In this document: positions 1-64,000 of the stretch, piece after piece
Layout of the letters: the number at the start of each line of letters is the position of its first letter
How positions within the stretch are numbered: the first letter of the stretch is position 1
Source of the DNA: Ruegeria atlantica
Lineage (GTDB): Bacteria > Pseudomonadota > Alphaproteobacteria > Rhodobacterales > Rhodobacteraceae
Reading direction: 5' to 3'
Length of the DNA: 64,000 nucleotides
Assembly (NCBI RefSeq): GCF_013033965.1
Contig: NZ_WQFE01000001.1
Span: 186,001-250,000, forward strand
The notes under the pieces: model-generated
Databases searched by the model: none
What the model was told of the DNA's origin: nothing
What the model saw: only the letters and a program-made list of their open reading frames with translations
Position numbers and translations under genes: made by a program

Positions 1-854
1 GTGCACAGGATCGGACGAACCGCACCCGGCGTTTCGAACAGCTTGCGCAGCAAAGTGTTCGTCATTGCATGGCCGGATTTGTCACCAGTGAAGTGACCAA
101 AGATCGGGCCGCCTGCCAGATACAGGTCGCCAAGGGCGTCCAGCATTTTGTGGCGCACCGCCTCGTCCGCGTGGCGGAAACCACCCGGAGTAAGGACTTC
201 GTTACCCTGAACAACAACGGCGTTTTCCAGCGTGCCGCCCAAAGCCAGCCCGTTCTCGCGCATCGCTTCGACATCGGTGCGGCGACAGAAGGTCCGGCAA
301 TCGCAAAGTTCACGTGCAAACGAGCCGTTGCGCATGTCCAGTGTCTTGGTCTGGCTGCCAATGGCACCGTCTTCAAAATCGATGTGGAAGTCGATAATCA
401 AACCGTCCGCAGGCGCGATTGATGCGCTGGCACCTTCGCGCACAGCGGTCACCGGCTTAAGAACCTCATACGCCAGAACCGGGCTGGTCTGACGGCGCAC
501 GCCCTTCGCCATGATACCGCGAACGAAATCAATCGATGATCCGTCCATGATCGGAACCTCTGGGCCATCAATCTCGATCAGCGCGTTATGTATGCCGCAC
601 CCGGCCAGCGCGGCCATGATGTGTTCAACTGTGGACACGGACACACCCGCGTCGTTGATCAGGCGGGTGCACAGCGGGGTACGCTCGACCACGTCATAGA
701 TCGCAGGGATGAGGGCATTGCCCAGCTCAATATCCGTCCGTTTAAACCAGATGCCATGACCGGCAGCCGCTGGCTTCAGGACCATCGTCGCAGGCTTACC
801 GCTATGCAGTCCGACGCCTTTAAACGTGACCGGAGATTTGAGCGTATGTTGCAA
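1..854 (-). CDS. lpxC: UDP-3-O-acyl-N-acetylglucosamine deacetylase LpxC (3' end beyond the window)
   Basis: LpxC removes the acetyl group from UDP-3-O-acyl-GlcNAc, the committed zinc-dependent step of lipid A synthesis in the cytoplasm. The reading frame begins HTLKSPVTFKGVGLHSG, and the metal and catalytic motifs STVEH, HKMLDALGD and SGHAMTN are all visible. About 284 codons are inside the window; the family is usually near 305, so roughly 20 C-terminal residues lie beyond position 1. No ATG fits the conserved N-terminus. I chose TTG at 854-852, which has GAGG six bases upstream. It lies downstream of ftsZ in the same direction but behind an intrinsic terminator near 1015-1045, so it may have its own promoter in 855-1010. 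Confidence 0.93.
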   Translation of the reverse strand, partial: MQHTLKSPVTFKGVGLHSGKPATMVLKPAAAGHGIWFKRTDIELGNALIPAIYDVVERTPLCTRLINDAGVSVSTVEHIMAALAGCGIHNALIEIDGPEVPIMDGSSIDFVRGIMAKGVRRQTSPVLAYEVLKPVTAVREGASASIAPADGLIIDFHIDFEDGAIGSQTKTLDMRNGSFARELCDCRTFCRRTDVEAMRENGLALGGTLENAVVVQGNEVLTPGGFRHADEAVRHKMLDALGDLYLAGGPIFGHFTGDKSGHAMTNTLLRKLFETPGAVRPILC

Positions 855-1010
855 GGTGAACCTCGAAGAGTGGTGTCCGGCCTCGTTCTGGCCGTGTTGG
901 ACACTCAGTTAAGGAAGGCAGCGTCAAGGCTCAACTCACTCTTTGTAACCGAATGAAACATGTATGTAACAGATCGGCAAATCCCTGCTTACACCCCCTT
1001 AAAACCCCAT

Positions 1011-1046
1011 AAAATAAAGGAAAAGGGCCGCCATTTGGCGACCCTT
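1011..1046 (-). terminator. Intrinsic terminator after ftsZ
   Basis: On the minus strand an 8-bp stem (GGGTCGCC with GGCGGCCC, one G-U pair; plus coordinates 1025-1032 and 1037-1044) closes a 4-nt loop and is followed by TTTTCC and a T-rich stretch. It starts about 20 bases past the ftsZ stop, so it should end the dcw transcript before lpxC. Confidence 0.75.
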
Positions 1047-1068
1047 TGTAATCATTTTGTTACCGCGA

Positions 1069-2688
1069 TCAGTTGGCTTGGCGCCGTAAAAAGGCGGGAA
1101 TTTCGATCCGATCCTGCTCCGGATCGGCCTCATCCCTTGCAGGTGCCGTAGCGTCAGATTGGCGCATAACAGGCTGCTGACGGGGCGGTTGCGCCGGCGT
1201 ATCTGCCGCATGACCGGTCATCCGATCGATCAGACGGTTAAAGCCAAACCGGGGCCGATCATGGGCTTCGTCCTGAGGTGCAGGGGCTGGCTGAGGCGCT
1301 GCGGGACGAACCATCGACGGGCTCCGCTCGGACGGCGGAACGTTCTGCACGGCGGCCTGCAAGCGCTGCAGCGCCTCGGGCGACGGTGTTCCCGCTGCCG
1401 GTTGAGGCTGCGGCGCGACATAGCTTTCGGGCGCAGGCTCAACCGGTTCGGGGGTCGGCTCGAATTCGGCAACGCGCGGCTGATAGGCCGGCGGCGGCAG
1501 GCCATCATCATCCTGTTCGGCGCGCGTCTGAAACTGCGGTTGCGCAGGTTCTGTTGGCGCTTCAAACAGCGAGGGCTCGCGGTTCATCTCTTGCTGCGGC
1601 GCTTGCTCAGCAACTTCTGCAGCAACCGGCGCCTCTTCCTGCACCGGCTCTTCAGCCGAAACAGTGCGGGTTAGCGGTGCAGACATCGAGCGGCGCGCGA
1701 CCGGTACATCCTCAGTCTTTTCGCTGGCGTCGATTCCGGTTGCGACGACCGAAACGCGCATGCCACCTTCCATCGCCGTATCCAGGGTCGAACCCACGAT
1801 GATGTTGGCCTCGGGGTCCACTTCCTCGCGAATACGGTTCGCGGCCTCGTCCAGCTCGAACAGTGTCAGATCGTGCGAACCAGTGATGTTGATCAGAACG
1901 CCCTTGGCACCCTTCAGGCTGATTTCGTCCAGCAGCGGGTTGGCGATCGCCTTCTCGGCAGCCTGAACAGCGCGATCTTCGCCGGTGGCCTCACCGGTTC
2001 CCATCATCGCCTTGCCCATCTCGTCCATTACGGCGCGAACGTCAGCAAAGTCGAGGTTGATAAGACCCGGACGCACCATCAGGTCAGTCACGCCCTTGAC
2101 ACCTTGATACAGAACATCGTCTGCCATCGAGAACGCCTCGGTAAAGGTGGTCTTTTCGTTGGCCAGTCGGAACAGGTTCTGGTTCGGGATGATGATCAGA
2201 GTGTCGACGACCTTTTGCAGCATCTCAACGCCATCTTCGGCCTGACGCATCCGCTTGGCGCCTTCGAACTGGAAGGGCTTGGTCACGACACCGACTGTCA
2301 GTACGCCCAGTTCCCGCGCGGCCTGCGCGATGATCGGAGCGGCGCCTGTACCAGTACCACCGCCCATACCGGCAGTGATGAAGCACATATGCGCGCCTGC
2401 AAGGTGATCGACGATCTGTTCGATGCTTTCTTCGGCAGCCGCCGCACCCACGGTCGGACGGGCCCCTGCCCCCAGACCTTCGGTGACTTTCACACCCAGT
2501 TGCACCCGCGCCGAGGACTGGCTTTGTTGCAGCGCCTGCGCGTCGGTGTTGGCGACCACAAAATCGACGCCATCCAGCTGTTTCTCAATCATGTTGTTGA
2601 CAGCGTTTCCGCCTGCACCACCAACGCCAAATACTGTGATCCGAGGCTTCAGTTCGTCGTGCCCGGGCATCGAAAGATTCAATGTCAT
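1069..2688 (-). CDS. ftsZ: Cell division protein FtsZ
   Basis: Tubulin-like GTPase that polymerises at midcell to form the Z ring. The GTP-binding signature GGGTGTG is at residues 109-115 and [11 protein letters not shown] near residue 20. The conserved GTPase and polymerisation region runs to about residue 320. It is followed by roughly 200 residues rich in Pro, Glu, Gln and Ala, a long disordered linker typical of alphaproteobacterial FtsZ. The end [13 protein letters not shown] is the C-terminal peptide that binds FtsA and other partners. At 539 residues it is longer than enterobacterial FtsZ (about 383), and the linker accounts for the difference. A gap of about 350 bases separates it from the small gene upstream, so it probably has its own promoter. 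Confidence 0.98.
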
Positions 2689-3037
2689 GCTCTGTCCGCC
2701 TGTTTTTTGTTCCCGCCAAAGCGGTGTTTTTCTTACCTATCCACTAACAATCCTACCGATCGAAACGGCAAACGTCACGCCAAAAATCGCGTAATTCCAC
2801 AAAATATGGAGGAAATAAGGCGATGACCGGCAGTATTTCGCATAAACCGCCAGATGTTGCGCAAAGAACTCAATGTAGCACAAAACAGGCGATTTGCGCG
2901 CGGCGCTCAACCAACGCATCACCAGAGGGGACTCATAAACTGTCAAACTGCGGAAAACTGCTCAGGTCCTGCCGCGGGCCTCTGTCGGGCCTTGTGGATA
3001 TCTTGAGGGATAAATGAGTCTGCCGCAACCCGTTTCT
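2689..3037. promoter_or_regulatory. Intergenic region upstream of ftsZ
   Basis: This 349-base gap precedes ftsZ (minus strand). No gene is convincing here. It is the natural place for an ftsZ promoter, but I cannot pick a reliable -35/-10 pair. A sequence one base off the DnaA-box consensus (TGTGGATAT, 2993-3001) is present; its relevance is unproven. Confidence 0.4.
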
Positions 3038-3463
3038 TTAGCTAATCGGGGTACTTGGACAATTCAGACCTTCGGTCGTGATCCGGCGAACCTCTTGAAT
3101 CTCCGAATTCACAAGTGTCGCTAGCCGTACCATTAACCTGCCTTCATGCTCGAATGGCCACCAACAAACTGCCGGACCTTCGATTTCATCATCGTAAAGG
3201 AAACAAATCTGACCGTTTGGTGTTGTGATTTGCCCGTAAACGCACCCTCTGCCCTCACGTCGCCAAACCGACAGCGTTGGGCTGAGGAATTCTTCGGTCC
3301 CGACAATCTCACCGCTATGGAAGTCATGAAAATCGACAGTTTTCCCCAGGACCGCTGCCAAAAACGCCTCGGGTGAAATGCGGGTCTGCGCTAATGCTTC
3401 CATCGGTGCGACTGCGCCAAGGCACGCAATCAGCGTCGCGGCGATAAGTCTACCAATTGTCAC
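3038..3463 (-). CDS. Small secreted protein of unknown function between ftsA and ftsZ
   Basis: I do not recognise a family. The frame stays open far upstream inside ftsA, but a start at GTG 3463-3461 gives VTIGRLIAATLIACLGAVAP followed by MEALAQ, a convincing signal peptide cleaved near ALAQ, and a mature part of about 110 residues beginning TRISPEAF. The gene is 141 codons and its start overlaps the last 14 bases of ftsA, so translation is probably coupled. The mature part has three cysteines and the phrases GRGCVYGQITTPNGQICFLYDD and CWWPFEHEGR (split here for length), suggesting a small beta-rich periplasmic domain. Position suggests co-expression with division genes, but no function can be assigned. 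Confidence 0.7.
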   Translation of the reverse strand: MTIGRLIAATLIACLGAVAPMEALAQTRISPEAFLAAVLGKTVDFHDFHSGEIVGTEEFLSPTLSVWRREGRGCVYGQITTPNGQICFLYDDEIEGPAVCWWPFEHEGRLMVRLATLVNSEIQEVRRITTEGLNCPSTPIS

Positions 3464-4787
3464 GGAACCAACGCACGGCTCGTTTGAATGGACGCGCCGA
3501 ATAGGTATCGACCGGAATTTCAAAGTCCCACCATTCGTCCTGCGGGTGCGCTGCAAACAGACTGAGACCCACGGCGGACGAGAAGCCCGGCCCGGTTGCC
3601 GATTGCGGCAGGCCATGCACACGCAGCGGTCGGCCGAGGCGGACACGCTGTCCAAGGATGCGGGTCGCCAGACCGTCCAGCCCCATGATCTGGCTGCCGC
3701 CACCGGTCAGCACGATCTGCTGGCTGGGCAAATGCTCGAACCCGGCCGCATCCAGACGAACACGCACTTCTTCAAGGATTTCTTCAACACGGGGACGCAT
3801 GATCCCGATCAGTTCAGCTCGGCTGACCGTGCGGCGATCATGTTCCCAATCGCCGGTATCCCCGCCGATGTCGATCAGGTCCCTATCATCCGCGCCGGTT
3901 GCGTGAACGCCACCGTTAAAGGTTTTGATCCGCTCGGCCACCGAGGCGGGAATGCCCAACCCCATCGAAATGTCCGAGGTCACATGATCACCACCCATGC
4001 GCACGCAGTCGGCGTAAATCATGTGCTTTTTCATAAAAATCGACACGCTTGTCGTACCGCCACCCATGTCGATACAGGCCGCGCCCAGTTCCTGCTCATC
4101 TTCGACCAAGGCGGAAACACCAGACACATAGGCCGAGTTTGCAATTCCGGCCAATTCCAGATCACAGCGTTTGATACAGCGTACGATGTTCTGGATCGCA
4201 GTCGCGTCGACGGTCAGCATGTGCATGTCGACGGCAAGGCTCTGCCCCATTTGGCCGCGCGGGTCGATCAGTCCCGAGCGGTTGTCCAAAGCGAAGTTGA
4301 CCGGTTGGGCATGCAATACCTCACGCCCTGCCCCGTAGTCCGGCACATCACAGGCGTTCAGGACACGCCCAACTTCGGCCTCTGTCACGACCTGACCCTC
4401 AAGATCGACCTGTGCATCCAACCCGTAAGAGCGTGGATTCGCACCCGAGAAACTAGCGATCACGTGATCGACCCGGATATCAGCCATCTTTTGCGCCGCT
4501 TGCAAAGCGGTCCGGATAGCCCGTTCCGTTTCCTGCATGGCGGTGACTTCGCCGAACTGTACACCCCGCGACCGAGTGGTCGCAGCACCGATCACACGAA
4601 AGCCGGTCTGCCCGGCCATCGACCCGATGGTGTTGTCCTCGCTCAGGCGGCCCGTTCCGTCAAAGCGCAGCACAAGACAGGCAATCTTGGAACTACCAAC
4701 ATCGAGAATGGCGACGACACCGCGTTGCATGGCTTGTCTGCGCATCTGCCGCATGGCGCGCTGGGACTGATAAAGATCGGTCATCAT
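3450..4787 (-). CDS. ftsA: Cell division protein FtsA
   Basis: Actin-like ATPase that tethers FtsZ to the membrane and recruits later division proteins. The phosphate-binding strand VVAILDVGSSKIACLV is near residue 25, the second ATPase motif CIDMGGGTTSVSIF near 215, and the adenosine motif IVLTGGGSQIMGL near 360. The C-terminal KRAVRWFRDNW resembles the usual membrane-targeting amphipathic helix. Its length of 445 residues is typical. The ftsQ stop is only five bases upstream of the start, and the secreted-protein gene overlaps its end, so these genes are one transcription unit. Confidence 0.97.
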   Translation of the reverse strand: MMTDLYQSQRAMRQMRRQAMQRGVVAILDVGSSKIACLVLRFDGTGRLSEDNTIGSMAGQTGFRVIGAATTRSRGVQFGEVTAMQETERAIRTALQAAQKMADIRVDHVIASFSGANPRSYGLDAQVDLEGQVVTEAEVGRVLNACDVPDYGAGREVLHAQPVNFALDNRSGLIDPRGQMGQSLAVDMHMLTVDATAIQNIVRCIKRCDLELAGIANSAYVSGVSALVEDEQELGAACIDMGGGTTSVSIFMKKHMIYADCVRMGGDHVTSDISMGLGIPASVAERIKTFNGGVHATGADDRDLIDIGGDTGDWEHDRRTVSRAELIGIMRPRVEEILEEVRVRLDAAGFEHLPSQQIVLTGGGSQIMGLDGLATRILGQRVRLGRPLRVHGLPQSATGPGFSSAVGLSLFAAHPQDEWWDFEIPVDTYSARPFKRAVRWFRDNW

Positions 4788-4792
4788 GGTCG

Positions 4793-5788
4793 TTACTGCT
4801 CGCTACCCACTGTCACTTTTGTATTCCACCAGTCTTCGCTGGCGGCTTTGGTCATTCTTATTGTCGGACGCTGTCCGAGGCGCATGTCGACGACTGCCAC
4901 GTCGCGTTCCAGAAGATCCTGCACCTCATTCACCGCCAAAACGCGCTCCAACGCGCGCACCGGGCGTTCAGTCGGCAACATGATGCGCTGACCGCGATCC
5001 ATAACCAGATCCCAGCGACGTTCCCCGATGCGGACCAGCCCGCGCACTCGACCGCCCAAGCTGCGGGCGGTTGTCAGCAATTCTAGCGCCTCGCCCACGT
5101 GACCGTCGGCACCTTTGCCGGCGATCAGCGGTAAATTCGGGTGATCCTTACGAGCGGCGATACGTTCCACATGGGCACCGGTTTCGTCCAACAGCTCGAT
5201 CCCGTTCCGCGTACGCCAGACGATTACAGGCTGACGCTCGACCACATCCACCTGCAGAATGCCGCCCGGGCGCACCCGTACCGTGGCGGATTTGACCGGA
5301 TTCAGCCCGGTAATCGTGTCGCGGATTTGCTCAACATCCAGATCCCATGAACTGACAGGGAAATCCAGCGGCACAACCTCGCGGATATCTTCGGACAGGT
5401 TGGTCCCTGCACCGTCAATGGCCATCAGATTGACCATGAATTCGGGCCGTTGCTGGATCGAAGTCTTGATGTCGATGACATAGGTCACCACCGCATCGCG
5501 ACGCTCTTGCGAACCAAAATAGATGCCAACCGCAGCGCAGACAGCAAATACCGGGAGGCCAATTTTCAGGCCACGTCGGATACCCGGCGTCAGCATCCAG
5601 CGCTGCAGGCGGTAGCTGAGGCGCGACGGGGCCGGGTCGAAACGGCCACCTTTGCGGCCGAATATCCCTTTGAGCCGCAACTTGGGCTCAGCTCCGGTTC
5701 GTGCGCCGGATTCGAAATCGGCATCGGGGCCGGCCAGTTGCCTGGGCCGGTGCACCACGGGCGCGCGGGTGGCTCTTAGCGGTCGCAT
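4793..5788 (-). CDS. ftsQ: Cell division protein FtsQ
   Basis: Bitopic membrane protein linking the cytoplasmic and periplasmic parts of the divisome. A basic cytoplasmic region of about 70 residues (RLSYRLQRWMLTPGIRRGLK) precedes one membrane helix (IGLPVFAVCAAVGIYFG, about residues 76-92). A POTRA-type domain follows (FPVSSWDLDVEQIRDTI and VVERQPVIVWR) and then the FtsQ beta domain. The 331-residue length fits alphaproteobacterial FtsQ. The start overlaps the end of ddl by 13 bases, and ftsA follows after five bases. Confidence 0.94.
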   Translation of the reverse strand: MRPLRATRAPVVHRPRQLAGPDADFESGARTGAEPKLRLKGIFGRKGGRFDPAPSRLSYRLQRWMLTPGIRRGLKIGLPVFAVCAAVGIYFGSQERRDAVVTYVIDIKTSIQQRPEFMVNLMAIDGAGTNLSEDIREVVPLDFPVSSWDLDVEQIRDTITGLNPVKSATVRVRPGGILQVDVVERQPVIVWRTRNGIELLDETGAHVERIAARKDHPNLPLIAGKGADGHVGEALELLTTARSLGGRVRGLVRIGERRWDLVMDRGQRIMLPTERPVRALERVLAVNEVQDLLERDVAVVDMRLGQRPTIRMTKAASEDWWNTKVTVGSEQ

Positions 5789-6693
5789 GATGCGTCCTCC
5801 ACCATCCAGGCGCAGAGCTGTCCAAATGTCAGGCCCAGATGCGCGGCCTGTTCCGGAACCAGCGACGTCGGCGTCATGCCAGGTTGCGTGTTGGTTTCCA
5901 GCAGGAACAGCCCATCGGCCCCCATGCTGTCATCCCAACGGAAATCCGTGCGGCTGACACCCTTGCACCCCAGCGCGTTGTGGGCGCGCAACGCGTAATC
6001 CATGCACAGGTCAAAAATCTCAGCCGGAACATCAGCAGGCAAAACGTGCCACGATCCGCCGGGCTTATACTTGGCGTCATAATCGTACCAGCCGCCATCG
6101 GTCATGATCTCGGTAACGGTTACGGCCTTGTCGTTCATCACCGTTACGGTCAGCTCGCGCCCGGCAATGTACTTCTCGACCATCACCTGATCCGGCATCT
6201 CATCCGACAGCTGCGGAGGCCCATTGGACCCCTCGTGCACGATGTAGATCCCGACGCTTGAGCCTTCGTTGTTGGGTTTGGCCACGTAAGGAGGCTCCAT
6301 CACATGAGCCTTAATCACCTCAACCTTGGGAACGATCATGCTGGCAACAACGGGCAGGCCCTCGACCTCAAACACCTCTTTGCTGCGCTGCTTGTCCATC
6401 GCCAGTGCCGAGGCCAGAACGCCTGAATGCGTATACGGGATGCGCATCCATTCCAGCAGGCCCTGCACACAGCCATCCTCGCCCCAGCGGCCATGCAGGG
6501 CGTTGAACACTACGTCTGGCTTGATGTCCAAAAGGCGCGCATAGAGGTCAGGACCAGCGTCCAGCTCAACCACTTCAAAGCCTTCTCCCCGTAGGGCGGC
6601 TGCGCATTCGCGCCCGCTGCTGAGAGACACCTCGCGTTCCTTCGAGGGGCCACCCATCAATACCGCCACTTTGGGGTTTGTCCTGCTCGACAT
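5776..6693 (-). CDS. ddl: D-alanine--D-alanine ligase
   Basis: ATP-grasp enzyme that joins two D-alanines for the peptidoglycan pentapeptide. The N-terminus VAVLMGGPSKEREVSLSSG is the classic Ddl motif. ATP-binding elements include PYVAKPNNEGSSVGI and VEKYIAGRELTVTV, and the metal-binding end is LLETNTQPGMT. The frame is open to a TTG at 6711, but the ATG at 6693 places MSSRTNPKVAVLMGG in the usual position. The protein is 305 residues from this start. It sits between murB and ftsQ and overlaps ftsQ by 13 bases. Confidence 0.96.
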   Translation of the reverse strand: MSSRTNPKVAVLMGGPSKEREVSLSSGRECAAALRGEGFEVVELDAGPDLYARLLDIKPDVVFNALHGRWGEDGCVQGLLEWMRIPYTHSGVLASALAMDKQRSKEVFEVEGLPVVASMIVPKVEVIKAHVMEPPYVAKPNNEGSSVGIYIVHEGSNGPPQLSDEMPDQVMVEKYIAGRELTVTVMNDKAVTVTEIMTDGGWYDYDAKYKPGGSWHVLPADVPAEIFDLCMDYALRAHNALGCKGVSRTDFRWDDSMGADGLFLLETNTQPGMTPTSLVPEQAAHLGLTFGQLCAWMVEDASCDR

Positions 6694-6802
6694 ACCCAAC
6701 GTGCGCCTCAATGTCCCTGGACCTTATGTGGTGGTCCAAACTGCGTTTATGCCTTTGATCCGTCGCCTTAATTAGCCTGTTATCGGTCTGACGGTTCGGG
6801 CT

Positions 6803-7729
6803 TTATTCTGTGAGCGGATCACCGACCCGCATGATTTCCCACTCTAGCGTGATGCCGCTTGTTTCGTAAACCTTTTTTCGCACCTCTTCCCCCAGACCTT
6901 CGAGGTCCGCGGCAGAGGCATCACCGGTATTGATCAGAAAGTTCGAGTGCTTTGGACTCATCTGCGCGCCGCCCCTTGTCGCGCCACGCATTCCTGCATC
7001 GTCAATAACCTTCCACGCCTTTAGGTCGTGCACATCATCTTCACGGCCCGTCGAGGAAAATCCCGCCGGGTTGCGGAAGGTTGACCCGGCGCTGCGGTCT
7101 TTGGTTGGTTGCGTTTCGTCACGTTTTTTCAGCTGGGCCGCCATGCGGGCGTGCAGTTCGTCCGGATCACCCGACGGTCCTTCGAATGTAGCTGAAACCA
7201 GAACAGCACTTTCGGGCAAATCAGACTGGCGATAGCGGAAATTCAGGTCCTCGGTTGTCAGGTCCACAACCTCTCCCTGCCGTGTGACAATAGTCGCCTT
7301 GCGCAGCACGTCCGCCGTGTAGCTGCCGTAACACCCTGCATTCATCCGAACCGCACCACCGACAGAACCCGGAATAGTGCGCAAAAAAGTCAGATCCACC
7401 CCCCCATCCGCCGCCTTGCGTGCCACATGTGCGTCCAATGCGGAAGCTCCGGCAGTGACGGTATTTCCCTCAACCGAGATACTGTTGAACCCGCGCCCAA
7501 GCCGGATCACCACGGCGCGCAAACCACCATCGCGAACGATCAGGTTCGAACCGACACCCATGGGAAACACCGGCACCTCTGTCGGCAAATCGCGCAGAAA
7601 GGTTTGCAGGTCTTCAATGTCGGCGGGCTGGAACAGATAATCCGCCGGACCGCCAACGCGCAGCCATGTCAGGTCGTTCAGATTACGGTTTTCGGTGAGT
7701 TTACCGCGAGGAGAGGGAAGCGCTGTCAT
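6803..7729 (-). CDS. murB: UDP-N-acetylenolpyruvoylglucosamine reductase MurB
   Basis: Flavoenzyme reducing UDP-GlcNAc-enolpyruvate to UDP-MurNAc with NADPH. FAD-binding motifs [14 protein letters not shown] and [14 protein letters not shown] are present, with [18 protein letters not shown] in the middle. The catalytic serine segment [14 protein letters not shown] and the C-terminal [20 protein letters not shown] are those of the short (type II) MurB class. The frame extends to an ATG at 7771 that has AAAGG directly against it. I chose ATG 7729 ([15 protein letters not shown]) because the family start is normally here, but no clear ribosome site decides it. About 90 bases separate it from ddl. 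Confidence 0.95.
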
Positions 7730-7774
7730 GTCGGCTAGATCGCGGATTTGGACGCATAACGCAAGCCGCATCCT

Positions 7775-8029
7775 TTAAGAGGCGGACCCGATCATCTTAC
7801 GCACCCAACGCCCAAGGTAAATCACCGGCCAGCGCAGTACCGACATGCCTGCCGCCAGAACGATCAAGCCAATCCAGGGGCCGTTCTGCAAGGTTACGTA
7901 ACCCAGGATCGGAATTCCGACAGCAATCAGCATATAAGCACGGGTCCAGTGGTTGTCTTTACTGGGGATCATCGCCAGCACATTCGCGGAAACTCCCCAA
8001 AGGGCGGCAAGGGCGATCGACCAGTTCAT
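7775..8029 (-). CDS. DUF2484 small membrane protein (second of a tandem pair)
   Basis: An 84-residue integral membrane protein starting MNWSIALAALWGVSANVLAM, with about three hydrophobic stretches and a basic tail (YLGRWVRKMIG). The composition and the N-terminal W-x-L-x-N-V-x-A-M pattern match the DUF2484 family, which I know only from Rhodobacterales dcw clusters; its function is unknown. The start ATG overlaps the stop of the previous gene as ATGA, so the pair is translationally coupled. It lies between murC and murB, suggesting a role linked to cell-wall synthesis, but this is inference from position alone. Confidence 0.82.
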   Translation of the reverse strand: MNWSIALAALWGVSANVLAMIPSKDNHWTRAYMLIAVGIPILGYVTLQNGPWIGLIVLAAGMSVLRWPVIYLGRWVRKMIGSAS

Positions 8030-8274
8030 TCCTCGACCTCCTGCCCGGTCCAGCGACGCCAATAAAAGCGAATGGGGTTGCGGAACATGGATGCAAAGGC
8101 GGCAAAGGCCAGCACCGAGAAGAACCAGCCAAAATCATGGCCCAGCCAGACGATCAACGCGGGGGCGGAAACGAACAGGACAACGCCCGGCGGAAACTGC
8201 AGGCGCATCGGCAGCATGGCCACGACCGTTGAGGCCAGAACCCACAAGCCGGCGAATAGCACTGAATAGACCAA
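8026..8274 (-). CDS. DUF2484 small membrane protein (first of a tandem pair)
   Basis: An 82-residue membrane protein, MVYSVLFAGLWVLASTVVAM, with about three hydrophobic segments and an end rich in Arg and Glu (FYWRRWTGQEVEE). It shares the layout of the gene that follows: an N-terminal aromatic helix ending in VxAM, a mid hydrophobic pair, and a C-terminal NPIRFYWRRW-type segment. The two are probably ancient duplicates. It is about 75 bases downstream of murC and overlaps the next gene by four bases. No catalytic residues are evident; it may be a membrane scaffold or partner. Confidence 0.8.
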   Translation of the reverse strand: MVYSVLFAGLWVLASTVVAMLPMRLQFPPGVVLFVSAPALIVWLGHDFGWFFSVLAFAAFASMFRNPIRFYWRRWTGQEVEE

Positions 8275-8350
8275 CTACCCCTCCGAGGACGATCATTGCT
8301 GCAATTGCAACATCACACTTTAAAGTTGCACTGCAAGAGAGTCCATTCCA

Positions 8351-9760
8351 TCAAACGGCTTGTTTGTGCTGCAACCTATCGGGCAGCCCGTTGGCCCAGG
8401 CGCTGATCGTACCGGCCCCGAGGCAGACGACCATGTCACCGGGGCGGGCCTGTTCACGAACAAGACGCTCCAGATCATTTTCATTCAGCAATGCGCGCGC
8501 GTGGCGGTGGCCGTGGCGGATCAGGCCCTGCACCAGATCATCTCGGCTGGCCCCTTCGATCGGGTCCTCTCCGGCGGCAAAAACATCGGCGATGGCGACA
8601 ACGTCCGCATCATTGAAACAAGTGCAGAAATCGTCAAACAGGTTGGACAGACGCGAGTAGCGGTGCGGTTGGTGCACGGCGATGACACGCCCCTCGGTTG
8701 CCTGACGCGCGGCTTTGAGAACGGCTGCAATCTCAACTGGGTGGTGACCGTAATCGTCGATGATGGTGACACCATCGACTTCTCCGACCTTAGTGAAGCG
8801 GCGGTTGACGCCACCGAAGTTAGCCAGCGCGTCACGGATTTCCGAAGCCTTCATACCCAGATGGCGAGCAACAGCCACAGCGGAAAGCGCGTTCGACACG
8901 TTATGATCTCCGGGCATTGGCAACGTGCAGCCCTCGATCACCTTGTCTTCGTATTGCAGGTGGATGTCGAAATGCGCCACGCCGCCTTTGTAGGCCAGGT
9001 TTTCCGCCCGCACATCGGCCTGAGCGTTAAACCCATAAGTGCGCACACGGCGGTCTGTGATGCGCCCCACCAGTGTTTGAACCTCGGCATGGTCAGTGCA
9101 GCAGACAGCCAGCCCATAGAAAGGCAGGTTTGAGACGAATTCGTAGAAGCCGTCGCGCAGTTGATCGAAATCACCCCAATGCTCCATATGCTCGGGGTCG
9201 ATATTGGTGACGATGGCGATCGTTGCGGGTAAGCGGTTGAATGAGCCGTCGGATTCGTCGGCCTCGACCACCATCCACTCTCCCTGCCCCATCCGTGCGT
9301 TCGAGCCGTAGGCGTGAATGATACCGCCATTGATGACGGTCGGGTCGAAATCACCCGCCACCATCAGCTCGGCCATCATGGTGGTCGTGGTGGTCTTGCC
9401 GTGCGTACCTGCTATAGCGATATTCGACTTCAGGCGCATCAACTCGGCCAGCATGTCGGCGCGGCGCACCACGGGCAGACCACGTGCGCGGGCACCGTCC
9501 AATTCCGGGTTGCCCGGTTTGATCGCCGTCGACACTACCACAACAGCCGCGTTTTCCAGGTTTTCGGCGCGTTGTCCGACAAAAATCTCAGCCCCCAAGT
9601 CGGCTAAGCGGTCGGTGATCTTGGACGCCTTGAGGTCCGACCCCTGCACCCGGTAGCCGAGGTTCAGCAACACCTCAGCAATCCCCGACATCCCGATCCC
9701 GCCAATCCCCACGAAATGGATCGACCCAACGTCTTGCGGCAGTTTGGTTGCAGGATTCAT
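8351..9760 (-). CDS. murC: UDP-N-acetylmuramate--L-alanine ligase MurC
   Basis: Adds L-alanine to UDP-MurNAc, the first amino acid of the stem peptide. The N-terminal [17 protein letters not shown] binds the UDP moiety. The ATP loop [17 protein letters not shown] is near residue 118, and the Mur ligase core continues with [10 protein letters not shown] and [10 protein letters not shown]. The C-terminal domain has [15 protein letters not shown] and HQPHRYSRL. Its 469 residues are usual. The start codon overlaps the murG stop as ATGA, so murG and murC are coupled. Confidence 0.98.
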
Positions 9761-10854
9761 GTCGTCTCCTTCTGCGCCAGTTGTTCGACAAGGGCTGTCA
9801 GACGCTCAGTGGCGTCGGGGGCACCGGTCGAGAGGGCGGCATGGGCCATCTTTTGTGCGGCTTCGGGGTTAGTCAGAACTGCGGTGATTTGCTCTGTCAG
9901 CGCGGGAACGTCAAGCGCGTTTTCCGGGATCATGATCGCGCCGCCCGCCTGAACCAATCCGCGCGCATTGGCGGTCTGATGGTCGCCTGCGGCGGCTGCA
10001 AATGGGATTAGAATCGACGGTCGGCCGATGACCGAAATATCGGCAACGCTGGACGCGCCAGACCGGCTGATGACGAGTTGTGCATCAGACATGCGACGCG
10101 GGACATCGTCGAAGAAGGGCTTGACCTCGGCCCGCATGCCATGATCGGCGTAAAACGCGGTTACCCGTTCCCCATCTTCGTCGCGGGCCTGATGAGCAAC
10201 GCGGATATGGCTGCGCAGGTTTTCGGGTAAGGCAGCAATCGCGCCGGGAACAACGTCGCTGAGAATGCGTGCACCCTGACTGCCACCCATGACCAGAATA
10301 GACATCGGATAGTCGCCGGGCGGGATGTAACCTGCTGCCTCGCGTTCAAGTACGGCAGCGCGGACTGGATTACCCGTGTGGATGCCCTTGGCACCATCCG
10401 GCAGATCTGTCGGCCAGACACCACAGGCAACGTTGGCGACACGCGTGGCAAACAATTGGTTCACGCGCCCCAGAACGCCGTTTTGTTCGTGGATCATGCG
10501 CGGAACTTTCAACATCGTCGCGGCACCTAGCGCCGGAATCGACGGGTATCCGCCGAATCCAACAACGACGTCCGGTTTGTCGCGCATCATTTGAAGCGCC
10601 ATGCTGGCGACACCACCCGCAATCTTGGGCCCTGCCAGCGCCTTTGCGGCCAGCCCGCCGCGTGCGAATGTGGCCGAGGCAACCTCGACAATCTCGACCG
10701 TATGCGGAAAGCCACCGGTGTAACGCGCGCCACGCTCATCCGTGGACAGGCGCACGCGCCAGCCTTTGTTCAGCATCGCCTCGGCCAGCGCCTGCGCCGG
10801 GAACATATGGCCCCCGGTGCCGCCAGCCGCAATCAAAAGGTAAGGTGTCCCCAT
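9757..10854 (-). CDS. murG: UDP-GlcNAc:undecaprenyl-PP-MurNAc-pentapeptide GlcNAc transferase MurG
   Basis: GT-B glycosyltransferase that converts lipid I to lipid II on the inner face of the membrane. The N-terminal glycine motif [20 protein letters not shown] is present, with [15 protein letters not shown] and the acceptor-side [12 protein letters not shown]. The donor-binding half shows [15 protein letters not shown] and [14 protein letters not shown]. The length of 365 residues is normal. The ftsW stop touches its start codon, and murC begins inside its end. Confidence 0.98.
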
Positions 10855-12017
10855 TATCCTCGTCCGCGCAGAATATCGCCAAGTTCGCCCTGTGGGCGGC
10901 TCCGGGTAAAGGCCAGCAACATGCCGACGGCGATCCCACCCGCAATCAGAGATGAGCCGCCGTAACTGACGAACGGCAGCGTCATGCCCTTGGCAGGCAG
11001 CAGGCGCACAGCCACACCCATGTTAATCATGGCCTGAACGCCAAACATGCAGGCCAGGCCGGTCCCCGCCAAACGGATGAACATATCACGTTCCCGCATC
11101 AGCCGCAGCAGTGACCGCACCACGATCAGGGAATACAGCGCGATGATGATCAGCACCAGGATCAGACCGTACTCCTCGGCCGCGACAGCGATGATGAAAT
11201 CCGTGTGGGCATCGGGCAACGACCACTTCACCTGCCCCTCACCGACGCCAACACCAAACAATCCACCCTCACGAATTGCGTTGGTGGCATAGCCAAGCTG
11301 AGTGGTCGGGTCGACCTCTTGGTTCAGAAAGCCATCAATACGGCGGGCAAAGTGTTCCGAATTCGAATAGGCAAACATGCCACCTAAAACCACGACCCCG
11401 GCCATGCCCACCAGCAGCAACATCGGTGCACCGGCCACAAAGTACATCACGCCCCAGCCAAACAGGATCAGGCAGGCCTGACCAAAGTCAGGTTGAAAAA
11501 CCAGCATCGCAACAATCGCCATGCATAGCGCAAAAGACCACAACCGGCCCGGAGGGCCGTTGATCTGTTGGGACGCCGCCAGCAACCATGCAGCTACAAC
11601 AACAAATCCGGGCTTCAGGAATTCCGACGGTTGCAAGGACGCAAATCCCAGCGAGTACCAGCGCACAGCCCCTTTGCCGAAGTCGGTTCCGAAGACCGGC
11701 AGGAAGGCCAGCGCCACGAATGAAGCGAGAAACCCAAGGACAGCCAACCGGCGCACCAGTGTCGGCGACATCATCGACGTCAGCAGCATCGCAATCAGCG
11801 CCAATCCGCCGAAAAGCGCCTGCCGCTCGACATAGTGGAAGGGGTCAAACCCGTTACGCCCGGCCAGTGGTGGCGACGAAGCCAGCCCCAGCAACAACCC
11901 GATGACAAACAGGATCAGAACGCAGGACATCGTCCAGCGATCAATCGTCCGCCACCATTTCGGAAGAATCGGTTCTCCGCGCTGGTCCTGGACCGCGCCA
12001 TACACCATCTCAGTCAT
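10854..12017 (-). CDS. ftsW: Septal peptidoglycan glycosyltransferase FtsW
   Basis: SEDS-family polytopic membrane protein that polymerises lipid II at the septum with its partner FtsI. About ten hydrophobic segments can be counted. The conserved ends include [12 protein letters not shown]-type sequence ([17 protein letters not shown]) and the C-terminal signature [22 protein letters not shown]. It is 387 residues long. The gene is cut off from murD upstream by three unrelated genes, one on the opposite strand, so it must start from a promoter in 12018-12167. It shares one base with murG. Confidence 0.97.
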
Positions 12018-12167
12018 GAGATACCGCCACTCTCTGCCTCGTTAACGTCCCGTTTTCGGGATCTGTTCGGGAGTCTACAGGGATTTTTGCATTTGGGCTA
12101 GCGGAATGAATAAGGATGGCGAAATCCGCTTGGCTTTGCGGTAGAGCAGCGGAACACCAACCAGGCG

Positions 12168-12971
12168 TCACCCCGCAAACAACTCGCCATGACGTTTCAT
12201 GATCTTAGACCAGACTTCAGCAATCGCCGGGACATTCAGGCCGAAGTCATACTTCAGGCAGTCGGCCAACTCCTTTGGTGTCGAAAGGGTTTCCTCACGT
12301 GTTCCCACGGTATCAAACGTCGTCAACACCCGACCACGCAGAACAACGTGCCTGTTGGTATAGCGTTTTTGCGCGGTCAAAGTGCGTAGAAATGGTGAGT
12401 TGGGATCGGTCTGCAATTTCGTGCTGGCTGGCTGAAACACCCTTGGCTCGACACAATCCAGAGCAAACCAATACCCGGCCTCCCTCCCGCCCGCACTTTC
12501 TGAATATTGAATATAGCCTTCATTTTGGGCGGCGAGAGTAATGTCGTAAGGCTGCTGCGAAACCTTGATGGGTTTGAGCGGCACGGGAGCAGACATTGCG
12601 CCGCCAAATCCAACATCAACAAGCAACTGCTCATCGCATTCGACTTTCAGCAGCATGTGATCCGGTGCCTGATCCGGAGAAGGTTTTTCCAGGCCTACAT
12701 ATCCCGCCAGATATGCCACCTCAAATCCGATTTCCTGCAGTACCCAGCTGAAAAGAGTGTTTAGCTCAAAGCACCACCCGCCGCGTTGTTGCAGAACAAC
12801 TTTTTCAAACACGTCGCTCGGATCAAATGACACCGGAACACCCAACTGCTGATCGATGTTTTCGAAGGCAACCATCCTTAATTGCGCAGCGAAGAGATTT
12901 TCGAGCGTTGCCCGATTTGGCTTCAGGTCGCCCGAATACACGATGCGGTTTAAGTAGTTTTCCAAATCCAT
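12168..12971 (-). CDS. Arylamine N-acetyltransferase (NAT) family protein
   Basis: NAT enzymes transfer acetyl or other acyl groups from CoA to arylamines or hydrazines, or to polyketide intermediates. The catalytic triad is recognisable: Cys in QRGGWCFELNTLFSWVL, His in PDHMLLKVE, and Asp in LLVDVGFGGAMS. I chose ATG 12971 (MDLENYLNRIVYSG) because AAGGG stands seven bases upstream and the family begins with this tyrosine-containing helix; the frame is open to 13010. The protein is 267 residues. It lies in the dcw cluster between ftsW and a flavoprotein gene on the opposite strand, with no obvious link to cell-wall synthesis, so it looks like an insertion. Confidence 0.9.
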   Translation of the reverse strand: MDLENYLNRIVYSGDLKPNRATLENLFAAQLRMVAFENIDQQLGVPVSFDPSDVFEKVVLQQRGGWCFELNTLFSWVLQEIGFEVAYLAGYVGLEKPSPDQAPDHMLLKVECDEQLLVDVGFGGAMSAPVPLKPIKVSQQPYDITLAAQNEGYIQYSESAGGREAGYWFALDCVEPRVFQPASTKLQTDPNSPFLRTLTAQKRYTNRHVVLRGRVLTTFDTVGTREETLSTPKELADCLKYDFGLNVPAIAEVWSKIMKRHGELFAG

Positions 12972-13122
12972 TTCTGCACCCTTAGAAACATGACGCAGTT
13001 TGTGCGTCACAAATCCGTTTGTAGTTCCTCAAGTTAGGTTGAGCTCAAGGCAAAAAATTGGATCAGTCTTCTGAACCTTTGCCCCCTTGCCTTCTTTTAC
13101 GATCCACGCCATCCACCCGCGC

Positions 13123-14304
13123 ATGACTTACGATACGATCATCCTTGGCGCTGGCGCAGCCGGCATGATGTGCGCTGCTCATTGTGGCGGGCGCGCATTG
13201 GTGATCGATCACGCTAAGGCACCGGGTGAGAAAATCCGCATCTCGGGCGGTGGGCGTTGTAACTTCACCAACATGTACGCAGGCCCGGGCAACTTCCTGT
13301 CGAGAAACCCACATTTCTGCAAATCCGCACTGGCGCGGTACACGCAATGGGACTTTATCGATCTGGTGAGCCGCCATGGCATCGCGTGGCATGAAAAGAC
13401 TCTGGGACAATTGTTCTGTGACGGGTCATCAAAACAGATCATCCAGATGTTGCTGGATGAGATGGAACGTGCCGGGGCTGAGCTATGGGTTCGGACCGAA
13501 GTAAAAAACTTGCGTAAGACCGAAGGCGGATTTGATCTGGACGTCGAGCGTGAAGGGCAGCGGCATAGCCTGAGCTGCACCAACCTCGTGCTGGCCACGG
13601 GCGGAAAGTCGATCCCCAAGATGGGTGCGACCGGGCTTGCCTATGACATCGCGCGCCAATTCGGATTGCGGATGACCGAGACCCAGGCGGCACTGGTGCC
13701 GTTCACGTTTTCGGACGGAAAATTCAAGGAACTGTCTGGCGTATCCCTGCCTGCGCGGCTGTCGAATGACCGAACCAGCTTTGACGAGGCGCTGCTGTTC
13801 ACCCATCGCGGCCTCAGCGGGCCGTCTGTTCTGCAACTGTCCTCGTATTGGCTTGAGGGCGAGGCGATCCGGGTCAACCTGATCCCGGACCTGCCGCTGT
13901 TTGATTTGCTGCGCGATCAGCGGCAAAGCGGAGGGCGCAAGGCGCTGACCACAGAACTGGCGCGCCACTTACCTGCGCGATTGGTCGATTACCTGAGTCT
14001 GCATATCCCGATGCAGGGCAATCTGGCTGATCAGTCGGATACCGCATTGGCAGATCTGATTACTGCTCTGTCGGATTGGCGACTGACACCCTCGGGCACC
14101 GAAGGTTATCGTACTGCCGAGGTCACCTTGGGCGGGATAGACACGAATGATCTGTCCTCAAAAACGATGGAGGCCAGGGATGTCCCCGGCCTCTATGCGA
14201 TTGGCGAAGCGGTGGATGTCACCGGCTGGCTGGGCGGCTACAATTTCCAGTGGGCGTGGTCCTCGGGCCACGCCGCTGGAACTGCAATCGCCGGGCAAAG
14301 TTAG
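13123..14304 (+). CDS. HI0933/YhiN-family FAD-dependent oxidoreductase
   Basis: Predicted flavoprotein of the BaiN/RdsA-like group. The Rossmann FAD motif TIILGAGAAGMMCAAHCGG opens the protein, followed by the family signature GEKIRISGGGRCNFTNMY. ATGGKSIPKMGATGLAYDIA and the C-terminal TGWLGGYNFQWAWSSGHAAG complete the FAD site. I chose ATG 13123 (MTYDTIILG) rather than the in-frame upstream 13087, as the FAD strand should start within a few residues; this gives 393 residues. The physiological substrate of most members is unknown. It is the only opposite-strand gene inside the dcw cluster and overlaps the next gene tail to tail by four bases. Confidence 0.92.
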   Translation: MTYDTIILGAGAAGMMCAAHCGGRALVIDHAKAPGEKIRISGGGRCNFTNMYAGPGNFLSRNPHFCKSALARYTQWDFIDLVSRHGIAWHEKTLGQLFCDGSSKQIIQMLLDEMERAGAELWVRTEVKNLRKTEGGFDLDVEREGQRHSLSCTNLVLATGGKSIPKMGATGLAYDIARQFGLRMTETQAALVPFTFSDGKFKELSGVSLPARLSNDRTSFDEALLFTHRGLSGPSVLQLSSYWLEGEAIRVNLIPDLPLFDLLRDQRQSGGRKALTTELARHLPARLVDYLSLHIPMQGNLADQSDTALADLITALSDWRLTPSGTEGYRTAEVTLGGIDTNDLSSKTMEARDVPGLYAIGEAVDVTGWLGGYNFQWAWSSGHAAGTAIAGQS

Positions 14305-14678
14305 CCGACGACGTTGTAACCACGTCCGCGCATGCAGTTGCGCACGATAACTTCTTTGTTCTGGTTCTTGTTGATCACGTCTGCACCAGCGCCAACCAGC
14401 GCACCGGCAACTGCCGCCCGGCCCAGATTGTCACTGCTGTCCTGAACGATCCCGGTCACGGCCGCAGCACCCGCCGCACCTATCGCTGCGTTCCCGGCGG
14501 TGGAGCCGTCAACGCTTGCCTGAGACGCCGCCAATTGCTGGCATTGCTGCAGGTCCACGTTGTAGTTCGGGCCAATCGGACCGTCGACAATCGGCTGATA
14601 GTTGGCACCAACGTTCGTGCAGGCTCCGACCACCAGAATGGCGGGAAGGATCAAAGAAATCTTACGGTATGGCATAAT
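14301..14678 (-). CDS. Glycine-zipper outer-membrane-type lipoprotein
   Basis: A 125-residue predicted lipoprotein. The N-terminus MPYRKISLILPAILVVGAC ends in a lipobox (VGAC), so the cysteine would be lipidated. The middle AAIGAAGAAAVTGIV and LGRAAVAGALVGAGADVI is a run of G-x3-G helices of the glycine-zipper type, as in the 17-kDa antigen and SlyB-like proteins. The tail VIVRNCMRGRGYNVVG carries the C-x-R-GRGY motif seen in such lipoproteins. The frame starts at 14681; ATG at 14675-14673 is also possible. It follows murD by about 100 bases in the same direction. Its role is unknown, perhaps envelope integrity. Confidence 0.75.
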   Translation of the reverse strand: MMPYRKISLILPAILVVGACTNVGANYQPIVDGPIGPNYNVDLQQCQQLAASQASVDGSTAGNAAIGAAGAAAVTGIVQDSSDNLGRAAVAGALVGAGADVINKNQNKEVIVRNCMRGRGYNVVG

Positions 14679-14780
14679 CATGACCTCGTGTTGAATTTGC
14701 AGGCAAGCAAAACCAATAATGATGGCGCGTCAAGCTGATAGCATTGTAGCTTGGCCCAACCGGCGGTCTATTGCAAACGG

Positions 14781-16181
14781 CTATTCCGCAAGCCTCTGTT
14801 TTACTTCCGCCACAAAATCCTCTCCGCGCTGTTCGAAATTGTCATACTGATCGAAACTGGCCGCTGCTGGTGCAAGCAGGACGGTCTCGCCAGGTTGCGC
14901 GTCCTTCATGGCTTGCTCAACGGCCTCGGACATTGTGATGCAGACCTGCACATCGGCTTCAAGCTGCATTGCGAAATTCGCGGCCTCCCTCCCGATGACA
15001 TAGGCCTTGACCACCTGTTCTGCGGCTGCGTTCAGGGCGGCCACACCACCTTCTTTCTCAAGTCCTCCACATATCCAGCGGATCTGCTCGAAGGCACTCA
15101 GCGCCTTGAGCGCGCTATCCACGTTGGTGGCTTTTGAATCGTTCACGTAAGTAACACCATCCGCCTCGGCGATGACCTGACTGCGATGCGGCAGGCCCGG
15201 ATAGCTGTGCAGCGCATCCTCGATCACGCGCGGCGCCAGCCCAAGCGCGCGACAGGCCGCGTAGGCAGAACAGGCGTTTTGGTGATTATGTGCGCCCGGC
15301 AAACCTTTGATCCCGCGCAAATCGATCGAGCCCGTTTGCCGTCCCTTGCGGTATTCCGACAGGAAACCTTTACGCGCAAACACCTGCCATCCAGGGCCTG
15401 TCAATTTACGTGCAACCGACACGCGGATGACGCGATCATCGGCGGGGCTTTCGGCCAGTTGACCGGCCAGAAACGCGCCTTCCTTCTCATCTATGCCGAT
15501 CACGGCGCGATCCGGTCCGCCCTCCGAGAACAACCGACGCTTTGCGGCAAAGTAACCCCCCATCCCGCCGTGACGATCCAGATGATCCGGTGAGAGATTG
15601 GTGAAAACAGCCACGTCCGGTGTCAGGGCGCGGGCGAGTTCGGTCTGATAGCTGGACAGCTCCAGCACAACGACCGAACCGTCTCCGCCCGGATCGATAT
15701 CCAGCACACCGCGCCCGATATTGCCTGCCAGCTGCACCTCACGCCCAGCTTCGGTCAGGATGTGATGGATCAATGCCGCCGTGGTCGATTTTCCGTTCGA
15801 CCCGGTCACTGCAATCACACGCGGCGGAGTGTCATAGTTGTTCCACTCTGGCCCCGCAAAGGACCGGAAAAACAACCCGATGTCGTTGTCGACCCGAACA
15901 CCGGCTTCAAGCGCTGTAACCACAACCGGGTTCGACTCCGGATACAGATGAGGGATACCGGGCGAAACAATCAGCGTAGCGATGTCGTCAAACGCGCCAT
16001 GACGGCGCAAATCGGTGCATGCGAACCCTTCGGCTTCAGCCGCTTCCCGCGCGGCGGGATTGTCATCCCAACAAACCGGCTCAGCCTTGCCCGCTACCAA
16101 CGCACGCGCCGTGGCCAGCCCGGACCGGCCCAGCCCCAGAACTGCAACCTTTTGCCCTGAAAACCCTTTGACCGGGATCAT
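14781..16181 (-). CDS. murD: UDP-N-acetylmuramoyl-L-alanine--D-glutamate ligase MurD
   Basis: Adds D-glutamate to UDP-MurNAc-L-Ala. The N-terminal [19 protein letters not shown] binds the UDP part. The ATP loop [45 protein letters not shown] and the C-terminal [17 protein letters not shown] are all Mur-ligase motifs. The frame is open to 16313, but ATG 16181 ([12 protein letters not shown]) has GAGGTGGG upstream and matches family starts, giving 466 residues. It is separated from mraY by about 150 bases containing a strong hairpin with a T tract, so it may be partly uncoupled from the upstream genes. Confidence 0.97.
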
Positions 16182-16249
16182 GCTGCCCACCTCGTTTGAG
16201 TTTGAATTGGCCGCCACACTGCACCGAAGAAATCCCGAATGGCAAGGGT

Positions 16250-16281
16250 GGCAAAAGGCTCGCGCGGCAGCGCGAGCCGGG
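16250..16281 (-). terminator. Hairpin with T tract between mraY and murD
   Basis: A perfect 9-bp stem (GGCTCGCGC at 16257-16265, GCGCGAGCC at 16270-16278) with a 4-base loop is followed on the minus strand by TTTTGCC. A second, shorter hairpin (TGGACC/GGTCCA) lies just upstream near 16299-16313. This resembles an intrinsic, perhaps partial, terminator inside the dcw cluster; it could instead stabilise or punctuate processed mRNA. Confidence 0.55.
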
Positions 16282-16330
16282 CCCAACAGGTGGCACGTGG
16301 ACCGCAGGTCCATCGAACCTGGCGGGAGCT

Positions 16331-17413
16331 CTACCGGACTTTCAGCGTCGCCAAACCGATCATCGCGAGGATCAAAGAAATAATCCAGAATCGGATAACG
16401 ATAGTGGGCTCCGCCCAGCCCTTTTTCTCATAGTGATGGTGGATCGGTGCCATCAGGAATACCCGACGTCCAGTGCGTTTGAAGTACAGCACCTGGATGA
16501 TCACACTCAGCGCCTCGACTACGAACAAACCGCCGACGACTGCCAGAACCAGCTCGTGCTTGGTGGCCACCGCGATGGCACCCAAAGCTCCGCCCAGCGC
16601 CAGCGACCCGGTATCACCCATGAACACCGCGGCCGGTGGAGCGTTGTACCAAAGGAAACCGAGACCGGCACCAAAAAGCGCTGAGGTAAAGATGAAGATC
16701 TCACCCGTCCCCGGCACGTAATGCACGTCCAGGTATTCGGTAAAGTCGACCCGCCCCACGGCATAAGCAATCACACCCAGCGTCGAAGCCGCGATCATTG
16801 CCGGCATGATGGCCAGACCATCCAGACCATCGGTCAAGTTAACCGCGTTGGCGGCACCGACGATCACGATGATCGAGAAGGGAATGTAGAAGATGCCCAG
16901 ATTGATCAACGTGTCCTTGAAGATTGGCAATGCCAGCTGGTTCTGCAGCGCCTCGGGATGGTGCAGCGTCGCCCAGGTCGCGGCCAGAACCGCGATGATG
17001 ACCCCTAGCGCCATACGCATTTTGCCCGAAACGCCCTTGGTGTTCTGCTTTGACACCTTCGCGTAGTCATCTGCAAACCCGATCGCCGCATAGGCTAGCG
17101 TTACAAACAAGACCATCCAGACATAGGGATTATCCCACCGCGCCCAGACCAATGTCGATGTCACCAGCGCGCCTACGATCAACAGCCCACCCATTGTCGG
17201 TGTGCCAGCCTTTGAAAAATGCCCCTCCGGACCGTCATCCCGGATCGGCTGGCCCTTGCCCTGTTTTTTGCGCAGCACGTTGATCAGCGGCTTGCCGAAG
17301 ATAAACCCGAAAATCAGCGCAGTCAGAAAGGCGCCGCCAGCGCGGAACGTGATATAGCGGAAGAGGTTGAAAAAATCCCCTCCGTCCGACAGGGCGGTCA
17401 ACCAATAGAGCAT
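16331..17413 (-). CDS. mraY: Phospho-N-acetylmuramoyl-pentapeptide-transferase MraY
   Basis: Ten-helix integral membrane enzyme that moves phospho-MurNAc-pentapeptide to undecaprenyl phosphate, making lipid I. Family motifs are [33 protein letters not shown], the aspartate pair in [40 protein letters not shown] and the histidine-rich [14 protein letters not shown]. The 360-residue length is standard. murF ends about 40 bases upstream, and the intergenic hairpin before murD follows it. Confidence 0.98.
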
Positions 17414-17452
17414 TACAAAACCTTTCTCACACAGAGGTGGCGGGCGCGATCA

Positions 17453-18844
17453 TCAATCAAGCGCGCCCCCTTGCCCCATTTTATGCAAACCGTCAACAAT
17501 CTGTGCCAAGGCCATGCTCAGCGATCCCTTGGCCAAGACCGTGTCGCCGGGCTGAATAAGCTCTGGCAGATGCGTAACCATTTCGGCGCTGGTCTCAAAC
17601 CAAAGCCCGCGTTTGTCCGCCGGAAGCGCGTCGTGCAGGGATTTCATCAGCGGACCAACGCAATGCACTTGGTCTACACGCGGCATAGCTGATACATCCG
17701 CCATCGCCGCATGCATGGCGATCTCTTCGGCCCCCAGCTCTTTCATGTCCCCAAGAAAAGCGATGCGGCGCTGGCCTTGCGCGGCGGCCAAAACGTCCAG
17801 CGCTGCCTCCATCGAGGTCGGATTGGCGTTATAGCTGTCATCCAGCAGTTCGATCCGGCCACCATCTGCCAGCGCGATCTGTTCACGCACCCCGCGGCCT
17901 ATGACCGGTGACCATCCGCCGAGACCTGCAATTGCCTGATCCAGATCGACGCCCATTTCGACACAGGCGGCCAAAGCGCCCAACGCATTCATGGCGAAAT
18001 GCGTGCCCGCTGACCGAACGTCAAACCCAATCGCACGCCCTGCGACCGTCGCAGCTGCATGAACCGAGTCGGCCCCTTGCGATACTTCAGTCAGTGTGTA
18101 GTCAGTGCCACTGTGGCCAAAATATACCGTCTTTACACCCAAGTCCTGCGCGATGGTGCGCAAGACGTCCGCGTGTTCGATATCCGCGTTTACGATAGCC
18201 GAACCGCCCTCGGTCAGGCCGTCAAAGATTGCAGCTTTTTCACGCGCAATACCGGCCACTGAATCGAAAGCCTCAAGATGCACCGCTGCGACCGTCGTTA
18301 CCATCGCCACGTGCGGGCGGGCCTGACGCGCAAGCGGAGAAATCTCTCCGGGGTGGTTCATACCGATCTCGATCACAGCGAACTCAGTGTCGCGCGGCAT
18401 CCGCGCCAGTGTCAGTGGAACACCCCAATGGTTGTTGTAGCTGGCGACGCTGGCATGAGTTTTTCCCTGCGTTTCCAGTATTTTGGCCAGCATTTCCTTG
18501 GTCGAAGTCTTGCCAACGCTTCCCGTAACGCCCAGCACCCGCGCGTTGCAGCGGTCGCGGCCCGCGCGGCCCAATGCTTCTAGCCCCAGTTGCACGTCTT
18601 TAACGATCAACAGCGGCGCATCCTCGGACAGGCCATCTGGAACATGACTCACCAGAGCCGCGCCTGCGCCTTTTTCCAAGGCTTGCGCCACAAAATCATG
18701 CCCGTCGCGCGCAACCTTGAGCGCGACAAAAAGATCGCCGGGCTGGATGGTGCGCGTGTCGATCGACACACCATTGACCGCCCAGTCCGAAGTGACGCGT
18801 CCACCGGTTGCCTCGGCGGCCTCTGCTGCAGTCCACAAGGTCAT
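17453..18844 (-). CDS. murF: UDP-N-acetylmuramoyl-tripeptide--D-alanyl-D-alanine ligase MurF
   Basis: Adds the D-Ala-D-Ala dipeptide made by Ddl, completing the UDP-MurNAc-pentapeptide. The N-terminal VNGVSIDTRTIQPGDLFVALK is typical of MurE/MurF. The ATP loop is VLGVTGSVGKTSTKEMLAKI and ASYNNHWGVPLTLA is MurF-specific. The C-terminal domain shows LLDDSYNANPTSMEAALDVL and AFLGDMKELG. It has 463 residues. Its start overlaps the murE stop as ATGA, indicating coupled translation. Confidence 0.98.
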   Translation of the reverse strand: MTLWTAAEAAEATGGRVTSDWAVNGVSIDTRTIQPGDLFVALKVARDGHDFVAQALEKGAGAALVSHVPDGLSEDAPLLIVKDVQLGLEALGRAGRDRCNARVLGVTGSVGKTSTKEMLAKILETQGKTHASVASYNNHWGVPLTLARMPRDTEFAVIEIGMNHPGEISPLARQARPHVAMVTTVAAVHLEAFDSVAGIAREKAAIFDGLTEGGSAIVNADIEHADVLRTIAQDLGVKTVYFGHSGTDYTLTEVSQGADSVHAAATVAGRAIGFDVRSAGTHFAMNALGALAACVEMGVDLDQAIAGLGGWSPVIGRGVREQIALADGGRIELLDDSYNANPTSMEAALDVLAAAQGQRRIAFLGDMKELGAEEIAMHAAMADVSAMPRVDQVHCVGPLMKSLHDALPADKRGLWFETSAEMVTHLPELIQPGDTVLAKGSLSMALAQIVDGLHKMGQGGALD

Positions 18845-20322
18845 GCCACCCTCCCGTCCAGTGCGGCCACACTGATGCTGGCCTGTTCGACATCATCAAA
18901 TGGCAGAACCTGATCGCCAACGATCTGGCCGGTTTCATGCCCTTTACCCGCAATCAAAAGCGCGTCCCCGGGTTGCAGCGCGTCTATCCCGCGCAAGATG
19001 GCCTCGGCCCGATCGCCGACCTCGGTGGCCTCTGGTGCCCCGCCCATCACGGCGGCGCGAATGGTGGCCGGATCTTCGCTGCGCGGGTTGTCGTCGGTGA
19101 CGAAAACCACATCTGCGTGGTTGGCGGCGGCTTGCCCCATCAGCGGGCGCTTGGTCGCGTCGCGATCACCGCCCGCGCCGACAATGGCAATCAGGCGGCC
19201 CATCACATGCGGGCGCAGTGCCTGGAGCGCGGTCGCCACTGCGTCAGGTGTATGAGCGTAATCCACAAACACCGCTGCCCCATTCTCTCGCGTCGCGGCC
19301 AGCTGCATGCGTCCACGAACCGTCGTGAGATGCGGCAGGGTTTCGAAAACGTGTTCAGGCTCCTCCCCTGCAGCAATAACCAAACCGCAGGCCAACAAGA
19401 TATTTTCGGCCTGAAACCCGCCGATCAGATTCAAACGGGTTTGGAAGATCTTGCCCTGCCAAGAAAACCGCAGGTCCTGACCTGTTGCGTCAAACCGCTG
19501 ATTCATCAGGCACAGGTCTGCTTCCCCAAGCCCAACGGTCAGAACCTTCTGCCCCCGGTCTTCGGCAATCTGAAGGACCTGAGCGCCCTTGGGATCGCTC
19601 ATGTTGACGACAACAGTGCCGTCTTGCGGCAGGACCCGATCAAACAGGCCTGCTTTGGCTTGGAAATACGCCTCGAACGTTTCGTGGTAGTCCAGATGGT
19701 CCTGAGTGAAGTTAGAAAACCCCGCCGCAGCCAGCTGCACCCCGTCCAAGCGGCGCTGTTCCAACCCGTGCGAGGATGCCTCCATCGCCGCATGAGTCAC
19801 TCCGTTCTCCGCAGCCTCGGACAGGCAACGATGCAAAGTGATTGGTTCGGGCGTTGTATGGGCTAGTGGTGCGGTCCACGCCCCCTCAACCCCTGTGGTC
19901 CCGAGGTTCACCGCAGCGTGACCAAGTTCAGTCCAGATCTGACGAACAAATGTCGCAACCGAGGTTTTGCCATTGGTGCCAGTAACCGCTACGATGGTCT
20001 TAGGTTGCGCTCCGAACCACAGCGCGGCGCACCCGGCCAGCGCCTGGCGCGGGTCCTCGACCACGATCAGCGCCGCATCTGATGTGGCCAGTTCGTCGGC
20101 TGCGATCTCTGCCCCTTCAGCATCCGTCAGGATGGCTGCAGCCCCCATGCGCAACGCGAACTGAATGAACTCACCGCCATGAACACGCGTACCGGGAAGT
20201 GCCGCAAAGAGGAAACCGTCTTTGACTTCGCGACTGTCGACCGCCAGCCCTGTGATATCAGGATTGGTGCCACCTCGGGCGGTCAGGGCCAGTTGGCTGA
20301 GTTTCTTTGTCCTTGCGCCCAT
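18841..20322 (-). CDS. murE: UDP-MurNAc-L-alanyl-D-glutamate--2,6-diaminopimelate ligase MurE
   Basis: Adds the third residue of the stem peptide. ITGLAVDSREVKDGFLFAAL and the ATP loop IVAVTGTNGKTSVATFVRQI are present. The motif DDNPRSE near the C-terminus is the DNPR signature of the meso-diaminopimelate-adding class, so the organism should have DAP-type peptidoglycan. HAAMEASSHGLEQRRLDG and FVDYAHTPDAVATAL are further core motifs. Length 493 residues is usual. The ftsI stop is about 20 bases upstream of its start. Confidence 0.98.
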   Translation of the reverse strand: MGARTKKLSQLALTARGGTNPDITGLAVDSREVKDGFLFAALPGTRVHGGEFIQFALRMGAAAILTDAEGAEIAADELATSDAALIVVEDPRQALAGCAALWFGAQPKTIVAVTGTNGKTSVATFVRQIWTELGHAAVNLGTTGVEGAWTAPLAHTTPEPITLHRCLSEAAENGVTHAAMEASSHGLEQRRLDGVQLAAAGFSNFTQDHLDYHETFEAYFQAKAGLFDRVLPQDGTVVVNMSDPKGAQVLQIAEDRGQKVLTVGLGEADLCLMNQRFDATGQDLRFSWQGKIFQTRLNLIGGFQAENILLACGLVIAAGEEPEHVFETLPHLTTVRGRMQLAATRENGAAVFVDYAHTPDAVATALQALRPHVMGRLIAIVGAGGDRDATKRPLMGQAAANHADVVFVTDDNPRSEDPATIRAAVMGGAPEATEVGDRAEAILRGIDALQPGDALLIAGKGHETGQIVGDQVLPFDDVEQASISVAALDGRVA

Positions 20323-20343
20323 GACCCACCTCGTTTGGACAGC

Positions 20344-22131
20344 CTAATTTGAGGTCAGCGTTATAGCAGCGCCGGCCTCAGGCTCAACCCGAGGACGCAG
20401 GCCCAGCAACGGTGCGATGCGCCCGATCAATTCTGCGGCCACAGGAACCGCTGTCCAGCCTGCCGTACGCCGCTTTTCGCCATAGGCAACGATCGAGGGT
20501 TCGTCCAGCGTTACGATTAGTACATACTTTGGATCATAGGCCGGAAAGAACGTCGCAAAGGTCGCGATCACCTTGTCATCGTAGTAGCCGCCGCGTGGCT
20601 TTGGCTTGTCCGCGGTGCCGGTCTTACCCGCAACATCATAGCCCTTCACGTCGCCAAAACTGGCGGTGCCATCCGTCACCACCCGGCGCAACATGTTCTG
20701 TGCCTGTTTCGCGGCGTTGTCGGACATTACCCGAGGACCGTATTGCGGCCCATTTTTGCGCAGGATGGTCGGGCTGACATAATGCCCACCATTGGCAATC
20801 GCCGCATACCCCGCCGCCAGATGCATGGGGCTGGTGGACAAGCCATGACCATAAGAGATGGTCACAGTACTCAGTTCGCCCCATTTCTTTGGCTTCAGCG
20901 GCTCACCGCCCTTGGCCTCGACAATTTCGAACGGAGTGGGATCAAACATGCCAAGCGCTTCCAGGAAATCCTGCTGCCGTTGCGCGCCGATCTGTAGCGC
21001 CAGCCGCCCAGTGCCCCGATTCGAGCTGTGAACGATCACATCGGCCACGCTGATCTTGCCATAATTCTTGCCGTTGAACTCACCAATCGGGAAGCGGCCA
21101 ATCTTCATCGGCCCCGAAGTATCAATAATGGTGTTCGAGTTCACCAAACCCAGTTGAACCGCCTGCGCAGCGGTGAAAATCTTGAACACAGACCCCAACT
21201 CATAAACGCCCTGAACATAACGATTAAACAGCGGACTGTCCGAGGGGTCGAACCCCGAGGTCGGCGGGCGCGGACGGTCATTGGGGTCGAAAGACGGCAG
21301 TGAAGCCGCCGAGATCACTTCGCCCGTGTGAGCATTCATTAGAACCGCCGACGCCCCCTTGGCGTTCATGATCTTCATGCCGCCAAACAGCACCTGTTCA
21401 ACGGCGGCCTGAACCGTCAGGTCCAGGGAAAGTTGCAACGGCTTGGTTCCATTCGCAGGGTCGCGCAGATAGTCGTCGAATTGCTTTTCAACACCGGCCA
21501 CGCCGATGACTTCGGCTGCACTGACGCCTTCGCGGCCAAAGCTCGAGCCACCCAGGATATGGGCCGCCAGACGTCCATTCGGATACAACCGCATCTCGCG
21601 CGGGCCGAACAGAATGCCCGGATCACCGATATCGTGCACGGCCTGTTTCTGTTCGGGTGAGATACGCTTTTTGATCCACAGGAACTTGCGATTGCCGGTG
21701 AAGTCCTTGACCAGGCGTTCTTTTTCCAGATCCGGAAAGATCGCAACCAGCTGATCCGCGGCGGCAACCGGGTCGATCATCAAAGGCGGCTGCGCATAGA
21801 CCGAATATGTGTCCAGATTGGTCGCAAGAATACGCCCTTCCCGGTCAACGATGTTGGCGCGCTGCATCGCAATGGCCGCACCGGGGGCCGAGGCTACGGG
21901 CTCTTGCGCTTCGGACGTGGCCAACATGCCCATCCGGAAACCCACCACCGAAAACGCGCAGAAAAAGAACAGACCCAGCACCAGCAAGCGGCCCTCAGCC
22001 CGGGTTCGGGCGCGGTCTTTCATGTCTTCGTGGCGTTTGTGGATGTTTTCGCGCTCAATTGCTTTGGGGTTTTCACCCCTAGCGCGGGCGTCAAGGATTC
22101 GGGCCAGAGGGCGCAGCGGTGTTCGGGTCAT
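20344..22131 (-). CDS. ftsI: Septal transpeptidase FtsI (PBP3)
   Basis: Class B penicillin-binding protein that cross-links septal peptidoglycan with FtsW. A basic cytoplasmic tail precedes a membrane helix (LLVLGLFFFCAFSVVGFRMGM, residues about 49-69). A dimerisation domain follows with IVDREGRILATNL. The transpeptidase motifs are the catalytic SVFK in YELGSVFKIFTAAQAV (near residue 317), SSN in VIVHSSNRGTGRLA and KTG in DVAGKTGTADKP. It has 595 residues. It overlaps ftsL by four bases (ATGA). Confidence 0.98.
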   Translation of the reverse strand: MTRTPLRPLARILDARARGENPKAIERENIHKRHEDMKDRARTRAEGRLLVLGLFFFCAFSVVGFRMGMLATSEAQEPVASAPGAAIAMQRANIVDREGRILATNLDTYSVYAQPPLMIDPVAAADQLVAIFPDLEKERLVKDFTGNRKFLWIKKRISPEQKQAVHDIGDPGILFGPREMRLYPNGRLAAHILGGSSFGREGVSAAEVIGVAGVEKQFDDYLRDPANGTKPLQLSLDLTVQAAVEQVLFGGMKIMNAKGASAVLMNAHTGEVISAASLPSFDPNDRPRPPTSGFDPSDSPLFNRYVQGVYELGSVFKIFTAAQAVQLGLVNSNTIIDTSGPMKIGRFPIGEFNGKNYGKISVADVIVHSSNRGTGRLALQIGAQRQQDFLEALGMFDPTPFEIVEAKGGEPLKPKKWGELSTVTISYGHGLSTSPMHLAAGYAAIANGGHYVSPTILRKNGPQYGPRVMSDNAAKQAQNMLRRVVTDGTASFGDVKGYDVAGKTGTADKPKPRGGYYDDKVIATFATFFPAYDPKYVLIVTLDEPSIVAYGEKRRTAGWTAVPVAAELIGRIAPLLGLRPRVEPEAGAAITLTSN

Positions 22132-22496
22132 GGGATCTGCACCTCACCCAGCGCCTGTATATTCGTAATCGCCTGCAGCTCGATTGGGTCGACAATGGGC
22201 AGGTCAGGATCTTCGGCAAAAGCAATCTGGTCGGCGCGACCGAATTGCTCGGCGCGCAGGGGCAAAAGGCCCAGCCGTTCAAAGTTCAGATCAGCAAGCT
22301 CTCGCAACCGGTCGGGGCGATTCAAGTAAGCCCATTCGGCGTTTAAAACCGCCAGTCGCACTTGTGCCATGCCGATTTCACGCTGCAGCTTCTGCGTTTC
22401 CTTCACCACCTGCTGCGTGCGATAGTTTTCCTGATACGCCCACAGCGCCAGTCCGAACACGGACAGAGCAGTCAACACATACAAAATACTCTTCAT
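22128..22496 (-). CDS. ftsL: Cell division protein FtsL
   Basis: Small bitopic protein of the FtsQLB-type divisome subcomplex. It begins with a membrane helix ([20 protein letters not shown]) and then a predicted coiled coil ([24 protein letters not shown], split: [12 protein letters not shown] is the core) followed by [18 protein letters not shown], a motif common in alphaproteobacterial FtsL. The 122-residue length, and its place between rsmH and ftsI with ATGA overlaps at both ends, support the call despite the low sequence conservation of this family. Confidence 0.92.
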
Positions 22497-23485
22497 TTTG
22501 CTCTTCCCCCTAATTGCGGCATACCAACGGCGCGGGCATCAATTTCCCCCGACGGCGCATCCGTTCGAATTGCAACGCGCAGCTTGGCTGAACGCGACCG
22601 CGGGTTTTCCTGCAATTCCTGTTCATCCGGCCCAACCGCCTTACGAGTCCTGAGCGTGAACTGCGGCTGCTCCTGCTCGATTTCAGGCGCATAACGATTG
22701 GCCCGGCCTGTCTTGCCCGCACGGGACTGAAAAAAACGCTTTACCATCCGATCTTCGATGGAATGAAACGTTACAACCGCTAACTGCCCACCCGGCCTCA
22801 AAGCACGCTCAGCTGCCATCAGACCCTGATACAACTCTTCATACTCAGCGTTCACGGCGATCCTCAGACCCTGAAAACTGCGCGTTGCGGGATGGGACTG
22901 CCCCGGCTTGGGGCGCGGCAAACAGGATTCGATGATCCCAACCAAACGCAGAGTCGTCGTAATCGGCTCTTCCGCGCGCGCTTTGACAATGGCCTTGGCA
23001 ATGCGGCGGCTGGCACGTTCTTCGCCATAGTGAAACAGGATATCGGCCAGTTCTGCCTCGGTCGCCGTGTTGATCAGATCAGCGGCGCTTTCACCTTCCT
23101 GACTCATCCGCATGTCCAGCGGACCGTCTTTCATGAATGAAAAGCCGCGCTCCGCCAAATCCAGCTGCATGGAGGACACGCCCAGATCCAGAACGATACC
23201 ATCCAGATCCTGCGCATATTCGTCCATGCGCGAGAATACACCAGGCTGCATTACCAGACGGTCGCCATAGTCTCCGGCCCAGTCCGCCGCCATTTCAAAG
23301 GCCAGCGGATCACGATCCACGCCGATGACTTTCTCTGCCCCGGCCTCCAGCAGACCCCGCGTGTACCCGCCCGCACCGAACGTTCCATCCAGCCAGACAC
23401 CGGACACAGGCGCTACCGCGGCCAGCAACGGGCGCAGCAGAACGGGGATATGAGGTTTGTCGGAAGGGGTCTGAGCGCCGGCCAT
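22493..23485 (-). CDS. rsmH: 16S rRNA (cytosine-1402-N4)-methyltransferase RsmH (MraW)
   Basis: SAM-dependent methyltransferase that modifies C1402 in the ribosomal P site. [20 protein letters not shown] begins the conserved part, with [19 protein letters not shown] as the SAM-binding loop, [26 protein letters not shown] and [16 protein letters not shown]. The downstream [15 protein letters not shown] and [16 protein letters not shown] are diagnostic of RsmH. I chose ATG 23485 ([14 protein letters not shown]), just past the mraZ stop; ATG 23497 overlapping that stop is a plausible alternative. It overlaps ftsL by four bases. Confidence 0.96.
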
Positions 23486-23489
23486 GCCG

Positions 23490-23993
23490 TTACGCATCCC
23501 CGATGCTATCAAGGAACTCCAAAGGATCGAAATCCTCTGGCTGTTCGTCCAACCACTCTTCGGCTGCGGCCAGTTCTACGGACTCGTAAGTCTCCGGCTT
23601 CCAGATCTGAAACGTGTCACCTGCCGCGATAAAAAAGGCCTCGCCCTCAAGGCCGATCTTGTTGCGCAGCTTCGCCGGCAGCACCAGACGGCCGGTTTCA
23701 TCCACCGTGGTCGGGAAGGACTGACCGTGGAACATCCGCTGCAACATCTTCCGCTGCATCGACCCGCGCGGAAGCGCATCGATCTTGGCATCCACTTCGT
23801 CAATTGCCTGCATCGTATAGCATTCAAGGAACTTGCGGCGGTGATCACCGTAGACAATTACAAGCTCAGGGGTGTCACCGGGTTGCCAGTTTGGATCAGA
23901 GGCCTCAAGCACACGGCGAAACGAGGCCGGGATCGATACCCTGCCCTTCGTATCCACCTTGTGGTGGCTTTCACCTCTAAACCTGCGCGCCAA
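23490..23993 (-). CDS. mraZ: Transcriptional regulator MraZ
   Basis: DNA-binding protein of the AbrB/SpoVT-like swapped-hairpin fold that represses its own dcw operon by binding TGGG repeats. Two copies of the MraZ domain are visible: [20 protein letters not shown] near the start and [20 protein letters not shown] near the middle. The frame is open to 24068, but the family begins (M)[13 protein letters not shown], which fits TTG at 23993-23991 preceded by AAAGGGA eight bases upstream; this gives 167 residues. The downstream end is acidic ([19 protein letters not shown]). It is the first gene of the dcw cluster and lies behind a leader with a terminator hairpin. Confidence 0.93.
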
Positions 23994-24039
23994 GACGACT
24001 GTCCCTTTCGCTTGCGCCCCACCAACGTTTCCCCCCGGA

Positions 24040-24250
24040 TGAAAAACGGCGGGTTGATCTGCTGCCACTGATCAACCCGCCGCATTGACCCGCTTTGCGG
24101 GATGTCCAGCTGCGCGCGCCACCTGGGGGGATGTCTGCTCGCCCGCGCGCCGGATCTCTTGATTGATGAAAGCGAGATGCCTGTATGAAACCTGATTTTA
24201 TTGGTTCGGGGTCGTTTGGCGCCCCATGTGCCTCGTCCTCATCGGATAAA
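24040..24250 (-). ncRNA. UpsM-like sRNA / mraZ leader ending in an intrinsic terminator
   Basis: On the minus strand, about 50 bases before mraZ, a perfect 13-bp stem (24047-24059 with 24070-24082, 10-base loop) is followed by TTTTT at 24046-24042. A smaller hairpin (CCCGC/GCGGG, 24089-24101) lies upstream. No convincing gene lies upstream on this strand for the terminator to serve, so it must end a leader transcript. From memory, Rhodobacter sphaeroides makes the sRNA UpsM, about 206 nt, from the mraZ 5' leader by termination at such a hairpin. A 5' end near 24250 would give the same size here. The 3' end is seen directly; the 5' end is an estimate. Confidence 0.72.
24042..24082 (-). terminator. 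Intrinsic terminator in the mraZ leader
   Basis: Stem arms CGGCGGGTTGATC (24047-24059) and GATCAACCCGCCG (24070-24082) pair perfectly over 13 bp, with five T residues following on the minus strand. Read-through at this point would be needed for transcription from an upstream promoter to reach mraZ and the rest of the dcw genes. Confidence 0.85.
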
Positions 24251-24252
24251 CA

Positions 24253-24277
24253 AGGGATGACATGGGAAATCATGGAA
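24253..24277 (+). promoter_or_regulatory. Candidate MraZ operator array 1
   Basis: Plus-strand repeats AGGGA (24253), TGGGA (24263) and TGGAA (24273) are spaced exactly 10 bases, matching the TGGGN-N5 pattern known for MraZ boxes. The array sits where the leader transcript is expected to begin, about 260 bases upstream of mraZ. Confidence 0.55.
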
Positions 24278-24414
24278 ATCAACAGAAAAGTTTCTGATTT
24301 TATATCCAAACACGCGGATTAGGTGATTGTACCTCAAATGAAATCCACACTCAGCATACCACTTATAGACCAATCCATGAACTATGCTACTAAATAGGCC
24401 AAGAAATGGATGAC

Positions 24415-24450
24415 AATCAGCGTTTCCCATAATTTCCCAGAAAAATTCCA
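24415..24450 (-). promoter_or_regulatory. Candidate MraZ operator array 2
   Basis: On the minus strand TGGGA occurs at 24439-24435 and 24429-24425, exactly 10 bases apart, flanked by the weaker units TGGAA (24450-24446) and TGATT (24419-24415). The core TGGGAAATTATGGG is nearly the same as in the other two arrays. Confidence 0.55.
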
Positions 24451-24547
24451 AGAAAGCGAAGATTCACTATGTGTGTGGCAAAAATGGACTACTTGGGCAC
24501 CGAATCACCGCCTCTGTAAACGTAGTTTCCGCACAATCTTCCTCGAT

Positions 24548-24572
24548 CCCGGCAAATGCCCATGATTTCCCA
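24548..24572 (-). promoter_or_regulatory. Candidate MraZ operator array 3
   Basis: Minus-strand TGGGA (24572-24568) and TGGGC (24562-24558) are 10 bases apart, followed by a GGG 11 bases further on (24550-24548). The core TGGGAAATCATGGG matches array 1 over 12 bases. It is about 570 bases from mraZ, unusually far for a simple operator. Confidence 0.5.
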
Positions 24573-24897
24573 TAACCCGGCAACGGCATGTTGGCCAATA
24601 TGTGCATCGCCTGCACTGAACCCGAGACGTAAAAGAATTAGAGAACTTCGCTCAAAAAACGTGCAACCCTAAAAAAGCAGAATTTCAGGTTGAAACCTTC
24701 CCCAAGGGAAGCAACAACGGAAAGCCTTATTTTATTGACCTTTCCCATCTTGCGTCGACAACCAATTGATATCTATGCACTTGCTGCATAGCAGCATTGA
24801 CGTCGCCAGGTATTGTGCAATCGCAGCATTTGCCTATTTTCAATCTCAAGCAAGCGCCGAGCAACACCGGCAACAACGAATATATCGAGTTAAGCAA

Positions 24898-25122
24898 ATG
24901 GCTGTAGCAGCACACAACACCACGCTCAAAGGCGCACCGGCAACCGGCCTGGCTTCGCTGTTCGAAGCGGCAAAAACACGGTTCACGCAATATCGCGTCT
25001 ATCGCCAGACAGTTAATGAACTGTCTGATCTGTCGAACCGGGAACTGGCTGATCTGGGGCTTCACCGCTCAATGATCCGTCGTATGGCCCAGCAAGCGGC
25101 CGAAGAATACGTCGCACGTTAA
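24898..25122 (+). CDS. DUF1127 small protein (CcaF1-like)
   Basis: A 74-residue basic protein starting MAVAAHNTTLKGAPATGL and ending with the DUF1127 motif: YRQTVNELSDLSNRELADLG and LHRSMIRRMAQQAAEEYVAR. The frame is open to 24766, but the family length (about 70-75) favours ATG 24898. It is followed within 25 bases by six CCTCCTCCC hairpins. From memory this is the arrangement of RSP_6037 (ccaF1) and CcsR1-4 in Rhodobacter sphaeroides, where the small protein and the sRNAs are co-transcribed under RpoH-type sigma factors in stress, and the protein influences RNA processing. Similar function here is inferred from synteny and domain. Confidence 0.85.
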   Translation: MAVAAHNTTLKGAPATGLASLFEAAKTRFTQYRVYRQTVNELSDLSNRELADLGLHRSMIRRMAQQAAEEYVAR

Positions 25123-25143
25123 GCGACACAGAAACACCGAGAT

Positions 25144-25172
25144 CAGGTCCTTCCTCCTCCCTTTTGGACCTG
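25144..25172 (+). ncRNA. CcsR-type hairpin 1
   Basis: A 7-bp stem (CAGGTCC, 25144-25150, with GGACCTG, 25166-25172) presents CCTCCTCCC (25153-25161) in its loop. It is the first of six such elements after the DUF1127 gene. Confidence 0.78.
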
Positions 25173-25180
25173 TATTTCAG

Positions 25181-25213
25181 CGGCGACATCTCTCCTCCTC
25201 CCTGATGTCGCCG
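25181..25213 (+). ncRNA. CcsR-type hairpin 2
   Basis: A perfect 10-bp stem (CGGCGACATC, 25181-25190, with GATGTCGCCG, 25204-25213) exposes CCTCCTCCC at 25194-25202. Confidence 0.82.
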
Positions 25214-25247
25214 CCCTTTATACCGGCCCTGAACGCCGGAACCTGAC

Positions 25248-25279
25248 ACACCGGGTATTCCTCCTCCCTTTCCCGGTGT
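25248..25279 (+). ncRNA. CcsR-type hairpin 3
   Basis: An 8-bp stem (ACACCGGG, 25248-25255, with CCCGGTGT, 25272-25279) exposes CCTCCTCCC at 25260-25268. A small hairpin CCGGC/GCCGG (25223-25239) lies between elements 2 and 3. Confidence 0.82.
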
Positions 25280-25287
25280 TGAAAGCG

Positions 25288-25324
25288 CGCGGCGACGTCT
25301 CTCCTCCTCCCTGACGTCGCCGCG
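25288..25324 (+). ncRNA. CcsR-type hairpin 4
   Basis: A perfect 12-bp stem (25288-25299 with 25313-25324) exposes CCTCCTCCC at 25303-25311. The stem differs from that of element 2 at compensated positions (GACATC versus GACGTC), which supports selection for pairing. Confidence 0.82.
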
Positions 25325-25359
25325 TCTTCCTCATACCGGGATCAAACCCGGGTTCGGAT

Positions 25360-25392
25360 ACATCGGGGCTCTCCTCCTCCCTGCCCTGATGT
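25360..25392 (+). ncRNA. CcsR-type hairpin 5
   Basis: A 10-bp stem with one G-U pair (ACATCGGGGC, 25360-25369, with GCCCTGATGT, 25383-25392) exposes CCTCCTCCC at 25373-25381. A small hairpin CCGGG/CCCGG lies just upstream (about 25336-25351). Confidence 0.8.
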
Positions 25393-25399
25393 TGAAAAG

Positions 25400-25448
25400 A
25401 ACGGCGGTTCCCTCTCCTCCTCCCTGGGAACCGCCGTTTTTGTTTTTT
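25400..25448 (+). ncRNA. CcsR-type hairpin 6, also the terminator of the array
   Basis: A perfect 13-bp stem (25400-25412 with 25426-25438) exposes CCTCCTCCC at 25416-25424 and runs straight into TTTTGTTTTTT. It therefore serves both as the last sRNA element and as the intrinsic terminator of the DUF1127-CcsR transcript. Confidence 0.85.
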
Positions 25449-25496
25449 GCGCCTGTATGTAGAATGGAAGCTCGAACGAGTTGTGAGGAGTTTCCA

Positions 25497-25787
25497 ATGG
25501 CCGCCTATTTCATCGCGCAGATTTCCATTCACGACCCCGAGGGATATCAGGCGTACCTAGAGGGCTTCATGCCGATCTTTGACCGCCACGGCGGTCGTTT
25601 ACTGACAGTTTCATCCAAACCCGTCGACGTGATCGAAGGCATTTGGGCCGAAAATGGAATCGTCCTGTTGGAGTTTCCCTCTCTTGAGGCAGCAAAGGCT
25701 TGGAAGGACGATCCGGATTATATCAAACTGGCCGAAATCCGGCAGCGGACTGCGACGACGAATATGGTTCTGGTCGAAGGACTTTAG
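25497..25787 (+). CDS. DUF1330 family protein
   Basis: A 96-residue protein of the dimeric alpha-beta barrel fold, MAAYFIAQISIHDPEGYQAYL, with the DUF1330 core GGRLLTVSSKPVDVIEG and LLEFPSLEAAKAWKDDPDY. Such proteins are related to ABM-type domains; their substrates are mostly unknown. I chose ATG 25497 because GAGGAG stands six bases upstream; the longer frame to 25389 would run through the sRNA terminator. It overlaps the end of the convergent helicase gene by four bases. Confidence 0.92.
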   Translation: MAAYFIAQISIHDPEGYQAYLEGFMPIFDRHGGRLLTVSSKPVDVIEGIWAENGIVLLEFPSLEAAKAWKDDPDYIKLAEIRQRTATTNMVLVEGL

Positions 25788-28180
25788 AACGGCACGTCGT
25801 CCTTGGCCGACAGAAACCGTGAAACCACCTTTTTCGTGCCCGCCTTGTCGAAATCGACCTCGACCTTATCGCCTTCGATGCCAATCACCGCGCCGTAACC
25901 GAATTTCTGATGAAACACACGCTCACCCAAGGTGAAACTGGCAACGGCAGTCGCATCGATCACCGTATTTCGGCTTTCGCGGGGTTGCGACGTTCCGTAC
26001 TGACCCTGCCGTGCCTGCATACGTCTCCACCCCGGCGAGTTGTACACATTGGCCTCAGCCGCACGTGTCTCGATTCCGGCGGTTGGCTGACCACCCCCAT
26101 ATAGACCCGGAGGCGTCAGAACTTCGACATGATCTTCGGGCAACTCGTCAATGAAACGTGACGGCATCGCATTCTGCCACTGGCCAAATACCCGTCGATT
26201 GGCCGCAAAGGAAATCGTACAGACCTCTTCCGCGCGCGTGATGCCCACATAGGCCAGCCGCCGCTCTTCCTCGAGGCCCTTGATCCCGGATTCGTCCATA
26301 GACCGCTGCGACGGGAACAACCCGTCCTCCCAACCGGGCAAAAAGACAGCCGGAAACTCCAGCCCTTTGGCGGCATGCAGGGTCATGATCGAAACTTTGG
26401 CTCCGTCACCCTCCTGTTCATTGTCCATCACGAGGCTGACATGTTCCAGGAACCCTTGCAGATTCTCGAAGATATCCAGCTGGTTGACCAGTTCCTTGAG
26501 GTTTTCCAGCCTCCCCGGCGCCTCAGGCGTTTTCTCATTCTGCCAGTGCGCGGTATAGCCGGACTCGTCCAGGACAATCTGTGCCAGTTCGATATGGGAC
26601 ACTTCGGGTTCGCCAAACCGCATCGGAGCTGTTTCGTCATCTACGACCGAGTCGTCATCGACCACAATCCGCGGCCCGCGGGTCATCGCATTCCACCGCG
26701 CCAGCCCGTCGATCAACTCGCGCAGTGCCTTACCGCCCTTGCCCTTGATCAACCCATTTTCGACCGCAATCCGTGCGCCATCGACCAGCGACACGCCATT
26801 TTCCCGTGCTGTCATCTGAATCGTCTGCTGCGCTTTGTCACCGAGCCCACGCTTGGGCGTGTTCACGATCCGCTCGAACGCAAGATCGTCGCCAGGGCTA
26901 ACAACCAGCCGGAAATAGGCCATCGCATCGCGAATCTCCATCCGCTCATAGAACCGCGGGCCACCGATGACCTTGTAGGGCAGCCCAATCGTCAGAAAAC
27001 GGTCCTCGAACGCGCGCATCTGATGGCTGGCACGCACGAGAATCGCAATTTCATCCAGATTGAAGGGCCGCACCCCGCGCGTGCCGCCTTGCATCGCGTC
27101 AATCTCTTCACCGATCCAGCGGGCCTCTTCCTCGCCATCCCAGTGACCGATCAGACGAACTTTCTCGCCGTCCTGCGCATCAGTCCACAATTCCTTGCCC
27201 AAACGGCTCTCATTGCCGCGGATAACATTGGATGCAGCAGCCAGAATATGTGGGGTCGAGCGATAGTTCTGCTCCAACCGCACGACATAAGCCCCTGGGA
27301 AATCCTTTTCGAACCGCAGGATGTTGCCCACTTCGGCCCCACGCCAGCCATAAATTGACTGATCGTCGTCCCCCACGCAACAAATGTTCTTGTGCGCTCC
27401 GGCCAGCAGCCGCAACCACAGATACTGGGCGACGTTGGTATCCTGATATTCATCCACAAGGATGTAGCGGAACCAGCGTTGGTATTGCTCCAACACATCC
27501 TGATGGGTCTGGAAGATCGTGACCATGTGCAACAGCAGGTCGCCGAAATCCACCGCGTTCAGCTCGCGCAGACGTATTTGGTACTGCGCGTAGATCTCGA
27601 TACCCTTGTGGTTATAGGCACCGGAATCGGCAGCAGGCACCTTGTCGGGCGTAAGCGCCCGGTTCTTCCAGTCATCAATGATTCCGGCCAACATGCGCGC
27701 AGGCCAGCGTTTGTCATCAATATTAGCCGCCTGAATCAGTTGCTTGAGCAGGCGCAACTGATCGTCCGTGTCCAGAATGGTGAAGTTCGATTTCAGATCG
27801 ACCAGTTCCGCGTGCCGCCGCAATAGTTTCACACAGATCGAATGGAATGTTCCCAGCCATGGCATCCCTTCAGCGGGTTGCCCCAACAAGCGACCCACGC
27901 GGTTCTTCATCTCGCGCGCAGCCTTGTTGGTGAAAGTCACTGACAAAATCTCATTTGGACGCGCACGACCGGAGCTGAGCAGGTGCGCAATACGGGCTGT
28001 CAAAGCTTTGGTTTTGCCCGTGCCCGCACCGGCCAGCATCAGGACAGGGCCGTCCAACCGCTCGACCGCGTCGCGCTGCGCCGGGTTCAGCTCATCCAAA
28101 TAGGGCATAGGACGCGCAGCCATTGCGCGCGCGGACAGGGATGCGCCCTCAAAGGCGTCCATTTCATCGAAACTGCTCAT
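25784..28180 (-). CDS. UvrD/PcrA-type ATP-dependent DNA helicase
   Basis: Superfamily 1A 3'-5' helicase for nucleotide excision or mismatch repair and for clearing replication conflicts. LNPAQRDAVERLDGPVLMLA precedes the Walker A loop GAGTGKTKALTARIAHLL. Further motifs are VTFTNKAAREMKNRV, LVDEYQDTN, VGDDDQSIYGWRGAEV, LEQNYRST and IMTLHAAKGLEFPAVFLPG. The C-terminus (GERVFHQKFGYGAVIGIEGD) is the Tudor-like RNA-polymerase interaction domain found in UvrD/PcrA. At 798 residues it is slightly longer than E. coli UvrD. An apparent single gene facing the DUF1330 gene. Confidence 0.95.
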   Translation of the reverse strand: MSSFDEMDAFEGASLSARAMAARPMPYLDELNPAQRDAVERLDGPVLMLAGAGTGKTKALTARIAHLLSSGRARPNEILSVTFTNKAAREMKNRVGRLLGQPAEGMPWLGTFHSICVKLLRRHAELVDLKSNFTILDTDDQLRLLKQLIQAANIDDKRWPARMLAGIIDDWKNRALTPDKVPAADSGAYNHKGIEIYAQYQIRLRELNAVDFGDLLLHMVTIFQTHQDVLEQYQRWFRYILVDEYQDTNVAQYLWLRLLAGAHKNICCVGDDDQSIYGWRGAEVGNILRFEKDFPGAYVVRLEQNYRSTPHILAAASNVIRGNESRLGKELWTDAQDGEKVRLIGHWDGEEEARWIGEEIDAMQGGTRGVRPFNLDEIAILVRASHQMRAFEDRFLTIGLPYKVIGGPRFYERMEIRDAMAYFRLVVSPGDDLAFERIVNTPKRGLGDKAQQTIQMTARENGVSLVDGARIAVENGLIKGKGGKALRELIDGLARWNAMTRGPRIVVDDDSVVDDETAPMRFGEPEVSHIELAQIVLDESGYTAHWQNEKTPEAPGRLENLKELVNQLDIFENLQGFLEHVSLVMDNEQEGDGAKVSIMTLHAAKGLEFPAVFLPGWEDGLFPSQRSMDESGIKGLEEERRLAYVGITRAEEVCTISFAANRRVFGQWQNAMPSRFIDELPEDHVEVLTPPGLYGGGQPTAGIETRAAEANVYNSPGWRRMQARQGQYGTSQPRESRNTVIDATAVASFTLGERVFHQKFGYGAVIGIEGDKVEVDFDKAGTKKVVSRFLSAKDDVPF

Positions 28181-28360
28181 CTTTCCAAACTACGCCGGAT
28201 GTCGGCTGAGGGAAAGAGTTTGTTCACGCCTTGTTCACACTGCCTTTGACGAACCTTTGCCAACAATTCTAGTCAAGATAATGCGCTCGAACAGGGTCCG
28301 TTAATCATCTGTAAAACCCCCACCGCGATGATCAGATCATTGCTGTGGGAGCACGACGTT

Positions 28361-30145
28361 ATGAAGCAAGAAACTCGGGGGGCCGCAAATCATCGGCTGA
28401 AATGGATCGGCATCAGCATGTTGCTGATTTCTCTGGCTATTGGAAGTGGCTGGGGCATTTACAAATTGCCTGCGCCGCTGGTCGATAGGATGCTGAAGGT
28501 CGACATTTTGAAACAGGCCGAGCTATGGAAGCGCCGTGTCGTCCTGCATCTGGAAAACCCTGAAAGCGCGCTGGAAACAGGCGTGATTGATGCACATGAC
28601 GCCGAGTTTTTGGCCGCGATGCCCGAAGCATCTGATGTCTACCGCTTCAAACTATTCGACCCGAATGGTCGTGTCACGTGGTCGACTCGGCCGACCGAAA
28701 TCGGCAGTGCTGAAGACCGCGACTTCTTTCGCAGCGATGTTGCCAGAGGCATGATTCACTATATTCAGGAAGTGGTTCCACTGTCCGAGATTGACGGGCT
28801 TGATCTGCACACCGAAAACATTCTGAACGCCACGCAACACCACGTTGCCGAAGTATTCATGCCCGTCATGAAGAATGGCCGCTTTATCGGAGCAATCGAG
28901 TTTTTTACGGATATCTCTGACTTGCGAACCACTTTTGTCTCAAGGCTGAGAGTTTCCCTGACGGTTCTCAGCGCGATCGCTTTGCTTGCCCTCATGGCCG
29001 TGTCTTTTGCAAGCTACAGGACCAACCGCATACAATTGCAGGCCTTGCATAAACAATCCGCCAAAGAGCGTGACCTGATGGATGAACAGCTACGTCTGGC
29101 GCGCGAAGTCCGCTTACTGGGCGAGTTGAACGAATGGCTGCAATCCAGCCGTTCCCTTGACGAGCTATTCGATATGGTCTCGCGCTTCATGACCCATATC
29201 CTGCCCGAGGCTGAGGGCAGCGTGTATGTCTATTCGAACTCGCGCGATGTGCTGGATGGCTGTGCCAGTTGGAACGGCGGAACACACAAGGCGCATATCC
29301 ATCCCGAAGGGTGTTGGGGACTTCGCCGTGGCCGAACATATGAATACGGCGCATCCGAAATCGACTTTGTCTGTGAACACGCTGAACCTCACGACGGACG
29401 GCCTTATTTCTGCTTTCCGATTCTGGCGCACGGGGAAACGGTTGGCCTTTTGCATCTCCGAGCCTTAGAAGGCACTGACGAGGCGTTCCACACCAGCAAA
29501 AAGCTGGCGCAGCTATGCGCCGAACAAATCAGCATGGCGATTGCCAATGTTAGGATGCGCGATCAGTTGCACGACCAGTCCGTGCGGGACCCCCTGACCG
29601 GGCTGTTCAACCGGCGGCACATGATTGAAACTCTGCGCAAATCCATCAATCGCAGTCAGCAAACAGGCGCGCCGCTTAGCCTGATTGCCGTGGATGTTGA
29701 TCATTTCAAAAAGTTTAACGACACCCATGGGCATGATGCTGGCGACATGGTGCTGCGTGCGGTTGGCGCTGCCTTGGAACAGGGTTGCGACCGAGATGAG
29801 ATTGCCTGCCGCATTGGTGGAGAAGAGTTTATGCTGATCCTTCCGGACAACACGCCGGACGACGCAATCACCCGCGCCGAGCAATTGCGGCAAGCGGTCG
29901 AGGCCGTGTCGGTTCGCTATGGCGAGAAATCCCTGCCCCGCATCACGATCTCGGTCGGGGTTTCGCATTATCCCGCGCACGGCACTATGCCGCAGGATCT
30001 GATGCGTGCCGCAGATGATGCCCTGTACGCGGCCAAAGACAAGGGCCGCAATCAGGTTCAAGTTGCAGGCAGCGAGGCCGACGCACAGAGAATTTCCCCG
30101 GTTAAAACGCCGGTAAAAGCCATCGGTGGGTCATCAACGGCTTAA
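28361..30145 (+). CDS. Membrane diguanylate cyclase with GAF domain
   Basis: Makes cyclic di-GMP from two GTP, probably in response to a periplasmic signal. A membrane helix (about residues 16-36) and a second one (LTVLSAIALLALMAVSFASY, about 205-225) flank a periplasmic sensor region of roughly 170 residues. A coiled linker and a GAF-like domain follow (about 260-400), then GGDEF (about 420-570) starting DPLTGLFNRRHM. The active site is GGEEF. The position of the inhibitory RxxD site reads RDEI, so product inhibition may be weak. I prefer ATG 28361 (MKQETRGAANHR) because GGGAG lies nine bases upstream; ATG 28328 is in frame. It appears to be monocistronic. Confidence 0.9.
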   Translation: MKQETRGAANHRLKWIGISMLLISLAIGSGWGIYKLPAPLVDRMLKVDILKQAELWKRRVVLHLENPESALETGVIDAHDAEFLAAMPEASDVYRFKLFDPNGRVTWSTRPTEIGSAEDRDFFRSDVARGMIHYIQEVVPLSEIDGLDLHTENILNATQHHVAEVFMPVMKNGRFIGAIEFFTDISDLRTTFVSRLRVSLTVLSAIALLALMAVSFASYRTNRIQLQALHKQSAKERDLMDEQLRLAREVRLLGELNEWLQSSRSLDELFDMVSRFMTHILPEAEGSVYVYSNSRDVLDGCASWNGGTHKAHIHPEGCWGLRRGRTYEYGASEIDFVCEHAEPHDGRPYFCFPILAHGETVGLLHLRALEGTDEAFHTSKKLAQLCAEQISMAIANVRMRDQLHDQSVRDPLTGLFNRRHMIETLRKSINRSQQTGAPLSLIAVDVDHFKKFNDTHGHDAGDMVLRAVGAALEQGCDRDEIACRIGGEEFMLILPDNTPDDAITRAEQLRQAVEAVSVRYGEKSLPRITISVGVSHYPAHGTMPQDLMRAADDALYAAKDKGRNQVQVAGSEADAQRISPVKTPVKAIGGSSTA

Positions 30146-30184
30146 AATTCTTGCCGAATCGCGCCCTAGGCCCGATCAATCCCC

Positions 30185-31342
30185 ATGGACCTTCACAGTC
30201 GCTTTCCCGGCATTGCCGATCTGAAACACCGCGCCCAGCGCAGAATACCACATTTTGTCTGGGAGTATCTGGACAGTGGGACCGGAGTTGAGGCCACGCT
30301 ACACCGCAATCGCGATGGGTTGGACCGCGTCGGTTTCCTGCCGTCGATCCTGCATGGACCGCTGGAGTTTGACACATCGACCGAGTTTTTGGGCAAAAAA
30401 TACCCACTGCCCTTCGGCGTTGCCCCAATTGGCATGGCGGGGCTGATCTGGCCCGATGCCGAGGGTCACTTGGCCCGCGCTGCCGCAAACGCCGGGTTGC
30501 CCTTTACCCTGTCCAATGTCGCGAGCCAAAGCCCAGAGGATGTCGCGCCCCATCTGGGTGACAACGCCTGGTTTCAGCTATATCCGCCAAAAGACCCTGA
30601 CATTCGCAAGGACCTTTTGGATCGGGTCAGGAATGCTGGCTTTACGACACTGGTGATGACTGCCGATGTCCCGGTCGCATCCCGACGCGAACGGCAAACG
30701 CGCTCGGGGCTGACCAACCCGCCGAGATTGACGCCACGCTTGCTGGCACAAATCGCTATGCGGCCGGAGTGGGCGCTTGGAATGGCGCGCAGCGGTCCTC
30801 CGCGAATGCGGACGCTGGACAAATATACGGACAATTCCAGCAACCTGCCGCCGACAGCCCATGTCGGGTACCTGCTGCGCACGTCTCCGGATTTGGAGTA
30901 CGTTCACTGGCTGCGCGATGCCTGGGACGGGCCGCTAATCGTTAAAGGCGTGCAGCGCCCTGAAGATACCGAGCCTTTGCAACAGGCCGGTGTCGACGCG
31001 ATCTGGATATCGAATCACGGTGGACGCCAGTTCGATGGCGCCCCCGCCAGTATCGACGCTCTGCCCGCCATTCGCGCGGCCACGGACTTGCCCCTGATCT
31101 TCGACAGCGGGATCGAAGGTGGCTTAGACATTTTGCGCGCCAAGGCGCTTGGGGCCGATTTCGTGATGCTGGGTCGCGGATTCATGTACGGACTTGCCGC
31201 CCTGGGCGCCAAAGGCCCTGCACATGTCATCGACATTTTGCGACAGGATATGCACGCAAATATGGGTCAAATCGGGGCCGAGTCGCTGAAGCACCTTCCC
31301 CCCACCACACCGCTTGTTCATGCCGCGATGCAGCGTTATTAA
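30185..31342 (+). CDS. FMN-dependent alpha-hydroxy-acid dehydrogenase (LldD-like)
   Basis: TIM-barrel flavoenzyme oxidising an L-2-hydroxy acid, most likely L-lactate, to the keto acid. Motifs are PFGVAPIGMAGLIWPDAEGH, FTLSNVASQSPEDVA, WFQLYPPKD and VMTADVPVASRRERQ. The catalytic histidine sits in IWISNHGGRQFDGAPAS, and the FMN phosphate site in IFDSGIEGGLDILRAKALGA. Its 385 residues are typical of LldD. Members also oxidise glycolate or mandelate, so the exact substrate is uncertain. It lies upstream of pyruvate carboxylase with a 124-base gap; lactate-derived pyruvate would be a substrate for that enzyme. Confidence 0.9.
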   Translation: MDLHSRFPGIADLKHRAQRRIPHFVWEYLDSGTGVEATLHRNRDGLDRVGFLPSILHGPLEFDTSTEFLGKKYPLPFGVAPIGMAGLIWPDAEGHLARAAANAGLPFTLSNVASQSPEDVAPHLGDNAWFQLYPPKDPDIRKDLLDRVRNAGFTTLVMTADVPVASRRERQTRSGLTNPPRLTPRLLAQIAMRPEWALGMARSGPPRMRTLDKYTDNSSNLPPTAHVGYLLRTSPDLEYVHWLRDAWDGPLIVKGVQRPEDTEPLQQAGVDAIWISNHGGRQFDGAPASIDALPAIRAATDLPLIFDSGIEGGLDILRAKALGADFVMLGRGFMYGLAALGAKGPAHVIDILRQDMHANMGQIGAESLKHLPPTTPLVHAAMQRY

Positions 31343-31466
31343 GAAGATAGCGCTAACAGAGGGCGTTTGCGAGCGTTAACATGCCGGTTCTACCCAGAAC
31401 GACTGATATACGTGCGCGTATTGTCCGCCTATCAACACGGCCAAACAAGTAGGACCGGGACCAGAC

Positions 31467-34400
31467 ATGACTGATTTCAACAAGATCCTGATCGCCAATC
31501 GCGGCGAGATTGCCATCCGCGTGATGCGCGCAGCTAATGAGATGGGCAAACGCACCGTTGCCGTCTTTGCCGAAGAGGACAAGCTGGGCCTGCACCGTTT
31601 CAAGGCGGACGAGGCATATCGCATTGGCGAAGGAATGGGGCCTGTTGCTGCCTATCTGAGCATCGACGAAATCATCCGGGTCGCCAAGGAATGCGGGGCG
31701 GATGCGATCCATCCCGGCTATGGCCTGTTGTCCGAGAACCCGGACTTCGTGGATGCCTGCGTACAAAACGGTATCACCTTCATTGGCCCGAAAGCCGAAA
31801 CCATGCGCGCCCTGGGCGACAAGGCCAGCGCACGCCGGGTGGCCATCGCCGCAGATGTACCTGTCATCCCGGCGACAGAGGTTCTGGGCGATGACATGGA
31901 TGCGATCCGCGCCGAGGCGAAGGAAATTGGGTATCCGCTAATGCTCAAAGCGTCCTGGGGCGGCGGTGGGCGCGGAATGCGCCCGATCCACTCGGAGGAT
32001 GAACTGGAAGAGAAGGTTCTGGAAGGTCGACGCGAAGCCGAGGCCGCATTCGGCAATGGCGAGGGTTATCTGGAAAAGATGATCATCCGCGCGCGTCACG
32101 TCGAGGTGCAGATCTTGGGCGACAAGCACGGTGAGATCTATCACCTTTATGAACGCGACTGCTCAGTCCAGCGCCGGAACCAAAAAGTTGTCGAACGCGC
32201 GCCTGCCCCTTACTTGAGCGAAGAACAACGCGCCGAGATCTGTGAACTGGGCCGCAAAATCTGCGCGCATGTGAATTATGAATGCGCAGGCACGGTTGAA
32301 TTCCTGATGGACATGGAAACCGGCAAGTTCTACTTCATCGAGGTGAACCCACGTGTGCAGGTCGAACACACTGTTACTGAAGAAGTCACCGGTATCGACA
32401 TCGTTCAGGCGCAGATCCTGATCGCCGAAGGCAAAACTCTGGCCGAGGCGACTGGTGCCGCAAGCCAGGCTGACGTGCATCTGACCGGCCACGCCCTGCA
32501 GACCCGGATCACTACTGAAGACCCGCAAAACAACTTTATCCCCGACTATGGCCGTATCACTGCATATCGCTCGGCCACCGGTATGGGCATCCGACTGGAC
32601 GGCGGCACGGCGTACGCCGGTGGTGTCATTACGCGATACTACGACTCGCTCTTGACCAAGGTGACCGCCAAGGCGCCCACACCCGAGGCGGCGATTGCCC
32701 GGATGGATCGGGCGCTGCGCGAGTTCCGTATTCGCGGCGTCAGCACCAATATCGACTTTGTCATCAACCTGCTGAAGCACCCGACCTTCCTGTCGAACGA
32801 ATACACCACCAAATTCATCGACACGACGCCCGACCTGTTCGCCTTCAAACGTCGCCGCGACCGCGGCACCAAGGTTCTGACCTATATCGCCGACATCACG
32901 GTGAACGGGCACCCCGAGACCAAGGACCGCCCGGAACCGCGTGCCGACCTGAAAGAAGCCAAGGCCCCCGCACCCAAAGCCGAGCCGCAGATGGGCACAC
33001 GCAATCTGTTGGAACAGAAAGGCCCGCAGGCGGTCGCCGACTGGATGAAAGCACAACGTCAGCTGCTGATTACCGACACCACCATGCGGGACGGGCACCA
33101 GTCGTTGCTGGCCACCCGCATGCGGTCGATCGACATGATCAAGGTGGCCCCGACCTATGCCGCCAACCTGCCGCAACTGTTCTCGGTCGAATGCTGGGGA
33201 GGCGCGACCTTTGATGTGGCCTATCGCTTCCTGCAGGAATGCCCGTGGCAACGTCTGCGTGACTTACGCGAAGCAATGCCGAACCTGATGACCCAGATGC
33301 TGCTGCGCGGTGCAAACGGGGTTGGCTACACCAATTACCCCGACAACGTGGTGCAGGAATTCGTGCGTCAGGCTTCGCAGAATATCGACGTGTTCCGTGT
33401 CTTCGACTCGCTGAACTGGGTCGAGAATATGCGCGTGGCGATGGATGCGGTCGTCGAGAATGGCAAGATCTGCGAAGGCACTGTTTGCTATACCGGCGAT
33501 ATTCTGGACCCGGATCGCGCCAAGTATGACCTGAAATACTATGTCGGCATGGCGAAAGAACTGCGCGACGCAGGCGCTCATGTTCTGGGCCTGAAGGATA
33601 TGGCAGGTCTGCTGAAACCGGCATCGGCGCGCATCCTGATACGTGCGCTTAAGGAAGAGGTCGGGCTGCCGATTCACTTCCACACGCACGACACAGCCGG
33701 CATCGCCAGCGCCACCATTCTGGCCGCGTCCGAGGCGGGTGTAGATGCGGTCGATTGCGCGATGGACAGCTTCTCGGGCAACACCTCACAAGCAACGCTG
33801 GGCACCGTGGTCGAAGCTCTGCGCCATACCGAGCGTGACACCGGGTTGGACATCAAGGCCATCCGTGAGATCAGCGATTACTTCGAAGCGGTCCGCGGGC
33901 AATATGCGGCCTTCGAATCCAGCCTGCAGGCTCCGGCCTCCGAGGTCTATCTGCACGAGATGCCCGGCGGCCAGTTCACCAATCTCAAGGCGCAAGCGCG
34001 CAGCCTTGGGCTGGAGGAACGCTGGCACGAGGTTGCTCAGATGTATGCCGACGTGAACCAGATGTTCGGGGACATAGTGAAGGTGACGCCGTCGTCCAAG
34101 GTAGTTGGCGACATGGCGCTGATGATGGTCAGCCAGAACATGACCCGTGAACAGGTCGAAGATCCGTCTATGGATGTGGCCTTCCCCGACTCGGTGGTCG
34201 ACATGATGCGTGGCAATTTGGGTCAACCTCCGGGCGGGTTCCCCGACACCATCGTCAAGAAAGTGCTCAAGGATGAGGTACCCAACACCAACCGCCCCGG
34301 CAAGGACGTGCCCGCGGTCGATCTGGAGGCGACACGGGCGGACCTGTCCAAACAGCTTGAGGGCAAAGAGGTCGATGATGAGGATCTGAACGGCTATCTG

Positions 34401-34904
34401 ATGTATCCCAAGGTGTTCCTCGATTACATGGGCCGTCACAGAACTTATGGCCCGGTTCGCACGCTGCCAACCCGCACCTTCTTCTACGGCATGGAACCGG
34501 GCGAAGAGATTACGGCCGAGATCGACCCTGGCAAGACGCTGGAAATTCGCTGTCAGGCTATCGGAGAAACCGATGAAAAGGGCGAGGTCAAAGTATTCTT
34601 TGAACTCAACGGCCAGCCGAGGGTCATCCGAGTTCCGAACCGCCTGGTGACCTCAACCACGCAATCTCGCCCCAAGGCAGAGGCAGGTAACCCCAACCAC
34701 ATCGGCGCGCCGATGCCGGGTGTTGTTGCCACGGTTGCTGTGGTGGCCGGACAAGAGGTCAAGGAAGGCGATATGCTGCTGACTATCGAAGCGATGAAGA
34801 TGGAAACCGGCATCCACGCCGAGCGCGATGCGACCGTCAAAGCCGTCCACATCCAGCCCGGCGGCCAGATTGACGCAAAGGACCTACTGGTCGAACTGGA
34901 ATAA
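31467..34904 (+). CDS. pyc: Pyruvate carboxylase
   Basis: Single-chain anaplerotic enzyme carboxylating pyruvate to oxaloacetate with ATP, bicarbonate and biotin. The biotin carboxylase part opens KILIANRGEIAIRVMRAANE and includes SWGGGGRGMRPI and FIEVNPRVQVEHTVTEEV. The carboxyltransferase domain begins near residue 530 (LITDTTMRDGHQSLLATRMR) and includes HFHTHDTAGIASATILAA. The C-terminal biotinyl domain carries EAMKMETG with the biotin-accepting lysine. 1145 residues is normal. It ends at a clear intrinsic terminator and appears to be expressed alone. Confidence 0.98.
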   Translation: MTDFNKILIANRGEIAIRVMRAANEMGKRTVAVFAEEDKLGLHRFKADEAYRIGEGMGPVAAYLSIDEIIRVAKECGADAIHPGYGLLSENPDFVDACVQNGITFIGPKAETMRALGDKASARRVAIAADVPVIPATEVLGDDMDAIRAEAKEIGYPLMLKASWGGGGRGMRPIHSEDELEEKVLEGRREAEAAFGNGEGYLEKMIIRARHVEVQILGDKHGEIYHLYERDCSVQRRNQKVVERAPAPYLSEEQRAEICELGRKICAHVNYECAGTVEFLMDMETGKFYFIEVNPRVQVEHTVTEEVTGIDIVQAQILIAEGKTLAEATGAASQADVHLTGHALQTRITTEDPQNNFIPDYGRITAYRSATGMGIRLDGGTAYAGGVITRYYDSLLTKVTAKAPTPEAAIARMDRALREFRIRGVSTNIDFVINLLKHPTFLSNEYTTKFIDTTPDLFAFKRRRDRGTKVLTYIADITVNGHPETKDRPEPRADLKEAKAPAPKAEPQMGTRNLLEQKGPQAVADWMKAQRQLLITDTTMRDGHQSLLATRMRSIDMIKVAPTYAANLPQLFSVECWGGATFDVAYRFLQECPWQRLRDLREAMPNLMTQMLLRGANGVGYTNYPDNVVQEFVRQASQNIDVFRVFDSLNWVENMRVAMDAVVENGKICEGTVCYTGDILDPDRAKYDLKYYVGMAKELRDAGAHVLGLKDMAGLLKPASARILIRALKEEVGLPIHFHTHDTAGIASATILAASEAGVDAVDCAMDSFSGNTSQATLGTVVEALRHTERDTGLDIKAIREISDYFEAVRGQYAAFESSLQAPASEVYLHEMPGGQFTNLKAQARSLGLEERWHEVAQMYADVNQMFGDIVKVTPSSKVVGDMALMMVSQNMTREQVEDPSMDVAFPDSVVDMMRGNLGQPPGGFPDTIVKKVLKDEVPNTNRPGKDVPAVDLEATRADLSKQLEGKEVDDEDLNGYLMYPKVFLDYMGRHRTYGPVRTLPTRTFFYGMEPGEEITAEIDPGKTLEIRCQAIGETDEKGEVKVFFELNGQPRVIRVPNRLVTSTTQSRPKAEAGNPNHIGAPMPGVVATVAVVAGQEVKEGDMLLTIEAMKMETGIHAERDATVKAVHIQPGGQIDAKDLLVELE

Positions 34905-34930
34905 ACGACCTAACCTTCTAAGATTACAAG

Positions 34931-34960
34931 GGCCGCTCGGGCAACCGGGCGGCCTTTTTT
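34931..34960 (+). terminator. Intrinsic terminator after pyc
   Basis: A 10-bp stem with one G-U pair (GGCCGCTCGG, 34931-34940, and CCGGGCGGCC, 34945-34954) with loop GCAA is followed by TTTTTT. It is 26 bases past the pyc stop. Confidence 0.9.
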
Positions 34961-34983
34961 GAGGCTCGAAGGAGATGCAGACC

Positions 34984-35367
34984 ATGTTGTCCATTACACC
35001 AATTTACGCCGCACTCTTGGGGCTTTTGTATGTCGCACTCAGCGTACGGGTCATCCTGCAGCGTCGCAGTGATAAGATTTCCTACGGGGACGGTGGCAAT
35101 ACCGACATGCTCAAGGCGATGCGGACACATTCCAACTTTGCCGAATACGCGCCGTTTGCCCTTTTGCTGATTGCGATGGTCGAGCTTCAAGGCGCAAGTG
35201 GCTGGTTGGTCAACTTGTTGGGCCTTGGTATTTTGGCCGGGCGGGTGCTGCACGCATATGGTTTCGGCCGCAAACCCCAGATCGTGATTCTGCGTCAGAT
35301 CGGGATGCTCCTGACCTTTGCAGTGATTGTTATTGCAGCCATCGCCAGCCTTTTGATGGCATTTTGA
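34984..35367 (+). CDS. MAPEG-family membrane protein
   Basis: A 127-residue protein with about four membrane helices, starting MLSITPIYAALLGLLYVAL. The loop MLKAMRTHSNFAEYAPFALLL and the helix GRVLHAYGF are the MAPEG signature (membrane-associated eicosanoid/glutathione metabolism proteins). Bacterial members are often annotated as glutathione S-transferase-like, but the substrate is unknown. An in-frame ATG at 34975 directly abuts AAGGAG, so the ATG at 34984, nine bases from that site, is the more likely start. It follows the pyc terminator and is probably a separate unit. Confidence 0.9.
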   Translation: MLSITPIYAALLGLLYVALSVRVILQRRSDKISYGDGGNTDMLKAMRTHSNFAEYAPFALLLIAMVELQGASGWLVNLLGLGILAGRVLHAYGFGRKPQIVILRQIGMLLTFAVIVIAAIASLLMAF

Positions 35368-35382
35368 ACGGGACGGCGGGGA

Positions 35383-35535
35383 TCAACCCGCCAAGATCAG
35401 CGTCTCGATTCGGGGTGCTTCCATAAAGAATGGCTCAACGTCGCCCATACGATCCTCACCTTTGCCTTCGATCGTGGCGCCCAGCAAAATCATGGCAGCC
35501 AAGGCCACAATCTTCAGGTCCTTAAAATAAGTCAT
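35383..35535 (-). CDS. Predicted 49-residue secreted or membrane peptide
   Basis: No family recognised. MTYFKDLKIVALAAMILLGA looks like a signal peptide or membrane anchor, followed by an acidic part (GKGEDRMGDVEPFFMEAPRI). The longer frame to 35676 is unlikely to be used: ATG 35535 has a very strong ribosome site, GGAGGTGAC, five bases upstream. It lies between a MAPEG gene and the two tRNA-Gly genes on the opposite strand. No cysteine is present. The strong translation signal argues that it is a real gene. Confidence 0.6.
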   Translation of the reverse strand: MTYFKDLKIVALAAMILLGATIEGKGEDRMGDVEPFFMEAPRIETLILAG

Positions 35536-35684
35536 TTTTGTCACCTCCACCGTTCTTATTTTTGGATGCTCTGGTTCTTGAACGGTTAAGAGGCGCGTTT
35601 CCGTCGCAAAGAATTTTCCTCTTTTTTGTTTTTTCCGCTTGAAGCCCTGCGTGGGAATTAATACACCCCTCCTCACTCAACGGC

Positions 35685-35759
35685 GCGGGCGTAGCTCAGG
35701 GGTAGAGCATAACCTTGCCAAGGTTAGGGTCGGGCGTTCGAATCGCCTCGCCCGCTCCA
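35685..35759 (+). tRNA. tRNA-Gly (GCC), copy 1
   Basis: A 75-base cloverleaf with acceptor arms GCGGGCG (35685-35691) and CGCCCGC (35749-35755), D arm TAGCTCAGGGGTAGAGCA, anticodon loop TTGCCAA and T loop TTCGAAT. The CCA end is encoded. The anticodon GCC reads glycine codons GGC and GGU. Confidence 0.97.
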
Positions 35760-35793
35760 TTGAGAGGTCTTCGGACCACATATTGTATCTGAT

Positions 35794-35868
35794 GCGGGCG
35801 TAGCTCAGGGGTAGAGCATAACCTTGCCAAGGTTAGGGTCGGGCGTTCGAATCGCCTCGCCCGCTCCA
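35794..35868 (+). tRNA. tRNA-Gly (GCC), copy 2
   Basis: Base-for-base identical to the copy at 35685-35759, including the encoded CCA. The two genes are 34 bases apart and the flanks are different, so the duplication is confined to the gene itself. They are probably co-transcribed. Confidence 0.97.
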
Positions 35869-35954
35869 GATACAAACTTCTTCAAACTTACTGGTTCTTT
35901 CGGTGTCGTTGCGGCATCCTCGTGGTTGCACACAATCAAGACGGAGACGCCCCT

Positions 35955-36821
35955 ATGCCAGAATACGTAATTCGCGCATTGACAGCGGAAGAGGTTCAGA
36001 CGGCCGTCGATTGGGCCGGCCAAGAGGGCTGGAATCCGGGCCTGCACGATGCCGTCTGTTTCCGCAGTTCGGATCCCGAAGGCTTCAAGGGTGGATTTCT
36101 GGATGGGCAGATGATCGCGTCTGCGTCTGCCGTGAATTATGACGATAACTACTCGTTTTTAGGCTTTTATATCGTGCGGCCCGAGTATCGCGGATCGGGG
36201 TATGGGCTTCAGGTGGCTGAAGCGGTCAAGGCGCATTGCCACGACCGGAACATGGGTATGGACGGTGTAGTCGAGCAGCAGGATAACTATCGTAAGTTCG
36301 GTTTCGAGCTGGCCTATGACAACTATCGTTTTTCCGGCACAGCCGGTGGCATCCTGAACCAGTTGGGCCGGTCCCTACACGATAAGATCGCCCCTCTCAG
36401 CGCCCTTGCGGATGACCTGAGATCGTATGATCGGGACCTGTTCCCCGCGCCACGCGATACATTCCTTCAGGCTTGGCTGGATGCACCACACCACGTCTCT
36501 CGCGTGTTTGAGGAAGACGGTCAGATCAAGGGCTATGCAACGCTGCGCCGGTGCCTCAGCGGATACAAAGTTGGCCCATTGTTCGCGGACTCCCGCGAGA
36601 TCGCAGAGGTCCTTTTGGTGTCGCTATTGACGACGCTTCCCGCCGATCAGATGGGGGCCGAGGTGTTTATCGATATGCCCAACCCCAACGCGCAAGCTAT
36701 GGCATTGGCGCAACAGTTGGGTTTGACCAAAGTGTTCGAAACCGGCCGCATGTATTCCAGCCACGTACCAGACATTGATCTGGATCGGATATACGGCATT
36801 ACGACATTCGAATTGGGGTGA
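35955..36821 (+). CDS. GNAT-family N-acetyltransferase with C-terminal Acetyltransf_18-like domain
   Basis: A 288-residue protein. The first half is a GNAT domain: YVIRALTAEEVQTAVDWAGQ, then the acetyl-CoA strand FLGFYIVRPEYRGSGYGLQV with the R-G-x-G-x-G-type loop. The second half (FPAPRDTFLQAWLDAPHHVS, GYATLRRCLSGYKVGPLFAD) resembles the YitH/HdeD-type C-terminal domain (Acetyltransf_18). The acceptor substrate is unknown. I chose ATG 35955 (MPEYVIRAL) over the in-frame 35922, which would add residues before the first strand. It lies just downstream of the tRNA-Gly pair. Confidence 0.88.
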   Translation: MPEYVIRALTAEEVQTAVDWAGQEGWNPGLHDAVCFRSSDPEGFKGGFLDGQMIASASAVNYDDNYSFLGFYIVRPEYRGSGYGLQVAEAVKAHCHDRNMGMDGVVEQQDNYRKFGFELAYDNYRFSGTAGGILNQLGRSLHDKIAPLSALADDLRSYDRDLFPAPRDTFLQAWLDAPHHVSRVFEEDGQIKGYATLRRCLSGYKVGPLFADSREIAEVLLVSLLTTLPADQMGAEVFIDMPNPNAQAMALAQQLGLTKVFETGRMYSSHVPDIDLDRIYGITTFELG

Positions 36822-36861
36822 CCTCATTCCACACCCGACATTTAAAAAAGGAAGTTTCACA

Positions 36862-37464
36862 ATGCCCGACGACACCCAAAAGCGATTGCTGCTTGAGATG
36901 TTTGAAAACTTGCCGGGCGTAGCTTTCATGCTTTTGTTTCGGGCCACGGATGACCTGCGTCTGGCAGGGTGGGTCGGAACGGTTCTGGCCACCTTGGTTT
37001 GCGTCACCTATGTACGAAAGAAGCTGCGCCCTCAGCCCATTTTGCTTGGTATCAACGTCTTCATGGTGACAATCACGCCGCTCATCGAATGCCTGATCTT
37101 GCTTGGCTACCGGGACACGGCGACCGTGCTGACCGGGAATATTGCAACACTCGTTTTGATGAGTGTGTTTGTGACGGGTGTCATTTTGACCGTGTTCAGA
37201 CCGAACGGATTTCTGAACTATCAGACCAGCGGAACCAAACAGAAATACGCGCATTCTGCCGTTTTGTTGCTTGTTTGCGCACTTGGTATCGTCTGGTCGC
37301 GATTGGCCGGGGACAACTACCTTGTTTCACTTGGTGTTCCATTGATGGTGCTGTTTGGTATGCACCAATTGCTCCGGGCGGGAACAACTGATCAGCAGGC
37401 GCGCAGCGGCGTGATTCTGGCGGCCGCTTCACCTCAAGGTTCCGCGCCCGAGGCTTCGATCTGA
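36862..37464 (+). CDS. Integral membrane protein of unknown function
   Basis: A 200-residue protein with about five or six hydrophobic segments, for example VGTVLATLVCVTYVRKKL, ILLGINVFMVTITPLIECLI, IATLVLMSVFVTGVILTV and SAVLLLVCALGIVWSRLAG. No catalytic motif or recognised family. ATG 36862 (MPDDTQKRLLLEMF) has AAAAAAGGAAG upstream, so I prefer it to the frame start at 36775, which would overlap the GNAT gene. It follows that gene by 40 bases and could share its transcript. It converges on the Lrp-like gene with a one-base gap. Confidence 0.75.
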   Translation: MPDDTQKRLLLEMFENLPGVAFMLLFRATDDLRLAGWVGTVLATLVCVTYVRKKLRPQPILLGINVFMVTITPLIECLILLGYRDTATVLTGNIATLVLMSVFVTGVILTVFRPNGFLNYQTSGTKQKYAHSAVLLLVCALGIVWSRLAGDNYLVSLGVPLMVLFGMHQLLRAGTTDQQARSGVILAAASPQGSAPEASI

Positions 37465-37465
37465 C

Positions 37466-37705
37466 TCAGAACGCCTTGAAGGTCATAGTGGTCAGCGAAC
37501 GCTCGATATTCGGGATCACCAGCAGGTTTTCGTTGATGAAATGGCCGACATCGTCGGTTTCGGGGATATAGAGCTTGAGCAGCAGGTCATATTCGCCGCT
37601 GGTCGAGTAAAGCTCGGAGTGAATTTCGCGCAGCGCGATCTCTTCGGCGACCTTATAAGTGGTACCGGGCTTGCAGCGGATCTGGATGAAAACGCAGGTG
37701 GACAT
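37466..37705 (-). CDS. Stand-alone Lrp/AsnC ligand-binding (RAM) domain protein
   Basis: A 79-residue protein, [20 protein letters not shown], with the alpha-beta sandwich of the Lrp/AsnC effector domain: [20 protein letters not shown] and [17 protein letters not shown]. The usual N-terminal helix-turn-helix is missing, so it cannot bind DNA by itself. Such 'RAM-only' proteins form ring oligomers that bind amino acids in some species; that function here is inference. The frame is open to 37786; ATG 37705 fits the domain boundary. It is divergent from hisB. Confidence 0.88.
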
Positions 37706-37859
37706 GATTTGGACCTGTTGTTGGAGTTTCCGGCAGGCTGGCACGGGCTGGTGCCGGGCGCAATCCCCTGCAACAGTTTGTGCCAATTGGCACGCTTCAG
37801 TCTGGATAAGCTGGGCAAACCCCGTCTATAAGCGCGTCTGTAGCAAAAGGAATTCGCCC

Positions 37860-38447
37860 ATGCGCAGCGCAAAGATCAGCCGTCAAACCGCCGAGACCGA
37901 GATCTCGGTCGAGATCAATCTGGACGGCACCGGCACCTATGACAATCAGACCGGTGTTGGTTTTTTCGATCACATGCTGGATCAGCTTGCGCGCCATTCT
38001 CTGATCGACATGACGATCCGCGCCAAGGGCGATTACCACATCGACGATCACCACACTGTTGAGGACACCGGCATCGCCCTGGGTCAGGCGTTGACGCAAG
38101 CCTTGAGCGATAAGAAGGGCATTCGTCGCTATGGCGAGTGCCACCTGCCGATGGATGATGCGCAGGTGCGGTGCGCGCTGGATCTGTCGGGCCGTCCGTT
38201 CCTGATCTGGAACGTGGACCTTCCGACTCCCAAGATCGGCACCTTTGATACCGAACTCGTGCGCGAGTTCTTTCAGGCACTCAGCACCCATGGTGGCATC
38301 ACGTTGCACATCGACCAGTTGCACGGCTTCAACAGCCACCACATTGCCGAGGCCGCCTTCAAGGCCGTCGCGCGCGCATTGCGTTTCGCCGTTGAGACAG
38401 ACCCGCGCAAGGCAGATGCGATTCCGTCGACCAAGGGCGCGCTGTAA
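37860..38447 (+). CDS. hisB: Imidazoleglycerol-phosphate dehydratase HisB
   Basis: Mn-dependent dehydratase of the sixth step of histidine synthesis. The N-terminal [18 protein letters not shown], the metal motif [34 protein letters not shown] and the second metal motif [19 protein letters not shown] are present. It is 195 residues, the monofunctional form without a phosphatase domain. ATG 37860 is chosen because it precedes [12 protein letters not shown]; the frame is open further upstream. hisH starts on the next base after its stop. Confidence 0.97.
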
Positions 38448-39086
38448 ATGCTGACGGCCATTATCGACTACGAAAGCGGCAACCTGCATTCGGCTGAAAA
38501 GGCGTTTCAGCGTATGGCGCGAGAGCTGAACGCAGGCGAGGTTGTCGTGACTTCGGACGCGGACGTCGTTGCACGTGCCGACCGGCTGGTGCTGCCGGGT
38601 GACGGAGCATTCCCCGCATGCGCAGCCGAGTTGCGCGGCCACAAAGGCATCTACGACGCGATGGTCGAAGCTGTCGAGCAGAAAGGCCGCCCCTTTCTGG
38701 GCATCTGCGTTGGCATGCAATTGATGGCGTCCAAAGGCCATGAATATGCTGAGACTGAAGGCCTGGACTGGGTTGCAGGTGACGTTGTGCGGATCGAACC
38801 GTCAGACAACTCGCTGAAAGTGCCCCATATGGGCTGGAACGATCTGGTTCTGGAAAGCGAGCACCCGGTCTTTGCCGGGGTGCAGTCAGGCGATCACGCC
38901 TATTTCGTGCACTCCTACCATTTCCGGGTCAGCGATCCGGCGCAACGTCTGGCTTATGTGGAGTATGGGCAAGAGGTCACGGCCATAATCGGCCGCGACA
39001 CAATGGTTGGAATGCAGTTCCACCCCGAGAAAAGCCAGGATGTGGGCCTGCGCATGATCGGAAACTTCCTGACATGGAAGCCCTGA
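38448..39086 (+). CDS. hisH: Imidazole glycerol phosphate synthase glutamine amidotransferase HisH
   Basis: Class I glutaminase that supplies ammonia to HisF. The oxyanion strand is RLVLPGDGAFPACA. The nucleophile Cys is in LGICVGMQLMASKGHEY, and the His/Glu pair is in GMQFHPEKSQD. It is 212 residues. It directly follows hisB with no gap; its partner HisF is encoded about 4.8 kb downstream. Confidence 0.97.
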   Translation: MLTAIIDYESGNLHSAEKAFQRMARELNAGEVVVTSDADVVARADRLVLPGDGAFPACAAELRGHKGIYDAMVEAVEQKGRPFLGICVGMQLMASKGHEYAETEGLDWVAGDVVRIEPSDNSLKVPHMGWNDLVLESEHPVFAGVQSGDHAYFVHSYHFRVSDPAQRLAYVEYGQEVTAIIGRDTMVGMQFHPEKSQDVGLRMIGNFLTWKP

Positions 39087-39090
39087 GCAA

Positions 39091-39492
39091 TTACTGAACC
39101 CGCGTCCAGTCCTGCCCGCGGCATACCAGACCACCCGCAACACAACCCTTGACGGTCAGCTTGTTCTGGCTGTCCAGCGTCATCTTCGAGCTGTAGGTCT
39201 TGTCCCTGTCCGGCGCCCAGATTTTGCCGCCGCTATAGTTGCCGCCGCCATCGGGAACCATGTCCCAGATGATCTGCTTGCCTAGATTCTCGTATTCCAG
39301 GTTCTGATTGCCGTCGGCGCTGAATGCACTGTCGATGGTACCGCAAATCGCGCTGCCGCATTCAGCGATCGAAACGTGAAGATAGCCGCCGGTATCCCCC
39401 GGCTCTGTCTTCCAAAGGCCATCGACCGGATCGGCGGCAAAGGCAGCGCTGGCCAGCGCCGCGAAACCGGCTGCAAGTGTAAATGTCTTCAT
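39091..39492 (-). CDS. DUF2147 family secreted protein
   Basis: A 133-residue protein with a signal peptide (MKTFTLAAGFAALASAAFAA) and a beta-rich DUF2147 domain: DGLWKTEPGDTGGYLHVSIA, CGSAICGTIDSAF, YSGGKIWAPDRDKTYSSKM and the cysteine-containing GCVAGGLVCRGQDWTRVQ. The family is probably lipocalin-like; its ligand is unknown. It lies on the opposite strand between hisH and hisA, four bases from the hisH stop, so it interrupts the his gene run. Confidence 0.9.
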   Translation of the reverse strand: MKTFTLAAGFAALASAAFAADPVDGLWKTEPGDTGGYLHVSIAECGSAICGTIDSAFSADGNQNLEYENLGKQIIWDMVPDGGGNYSGGKIWAPDRDKTYSSKMTLDSQNKLTVKGCVAGGLVCRGQDWTRVQ

Positions 39493-39626
39493 GATTTCCT
39501 CCCATGTTTCCGCTCAGTCTGGCCCGGCGAAGCAATTCCGGCAAGATTGACTTGGCGTCGCGTTGCATCCCCTGCCCCGCATGTGCGATATCCCGCGCGA
39601 ACAGTTCAGATATAGGGCCGCCTGAC

Positions 39627-40349
39627 ATGATCCTCTACCCCGCCATCGACCTCAAAGACGGCCAAGCCGTGCGCCTGCTGCGTGGTGAAATGGACAAGGC
39701 TACTGTTTTTAACGAGGACCCGGCCGCGCAGGCGCGTGCCTTTGTCGAGGCGGGATGCGAATGGCTGCACCTTGTCGATCTGAACGGGGCTTTCGCGGGT
39801 GAGCCGGTCAACGCCGTCCCGGTTGAGGCAATTCTGAAGGAATGTAACGTGCCCGCTCAACTCGGCGGCGGTATTCGCGACATGGCGACGATCGAAACAT
39901 GGATCGAAAAAGGACTGGCCCGCGTGATTCTGGGTACTGTTGCGGTCGAAAACCCCGATCTGGTGCGCGAAGCAGCCAAAGCCTTTCCGGGCAAGGTCGC
40001 CGTAGGCATCGACGCGCGCAACGGGATGGTCGCGACAAAGGGCTGGGCCGAGGAAACCGATGTGCAGGTCACCGATTTGGCCCGCAGTTTCGAGGACGCG
40101 GGTGTCGCGGCCATTATCTACACTGATATCAACCGTGACGGCGCGATGCAGGGTCCGAACGTTGAGGCGACCGCAGCCTTGGCGCGTGCGGTATCAATCC
40201 CAGTCATCGCTTCGGGCGGCGTGTCTTCCATCGCCGATCTCATTGATCTGCGCGATTGTGGCGCAGCTTTGAACGGTGCGATTTCCGGCCGGGCGCTTTA
40301 TGATGGGGCGATTGATCTGAAAGAGGCTCTGACCACGGTCAGAGAGTAA
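39627..40349 (+). CDS. hisA: ProFAR isomerase HisA
   Basis: (Beta-alpha)8-barrel that isomerises N'-ProFAR to PRFAR in histidine synthesis. The first catalytic Asp is in [29 protein letters not shown]-type sequence ([20 protein letters not shown]), [17 protein letters not shown] and the second catalytic Asp region [16 protein letters not shown] are present, and [15 protein letters not shown] forms a phosphate site. It is 240 residues from ATG 39627, which precedes the first barrel strand. Confidence 0.97.
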
Positions 40350-40352
40350 CCG

Positions 40353-40817
40353 ATGTTCAATACGCACGTGAAACGATCTGCCCTATCCGCCAGAAGTCTT
40401 CTGCACAAACGGGTGAAAGACGGGGATTTTCTGGATTGCTTCAGTGTCGCTTCAAACCTGCCGCCGCGCCGCGCGGCTGAGATCATCACTGATTTTCCCC
40501 TGTGGGCACAAGCGTTGGTACGATTGCGCGGCTTGATAGTGGCACCATTCGGGATCAGCAAGGCCGGCCCGGATGCCAAAGATAAAGTCGGCATTTTCCC
40601 CGTTGAGCACGCCAACGAGACCGAGTTGATCGCGGGTTTCAACGACCGCCACCTTGATTTCCGAGTTTCCGTTCTATCTGAAAATGGCAAGGTTTCGCTG
40701 GCCACTTGGGTCCATCGCCATAACTTCGGGGGACGCCTGTACCTGACCGCGATCATGCCGTTTCATATTCTGATCGCCCGGAACGCGCTTGCGCGACTCG
40801 GCCGCGCAAGCGCCTGA
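40353..40817 (+). CDS. DUF2867 family protein
   Basis: A 154-residue protein matching DUF2867 by pattern: DFLDCFSVASNLPPRRAAEI, FPLWAQALVRLRGLIVAPFG, GIFPVEHANETELIAGFNDR and HLDFRVSVLSENGKVSLATW. Function is unknown; the fold is possibly START/SRPBCC-like. It starts three bases after the hisA stop and so is likely on the same transcript. Confidence 0.85.
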   Translation: MFNTHVKRSALSARSLLHKRVKDGDFLDCFSVASNLPPRRAAEIITDFPLWAQALVRLRGLIVAPFGISKAGPDAKDKVGIFPVEHANETELIAGFNDRHLDFRVSVLSENGKVSLATWVHRHNFGGRLYLTAIMPFHILIARNALARLGRASA

Positions 40818-40829
40818 TGTAATTCAGAC

Positions 40830-41276
40830 TTAACCTGCTGCGGCCGCCGTCAACTTGGCCAGTGCGCCGCGCATTTTTTTGATGACAGGTGATTTCTCGA
40901 CTTCATCAAGCTCGTCCATCGTCTCTTTTGGGTCTTCATAGGCCAGCCAGACCTGTCCGTTCTCGTCTTCGTAAGCCTGTACTTTAAGCGGCAGGAACAA
41001 TCCCGCGCGCGGGTCGATCTGCATGGCCGGTGTTCCCAGCGCCGGGTTCCCGAAGATCAGCACCTGATTTGCAGGAATAGTCAGCCCGACCTTTTCCGCG
41101 CCTGCCGCATGATCAACGCGCGCAAAGATGGTTGCGCCAGCGTTGCCCACAGCGGCTTCGAGGGCATCCATTGCCTCTTGCACCGATTTACCTGTGTTTA
41201 CCTTGATGATGTCATCAGCCATGGCAGACATCGCCCCTCCAAAAGTCAAAATTGTTGCCAGTATCAGATTTCGCAT
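40830..41276 (-). CDS. DUF302 family periplasmic protein
   Basis: A 148-residue protein with a signal peptide (MRNLILATILTFGGAMSAMA) and a DUF302 domain: SVQEAMDALEAAVGNAGATI, FARVDHAAGAEKVGL, NQVLIFGNPALGTPAMQ and PLKVQAYEDENGQVWLAYED. The family fold is a homodimeric alpha-beta domain with unknown ligand. It converges on the DUF2867 gene with a 12-base gap. AAGGAA stands before the start. Confidence 0.92.
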   Translation of the reverse strand: MRNLILATILTFGGAMSAMADDIIKVNTGKSVQEAMDALEAAVGNAGATIFARVDHAAGAEKVGLTIPANQVLIFGNPALGTPAMQIDPRAGLFLPLKVQAYEDENGQVWLAYEDPKETMDELDEVEKSPVIKKMRGALAKLTAAAAG

Positions 41277-41519
41277 ATCGGGTTTCCTTCTGTAATTTTC
41301 ATCTTAATTGTCTCATCTTTTCGTAGTCTTACAATCACAACTCTGGCATCGGCGAGGCTTTGCCGTAAATCCGAGTCTCGCACTTTGCACGCACCTGAAG
41401 ACCGTCCCACAATCGAGAACAATAACCCGTTTTGACAGATATTTTACTCAGCTTAGCCCAAACTTGGTCTTAATTCGCCTGTAGCAGTTCGACAACGAAC
41501 TTGAGCAGGGATTCCCACC

Positions 41520-43742
41520 GTGAGTATTACCAGCACAGAATATTCGAACAATTCTTGGTTCAGAATTGCGATCGTTTTCAGTTTTTGCACGACAGTTTTT
41601 GTCAGCGCTTCTCTTTTGTTCTTTGTCCAGCCCCTGTTTGCAAAGCTGGTGCTACCGCAAATCGGCGGCGCACCTGCGGTTTGGACCACGGCAATGCTGT
41701 TTTTTCAGGTTGTTCTGATCGTCGGCTACATTTACGCCCATGTGTTGACAAAATGGATACCCTTGCACTGGCAGCTGGTTACGCATCTGGCACTTTGGGC
41801 GGCAGCGCTGACGTATCTGCCGCTCTCAATCAGTGACGGCTGGAGTTATGACGCATCCAGTTCAACGGCGCTGCAAACCCTCAAGTTGTTTGCCTTGGGG
41901 GTTGGCCTGCCATTTGCTGTTCTTTCCGCTAATGCTCCGTTGCTTCAAGCTTGGTATTCGCGTTCTGGCGGGCCTTCGGCAGACGACCCATATTTCCTTT
42001 ACAGCGCCAGCAACGTTGGATCACTGCTGGCCCTTCTGGCTTTCCCTTTGCTGGCAGACCCTCTGCTGGGTGCCAGTGCCACCAGTAACCTGTGGTCCAT
42101 CGGATTTGTCATCTTTGGTGGGTTGATGGCGATAAGTGGTCTTGTTGCACTGCGCGGATCCCACAACGTCGTTGCGCCAGCCGCAGCCGATATCGCGAAC
42201 AGCACTCCAAAGCTGAAGCGGATTGCAACCTGGATCGTGATCGCCTTTGTACCTTCATCTTTGATGCTTTCCTTCACCACGAAGGCCAGCACGGATCTGG
42301 GCTCAATCCCGCTGATTTGGGTTGTACCTCTGGCGACTTATCTTCTGACCTTCATTTTCGCCTTTGCGAAACTGAAATGGTTGAGTGTCAAATCCCTGCA
42401 CATTCCAATGATTTTGGCGCTGGCGACTGGTGTAGTCCTTTTGTCAAATCTGATAGATCATCATAAAACTCCCGTCGTCTTTTTGCTGTATGTCCCTGTT
42501 CTGTTTGTAATCGCCCTCTATGCACACAGATTGCTATACGAAATGAGACCTGCGGCAGAGCAATTGACAGTGTTCTACATCGCCTTGTCGGTGGGTGGAG
42601 CATTTGGTGGATTGTTCAATTCCATTCTTGCCCCGTTGGTATTTGCCCAGGAAGTCGAGGCACAACTGACGTTTATTTTGGCTGCCGGATTGCTCTTGAT
42701 CGGAAAAGGTGCAGTTACCCCAAGGAACCTCGCATTTGGTCTGATCGTCAGCTACCCGATCCTTTTTTCCTTCGGTATGATCGATGGAATAGATCCACTT
42801 GGAAAGGGCGCTTTGCGAGCGGTTGCCGCATCCGCGATGCTGTTGACCGCGCTGATCCTGTTCCGCAATCAACCTGCACGTATCATTGCTATTATAGCAG
42901 CACTTATGTTGCCGGTTCTTTGGCCGCAAAAGGGCGCGCTGCTTCAGGATCGAAGCTTTTTTGGAACGCACACAGTGTTCTCGACGGCAGACCTCAGAAT
43001 TTACCAAAACGGAACCACACTGCATGGTTTGCAGCTGGAATCGGAATTTGGCAAAAAACCAACTCCGAAGTCCTATTACTATCCCAAGGGACCAATGGCT
43101 CAGGTCATAACATCTGAATTCGGGCGCCAAGCCGACAGCATCGGAATTGTCGGCCTCGGAGTCGGTGCTTTGTCCTGCTACAAGCTTCCGTCGCAGGAAT
43201 GGGCATTCTTTGAGATAGACGCCATGGTGGATAAGGTGGCGCGCGACCCGTCCCTTTTCACCTATATCTCAGAATGCGCGCCGAACTCGCCGACGCATCT
43301 GGGTGACGCGCGCATCGTTCTGGCTCAGACAGATTATACATTCGATATTCTGGTCCTGGACGCATACAGCTCTGACGCGATCCCTTTGCATCTGACCACA
43401 GAAGAAGCTGTACAGATGTACACAGAGCGACTGGTTGGCGACGGGGTTTTGGTGTTCCACATCAGCAACCGCTACTACGATTTGGTCGGTCCACTTGCGC
43501 GGATTGCGGACAAGCTTGGTCTTCATATGGCGCACCAGTTTCATCAGATCGAAACGGACAGCCAAGAAATTGGCGCGCATAAATCGCATGTTGTGATCGT
43601 TAGCCCAGATCAAGCCAGGATCGACAGTTTTGTCCAGAACGGAAAATGGCAGCCCGTGGTTTCGGACGGGGGTGAACCGTGGACGGACGACAAGGCCAAC
43701 CTTCTGTCCGCTCTCAAATTGCTTAAAGACAAAAAGCAATAG
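41520..43742 (+). CDS. Membrane protein fused to a spermidine-synthase-like domain
   Basis: A 740-residue protein. Residues 1 to about 480 contain some twelve to fourteen membrane helices (for example FSFCTTVFVSASLLFFVQPL). The C-terminal 220 residues form a Rossmann methyltransferase or aminopropyltransferase-like fold: GIVGLGVGALSCYKLPSQEW, FEIDAMVDKVA and FDILVLDAYSSDAIPLHLTT. This is the 'fused MFS/spermidine synthase' family; polyamine synthesis has not been shown for most members. The start is GTG 41520. By eye it is more AT-rich than its neighbours. It separates hisA from hisF and ends at a hairpin terminator. Confidence 0.88.
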   Translation: MSITSTEYSNNSWFRIAIVFSFCTTVFVSASLLFFVQPLFAKLVLPQIGGAPAVWTTAMLFFQVVLIVGYIYAHVLTKWIPLHWQLVTHLALWAAALTYLPLSISDGWSYDASSSTALQTLKLFALGVGLPFAVLSANAPLLQAWYSRSGGPSADDPYFLYSASNVGSLLALLAFPLLADPLLGASATSNLWSIGFVIFGGLMAISGLVALRGSHNVVAPAAADIANSTPKLKRIATWIVIAFVPSSLMLSFTTKASTDLGSIPLIWVVPLATYLLTFIFAFAKLKWLSVKSLHIPMILALATGVVLLSNLIDHHKTPVVFLLYVPVLFVIALYAHRLLYEMRPAAEQLTVFYIALSVGGAFGGLFNSILAPLVFAQEVEAQLTFILAAGLLLIGKGAVTPRNLAFGLIVSYPILFSFGMIDGIDPLGKGALRAVAASAMLLTALILFRNQPARIIAIIAALMLPVLWPQKGALLQDRSFFGTHTVFSTADLRIYQNGTTLHGLQLESEFGKKPTPKSYYYPKGPMAQVITSEFGRQADSIGIVGLGVGALSCYKLPSQEWAFFEIDAMVDKVARDPSLFTYISECAPNSPTHLGDARIVLAQTDYTFDILVLDAYSSDAIPLHLTTEEAVQMYTERLVGDGVLVFHISNRYYDLVGPLARIADKLGLHMAHQFHQIETDSQEIGAHKSHVVIVSPDQARIDSFVQNGKWQPVVSDGGEPWTDDKANLLSALKLLKDKKQ

Positions 43743-43772
43743 AACCAGCGCAAGATCTTAGCCAACGATTAC

Positions 43773-43824
43773 CCTCGCCGTTTTCCTCAACGTGCCCTGA
43801 CAGCACTGGAAACGGCGGGGTTTT
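43773..43824 (+). terminator. Probable terminator after the fused membrane/spermidine-synthase-like gene
   Basis: A long stem (43773-43786 with 43808-43820, one bulge and one G-U pair) closes a 21-base loop and is followed by TTTT. It lies about 30 bases past the stop and 34 bases before hisF, so hisF probably has a separate promoter or depends on read-through. Confidence 0.6.
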
Positions 43825-43857
43825 GGCGCTAGAGGTGCGCCAACAAAGGACGCTGGC

Positions 43858-44619
43858 ATGCTTAAAACCCGTATCATTCCCTGTCTGGATGTCGCCGATG
43901 GCCGTGTGGTCAAAGGTGTTAATTTCGTTGGTCTTCGGGACGCAGGTGATCCAGTGGAATCTGCCAAAGCCTATGACGCAGCAGGCGCGGATGAGATTTG
44001 TTTTCTGGACATCCACGCCACGCATGAAAACCGCGGCACCATGTTCGATGTGGTTCAACGCACAGCGGAACAGTGCTTTGTTCCGCTGACGGTCGGCGGA
44101 GGTGTTCGTACCAAAGACGACGTGCGCGCGCTGCTGCTGGCGGGGGCCGACAAGGTCAGCTTCAACTCCGCTGCTGTCGCCAACCCGGATGTCATCGCCG
44201 AAGCCGCGGATCAGTTCGGCAGCCAGTGTATTGTCTGTGCCATCGACGCCAAAACCGTCAGCCCCGGCAAATGGGAGATATTCACCCACGGCGGTCGCAA
44301 GCCCACCGGCATTGACGCGGTGGAATTCGCCAAAACCGTCGTCGCCAAAGGAGCCGGTGAGATACTGTTGACCTCGATGGACCGCGACGGCACCAAAGCA
44401 GGCTTCAATTTGCCCCTGACCCGAGCGATCTCGGATACGGTGGATGTACCGGTAATTGCCTCTGGCGGTGTAGGCGACCTGGATCATCTGGTCGAGGGTG
44501 TGACGGAAGGTGGGGCCAGTGCAGTGCTGGCGGCCTCGATCTTCCACTTCGGCGAATACACCATCCGCGAAGCCAAGGAACACATGGCAGCGGCTGGCAT
44601 CCCGATGAGGCTGACATGA
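43858..44619 (+). CDS. hisF: Imidazole glycerol phosphate synthase cyclase HisF
   Basis: (Beta-alpha)8-barrel that, with HisH, converts PRFAR to imidazole glycerol phosphate and AICAR. The catalytic aspartates are in [20 protein letters not shown] and [16 protein letters not shown]. Phosphate-binding strands [19 protein letters not shown] and [18 protein letters not shown] are present. 253 residues is standard. hisE begins inside its stop (ATGA). Confidence 0.98.
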
Positions 44620-44933
44620 ACATCTTGCACGAACTGGCCGCTACAGTTGAGGCCCGCAAAGGGGACGATCCCGACACCAGCTGGACCGCAAAGCTATTGG
44701 CCAAGGGGCCTGAGAAATGTGCTGAAAAATTCGGGGAAGAGGCCGTTGAAGCCATCATCGAAGCGGTCAAGGGCGACAAGGCAAAACTGACATCCGAGGC
44801 TGCGGATGTCCTCTATCACCTGCTGGTCATGCTGGCCGCGCGGGACGTGGCGCTGGACGACGTATTGGCAGAGTTGGCCCGCCGCCAGGGCACAAGCGGT
44901 ATCGCGGAAAAGGCATCCCGCCCAAAGACATAA
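44616..44933 (+). CDS. hisE: Phosphoribosyl-ATP pyrophosphatase HisE
   Basis: Hydrolyses PR-ATP to PR-AMP, the second step of histidine synthesis. This is the all-alpha MazG-like fold: [40 protein letters not shown] with the metal-binding acidic residues, and [20 protein letters not shown]. It is 105 residues, the monofunctional form. It overlaps hisF by four bases. Confidence 0.97.
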
Positions 44934-45005
44934 GCGCGGGTTCCGTCCGACCGTCCTGCCCTGTATAGTCAGGGATCAGTATGGGACTTACCGAGGAGCG
45001 CGGGA

Positions 45006-45581
45006 ATGACCAGAGCTTTGGCCGTTGTACTGGCTGTGCTTTCGCTTGTGATGATTGCCGCGTGTTCGGCACCACCGCGCGCGACCGGCGATGAGGTCCA
45101 AAGACTGGCAACGGAAATCCGCAGCCTTGGTCCGGATATCGACCCCGAAGAAGCTGACCGCGCGGCCCGCATCGCCTATTCCTATACCGCGCAGCTGGTT
45201 CAGGAATATGAAATCACCGACCCTCCGCTGATCCACAATGCCAAGGTCAACAAAGGCCTGCGCCCGCGCGGGCTGTGCTGGCATTGGGCCGAGGATATCG
45301 AACGTCGACTGAAGCAAGAGAATTTTAAGACGTTAGAGCTGCACCGCGCGATAGCGAATGCGGATAACCGGTTCAGGATCGATCACAGCACCGCCATCAT
45401 CAGCCGCAAAGGTGAGACGATGTATGACGGCGTGGTGCTGGATCCATGGCGGTACGGCGGTGTGCTGTTCTGGTCGCCCCTGGCGGAAGACACCAGATAT
45501 GAGTGGGTGCCCCGCAACGTTGTTCTGGAAAAGCGACGTCAGGAACAATACGGGGCGTTGCTGCCCTATGTCAGCGGCTAG
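45006..45581 (+). CDS. Conserved lipoprotein of unknown function
   Basis: A 191-residue protein. MTRALAVVLAVLSLVMIAAC is a lipoprotein signal with lipobox IAAC. The mature part contains RAARIAYSYTAQLVQEYEIT, RGLCWHWAEDIERRLKQENF, DHSTAIISRKGETMYDGVVL and DPWRYGGVLFW. The Cys-His-Asp order (LCWHW, DHST, LDPWR) resembles transglutaminase-like or papain-like peptidase folds, but this is only a guess. GAGGAG is present before the ATG. It follows hisE by about 70 bases. Confidence 0.75.
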   Translation: MTRALAVVLAVLSLVMIAACSAPPRATGDEVQRLATEIRSLGPDIDPEEADRAARIAYSYTAQLVQEYEITDPPLIHNAKVNKGLRPRGLCWHWAEDIERRLKQENFKTLELHRAIANADNRFRIDHSTAIISRKGETMYDGVVLDPWRYGGVLFWSPLAEDTRYEWVPRNVVLEKRRQEQYGALLPYVSG

Positions 45582-45583
45582 CT

Positions 45584-46054
45584 TCACAGCTTGGACGAGA
45601 TCACTCCGGTCGCGAACCCGCCCATGCGCAACTCGCCAAACAGGCGCTGATATTCAATTTTGGGGCAACGGTTCATAACTACATCCACACCGCGCGCCTG
45701 TGCCCGGGCTGCTGCTTCGGGATGTTCAACGCCGATCTGCATCCAGATCGTGCGCAGATCGGGAAATGCAGACAGGGCATCGTCGACTATTGGGGGAACG
45801 GCCTCGGACCGGCGGAAGATATCGACCATATCAACCGGCTGAGTAATCTCGGACAACGACGCCTGCACGGTTTGGCCAAAAAGAACCTTCCCGGCATGAC
45901 CGGGATTCACAGGAATTACTGTGTATCCTTTAAGCGAGAGGTAGCGCGCAACGTAATAGCTGGGCCGTACCGGGTTCATCGATACGCCCACGACGGCGAC
46001 CACTTTGGTCCGCCGCAGGATGTCTTTCAGGAAGGAGTCTGTGTAATCCGTCAT
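45584..46054 (-). CDS. CoA-binding domain protein (YccU-like)
   Basis: A 156-residue single-domain Rossmann protein. KVVAVVGVSMNPVRPSYYVA and YLSLKGYTVIPVNPGHAGKV form the CoA-binding motif, with VDMVDIFRRSEAVPPIVDDA and WMQIGVEHPEAAARAQARGV following. The terminal VMNRCPKIEYQRLFGEL is the conserved YccU motif. The family resembles the CoA-binding part of succinyl-CoA synthetase; its biological role is unclear. It converges on the lipoprotein gene. Confidence 0.93.
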   Translation of the reverse strand: MTDYTDSFLKDILRRTKVVAVVGVSMNPVRPSYYVARYLSLKGYTVIPVNPGHAGKVLFGQTVQASLSEITQPVDMVDIFRRSEAVPPIVDDALSAFPDLRTIWMQIGVEHPEAAARAQARGVDVVMNRCPKIEYQRLFGELRMGGFATGVISSKL

Positions 46055-46082
46055 GCGGTCACCCTAGACGCCGTCCGGCAAA

Positions 46083-46185
46083 GAAAAAAGCGCTCAGGTC
46101 GAACCTGAGCGCCAGTTGTTGGAACGAGGGACAGTGAAATGACCCGCGGCAGTTCCGTTCCGCGGTCACTGTGACATTTAGGCAT
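46083..46185 (-). ncRNA. Candidate sRNA with intrinsic terminator
   Basis: On the minus strand two hairpins follow each other: one at 46172-46131 (outer 7 bp ACAGTGA/TCACTGT, inner CCGCGG/CCGCGG) and one at 46112-46090 (9-bp GCGCTCAGG/CCTGAGCGC), the second followed by TTTTTT. The YHS gene upstream has its own terminator-like element at 46196-46220, so this looks like a separate transcript. The 5' end is not known; no family is recognised. Confidence 0.45.
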
Positions 46186-46195
46186 AAGTTTTGAG

Positions 46196-46220
46196 AAAAA
46201 AAGAGGCGCGTCTCCTTTTT
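46196..46220 (-). terminator. Weak terminator-like element after the YHS gene
   Basis: A-rich and T-rich runs flank GAG-CTC arms around a CGCG centre. On the minus strand it reads into TTTTTTT about 35 bases past the YHS stop. The GC stem is short, so the call is tentative. Confidence 0.4.
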
Positions 46221-46252
46221 GTGATGACATATCAAAAAAAGAGGGAATTTAC

Positions 46253-46705
46253 CTACTTTTGATACAATACCAAAGGCCAGTTTTCCTCGGCCATGTGAAT
46301 GTACTCTGCACGATCTCCGCGCCAAAGCTGCTCAACCTCGGGAGAATGGGTCAAGTACAATCTACCGTCCACCATGTCCCAGAGCATCGGATCAGTGCTT
46401 TTTAAAATACCTTGAGCCATGGCATATGCGCAGTAGCCCCCGAACTGAGGGGAAAAGGCGCGGGGATTGCTTTCGAACAGATCACGATTCTCAGCCGAGG
46501 CGAAATGCCATTCCGCCCCTTTCCAGACAACGGAATACTCGGGCAAACCGCGTATCGGTGATTCTCCCAGAAAATATGACACCGGATCATAGCCGTCCAT
46601 GACGGCTCCGTCGGCTTCGTAGAAGACGGGCATATCCTGTGCATAAGCGGCAGGAAGAAAGGCGGCAGCGGCTATCGCACCAAGTATGAAACGTCTAGTT
46701 GGCAT
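46253..46705 (-). CDS. Secreted YHS-domain protein
   Basis: A 150-residue protein with a signal peptide carrying an RR pair (MPTRRFILGAIAAAAFLPAA, cleavage near AYAQ), which may direct Sec or Tat export. The domain GYDPVSYFLGESPIRGLPEY, VWKGAEWHFASAENRDLFES and NPRAFSPQFGGYCAYAMAQG is the YHS type, related to metal-binding TRASH/YHS domains, although the cysteines usual in that motif are reduced to one (YCAY). The role is unknown, perhaps metal handling. ATG 46705 is taken; the preceding ATG codon at 46708 is equally possible. Confidence 0.85.
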   Translation of the reverse strand: MPTRRFILGAIAAAAFLPAAYAQDMPVFYEADGAVMDGYDPVSYFLGESPIRGLPEYSVVWKGAEWHFASAENRDLFESNPRAFSPQFGGYCAYAMAQGILKSTDPMLWDMVDGRLYLTHSPEVEQLWRGDRAEYIHMAEENWPLVLYQK

Positions 46706-46809
46706 CACAGGCTCAGGATTACAAATTCAGGGTATCAAAATGCAATCTTTTGTCGCGCATAACACCCCTATTAACGCGGTTGTGAACGCCCGTGTCGCTT
46801 TAGCCTGCG

Positions 46810-47124
46810 TCAGTCAAAGATATCCTCGACCACGTCCCAGGCCTCATCGATGACCCGGGCGAAGATCCCCTTTTTCTTCTTTTTCTTTTTGTTCTGGTAT
46901 GCGGTGGCCGTCCTGTAGCTGTCGCGCTTCGGCTTGTCATTGTTTAGCTTGCGCTTGGGAACCATCTTGAGGTCATGCAGAGGGGCTCCGCAGCTGGAGC
47001 AGCTGAGTTCATGGCGCTGCTTCCCCTTCAGAACCAACGCGGCGCGCGTTCCGCAGTAGCAGCAAGTTGCGATCTTGGTCGGGCTGGAAATGGCTCTCTC
47101 CTGTCTATCAATGCCTTGAAGCAT
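46810..47124 (-). CDS. Small zinc-ribbon protein with lysine-rich tail
   Basis: A 104-residue protein in this version. Two C-x2-C pairs (ATCCYCGTR and ELSCSSCGAPLHDL) form a predicted zinc ribbon. A very basic run of lysines (NKKKKKKKGIF) precedes an acidic amphipathic end (VIDEAWDVVEDIFD). No function known. The start is uncertain: ATG 47124 overlaps the rlmB end without a ribosome site, whereas AGGAG is placed for initiation at an ATT codon at 47091, giving (M)SSPTKIATCCYCG. It follows rlmB directly on the same strand. Confidence 0.65.
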   Translation of the reverse strand: MLQGIDRQERAISSPTKIATCCYCGTRAALVLKGKQRHELSCSSCGAPLHDLKMVPKRKLNNDKPKRDSYRTATAYQNKKKKKKKGIFARVIDEAWDVVEDIFD

Positions 47125-47878
47125 ATAAGGCAATTGCGGCAGCATTTGAGACGTTCAGAGAACCAAATCCACCGGATGCGTCGATTTTCACCAGCTGATT
47201 GACAGTTTCCTTGGTCTTTTGCCGCAGGCCCGGCCCTTCGGCCCCCAACACCAACGCGACAGGTTGATCCAGTTTGCCGCCCAACGCCGTCTCGATGGTT
47301 TGTTCGGCCTCACCGTCCAAACCCAACACCAGAAAGCCCATGTTTTGCAATTCAACGATCGTATCCGCCAGATTGCGCACACGCAGATAGGGCTGACGCT
47401 CCAGCGCTCCGCTGGCGGTTTTGGCCAGCGCGCCCGTCTCTGGGGCCGAGTGGTGCCGCGTACCGATCACGGCACTAGCCCCAAGCACTTCGGCCGACCG
47501 AAGAATCGCCCCTACATTGTGCGGGTCGGTGACACGGTCCAACAGAATGACCCTAGGATGTTCACGCCCAATGCAGTTTTCAGCCAACCCGCCCCAATCA
47601 AGCGGTTTAACCTCAAGTGCAGCCCCCTGATGAACCGAACCGGGATCAATGGGCGCGGTGAATTTGCGTGGATCGACAATTTCCGCCTCAATCCCTGCAA
47701 ACTCAATCGCTTCGGCCAGTTTATCCCGCGCGTTCCGCGTCACGATCAGTTTCAGTTTCTGCCGGTTCGGGTTCATCAAAGCATCCCGAACGGCGTGCAA
47801 ACCGAACAGCCAAACAGTTTCGGACGCCGCAGCTTTGCGCGCCTGTTCCTTTTCAACAACCCACTTGGGTTTCTTCAT
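47108..47878 (-). CDS. rlmB: 23S rRNA 2'-O-ribose methyltransferase of the TrmH/RlmB family
   Basis: SPOUT methyltransferase, probably modifying G2251 of 23S rRNA. An N-terminal substrate-binding domain (VWLFGLHAVRDALMNPNRQK, LIVTRNARDKLAEAI) precedes the SPOUT core with motif 1 LLDRVTDPHNVGAILRSAEV, motif 2 VALVLGAEGPGLRQKTKE and motif 3 DASGGFGSLNVSNAAAIALY, which form the SAM-binding knot. 256 residues matches RlmB. It is separated from the tRNA-Tyr gene, on the other strand, by about 116 bases. Confidence 0.93.
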   Translation of the reverse strand: MKKPKWVVEKEQARKAAASETVWLFGLHAVRDALMNPNRQKLKLIVTRNARDKLAEAIEFAGIEAEIVDPRKFTAPIDPGSVHQGAALEVKPLDWGGLAENCIGREHPRVILLDRVTDPHNVGAILRSAEVLGASAVIGTRHHSAPETGALAKTASGALERQPYLRVRNLADTIVELQNMGFLVLGLDGEAEQTIETALGGKLDQPVALVLGAEGPGLRQKTKETVNQLVKIDASGGFGSLNVSNAAAIALYASRH

Positions 47879-47994
47879 TTCTTGGGCCTCCGGGCCGGGA
47901 ATTCGGTTTCCTGCGTCAAAGCCAAATTTTCCTGTTGACGCTCCTTCAAGGCGCTAGTAATCACGCCTCCACGTCAGGTGCAACGCCTGACAGT

Positions 47995-48078
47995 GGGCGA
48001 CAGGCCGCAAGGTGTGGCAGGGGACTGTAACTCCCTCGCGGAGACGCACGCCTGGTTCGATTCCAGGGTCGCCCACCA
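47995..48078 (+). tRNA. tRNA-Tyr (GTA)
   Basis: An 84-base type II tRNA with acceptor arms GGGCGAC and GTCGCCC, discriminator A and encoded CCA. The anticodon loop CTGTAAC gives GTA, reading tyrosine codons. The long variable arm (around CGCGGAGACGCAC) and T loop TTCGATT confirm the class. Confidence 0.96.
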
Positions 48079-48472
48079 TCTTTCCAAACATATACAGATC
48101 GCCTGACCAAAGACTTTGACGCGCATTGGCGTTCGATTGTGAGCCTCTGTTGCATTTTGTTGACATGGGTTGGGCATCGCGCCTGGACCACCAGTCTTGC
48201 CTCCGGAAACGAAAAAAGCCTCCAAGTTTTCTATTCGCAACCAGCATACGGCAGGGCACCCACAAAAGTCGGGGCTTGGCTGGCGCAAGGCAGTTTGGAG
48301 AGCAGATGCTACAGGCTGTTGCCTGCGCAAAGCACGTGCTGTGCGCCGAAACGAGAGCCTGAATGCGGCGATCCTGCACCAATCGCCACCTGAACAGTCC
48401 GAGCTGCCTTATGACAAAGTAATCAACCACGACTCTGACGCGCTAAATCTACGTTCCCAGAATTGCCGTCGC
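48079..48472. other. Gap between tRNA-Tyr and the racemase/aldolase-like gene
   Basis: About 390 bases with only short, unconvincing reading frames on either strand. No RNA gene, repeat or strong terminator was identified. Confidence 0.4.
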
Positions 48473-49594
48473 CTAGTTTGGCAGGCATTTCCATTCGCCA
48501 ACGACCTTCCCGCCTCGAACGGCAAGCATGGTGCCGAATTGATTCAACACGGCCTCGCTTTGACTGGGCCGCAGCAAGGCGATGTCACCCGGCGACACGT
48601 CGGACGCACGGGGGCCAGTCCACACTTCCTGATTGCTGGAACGGCCAAAGATTGCAGAGTACCCAAAACCGCCGGGAAACACCGGCTGGGCAAGGAAGTG
48701 GCCGCCAAAGACGGCAATATCCATTTTTTGCCGAGGTAAAAACTCCATCCCCGGCAAAACATTACCCGGCAAGACCTTAAGGACCGGCGTTGCGATGAAC
48801 GCGGCCGGTTCGAAAGCCTGCGTCGTGGCGTGATCAAAGTCGGTGGGCTTTACCAGGACCGAGCCGAATGCGACCTCGTTTGCCGCACCCTGGGAAAGAT
48901 AGGATTGAAAGGTCAGGCTGCCGCCAGTGTTCAGACACAAGCCTTCCCCGGCGTGCGGCAAAGCCACGAGGGCAGCTGCGAACGCATCTGCGCTGGCCTT
49001 TGCAGCACGTTTGCGCAAAATGCCCGGAAGTTTGGCCAAATGCGCCTCGTACCCCATCACCCCAGACAGATTCCCATATGGGTGCCCCACGATCTGTTGG
49101 ACAAGCTCTGACACGGATTGAGGGTCAACTCCGCCGCGATGCAGGCCAATATCCAACTCAAGCGACAAACGAAGCGGTGTTTGGCGGTCCGAGGCCAGCG
49201 CCAGATACTCTGCAAGTCGCGTCGGAGTGTCGATCAACCATTGCACGCGCCCTGCAGCATCAGGACAGGCGGCCAGCAGCCTCGCGGCCGAACTGACTGG
49301 CAAAGGCTTTCCGATCAGATGATCCGTATCGGGCTCAGCCGTCAAAAGCGCCTGCAACATAGGCTCGGAAAACGTCATCAGGCCAGAGGTCGAAATCCGC
49401 TCGCGAATGAAGTCCAGCAAGGGCAGACACGGCAGAGACTTGGCGACCAATCTGCGGGCCAGTCCGGCATCGGCAACCCCGTCCGCGACAGAACAATTGG
49501 CGTCCAGAAGGTCCAAGTTCACCGCAACGACAGGCTTGTCCACGCCGTAGGATCGCAGGGACTCTGACAGGTGCTTCAAGCCCGCGGCGTTCAT
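48473..49594 (-). CDS. Alanine racemase N-terminal/D-threonine aldolase-like PLP protein
   Basis: A 373-residue fold-type III PLP protein related to DSD1/D-threonine aldolase. The first strand KPVVAVNLDLLDANCSVADG normally carries or precedes the PLP lysine. LARRLVAKSLPCLPLLDFIR contains a lysine in a suitable place. LSLELDIGLHRGGVDPQSVS, GYEAHLAKLPG and NTGGSLTFQSYLSQGAANEV are typical, and the C-terminal AVFGGHFLAQP with PSQSEAVLNQFGTMLAVRGG resembles the D-serine dehydratase-like metal-binding domain. Substrate unknown, probably a D-amino or 3-hydroxy amino acid. It is coupled by ATGA overlap to the upstream sugar-lactone oxidase. Confidence 0.85.
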   Translation of the reverse strand: MNAAGLKHLSESLRSYGVDKPVVAVNLDLLDANCSVADGVADAGLARRLVAKSLPCLPLLDFIRERISTSGLMTFSEPMLQALLTAEPDTDHLIGKPLPVSSAARLLAACPDAAGRVQWLIDTPTRLAEYLALASDRQTPLRLSLELDIGLHRGGVDPQSVSELVQQIVGHPYGNLSGVMGYEAHLAKLPGILRKRAAKASADAFAAALVALPHAGEGLCLNTGGSLTFQSYLSQGAANEVAFGSVLVKPTDFDHATTQAFEPAAFIATPVLKVLPGNVLPGMEFLPRQKMDIAVFGGHFLAQPVFPGGFGYSAIFGRSSNQEVWTGPRASDVSPGDIALLRPSQSEAVLNQFGTMLAVRGGKVVGEWKCLPN

Positions 49595-50838
49595 GGCCGA
49601 AACAACCGGGCAAGCGCGGGGGTCAGAAACTTACCCTGTGGGTCCAGCTGTTCGCGCAGCGCACAAAACCGGTCGAAATCCGGGTACATCACTGACAGGT
49701 CCTTGTAGGATAGATTGTGCATCTTGCCCCAATGCGGGCGGCCTCCGGCTTCGACAAATAGCGGCTCAATGGCTCCGAAGTACCGTTTGTGATCTTCACC
49801 TGCGTCTGTGTGAATTGCGATGGAAATGCGCGGCCCGCCCTGAAACGGAGACAGGCAGGCCGTGTCACCAGCGGTCTGGCGTACTTCGATCGGAAAGTAG
49901 ATGTTTTTGTGATCGCGATGCAGGCGCGTCAGAAGCTCTTGCAGAACATCCACCGCTACATCGGGCGGCAGATGGTACTCCATTTCCTTAAACGGAATGT
50001 GCCGATCACTACACAAAACCCGCCAGCTTTCGCCGACGTAATCTTCGTCGGACTGCGCCATTGTCAGTAACTTCAGTAATGCACTGCGCAACCCCTCGCT
50101 CACCCTGCCCGCGCTTCGTGCAAGTTTCAGGACCTTTACAGCGATCATATCCAGATCGCGTGGCGCTTTGCCTTCTGGGGCATCGGTGATGGCATGACGA
50201 AGTTCGACGGTTTTTCCGGTGAACGGGATGTAGAAAAACTCAAAATTCCGGTTCTCTGCCCAATTCTGATGCATCGTGGCCAGACTATCCTCGACCGTGC
50301 AAAGTTGAACCTGCCGACGCAGGTTGTACTTTGGCACGACCGAGATCTGTGTTTCGGTCAATACGCCCAACATCCCCAAGCTGACCTGGACCATCTCAAG
50401 CGGGATATCATCCGTGGTCAGGATCTCTCCGTTTGCCCCGACCAACCTTGCGGCGGTGATTTCTGCCGAAAGGCAGGGCATTTCACGCCCGGTCCCATGG
50501 GTGGCGGTCGACGCCGCGCCGGCCAGTGATTGCGTATTGATGTCCCCAAGATTGCGGAACGCCAGCCCCTTGTCCGCCAGCGCCGGTGACAGATCGCGTA
50601 GCCGCGCGTTGGCGTTGACCCACACCCGATCCTGCTCGACGTCGCCGATCGTTGGCAGGTCTAATCCCGACAAATCCACGATCCGGTCACCACCGGCCAC
50701 AATCGGCGTAAAGGAATGCCCCGCACCCAAGACCCGCAGGGTTTGAGGCTGCGCGATTTCTTTTTGCAGCTCGGCAATCGACGTCGGGCACGCTATTGTC
50801 GTATCCGCGTGCTGATTTCCGGCCCAGTTGGTCCACAT
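49591..50838 (-). CDS. FAD-dependent D-arabinono-1,4-lactone oxidase-family protein
   Basis: A 415-residue VAO-type flavoprotein. The N-terminal FAD domain has WAGNQHADTTIACPTSIAEL and LRVLGAGHSFTPIVAGGDRI; the His of the GHS motif is the usual covalent flavin attachment point. NLGDINTQSLAGAASTATHG and the C-terminal ALO domain end (HWGKMHNLSYKDLSVMYPDF, FDRFCALREQLDPQGKFLTP) match the sugar-1,4-lactone oxidases. The real substrate may be a sugar lactone or alditol. ATG 50838 (MWTNWAGNQ) is chosen; the frame opens at 50874. It forms an operon with the PLP protein. Confidence 0.88.
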   Translation of the reverse strand: MWTNWAGNQHADTTIACPTSIAELQKEIAQPQTLRVLGAGHSFTPIVAGGDRIVDLSGLDLPTIGDVEQDRVWVNANARLRDLSPALADKGLAFRNLGDINTQSLAGAASTATHGTGREMPCLSAEITAARLVGANGEILTTDDIPLEMVQVSLGMLGVLTETQISVVPKYNLRRQVQLCTVEDSLATMHQNWAENRNFEFFYIPFTGKTVELRHAITDAPEGKAPRDLDMIAVKVLKLARSAGRVSEGLRSALLKLLTMAQSDEDYVGESWRVLCSDRHIPFKEMEYHLPPDVAVDVLQELLTRLHRDHKNIYFPIEVRQTAGDTACLSPFQGGPRISIAIHTDAGEDHKRYFGAIEPLFVEAGGRPHWGKMHNLSYKDLSVMYPDFDRFCALREQLDPQGKFLTPALARLFRP

Positions 50839-50924
50839 GCTCTGTCTCCTCCAAGAAAGAGGATTGCAGCACATGTGGAACGAAACAAGTCAGGAAAACA
50901 GAAGCTTACCCTACGGGAGTTTTG

Positions 50925-51446
50925 TCAGGCCGCAGCCTCACGCTGCGCGGTGACGCGGTTGAACCATTCAACGATGCTTTCCGGATCAGCCGTGATCTGT
51001 TCGGCCGCGCCACCTGTGAACTCGTCGAATTTTTCTTTGTTCAGACCGTTCACACCGACAAGGACGGGAATATCTTGCGCCAGCGCTTCGGCGATCACAG
51101 GGCGAAAACCACGCCCGTCCGCCTCATGTTTGCCGAATTTATTGATGATCAGCAGCTGCGGTGCGTCGGCCAGCGAAGCGGTCACATATCCAACGGCCTG
51201 CTCCAACGCTGCAGGGTCCAGACGACAACCGCGCGATTGCTCACCAAGGGATTGGGAAATGCGAATGGTCTCGCCCTCGGGCAGAACCCGGACATCCATG
51301 TCACATTTGCTGCTATCCGCGCATTCGGTGTTGGTTTGCACCACCCCAGCCAGAGCCGCGCCGTTGGCAAGCAAGTGTTCGGCAACCGCGCTCAGCAAGC
51401 GGTCCGTCGCGCCGCGGTCGGTGGTGGTAACATAGGCCAGATGCAT
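50925..51446 (-). CDS. DUF2478 family protein
   Basis: A 173-residue protein starting MHLAYVTTTDRGATDRLLSA, with a DUF2478 pattern: LLANGAALAGVVQTNTECAD, KCDMDVRVLPEGETIRISQS, GCRLDPAALEQAVGYVTASL and LLIINKFGKHEADGRGFRPV. The family is often found near molybdate transport genes and resembles P-loop nucleotide-binding folds, although no Walker A is clear here. ATG 51446 is chosen over the frame start at 51509. It lies between the NnrU-like gene and the lactone oxidase, both on the same strand. Confidence 0.82.
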   Translation of the reverse strand: MHLAYVTTTDRGATDRLLSAVAEHLLANGAALAGVVQTNTECADSSKCDMDVRVLPEGETIRISQSLGEQSRGCRLDPAALEQAVGYVTASLADAPQLLIINKFGKHEADGRGFRPVIAEALAQDIPVLVGVNGLNKEKFDEFTGGAAEQITADPESIVEWFNRVTAQREAAA

Positions 51447-51518
51447 CCAAGGACCCCTTAGTACAGATTTGTGACATTCCAGATAGCACGCAAGTACCCG
51501 CGCGACCACTCTCTTGAT

Positions 51519-52184
51519 TCACGGCAGTGGTGACAACCCAATCACAGGTGCGTGCAGGTGAAGCAGCGCCATGAAGATGGTGGCTGAAACCATCCAGACC
51601 CAAAGCCGTGGCCAAGGACGAGGCGCACGCAACGACAACCGGGCCGTATTGCGAGACAACCTGGTCCATTCCATTCCCATATCGCGTTGTTTACGGCGAT
51701 CTATCAGGGCCATACCGACAGCCGCAAAACCTGCAAAAAGCCCGAACAGGATTACGTGTGACAGACTGCCATTGGCCAGCAGATGCGCCCCAGCCCACAG
51801 CATCAAGGCCGCAAGAATTGGGTGACGCGTGGTCCGCAGAATGCCCGGTTTTTCAGGATCGAAGGCGCGGCGCCCCATCCCGCCAAAAGAGAACGGGTTT
51901 TGGATCGACAAGCCTGCAACCGCCAGCCAACACACGATCGGCATCACCAAGAGTGGTACCCAGCGAAAAATGGCAAGCGGTGGTATGACCTCAACGTAAG
52001 GCGCTTGTGCTGCGGCGACGATCAGCCATACCAGCACCAGCAAGGACAATCCGGAATAGGCCGCGAAATATCCCCTGCGCCCCAACGTTTCAATCAGCCG
52101 CCCGCGCACGGCAGGACGCACCGGGATGGCGTGGCTAAGAAGGAAGGTGATCAATGCTGCGAGGAAGAAGGCCCAACCGGTCAT
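51519..52184 (-). CDS. NnrU-family membrane protein
   Basis: A 221-residue membrane protein with about six helices. MTGWAFFLAALITFLLSHAI, RGYFAAYSGLSLLVLVWLIV, FSFGGMGRRAFDPEKPGILR and TTRHPILAALMLWAGAHLLA match NnrU, which was named from nitric-oxide/nitrite respiration clusters in Rhodobacter and is related to isoprenylcysteine methyltransferase-like proteins. No denitrification genes lie nearby, so its function here is open. It is about 70 bases upstream of the DUF2478 gene. Confidence 0.9.
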   Translation of the reverse strand: MTGWAFFLAALITFLLSHAIPVRPAVRGRLIETLGRRGYFAAYSGLSLLVLVWLIVAAAQAPYVEVIPPLAIFRWVPLLVMPIVCWLAVAGLSIQNPFSFGGMGRRAFDPEKPGILRTTRHPILAALMLWAGAHLLANGSLSHVILFGLFAGFAAVGMALIDRRKQRDMGMEWTRLSRNTARLSLRAPRPWPRLWVWMVSATIFMALLHLHAPVIGLSPLP

Positions 52185-52257
52185 AGTAATCTCCGAACGT
52201 GTTACGCAGGATCTATGCCCCGATTACTGTCCGGTCTTTGTCCAAAATCAAGTGCGG

Positions 52258-52284
52258 GGGAAAAGGGGCGGACACACCGCCCCT
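52258..52284 (-). terminator. Intrinsic terminator after the ABC transporter operon
   Basis: A perfect 7-bp stem GGGGCGG (52265-52271) and CCGCCCC (52277-52283) with a 5-base loop is followed on the minus strand by TTTTCC. It starts about ten bases past the permease stop. Confidence 0.8.
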
Positions 52285-52292
52285 GCCCCATT

Positions 52293-54359
52293 TTAAAGCC
52301 CCAGAGCTTTACGCTGTTCTTCGGCAAAGCCCTGCACGATACGGTCGGCGACCAACGCCAAAATCGCCATCGCCGCTCCGGCCGAGATACCCAGACCCAC
52401 ATCCGCCTGACCCAGCGCCAGATAGATCGACTGCCCCAGACCGGTGGTCCCAATCAGCGCCGCAATCACCAGCATGGCAAATGCATAGAGGATGGTCTGG
52501 TTCAGACCCAGCAGGATCGTTGGCGCGGCATAGGGCGCACGGACGTCGCGCATGATCTGCCACTCGGTCGCGCCGCTTGAGATTGCGGCCTCCATCATCT
52601 CTTCCGGGGTGTTGACCAAACCGTGCCGCGTGTAGCGGATCATCGGGACGATGGCGTAGGCACAGATCGCCAGAAAGGCCGAGAACTCGCCAATCTGAAA
52701 AACCATCAGCACCGGGATCAGAAAAACGAACAGAGGGATCGTCTGCAGCATGTCGCAGACTGGACGAACGACCTTCCAGACCGGCGACCATACGGCACTG
52801 GCCAGACCGATCAGGCCGCCTGCGGCGGCGCAGGAAAACACCGCAGCGCCGCTGAGGTAGAGCGACAGCAAGGCGCGTTCCCACAGGCCGGAAACGAGGA
52901 TGGTGCACAGCAACCCAACCGAAAGCGCTGCCAGACGCCAGCCGCCCGCAGCATAGCTGAGCGCGGCCGCGCCAGTCAGAACGAAGGGCCACGGTAGGTT
53001 CGAGATGCCGGTTTCCAGCATTCCGATCAGGATCAGCACGACCAGACCGCCTGTCAGATGTCCGCGCCATGCCATTAGCGCGGCGACAACAGCACCGGCA
53101 GCAAAGAGGCCGAAGCTCATTCCTGCTGTCCACTGGAAACCCCAGGTGAACGGTAGAACCGCCTGATCCAGACCGATCCGCAGCGGCAACAGAACATAGA
53201 ACAGCGAGTTGTTCTTGAGCGCATCCAGCCAAGGACCATTAGCCTGCGTGAACGCGGTCAGCCCGCTGTCGACGGCCTCAGCCATTGGGTCCAGCAGGGT
53301 CAGTTCGGATGGGTTCGGCAGCCACGCCCAAAAGGCGGCGGTAAACAGGACCGTAAAGCCCAGAACCGCCCAGACGACACGTTGATCATAACGCTTGCGC
53401 TCGGTGGCCAGCGTGCCACTCATCCGGTCGATCACCACGGCAAAGACCACGATGACCAGACCAGCCATCAGCGACTCGCCAAACTGCGCCTTGCGCATGG
53501 TCAGAAGGACTTCCCAACCTATGTCGTTGAACCCGCCGATCACGGCGGCAATGATGACCATCGACAGGGCGGCCATCAGACACTGGTTCACGCCGACCAT
53601 GATCTGCGTCGCGGCGGCGGGAATTTCGACCTGAAATAGCTGCTGAAACCGTGTGCCGCCGGACATGATTGCGGCCTCTTTGATTTCCGGCTCGACCCGC
53701 TCCAGACCCAGCATAACATTGCGTGCCATGGGCGGAGCCGCGTAGATGGCCGAGGCGATCAGGCCCACCACGGGACCAAAACCGAACAACAGCAATAGCG
53801 GCGTTAGATAGGCAAAGGTCGGAACCGTTTGCATCACGTCCAACACCGCCTGCACAAACGACTTCACCCGCGGAACTTCGTTGGCGAGGATACCGATGGC
53901 ACCGCCGACGATCAGTGCGACCGGGACCGAAACAGCAACCAACGCGAGCGTATTCATACTCTCGGCCCAGTAGCCTGAGGCCAGCACGAAACACAGGCCA
54001 AAGAACCCGAGCGCAGCCATCGGCAAACCGCCTAGAAACCAACCCAGCGCTGTCACCAGACCGATCAGAATAGGCCACGGGGTGTTACCCAACACGAAAT
54101 TGGCCCAGTTCATTGGGTAAGCCATCAGGTCGGAAAACAAACGCATCGCCGGTTTGATACCGTTCAGAAACCAATCCAGAAACGCGCCAACCCATTGTGT
54201 GGCGGGCAGTTCCCACGTGGTGGGCCACTTGACCAACCAAGGCGCAACGCCCTCCAACGCAAGACAAATCGCACCAACGATGACGGTGATTAATGCAGCC
54301 TTCGCACCTATCGTAAGGCGCGACACGGGTTGAGCCGGGATATCTGCCACAGCAGTCAT
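52293..54359 (-). CDS. Glycine betaine/proline-type ABC transporter permease, two permease domains fused
   Basis: A 688-residue membrane protein holding two binding-protein-dependent permease domains in one chain. The first runs from about residue 130 to 320 (PVALIVGGAIGILANEVPRV and SGGTRFQQLFQVEIPAAATQ). The second runs from about 480 to 680 (CAAAGGLIGLASAVWSPVWK and SSGATEWQIMRDVRAPYAAP). The EAA-type coupling loops (EAAIMSGG and EAAISSGA) occur once in each half. Typical ProW is about 350 residues and works as a homodimer. Its start overlaps the ATPase stop as ATGA. It would import a quaternary amine osmolyte; the exact ligand is unproven. Confidence 0.9.
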   Translation of the reverse strand: MTAVADIPAQPVSRLTIGAKAALITVIVGAICLALEGVAPWLVKWPTTWELPATQWVGAFLDWFLNGIKPAMRLFSDLMAYPMNWANFVLGNTPWPILIGLVTALGWFLGGLPMAALGFFGLCFVLASGYWAESMNTLALVAVSVPVALIVGGAIGILANEVPRVKSFVQAVLDVMQTVPTFAYLTPLLLLFGFGPVVGLIASAIYAAPPMARNVMLGLERVEPEIKEAAIMSGGTRFQQLFQVEIPAAATQIMVGVNQCLMAALSMVIIAAVIGGFNDIGWEVLLTMRKAQFGESLMAGLVIVVFAVVIDRMSGTLATERKRYDQRVVWAVLGFTVLFTAAFWAWLPNPSELTLLDPMAEAVDSGLTAFTQANGPWLDALKNNSLFYVLLPLRIGLDQAVLPFTWGFQWTAGMSFGLFAAGAVVAALMAWRGHLTGGLVVLILIGMLETGISNLPWPFVLTGAAALSYAAGGWRLAALSVGLLCTILVSGLWERALLSLYLSGAAVFSCAAAGGLIGLASAVWSPVWKVVRPVCDMLQTIPLFVFLIPVLMVFQIGEFSAFLAICAYAIVPMIRYTRHGLVNTPEEMMEAAISSGATEWQIMRDVRAPYAAPTILLGLNQTILYAFAMLVIAALIGTTGLGQSIYLALGQADVGLGISAGAAMAILALVADRIVQGFAEEQRKALGL

Positions 54360-55405
54360 GTTTCTTCTACCTGTAGCGCGGCGGCGAGATCAGAAGGATG
54401 AACCGTCCCGACAATGTTGCCGTTTTCGTCCCGCACCGGCACGGGTTCGTACAGCTCCATGCAATGCGCAAGTGCTGCATCCAATGTCATGGACGTGGTC
54501 AGGCCCGGATCGTCAGGGCCACGCTCAGATTCATCCCGCATGACCGAGGCAACCTTTGCGTGCTGCCCCTTGGCCACGTCTTTCGAGAATTCGCGCACGT
54601 AGTCGTCTACGGGGCGCAAAACGATATCCGTCGGCGTGCCAATCTGAACGATCTTGCCGTCGCGCATGATGGCAATTCGGTCGGCCAGTTTCAGTGCTTC
54701 TTGGATATCGTGAGTAATAAACACGATGGATTTCTTCAGCGTGGCCTGTATGCGCAGGAATTCGTCCTGCAACTGCCGGCGGATCAGGGGGTCGAGGGCC
54801 GAGAACGGCTCATCCAGAAACCAGATATCGGGATTTACGGCGAGGGACCGCGCAATCCCCACCCTCTGACGCTGACCACCCGAAAGCTGACGGGGGAAAC
54901 TGTCCTCGCGACCTTCCAATCCAACCAACGAGATCACTTCTTGCGCGCGCGCCAGACGTTCCTTTTTTCCAACGCCCTGCACCCGCAGCGGATAGGCCAC
55001 GTTTTCCGCCACAGTCATATGTGGAAACAGGCCGAAATGCTGGAACACCATTCCCAGCTTTTTGCGCCGCAATTCGGTCAAAGCCTTCTTTGACGCGCCG
55101 ATGACGTTTTCACCGTCGACCCGGATTTCGCCACCCGTGCCGGGCAACAATTGCGAGATACAGCGGATCAGCGTGGATTTTCCTGACCCGGACAGCCCCA
55201 TGATGACGAAAAGCTCGCCCTCTTTGACTTCGAAATTGGCGTCCTGAACAGCCGGAATGAACCCGTGTTCGCGCAGATCGGCGGCAGCTTGGTCTGCGTC
55301 ATTCCCTGACCGAGACAGCGCGTCGGTCAGGGCTTTATCTGCACCTTGGCCAAAGACCTGCCAGAGATTCTGGCAGGCAATGGCTGGCGTATTCGCGTCA
55401 GTCAC
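54356..55405 (-). CDS. proV: Glycine betaine/proline ABC transporter ATP-binding protein (ProV-like)
   Basis: A 349-residue ABC ATPase. Walker A is GLSGSGKSTLIRCISQLL, the signature is FPRQLSGGQRQRVGIARSLA and Walker B is IWFLDEPFSALDPLIRRQLQ, with the switch His in VFITHDIQEALKLADRIAI. A C-terminal CBS-like region (YEPVPVRDENGNIVGTVHPS) is typical of osmotically regulated ProV/OpuAA. The N-terminal insert ALSRSGNDADQAAADLREHG is also ProV-like. It lies ten bases after the binding-protein gene and overlaps the permease gene by four. Confidence 0.93.
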   Translation of the reverse strand: MTDANTPAIACQNLWQVFGQGADKALTDALSRSGNDADQAAADLREHGFIPAVQDANFEVKEGELFVIMGLSGSGKSTLIRCISQLLPGTGGEIRVDGENVIGASKKALTELRRKKLGMVFQHFGLFPHMTVAENVAYPLRVQGVGKKERLARAQEVISLVGLEGREDSFPRQLSGGQRQRVGIARSLAVNPDIWFLDEPFSALDPLIRRQLQDEFLRIQATLKKSIVFITHDIQEALKLADRIAIMRDGKIVQIGTPTDIVLRPVDDYVREFSKDVAKGQHAKVASVMRDESERGPDDPGLTTSMTLDAALAHCMELYEPVPVRDENGNIVGTVHPSDLAAALQVEET

Positions 55406-55415
55406 TTATGCGAAC

Positions 55416-56372
55416 TCACTGAGTTGCCGCGTCAACAACCGGACGCCACTTGTCTTCGTTCGCAGACATCCATTCGGCGACAACCTCTTCGACCTGACCG
55501 CCGTCAACGTCGATCGCGCCCATCATCGGCTGCTGGTCCTCGACCGCCAGCTGATAGTTGGACAGGATCTCATAGGCTGCAGGCCACTTGTCTTCCATAC
55601 CGTTCCAGCTGGCCTTGAAGATGCGCGAGGGTGAGAAATCGCAATCATTAACGGCGTTCGGGTTCGGACCCCATGCCGGATCGTTAAAGCACGCCTCTTC
55701 ACCTGCGGGCAATTCAACGAACTGCACGTCATAGGCCGACATCGCCCAATGGGGCTGCCAGAAGGTGATCAGCAGCGGCGACTTGCGCTCGGTCGAGGCG
55801 CGAAGTTCGGCGATCAGAGCGCCCTCAGATCCGGCAGGAACCGCTTTGAACGGCAGTTCAAGACCGGTCATACGGTCGGCGCCGGGCGTACCCCAATCGG
55901 CAGGATAGTCGACCAGACGGCCACCGGGCAGCGTTTCAGCAGTTGCAAAGACTTGCGCGCAGTCTTTCAACGCTTCCCATGCGGGCAGTCCCGGGCACAG
56001 ATCCGCCACGTGCGCTGGATAAGCGATACCTTCCTTGGCATCCAGACCCAGATCACCGATCTCGACGACAGTGCCTTCTTCGATTTTCTTGGCGTATTCA
56101 TCCGAGACGTTCGACGACCAGATTTCCAGCGTTGCAGTGATGTCGCCATCTGCGATCGCCTGGAACTGGTTCATCATACCGGCGGTCACGTATTCAACGT
56201 TGTAGCCTGCGGCCTTCAACATTTCGCCCGCCACATGGGTTGTCACGTGCTGACCAGTCCATTCGTTGATCGCCAGTTTAATCGGCTCGTCCACGGCGCC
56301 CATATCGGCGGCAGAGGCGGAACCGGCTACCATCAAAGCCAAAAGGCTGACACTGAGTTTTTTCATCGACAT
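55416..56372 (-). CDS. proX: Glycine betaine/proline-type substrate-binding protein (ProX-like)
   Basis: A 318-residue periplasmic binding protein with signal peptide MSMKKLSVSLLALMVAGSAS cleaved near ASA/ADMG. The OpuAC-type domain has IKLAINEWTGQHVTTHVAGE, GYNVEYVTAGMMNQFQAIAD and GDITATLEIWSSNVSDEY; tryptophans in such phrases build the aromatic cage for trimethylammonium groups. It starts after AGGGAGA and is the first gene of the transporter operon, followed by ATPase and fused permease. The ligand could be betaine, choline or proline betaine. Confidence 0.92.
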   Translation of the reverse strand: MSMKKLSVSLLALMVAGSASAADMGAVDEPIKLAINEWTGQHVTTHVAGEMLKAAGYNVEYVTAGMMNQFQAIADGDITATLEIWSSNVSDEYAKKIEEGTVVEIGDLGLDAKEGIAYPAHVADLCPGLPAWEALKDCAQVFATAETLPGGRLVDYPADWGTPGADRMTGLELPFKAVPAGSEGALIAELRASTERKSPLLITFWQPHWAMSAYDVQFVELPAGEEACFNDPAWGPNPNAVNDCDFSPSRIFKASWNGMEDKWPAAYEILSNYQLAVEDQQPMMGAIDVDGGQVEEVVAEWMSANEDKWRPVVDAATQ

Positions 56373-56778
56373 TCTCCCTGTCTTTTTTCTTTCTCGTCCA
56401 CCTCAGCGCTCAATTAAGCGCTGGTCGGTTTCAAGGACGACAATACCATGTCGCAACATGCACAATATTGGCTGCAAAAGGAAAGTGGCCACTTTGAACA
56501 AAGGCGTAGATTTTCACCTTGTACCAAGCTGCAAGTCCCTCTTGCTGCGCTGTACTGATCACCCGTGATGTTGTGTTTGCACTTTTTTGGCACGGGTCGT
56601 TGATTGACGAGTCAATCACAAACCCGAATCCCCTGTTTTGTCGAGCATTTCTTTTCCTGGTATTCGGTTTTTTTGCTCTTTTTGACTTCAGAAGCAGTAA
56701 AAGCCGAAAAACTCTCTCTCTTTGAGACCTTGCAACGCAGTGCTCAACAGGCAACTTTGTTGGTGGAGGACACAGTTG
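56373..56778. promoter_or_regulatory. Divergent intergenic region between the transporter operon and the glycosylase-like gene
   Basis: About 400 bases, AT-rich towards the right half, containing the divergent promoters by position. I saw no distinct operator repeat or RNA gene and cannot name -35/-10 elements reliably. Confidence 0.4.
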
Positions 56779-57441
56779 ATGCATCACTTCGATGAAATTT
56801 TTAAAATGGCTGCCAATCGCCACGGTGGTAGCGATGCCCTGAATGAAAAGCTGACCAAGCCCAAAAGCATCGCCGAACTTGCCGAGATGCCTGATGATCG
56901 CTGGCTGTCGATCATCACAAAGACTATCTTTCAAGCCGGGTTCAACTGGAAAGTCATCGAAAATAAATGGGATGGGTTTGAAACCGCATTTGACGGTTTC
57001 GACGTCGGGCGCTGCGCTTTCATGGATGATGAGAAGTTCGACGCCTTACTGCAGGATACGCGCATTGTTCGCAACGGAACCAAAATCGCGACCGTCCGTG
57101 ACAATGCCGCCTTTTTACTGGAGCTCCGTGAAGAAGGTGGTGCGGGGCAGGTCTTTGGGGCATGGCCATCTGAGGACTATGTCGGTCTGTTAGCGATGTT
57201 GGCAAAACGAGGGTCACGTCTGGGCGGGGCGTCAGCCCAATACGCCATGAGATTTGCAGGGCGCGACAGCTTTATCCTTTCGCAAGACGTCACCGCGCGT
57301 CTGATTGCCGAAGGTGTGATCGACAAAGCCGCAACCTCGAAAAAGGCGATGGCTGCGGTACAAGAGGCCTTTAACACATGGATGAAACAATCCGGTCGAT
57401 CTCTGACGGAAATCAGCAGGGTTTTGGCAATGAGCCTGTGA
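56779..57441 (+). CDS. DNA-3-methyladenine glycosylase I-like protein (divergent Tag family)
   Basis: A 220-residue protein aligning with Tag over its core: IFQAGFNWKVIENKWDGFET, FDALLQDTRIVRNGTKIATV and RDNAAFLLELREEGG. It lacks the N-terminal RC-x-W segment and the C-terminal Cys/His that bind zinc in E. coli Tag, and the position of catalytic Glu38 (LEGQQAG) reads TIFQAG. So it may be a structural DNA-binding relative or use another residue. ATG 56779 is chosen because GGAGG stands upstream; the frame opens at 56722. It stands alone, divergent from proX. Confidence 0.8.
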   Translation: MHHFDEIFKMAANRHGGSDALNEKLTKPKSIAELAEMPDDRWLSIITKTIFQAGFNWKVIENKWDGFETAFDGFDVGRCAFMDDEKFDALLQDTRIVRNGTKIATVRDNAAFLLELREEGGAGQVFGAWPSEDYVGLLAMLAKRGSRLGGASAQYAMRFAGRDSFILSQDVTARLIAEGVIDKAATSKKAMAAVQEAFNTWMKQSGRSLTEISRVLAMSL

Positions 57442-57482
57442 AAACGGGTTGCAGCACGGGCACTTCGCATTAGGCTTTGGTC

Positions 57483-58175
57483 ATGGCCCTTCGCATTTTG
57501 ATGACGCTTCTTTTTCTGCTGGCAGCCTGCGGTCGCCCTTTGACGGATCAGGAACGCGCCTTTGCAAGCGCTGTTCAGGGAGACACGCTTGACCTGGATC
57601 GTGTGCGTCTTGTTGAAGGTGCCCCGGTTGCACCTATCACATTCTACCGCAAGGACCGACCGCGCCTTGCCTGCCGGGAACGTATCCTGCCGCCAACCAA
57701 AGAGGGTGTTGTGACCGCCAAACCGGCTGCCGTTGCATTGTTCGACAAGGTCTATTTCACGCAGGAATGGTACCTCGAAGATTATATGTCCGACTTCCCG
57801 GAACAAATGGACCTGATTGCCGGGATGTTGCTGGCGCACGAACTGACTCATGTCTGGCAGTGGCAGAACCGCCGAACAACCGGTTATCATCCGCTTCGCG
57901 CGGCTGCAGAGCACGGCGGAAACAAAGACCCCTACTTGTTTGACCTGAAAACATCGCCTGATTTTCTGTCCTACGGCTTCGAACAACAGGGGGCGATCGT
58001 TGAGGAATATATCTGTTGCCGGGCATTGGATCCGACCGCGCCACGCACGCAGCGGCTGCATGAGATGTTGGGGGCGCATTTTGACCTGTCCCCACTGCCC
58101 GGCGCGGAACGCGAGCGTGCCGTTGTCATTCCTTGGAGCGGAGCGAAAATCGAAGGGATTTGCCGCGAAAGCTAA
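57483..58175 (+). CDS. Lipoprotein with HExxH metallopeptidase-like motif
   Basis: A 230-residue protein. MALRILMTLLFLLAACGRPL is a lipoprotein signal with lipobox LAAC. The sequence GMLLAHELTHVWQWQNRRTT has the zinc-protease motif HExxH, in a 'DUF4157-like' context (HELTHVWQ). A downstream glutamate in GAIVEEYICCRAL could be the third zinc ligand. Conserved family not recognised with certainty. It follows the glycosylase-like gene by 41 bases. ATG 57483 is preferred to TTG 57477. Confidence 0.8.
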   Translation: MALRILMTLLFLLAACGRPLTDQERAFASAVQGDTLDLDRVRLVEGAPVAPITFYRKDRPRLACRERILPPTKEGVVTAKPAAVALFDKVYFTQEWYLEDYMSDFPEQMDLIAGMLLAHELTHVWQWQNRRTTGYHPLRAAAEHGGNKDPYLFDLKTSPDFLSYGFEQQGAIVEEYICCRALDPTAPRTQRLHEMLGAHFDLSPLPGAERERAVVIPWSGAKIEGICRES

Positions 58176-58178
58176 GCC

Positions 58179-58577
58179 CTATTGCAGCGTCTCCAGATAC
58201 GCCACAAGATCCACAATCGGCTGACTGGTCAGGATCGGCTGGCCGTCCGGAGTTTTCATCGAGGTATCCTGCCCGTCGAAATACGGGCCATAAATCGGCA
58301 TCGGGCTGCCATGGCTGACCAAGGGATCGCGCCCGTCGATCCGCGCCACAACCCGGGCTGTTGGAAATACACCACCAACTGACGTCAGTTGTGTCAAATC
58401 AGTGGGTTGGATCACCAGAACGCCCGCCATTGGCCCATTCCCCGTCGCATCAATCCCGTGACACGTCGCGCAATAATGCTGATAAAGCTCGGCGCCGGTT
58501 TCCACGTTCTGCGCTGCGGCCTGAGACGCCGATGCAGCAACACTCGCACAAGCTGCCACAAACATCGGTCTGATCAT
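58179..58577 (-). CDS. Secreted c-type cytochrome
   Basis: A 132-residue protein with a signal peptide (MIRPMFVAACASVAASASQA, cleavage near AAQ) and one haem site CATCH at residues 36-40. Met93 in SHGSPMPIYGPYF is a good axial ligand. The end PIVDLVAYLETLQ is the usual class I C-terminal helix. The electron partner is unknown. It converges on the lipoprotein gene with a four-base gap. Confidence 0.92.
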   Translation of the reverse strand: MIRPMFVAACASVAASASQAAAQNVETGAELYQHYCATCHGIDATGNGPMAGVLVIQPTDLTQLTSVGGVFPTARVVARIDGRDPLVSHGSPMPIYGPYFDGQDTSMKTPDGQPILTSQPIVDLVAYLETLQ

Positions 58578-58669
58578 TGCATCCTCCTGTCACGATTGAC
58601 ATTTGCAGGCTTGCCCACAGGACGGCTTGGCGCAATGATCCAGATCAACGAAGCGGGAGGATACGGGCA

Positions 58670-59107
58670 ATGACACAATACGCAGCCATTATGCTGGCGG
58701 CCGGGATCGGCGTCCCGATTCTGGCAGCTTTGAATGCCGCTCTGGGCAAATTGATCGGATCACCGACAACCGCTGCCGTTATCCTGTTTGCTATCGCGTT
58801 TGTGGCGTCAACCCTGGTCATGCTGCTGTTCCCGGGACTGGAAGCGCTGTCCAAGGTGGCCCAAGCTCCGAAACATTTGCTGTTGGCCGGTGTCCTGATT
58901 GCGTTCTACGTTCTCTCAATCACCCATGTTGCGCCCCATTTCGGGGTCGGCAACGCAGTGTTCTTCGTCCTACTGGGGCAGTTGATCAGCACAGCGGCCA
59001 TTGATCACTTTGGCTTGTTCGGGGCGCAGATCACACCGCTGACCTGGATACGGGCCGGGGGCATCGCCGTGATGGCCGTTGGTGTGGCCATCACTCAACT
59101 GGCTTAA
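58670..59107 (+). CDS. YdcZ/DUF606-family membrane protein (DMT superfamily)
   Basis: A 145-residue protein with about five helices: [60 protein letters not shown] and [20 protein letters not shown]. The N-terminal G-x-P-x-x-A-x-N-x-x-L-G pattern matches YdcZ/DUF606 half-size transporters, which assemble as dimers. Substrate unknown. ATG 58670 has GGGAGG upstream; the frame opens at 58577. It overlaps the end of lolD tail to tail by 17 bases. Confidence 0.88.
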
Positions 59108-59777
59108 GAACACCAGCCTCCAGCCGTAATTTCCGATCCATTCGCGCCGCCAGATCCATGTTGTGCGTGGCGATTAGAGCCGAAAGGCCCTCTTCGCGGA
59201 CCAGCGCCATCAGCGTGTCAAATACCTGATCCGAGGTTGCGGGATCCAGATTACCGGTCGGCTCGTCCGCCAGCAAAACGCGCGGCTTGTTTGCCAGTGC
59301 CCGACAAAACGCGACCCGCTGCTGCTCGCCCCCAGACAAGGCGGCGGGACGATGGTCAGCGCGTTCCGCGACGCCTACGCGACTTAGCAAATTCATCGCC
59401 CTGTCTTGCGCTACTTTCTCTGACTTGCCGTTGGCCAGTTGCGGCAGAGTGATGTTTTCCAGCGCGGTAAATTCGGGCAGCAAATGATGGAACTGATAGA
59501 CAAAGCCCACGTCTTGCCGCCGTAGTGCTGTGCGGGTTCGGTCCCCCCTGCCCGCAACATTCTGACCCGCGATTTCAACCGCTCCCTCATCCGGTTTGTC
59601 CAGTAAACCGGCTATGTGCAACAGGGTAGATTTGCCAGCCCCGGATGGCGCGACCAGCGCCACGGCTTCGCCAGCGCGCAGCTCAAGATCGGCACCGCGC
59701 AGCACTTGCACCTCACCCGGTGTGCCCTTGAGATAGGTCTTCGTCAGGCCGTTCAGCCGCATCGTCACATTATTCAT
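59091..59777 (-). CDS. lolD: Lipoprotein-releasing system ATP-binding protein LolD
   Basis: ABC ATPase driving release of lipoproteins from the inner membrane to Lol[21 protein letters not shown] opens the domain; Walker A is [20 protein letters not shown], the signature is [20 protein letters not shown] and Walker B is [20 protein letters not shown]. It is 228 residues from ATG 59777, which lies inside the end of lolC (ATGAATAA); the frame is open to 59792. Coupled to lolC. Confidence 0.96.
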
Positions 59778-61065
59778 AGCGCAACGCCTCAACCGGGTTC
59801 AGCCGCGCCGCGCGGCGGGCCGGGAAATACGTGACGATGAACGACAGCCCCAGTGACAACCCAATCGCCTTGAGTACATCCGTCAGATGCAGTTCGGCCG
59901 GTAGGGAATAGATACCGCGAATGGACGGGTCCCAAACTCCACCGCCCATGACGTAGTTCACGAATGAGAAAATCGGGTCGATATAGATGGCAAACAGGCA
60001 GCCGAGGATCACTCCCATTGCGGTGCCGATGATGCCGGTGAACGCGCCACAGATGAAAAAGACCCGCAAAACCGAACCTTCGCTCAGACCAATTGTACGC
60101 AAGATACCGATATCGCGCCCCTTGTTCTTCACCAGCATGATCAGGCCGGACACGATATTCATTGCTGCGATCAAGACGAGTATCGACAGGATGATGAACA
60201 TCACATTGTCCTCGACCTCGAGCGCCCGCAGAAAACCACCCGAGGCGTCCTGCCACGTCCAAAGCTGGCTGCGCCCCTCGGCGGCTTCAAGGATCGGGAT
60301 CAGAACCGGAGTCAATTCTTCAGGACGTTCGACCATTACCTCGATCTCATCCGCCACACCGTCGCGGTTGAAGAAACTCTGGGCCTGAGTGAATGGCATG
60401 TAAACGCGCGTTCGGTCGATATCGTACCGCCCAGCCGAGAACACATAGACTACCCGATAGGCATTCACCCGAGGCGATGTCCCAAAGGCGGTTTTTACCC
60501 CATTGGGTGAGGTCAACTTGACCGTATCACCAACCGTCGCCCCGATGCTGCGCGCCACGCCAGATCCAATAGCGATCACTTCCTCACCGTCCTGAAACTG
60601 GGTCAGATCACCGACGGCCTGTTCGCTTTCCGCGACGCCGGGCAGATCTCGCAGGTCGTCGGGGCGGATACCAAAAACCTCAACCCCGCTGCTGCGGTCG
60701 CGATTGGTAATCAGAACCTGCCCTTTGACCAGCGGTGCCGCACGTTCCACGCCCGGAACCTGCGCGATACGGCTGGTCATTTCGTCATAGTCCGCAATCG
60801 TGCGGTCCACCCGGCCCTGCGCGTCGAACTCTCCGGCGGAATACACAGTCACATGGGCGTTCGCGCCCAGAATGGTGCCGACGAACTCGGACCGAAATCC
60901 GGAACGAACAGCCAAAGTGGCGATCAGGGCAAAGACGGCCAATGTGATCCCAATCAAGGAAATCCATGTCATCACGCTGACGCCACCTTCGGCGCGGCGT
61001 GCGCGAAGATAACGCCAGGCGATTTTCCATTCAAATGGGGCAAAGGGCGGGGGTGTTTTGGCCAT
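59770..61065 (-). CDS. lolC: Lipoprotein-releasing system permease LolC/LolE
   Basis: A 431-residue inner-membrane protein of the MacB/FtsX fold: an N-terminal helix ([20 protein letters not shown]), a large periplasmic domain, and three C-terminal helices ([60 protein letters not shown]). [20 protein letters not shown] is the conserved loop contacting LolD. Many alphaproteobacteria have this single LolCE-type (LolF) permease. ATG 61065 ([20 protein letters not shown]) has GGAG upstream. Confidence 0.95.
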
Positions 61066-61129
61066 GCCTGCTCCGGTTATTTTGTTGTCGCGACCCTTTC
61101 GGCATTTCACCGGATGGTCAAGCCGGTTG

Positions 61130-62143
61130 TCAGCCGGTCAGCGTTGCCGCGCGGTTTAGCACCTTTTCAGCGCGCGATCGGTCGCAAACGCCCCTGCTTT
61201 CCAACTCGGAAAACACAAGGTCCCGAAGGTTGTCAGGCAATAGTGACAAAGCACGATTGTGCAGGCCCAGCGTCAAAGCAGAGGGATCATCAAGCATGGC
61301 CAGCTGCGACGCCAGTGTCTCTGGCGAATACGACGGCCAAAGCCCAATGTTGCATTGCGCCCGGTCCTCGAACCACGGCGCATAGCCATCGGATGATTTC
61401 AGACAATATGCGTTCAACAGCATGAACTCGGACGGTCGCCGGCGCGATCCGAACAGCCCCTGAACCGAACCGTACCGTTCGTTGATCTCGTCCAGCAGCG
61501 CCAATGCAAGGGACCGGCGCATCGCAAAAGGGGTGGCAAACGTCGTGGTCCTTAATCCCTTGAGGTCAATACCCGACGCACCTAATGCATCAAGGCTTTC
61601 GGTCAGCCATTTGCGGTGAAAATCGCTTTGGATGGCCATAAAGGCGATCCTTGCCGCCCCACTGTCAGCAAAAAACTCGGCCGGATCAAAGCTGCGCAGA
61701 AAGATATTCTTGGTGTCCATGATCACCATGTTTTCCGATGACGCAACGCGCGCGGCGCCCAATTTCAGGAATTGCTGACTGCGATACCCGTTAGCCCCAC
61801 GCCACCCCTGCCTGCGAATGCCAGGGATACGAAAGCGGTTTTCGATCAAGATGCGATCTACCAAAGGCCGTCGCGCATATTGGCCGGGCTGCAACAACAG
61901 TTCGTCGCCGCCCAGGACCTGAACCTTGGATCGCAGCGGACCATATGAAGCCAAGAGGGGTTCGATTTTTGCCCTGAGCGAATCTTCGTCACTGTCATTC
62001 ATAATCACGTGGATCGACGAAACTATGTCCGGATCGACAAAACGGGCAAAAGAAAGCGCCTGAAGCTCTAGCAGTGGAAAGTCCTTGGAATACACGACGG
62101 TCGCGAAACTCAACAAAGCGCGGGCCCTTTCATCGTTTTGCAC
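61130..62143 (-). CDS. DUF6492-like protein, possible glycosyltransferase
   Basis: A 337-residue protein starting MQNDERARALLSFATVVYSK. It resembles DUF6492, a group with a GT-A-like layout: an N-terminal strand pair (VVYSKDFPLLELQALSFARF, VSSIHVIMNDSDEDSLRAKI), a central MVIMDTKNIFLRSFDPAEFF that could be a DxD-like metal site (DTKN), and a C-terminal SEFMLLNAYCLKSSDGYAPW. No experimentally known member comes to mind. It lies between lolC and the orphan/GT2 genes and may act on a surface polysaccharide. Confidence 0.7.
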   Translation of the reverse strand: MQNDERARALLSFATVVYSKDFPLLELQALSFARFVDPDIVSSIHVIMNDSDEDSLRAKIEPLLASYGPLRSKVQVLGGDELLLQPGQYARRPLVDRILIENRFRIPGIRRQGWRGANGYRSQQFLKLGAARVASSENMVIMDTKNIFLRSFDPAEFFADSGAARIAFMAIQSDFHRKWLTESLDALGASGIDLKGLRTTTFATPFAMRRSLALALLDEINERYGSVQGLFGSRRRPSEFMLLNAYCLKSSDGYAPWFEDRAQCNIGLWPSYSPETLASQLAMLDDPSALTLGLHNRALSLLPDNLRDLVFSELESRGVCDRSRAEKVLNRAATLTG

Positions 62144-62453
62144 CGTTTATCAGCTATTTCCACGCGGTCAAATTCACTCACAAGGACACGAATTCGCGAA
62201 TCACTCATGTTATCAGCCAAAGGGCCACTCGAACTTAAGGAGATCAGTTCTTGCCTAAATACCCCACCGGTTGTGACACTCTTCACAGACAGCCCGCCAT
62301 TGTTTCAGGTATGAAGTCAATGTGAGCATGGCGAGGCAAACTGAACTCAAAATGCAACATTTTAGACGCAACTTTATTTCGCGTTTTGCTTATTTTTAGA
62401 AACTTTGTCACCCTGATTGTGGGGGAATACATTTTTTAGAGCGGGGGTCGCTC
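62144..62453. other. Gap upstream of the 119-residue gene
   Basis: A 310-base AT-rich region between two divergent genes. It probably contains promoters in both directions. No repeat, hairpin with T tract or RNA gene was evident. Confidence 0.4.
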
Positions 62454-62813
62454 ATGAGTATTCGAATTGAAACTGAACAACCGGACGTAATTTCGGTCCG
62501 ACAAACATCAACAGAACTGGATTGTGAATCCGCGGTTCTTCTGCGTGCAACGATCCTTCCGATCTTTGCCAGCGCCGCAAGCTGGGCAGGTCTGACCGAC
62601 ATTCTGAACGACAAGGGATATCGCCTGGTCTTTCGGGATGGACGGATGTGCATTACCGATCAAACCACCGGAGACCGGATTTGCGGTCTGCGCTTTCTGG
62701 GCCTTGAGTTCAGAGATCTGGTGCGACGGCTGGGCCGTCCGATCGTTGTAGCACGCGGCCAGGAGGCAGACGGAGACGTTCTGACCGCTCGACCGACTGT
62801 GGGGCGCGCTTAA
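62454..62813 (+). CDS. Uncharacterised 119-residue protein
   Basis: No family recognised. MSIRIETEQPDVISVRQTST begins a soluble protein with an alpha-helical centre (SAVLLRATILPIFASAASWA, GLTDILNDKGYRLVFRDGRM) and a short beta-hairpin around CITDQTTGDRICGL, ending LEFRDLVRRLGRPIVVARGQ. No signal peptide and no metal motif. The DILNDKGYRLVFRDGRM segment resembles relaxase-like or DUF3363-type helix-strand elements, but this is too weak to name. It overlaps the tail of the convergent glycosyltransferase gene by four bases. Confidence 0.6.
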   Translation: MSIRIETEQPDVISVRQTSTELDCESAVLLRATILPIFASAASWAGLTDILNDKGYRLVFRDGRMCITDQTTGDRICGLRFLGLEFRDLVRRLGRPIVVARGQEADGDVLTARPTVGRA

Positions 62814-63703
62814 AAACTGCGCCAGAACTGAACAGATCGGCGTGTGGTTTTCCACAGACTGTGGCGCGCGGCAGCTTTGATGGCGTCCGACGTTCCGGGC
62901 TTTAACATTCGTTCGAGGATAAGTGCTGCGGGCATGTGACCGCGTTGGTAAAACCTGACGAAATCGCGTTGTGTCAGGCTTTGGGCGGCCTTGAAACCGT
63001 CGTAGTAATTCAGCCAGACACGGGCGTAGTCTTCGGCAGTGGCGTCATCATCGCTTGTGACGCCCCTGCCCCAGAACATGGAAATCGGATCGTCAATGCG
63101 CGCGCCCTGATATCCTTCGGTCAAAAGGCGCAGTATCAGGTCATAATCGGCAGCGACGCTGAATTGGGTGTCGTGCCCGCCCAACACCAAAAACACATCC
63201 CGCTTTATCAGCACCGAGTTATGGCAGAACGGCATCCGTTGCAGGATCGCTGTCAGCGACATTCGTTTTTCGCAGGATTCCGAGCCATCCTCGAACCGAC
63301 GCAGGGTGGACCCAAACAGAAAATCTGGTCGCGATATCTCTAGCTGGTCGGCGACCAAGTTGAGAATGTCGTCGGACGCCAGTGAGTCGTCCGAGTTTAG
63401 GAACAACAGATAATCCCCACGCGCCGCCCGCGCGCCTTTGTTCATCGCGTCATACAAACCAGTGTCCGGTTCGCTGAACAGCCGAGTGCGCGGCGCGTCC
63501 GCAGTCAGTTCTTGCAGGAATTCGACTGTTCCATCAGTCGACGACCCATCCTGGATGATATGTTCGGCTCTGTCACAGCCCTGACGCACCATGCATCCGA
63601 TCACCTCGCGAAAGCTGTCCTGCCGTCCTTGCGATAGCAGATTAAAGGTCGCGGTAATGACCGAAATCAGCGGCGCATCAGCGTTGTCAGGCGATGTGCT
63701 CAT
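62810..63703 (-). CDS. Family 2 glycosyltransferase
   Basis: A 297-residue GT-A enzyme. [20 protein letters not shown] is the nucleotide-sugar strand, [20 protein letters not shown] is the second motif and [20 protein letters not shown] carries the metal-binding acidic cluster. [20 protein letters not shown] and [20 protein letters not shown] complete the fold. Similar enzymes build O-antigen or capsule. Its start overlaps the end of proS by 17 bases, so it is expressed with proS. Confidence 0.92.
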
Positions 63704-64000
63704 AAATCTCGGCGATCTTGGTAACGGCGGCTTCGGGGGACAGCTCTTCGCTTTCGCCGGTACGGCGGCAGGTCAGTTCAACCACACCATTTTTCAGGCC
63801 ACGCGGCCCCACTGTGATGCGCCAGGGCAGTCCGATCAGGTCCATAGTGGCAAACTTGCCGCCTGCCCGCTCCTTGCGGTCATCATATAATGGGTCCAGT
63901 CCCAGTGCAGTCAGCGCGCCGTAGATCTTGTCACAGGCGGCGTCGGCCTCGTCATCGCCCTGTTTCAGGTTCACGATACCACAATGGAACGGTGTGACGC
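63687..64000 (-). CDS. proS: Prolyl-tRNA synthetase, C-terminal part (5' end beyond the window)
   Basis: The frame is open to the right edge of the window. It contains the anticodon-binding domain end: [60 protein letters not shown] and [20 protein letters not shown]. This is the C-terminus of class II ProRS of the short alphaproteobacterial type. About 104 codons are visible. The catalytic domain lies to the right. The proS-GT2 overlap suggests shared transcription with the downstream genes. Confidence 0.93.

Follow-up and report, generated by a model that had tools for sequence, protein, structure and literature searches.

In Rhodobacter sphaeroides, the ccaF1 gene and four CcsR RNAs are described as sharing one transcript, which starts at an RpoHI/HII promoter and is cleaved by RNase E (PMC10253847). 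RNase E processing, stress induction and Hfq dependence are reported for the CcsR RNAs (PMC8625941, PMC7866481, PMC8307010). The R. sphaeroides RNA RS0680a features two stem-loops with the conserved motif (PMC3927594), and the Rfam model CcsR1 (RF02791, 'Conserved CCUCCUCCC motif stress-induced RNA 1'), which spans 83 positions, also consists of two hairpins; four CcsR RNAs would therefore amount to eight hairpins. Rhizobial cuckoo RNAs of the ar14/NfeR1 type (RF02344) differ in that they contain three CCUCCUCCC anti-Shine-Dalgarno hairpins per RNA and have their own promoter (PMC10746234). The rhizobial RNAs SmelA075 and SmelA099 are composed of three and four hairpins, respectively, which share this loop and vary more in their stems (PMC3927594).

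We analysed a stretch of 64,000 nucleotides from Ruegeria atlantica, hereafter called the window, in which a DUF1127 gene is followed by an array of hairpins. With high confidence, this locus is the ccaF1-CcsR operon (cuckoo, CIN1-type), a known arrangement, in its Ruegeria form, and the cluster adds a marine genus to a known type of regulator. As in the R. sphaeroides CcsR1-4/ccaF1 locus (RSP_6037), the DUF1127 gene comes first and is followed by tandem two-hairpin RNAs with CCUCCUCCC loops. A similar two-box promoter precedes both the Ruegeria locus and that of an R. sphaeroides-like genome (G051); the DUF1127 proteins of the two are identical at 35 of 69 aligned residues. The Ruegeria units share the CCUCCUCCC anti-Shine-Dalgarno loops with ar14/NfeR1, but, unlike the Ruegeria locus, the NfeR1 locus is presented in the available text of its report (PMC10746234) with no mention of DUF1127. 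The combination of multiple hairpins, one loop and more variable stems is shared with SmelA075 and SmelA099, which have more hairpins per RNA and belong to Rhizobiales.

The DUF1127 gene, the counterpart of ccaF1, maps to 24898-25122 on the + strand and encodes 74 residues (PF06568, E 1.2e-15). Downstream, CCTCCTCCC occurs six times on the same strand, at 25153, 25194, 25260, 25303, 25373 and 25416, with no further copies in the window. Shuffled versions of the window contained a mean of 0.47 copies, and none of them reached six. When the segment 25111-25450 is folded, all six motifs lie in hairpin loops, with mean unpaired probabilities of 0.97-1.0. The z-scores of the hairpins, in array order, are -3.9, -6.7, -2.6, -7.1, -4.9 and -6.5; the weakest hairpin (25260) was equalled by 3 of 200 shuffled sequences, the other five by none. 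A chance origin of the array was rejected on the basis of the shuffle counts and the hairpin z-scores.

The motifs are spaced by 41, 66, 43, 70 and 43 nt, i.e., by 41-43 nt inside pairs and by 66-70 nt between pairs, and in each of the three pairs a weaker hairpin is followed by a stronger one. Unit 1 is composed of hairpins A (25144-25172) and B (25180-25214), unit 2 of hairpins A (25248-25279) and B (25287-25325), and unit 3 of hairpins A (25360-25392) and B, the latter extending with its T-run over 25397-25449; all are on the + strand. Small hairpins without the motif separate the units. The first, between units 1 and 2 (CCGGC-loop-GCCGG, 25223-25239, + strand), is paired in all cells of 40 aligned genus arrays, and the five pairs of the second, between units 2 and 3 (CCGGG-loop-CCCGG, 25336-25351, + strand), are invariant in the same 40 arrays. 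The clear unit boundaries could be used in the design of probes.

The last hairpin apparently doubles as an intrinsic terminator. A sequence-only reading of this DNA had made the same claim, which is supported by eye in that the 16-pair stem at 25397-25441 is followed by TTTTTGTTTTTTG, and is not supported by a consensus terminator scan of the window, in which the hairpin is absent because the scan permits loops of 3-8 bases only. The same reading had correctly placed the six motifs in hairpin loops behind a DUF1127 gene and had rightly noted that the stems differ while pairing is kept in all six hairpins, but it treated them as six single hairpins and overlooked their arrangement into three units. 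A DUF1330 gene (PF07045, E 7.4e-28) lies directly 3' of the terminator, at 25497-25787, and is followed by a uvrD-like ORF on the opposite strand. The array of G051 (L026) likewise has uvrD-like sequence downstream, beyond another gene; both uvrD-like sequences were recognised by eye.

The CcsR1 model matches the array three times, at 25139-25219 (49.3 bits, E 7.6e-11), 25255-25328 (43.3 bits, E 4.4e-9) and 25356-25442 (33.4 bits, E 3.7e-6). The three matches are in register with the three motif pairs, and all are below the gathering score of 65.3. Both the spacing and this register led us to reject six single hairpins in favour of three pairs. The ar14 model yields two matches, of 53.1 and 46.9 bits, which are under its gathering score of 58.8; given these scores and the spacing of two-hairpin units, the locus was not assigned to the three-hairpin ar14/NfeR1 type. 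At gathering thresholds, Rfam models detect no array match and only two tRNAs in the 64-kb window; two identical tRNA genes map to 35685-35756 and 35794-35865, with starts 109 nt apart. Three features of cuckoo/CcsR loci were found at this locus, namely at least two adjacent hairpins with CCUCCUCCC in the loop, stems that vary while pairing and loop are kept (40 arrays), and a ccaF1-like DUF1127 gene directly upstream, as in the CIN1 locus. The membership in the CcsR/cuckoo group that had been suggested from the letters of the window is supported by a CcsR1 match on each pair; in the covariance-model search proposed along with it, these matches are in register with the units but score below the curated cut-off.

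Classed by motif position, the 54 genus arrays comprise 40 three-unit, 11 four-unit and three unclassed arrays. An alignment was built from the 40 three-unit arrays, that of the window included, and the other 14 were left out. The base found in the window is kept in 98.7% of the cells in motif columns, compared with 91.5% in stems, 81.4% in linkers and 72.9% at other loop bases. In the six hairpins, 99.5% of 2375 stem cells pair, and this value falls to 30-53% when the stem partners are slid. Covariation is evident, as 17 of 60 pairs have changed on both sides (109 cells); neither count was reached in 500 shuffles, which ignore the relatedness of the arrays and do not yield a probability. The number of further pair types was reached by 3 of 500 shuffles. 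The last stem adds little covariation because it hardly varies, 9 of its 13 pairs being invariant. Both the loop motif and stem pairing are under selection, in agreement with what had been proposed from the window.

The association of the array with the DUF1127 gene extends across the genus and beyond. In all 54 genus loci, including that of the window, two or more motifs come after a DUF1127 ORF. The motif-pair pattern was detected in 53 of the 54 genus genomes (own included); in the remaining genome (G150), the DUF1127 ORF is followed by two motifs that are wider apart. A list of 80 named proteins related to the DUF1127 protein of the window, which may omit the record of the window itself, is headed by that of Ruegeria sp. 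Alg231-54 (89% identity); proteins of R. atlantica strains are 86-88% identical, and at least two motifs are found behind the gene in 79 of the 80 loci. Of 30 other family loci with a motif pair, 24 have a DUF1127 match inside the 3-kb locus. The distance from the end of this match to the first motif is 6-77 nt in 23 of them; in L014, the match is found elsewhere. No DUF1127 ORF was found in the 3-kb loci of the other six (L011, L015, L017, L028, L029 and L030). The R. atlantica genome contains nine DUF1127 matches, and exact CCTCCTCCC pairs occur behind the copy of the window only. For viral contigs, no case of a gene for a protein related to the DUF1127 protein was confirmed.

In the family sample, at least one motif pair is present in 107 of 149 genomes, the R. 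atlantica genome included, and no exact motif pair was found in the other 42. Cuckoo-like RNAs are few in the wider class sample, where the pair pattern was detected in 15 of 289 genomes, four of which are Rhodobacteraceae; RF02344 matches 15 of the 289 genomes, never above the cut-off. Six motifs make an ordinary array. In the loci of the 80 named relatives, in which motifs were counted up to about 1.3 kb from where the DUF1127 match begins, six is the commonest number (28/80), eight motifs are found in 10 loci, and the two largest arrays have 14. The array of G051 contains 14 motifs and seven CcsR1 matches, five units being near-identical and the first unit scoring 106.2 bits. We therefore rejected the view, held in the sequence-only reading, that the three units of Ruegeria are an expanded version. 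PufX of G051 is identical at 67 of 67 residues to PDB 2ita_A, which we take to be an R. sphaeroides entry. Based on this identity, on the 106.2-bit CcsR1 score and on its DUF1127 protein of 71 residues, the length given for CcaF1 (PMC10253847), we regard G051 as R. sphaeroides or a very closely related organism. The seven CcsR1 matches of G051 exceed the four CcsR RNAs named in the literature, a discrepancy that may reflect collapsed repeats or strain differences.

Two boxes and a candidate core promoter precede the operon on the + strand. Box 1, ATGCACTTGCTGCATAGCAGCATTG, at 24775-24799, includes a TGCA-N6-GCAT sequence at 24776-24789 and CTGCATAGCAG at 24784-24794. Box 2, ATTGTGCAATCGCAGCAT, at 24812-24829, features a second TGCA-N6-GCAT sequence at 24816-24829, and its TTG (24813-24815) is in a -35-like position. 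Together with a -10-like CTATTTT at 24834-24840, this TTG may constitute an RpoH-type core: the TTG at 24813 and the TAT at 24835, both highly conserved in the genus, fit the TTG/TAT consensus of RpoHI/HII promoters (PMC10673084), the type assigned to ccaF1-CcsR in R. sphaeroides (PMC10253847). A sigma-70 consensus scan revealed no + strand promoter in the region upstream of the operon. We infer that transcription starts 6-8 nt after CTATTTT, which would set the TGCA-N6-GCAT of box 1 near -72 to -57. It resembles the TGCA-N6-GCAT box of the rhizobial NfeR1 promoter, which is bound by LsrB and located at -72 to -60 (PMC10746234).

The consensus of the element is ATGCA-N4-CTGCAT[A/G]GCAGCATTG for box 1 and ATTGTGCANNYGCAGCAT for box 2. 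With a loose core pattern, the two-box element was found in all 54 genus promoters (own included) and in 23 of 24 other family promoters, the exception being L014. Both boxes are also present in 78 of the 80 named loci when up to four mismatches are allowed in box 1 and up to two in box 2, with pattern starts 36-37 nt apart. As some loci belong to both the named and the genus set, the two counts are not independent. The failing loci are L252 (three mismatches in box 2) and L284 (six mismatches in box 1). The box 2 pattern TTGTGCANNYGCAGCA has one exact copy in the whole R. atlantica genome; eight more copies carry one mismatch, compared with five for the reversed pattern, which is near background. 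The two-box element was not found within 500 nt upstream of 12 non-family loci, only some of which hold the motif. The boxes are kept in other genera even though the protein encoded behind them is often just 45-60% identical, so that the binder could be fished out directly.

These data led us to a broader proposal, which we regard as quite possible and still somewhat doubtful. Cuckoo genes of Rhodobacterales would share a near-invariant promoter (ATGCA-N4-CTGCATRGCAGCATTG, followed about 37 nt on by ATTGTGCANNYGCAGCAT) read by one conserved regulator, either PhaR or a LysR-type protein, and by an RpoH-type sigma factor, and plasmids, many of them mobilizable, would have captured a single unit without DUF1127 under similar control. 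We found no published account of the promoter element or of the plasmid copies; Reinkensmeier and Giegerich 2015, Billenkamp 2015 and Grutzner 2021 may contain parts of it.

The element may be bound by PhaR or by a LysR-type protein. PhaR is attractive because box 1 contains CTGCNNNGCAG, the PhaR site given for R. sphaeroides (PMC12542648). In 23 of 25 family loci, that of the window among them, the best upstream match to this site deviates at one position at most; in L010 and L018, the best match is another site, and box 1 has one mismatch. The core of box 1 is not unique in the R. atlantica genome, since the longer pattern TGCTGCNNNGCAGCA occurs at 40 places with up to one mismatch, compared with 7 for the reversed pattern; two copies are exact, one of which is box 1. 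Two TGCTGCNNNGCAGCA-type sites, 30 nt apart and with one mismatch each, are found at the R. atlantica phasin gene (PF09361, E 8.5e-6). In the family (L127, L186-L205), paired T[GT]CTGC-R-N-Y-GCAG[CA]A sites, 26-30 nt apart and presumably PhaR sites, are located upstream of phasin genes in 18 of 20 further loci, a set that was hand-picked mainly by profile range and replaced the 30 loci with the best E-values, in only three of which an exact site was found.

The third centre base differs between the phasin sites and chromosomal box 1. Of the 40 phasin-site matches (four of which are unpaired), 38 have a pyrimidine at this position. Chromosomal box 1 instead carries a purine there in 22 of 23 family loci, as read by eye, and A in 98% of the 54 genus loci, which disfavours PhaR at box 1. 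In the plasmid copies described below, the centre is a pyrimidine in 11 of 12, i.e., in those with a recognisable box 1, and this keeps PhaR among the possible binders. The case for a protein of the LysR/LsrB type lies in the fit of both boxes to TGCA-N6-GCAT; LsrB itself is described as unique to Rhizobiales (PMC11975290). If PhaR were the regulator, the cuckoo RNAs would be linked to carbon storage. A LysR-type regulator, if confirmed, would work in the way that LsrB controls NfeR1, the cuckoo RNA of rhizobia.

A second locus with a single motif pair was identified in five genus members (G183, G188, G189, G190 and G197). Two such loci, L101 and L102, were inspected, and in both of them sequences resembling box 1 and box 2 precede the pair. 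In L101, box 2 starts about 50 nt before the first motif, leaving no room for a DUF1127 ORF. Used as a query, L101 matches 26 plasmid records (E <=1e-3), 17 over at least 80% and nine over less than half of its length. Seven matches, from Sulfitobacter, Pseudosulfitobacter, Ruegeria and Mameliella, are 100% identical over 181 bp. One of the plasmid units lies at 68429-68609 of pTHAF33_c. Fifteen of the 26 plasmids are typed as mobilizable and 11 are not. The PLSDB table, which leaves out RNA genes, gives no feature at the position of any of these matches. A 102-kb plasmid of D. shibae (PMC9426580) was considered as a possible link; this is unsupported, and none of the 26 matches is from Dinoroseobacter.

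Twelve copies (11 plasmid stretches and L102) were inspected, and each contains two motifs (8-base core). Eleven form two hairpins whose loops hold the motif; one of these, L317, has only four pairs in its first stem. In L322, the first motif folds otherwise. An ATTGTGC box (box 2) is clear in 10 copies, degenerate in L320 and missing from L322. No DUF1127 gene is listed in the 11 plasmid stretches (L311-L320 and L322) in the PLSDB gene table, which is incomplete. In L311, L312, L313 and L319, which are from MOBP plasmids, the copy lies immediately ahead of a strawberry-notch-like gene. Conversely, a plasmid of Rhodobacteraceae bacterium SC52 (L321, 2001-2330) carries the promoter element and DUF1127, with no CCTCCTCCC in the 4 kb inspected.

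These copies bear on whether the hairpins act in cis only, as a 3' UTR that would stabilise or meter the DUF1127 mRNA with no function in trans. Such a role would agree with the position of the array, which lies just behind the DUF1127 ORF throughout the genus loci and is closed by a terminator-like hairpin, but we consider it highly improbable given the DUF1127-less two-hairpin copies on plasmids, the family locus L017, where box 2 lies about 120 nt before the first motif with no DUF1127 match, and the conservation of the motif in the loop above that of the stems. The plasmid units would provide a simple two-hairpin system for testing anti-Shine-Dalgarno action without an adjacent DUF1127 gene, and would offer plasmids a route to altering host translation. 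If the proposed capture is true, the plasmids would have gained a handle on the translation of host mRNAs that is wired to the host.

The cluster probably silences genes by blocking access to ribosome start sites. A stress-type promoter would direct the synthesis of a single transcript encoding the DUF1127 RNA-binding protein and the three tandem two-hairpin RNAs, with transcription ending at the last hairpin. On the model of R. sphaeroides, RNase E would cut between the units with the participation of the DUF1127 protein, and three sRNAs of roughly 70-90 nt each would be released. The CCUCCUCCC loop includes the anti-Shine-Dalgarno core, and the two loops of each sRNA would base-pair with selected mRNAs at their purine-rich Shine-Dalgarno regions, thereby blocking translation. 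Repetition of the unit would raise the dose of one binding surface, and the main task of the stems would be to display the loops and keep them stable. From the relatives we infer that the Ruegeria RNAs are expressed, processed and bound by Hfq, and that they repress targets; masking of translation starts is plausible, being in line with published work on relatives, and we regard the exact mode of action, through anti-Shine-Dalgarno loops, as likely.

Many identical loops would also suit titration of a protein. The C-rich loops might mainly bind the DUF1127 protein, Hfq or another protein, with the copy number setting the degree of titration; CcaF1 is described as binding RNA and as influencing the levels of CcsR in trans (PMC10253847). 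As copies without DUF1127 exist and anti-Shine-Dalgarno pairing is the published mode in relatives, a protein sponge seems improbable. We also considered that the RNAs could mimic the 3' end of 16S rRNA and titrate many mRNA starts under stress, with no defined set of targets. A loop with the anti-Shine-Dalgarno core that is near invariant while stems drift, and arrays that multiply this one loop up to 14 times, would be expected of such a decoy, which we nonetheless hold to be unlikely, since defined targets are reported for CcsR (flhR; PMC8307010) and for NfeR1 (ntrBC; PMC10746234). We thus retain repression of selected mRNAs as the preferred reading. The available text of an R. pomeroyi sRNA survey (PMC4809877) contains no RSs0680, CCUCC or mraZ, and that of PMC5107571 no CcsR, CCUCC, DUF1127 or ar14.

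The full 9-base complement of the loop, GGGAGGAGG, occurs at ten genomic sites outside the array, two of which are closely followed by the start codon of a long ORF. With so few full complements at starts, regulation through Shine-Dalgarno regions would need shorter pairing, and purine-rich start sites alone would yield some placements of this kind. The two sites mark candidate targets, both named from their translations. GGGAGGAGG precedes the ATG of a small ORF resembling a TRAP permease by 10 nt in L220, and the GTG of a LysR-like ORF by 7 nt in L219.
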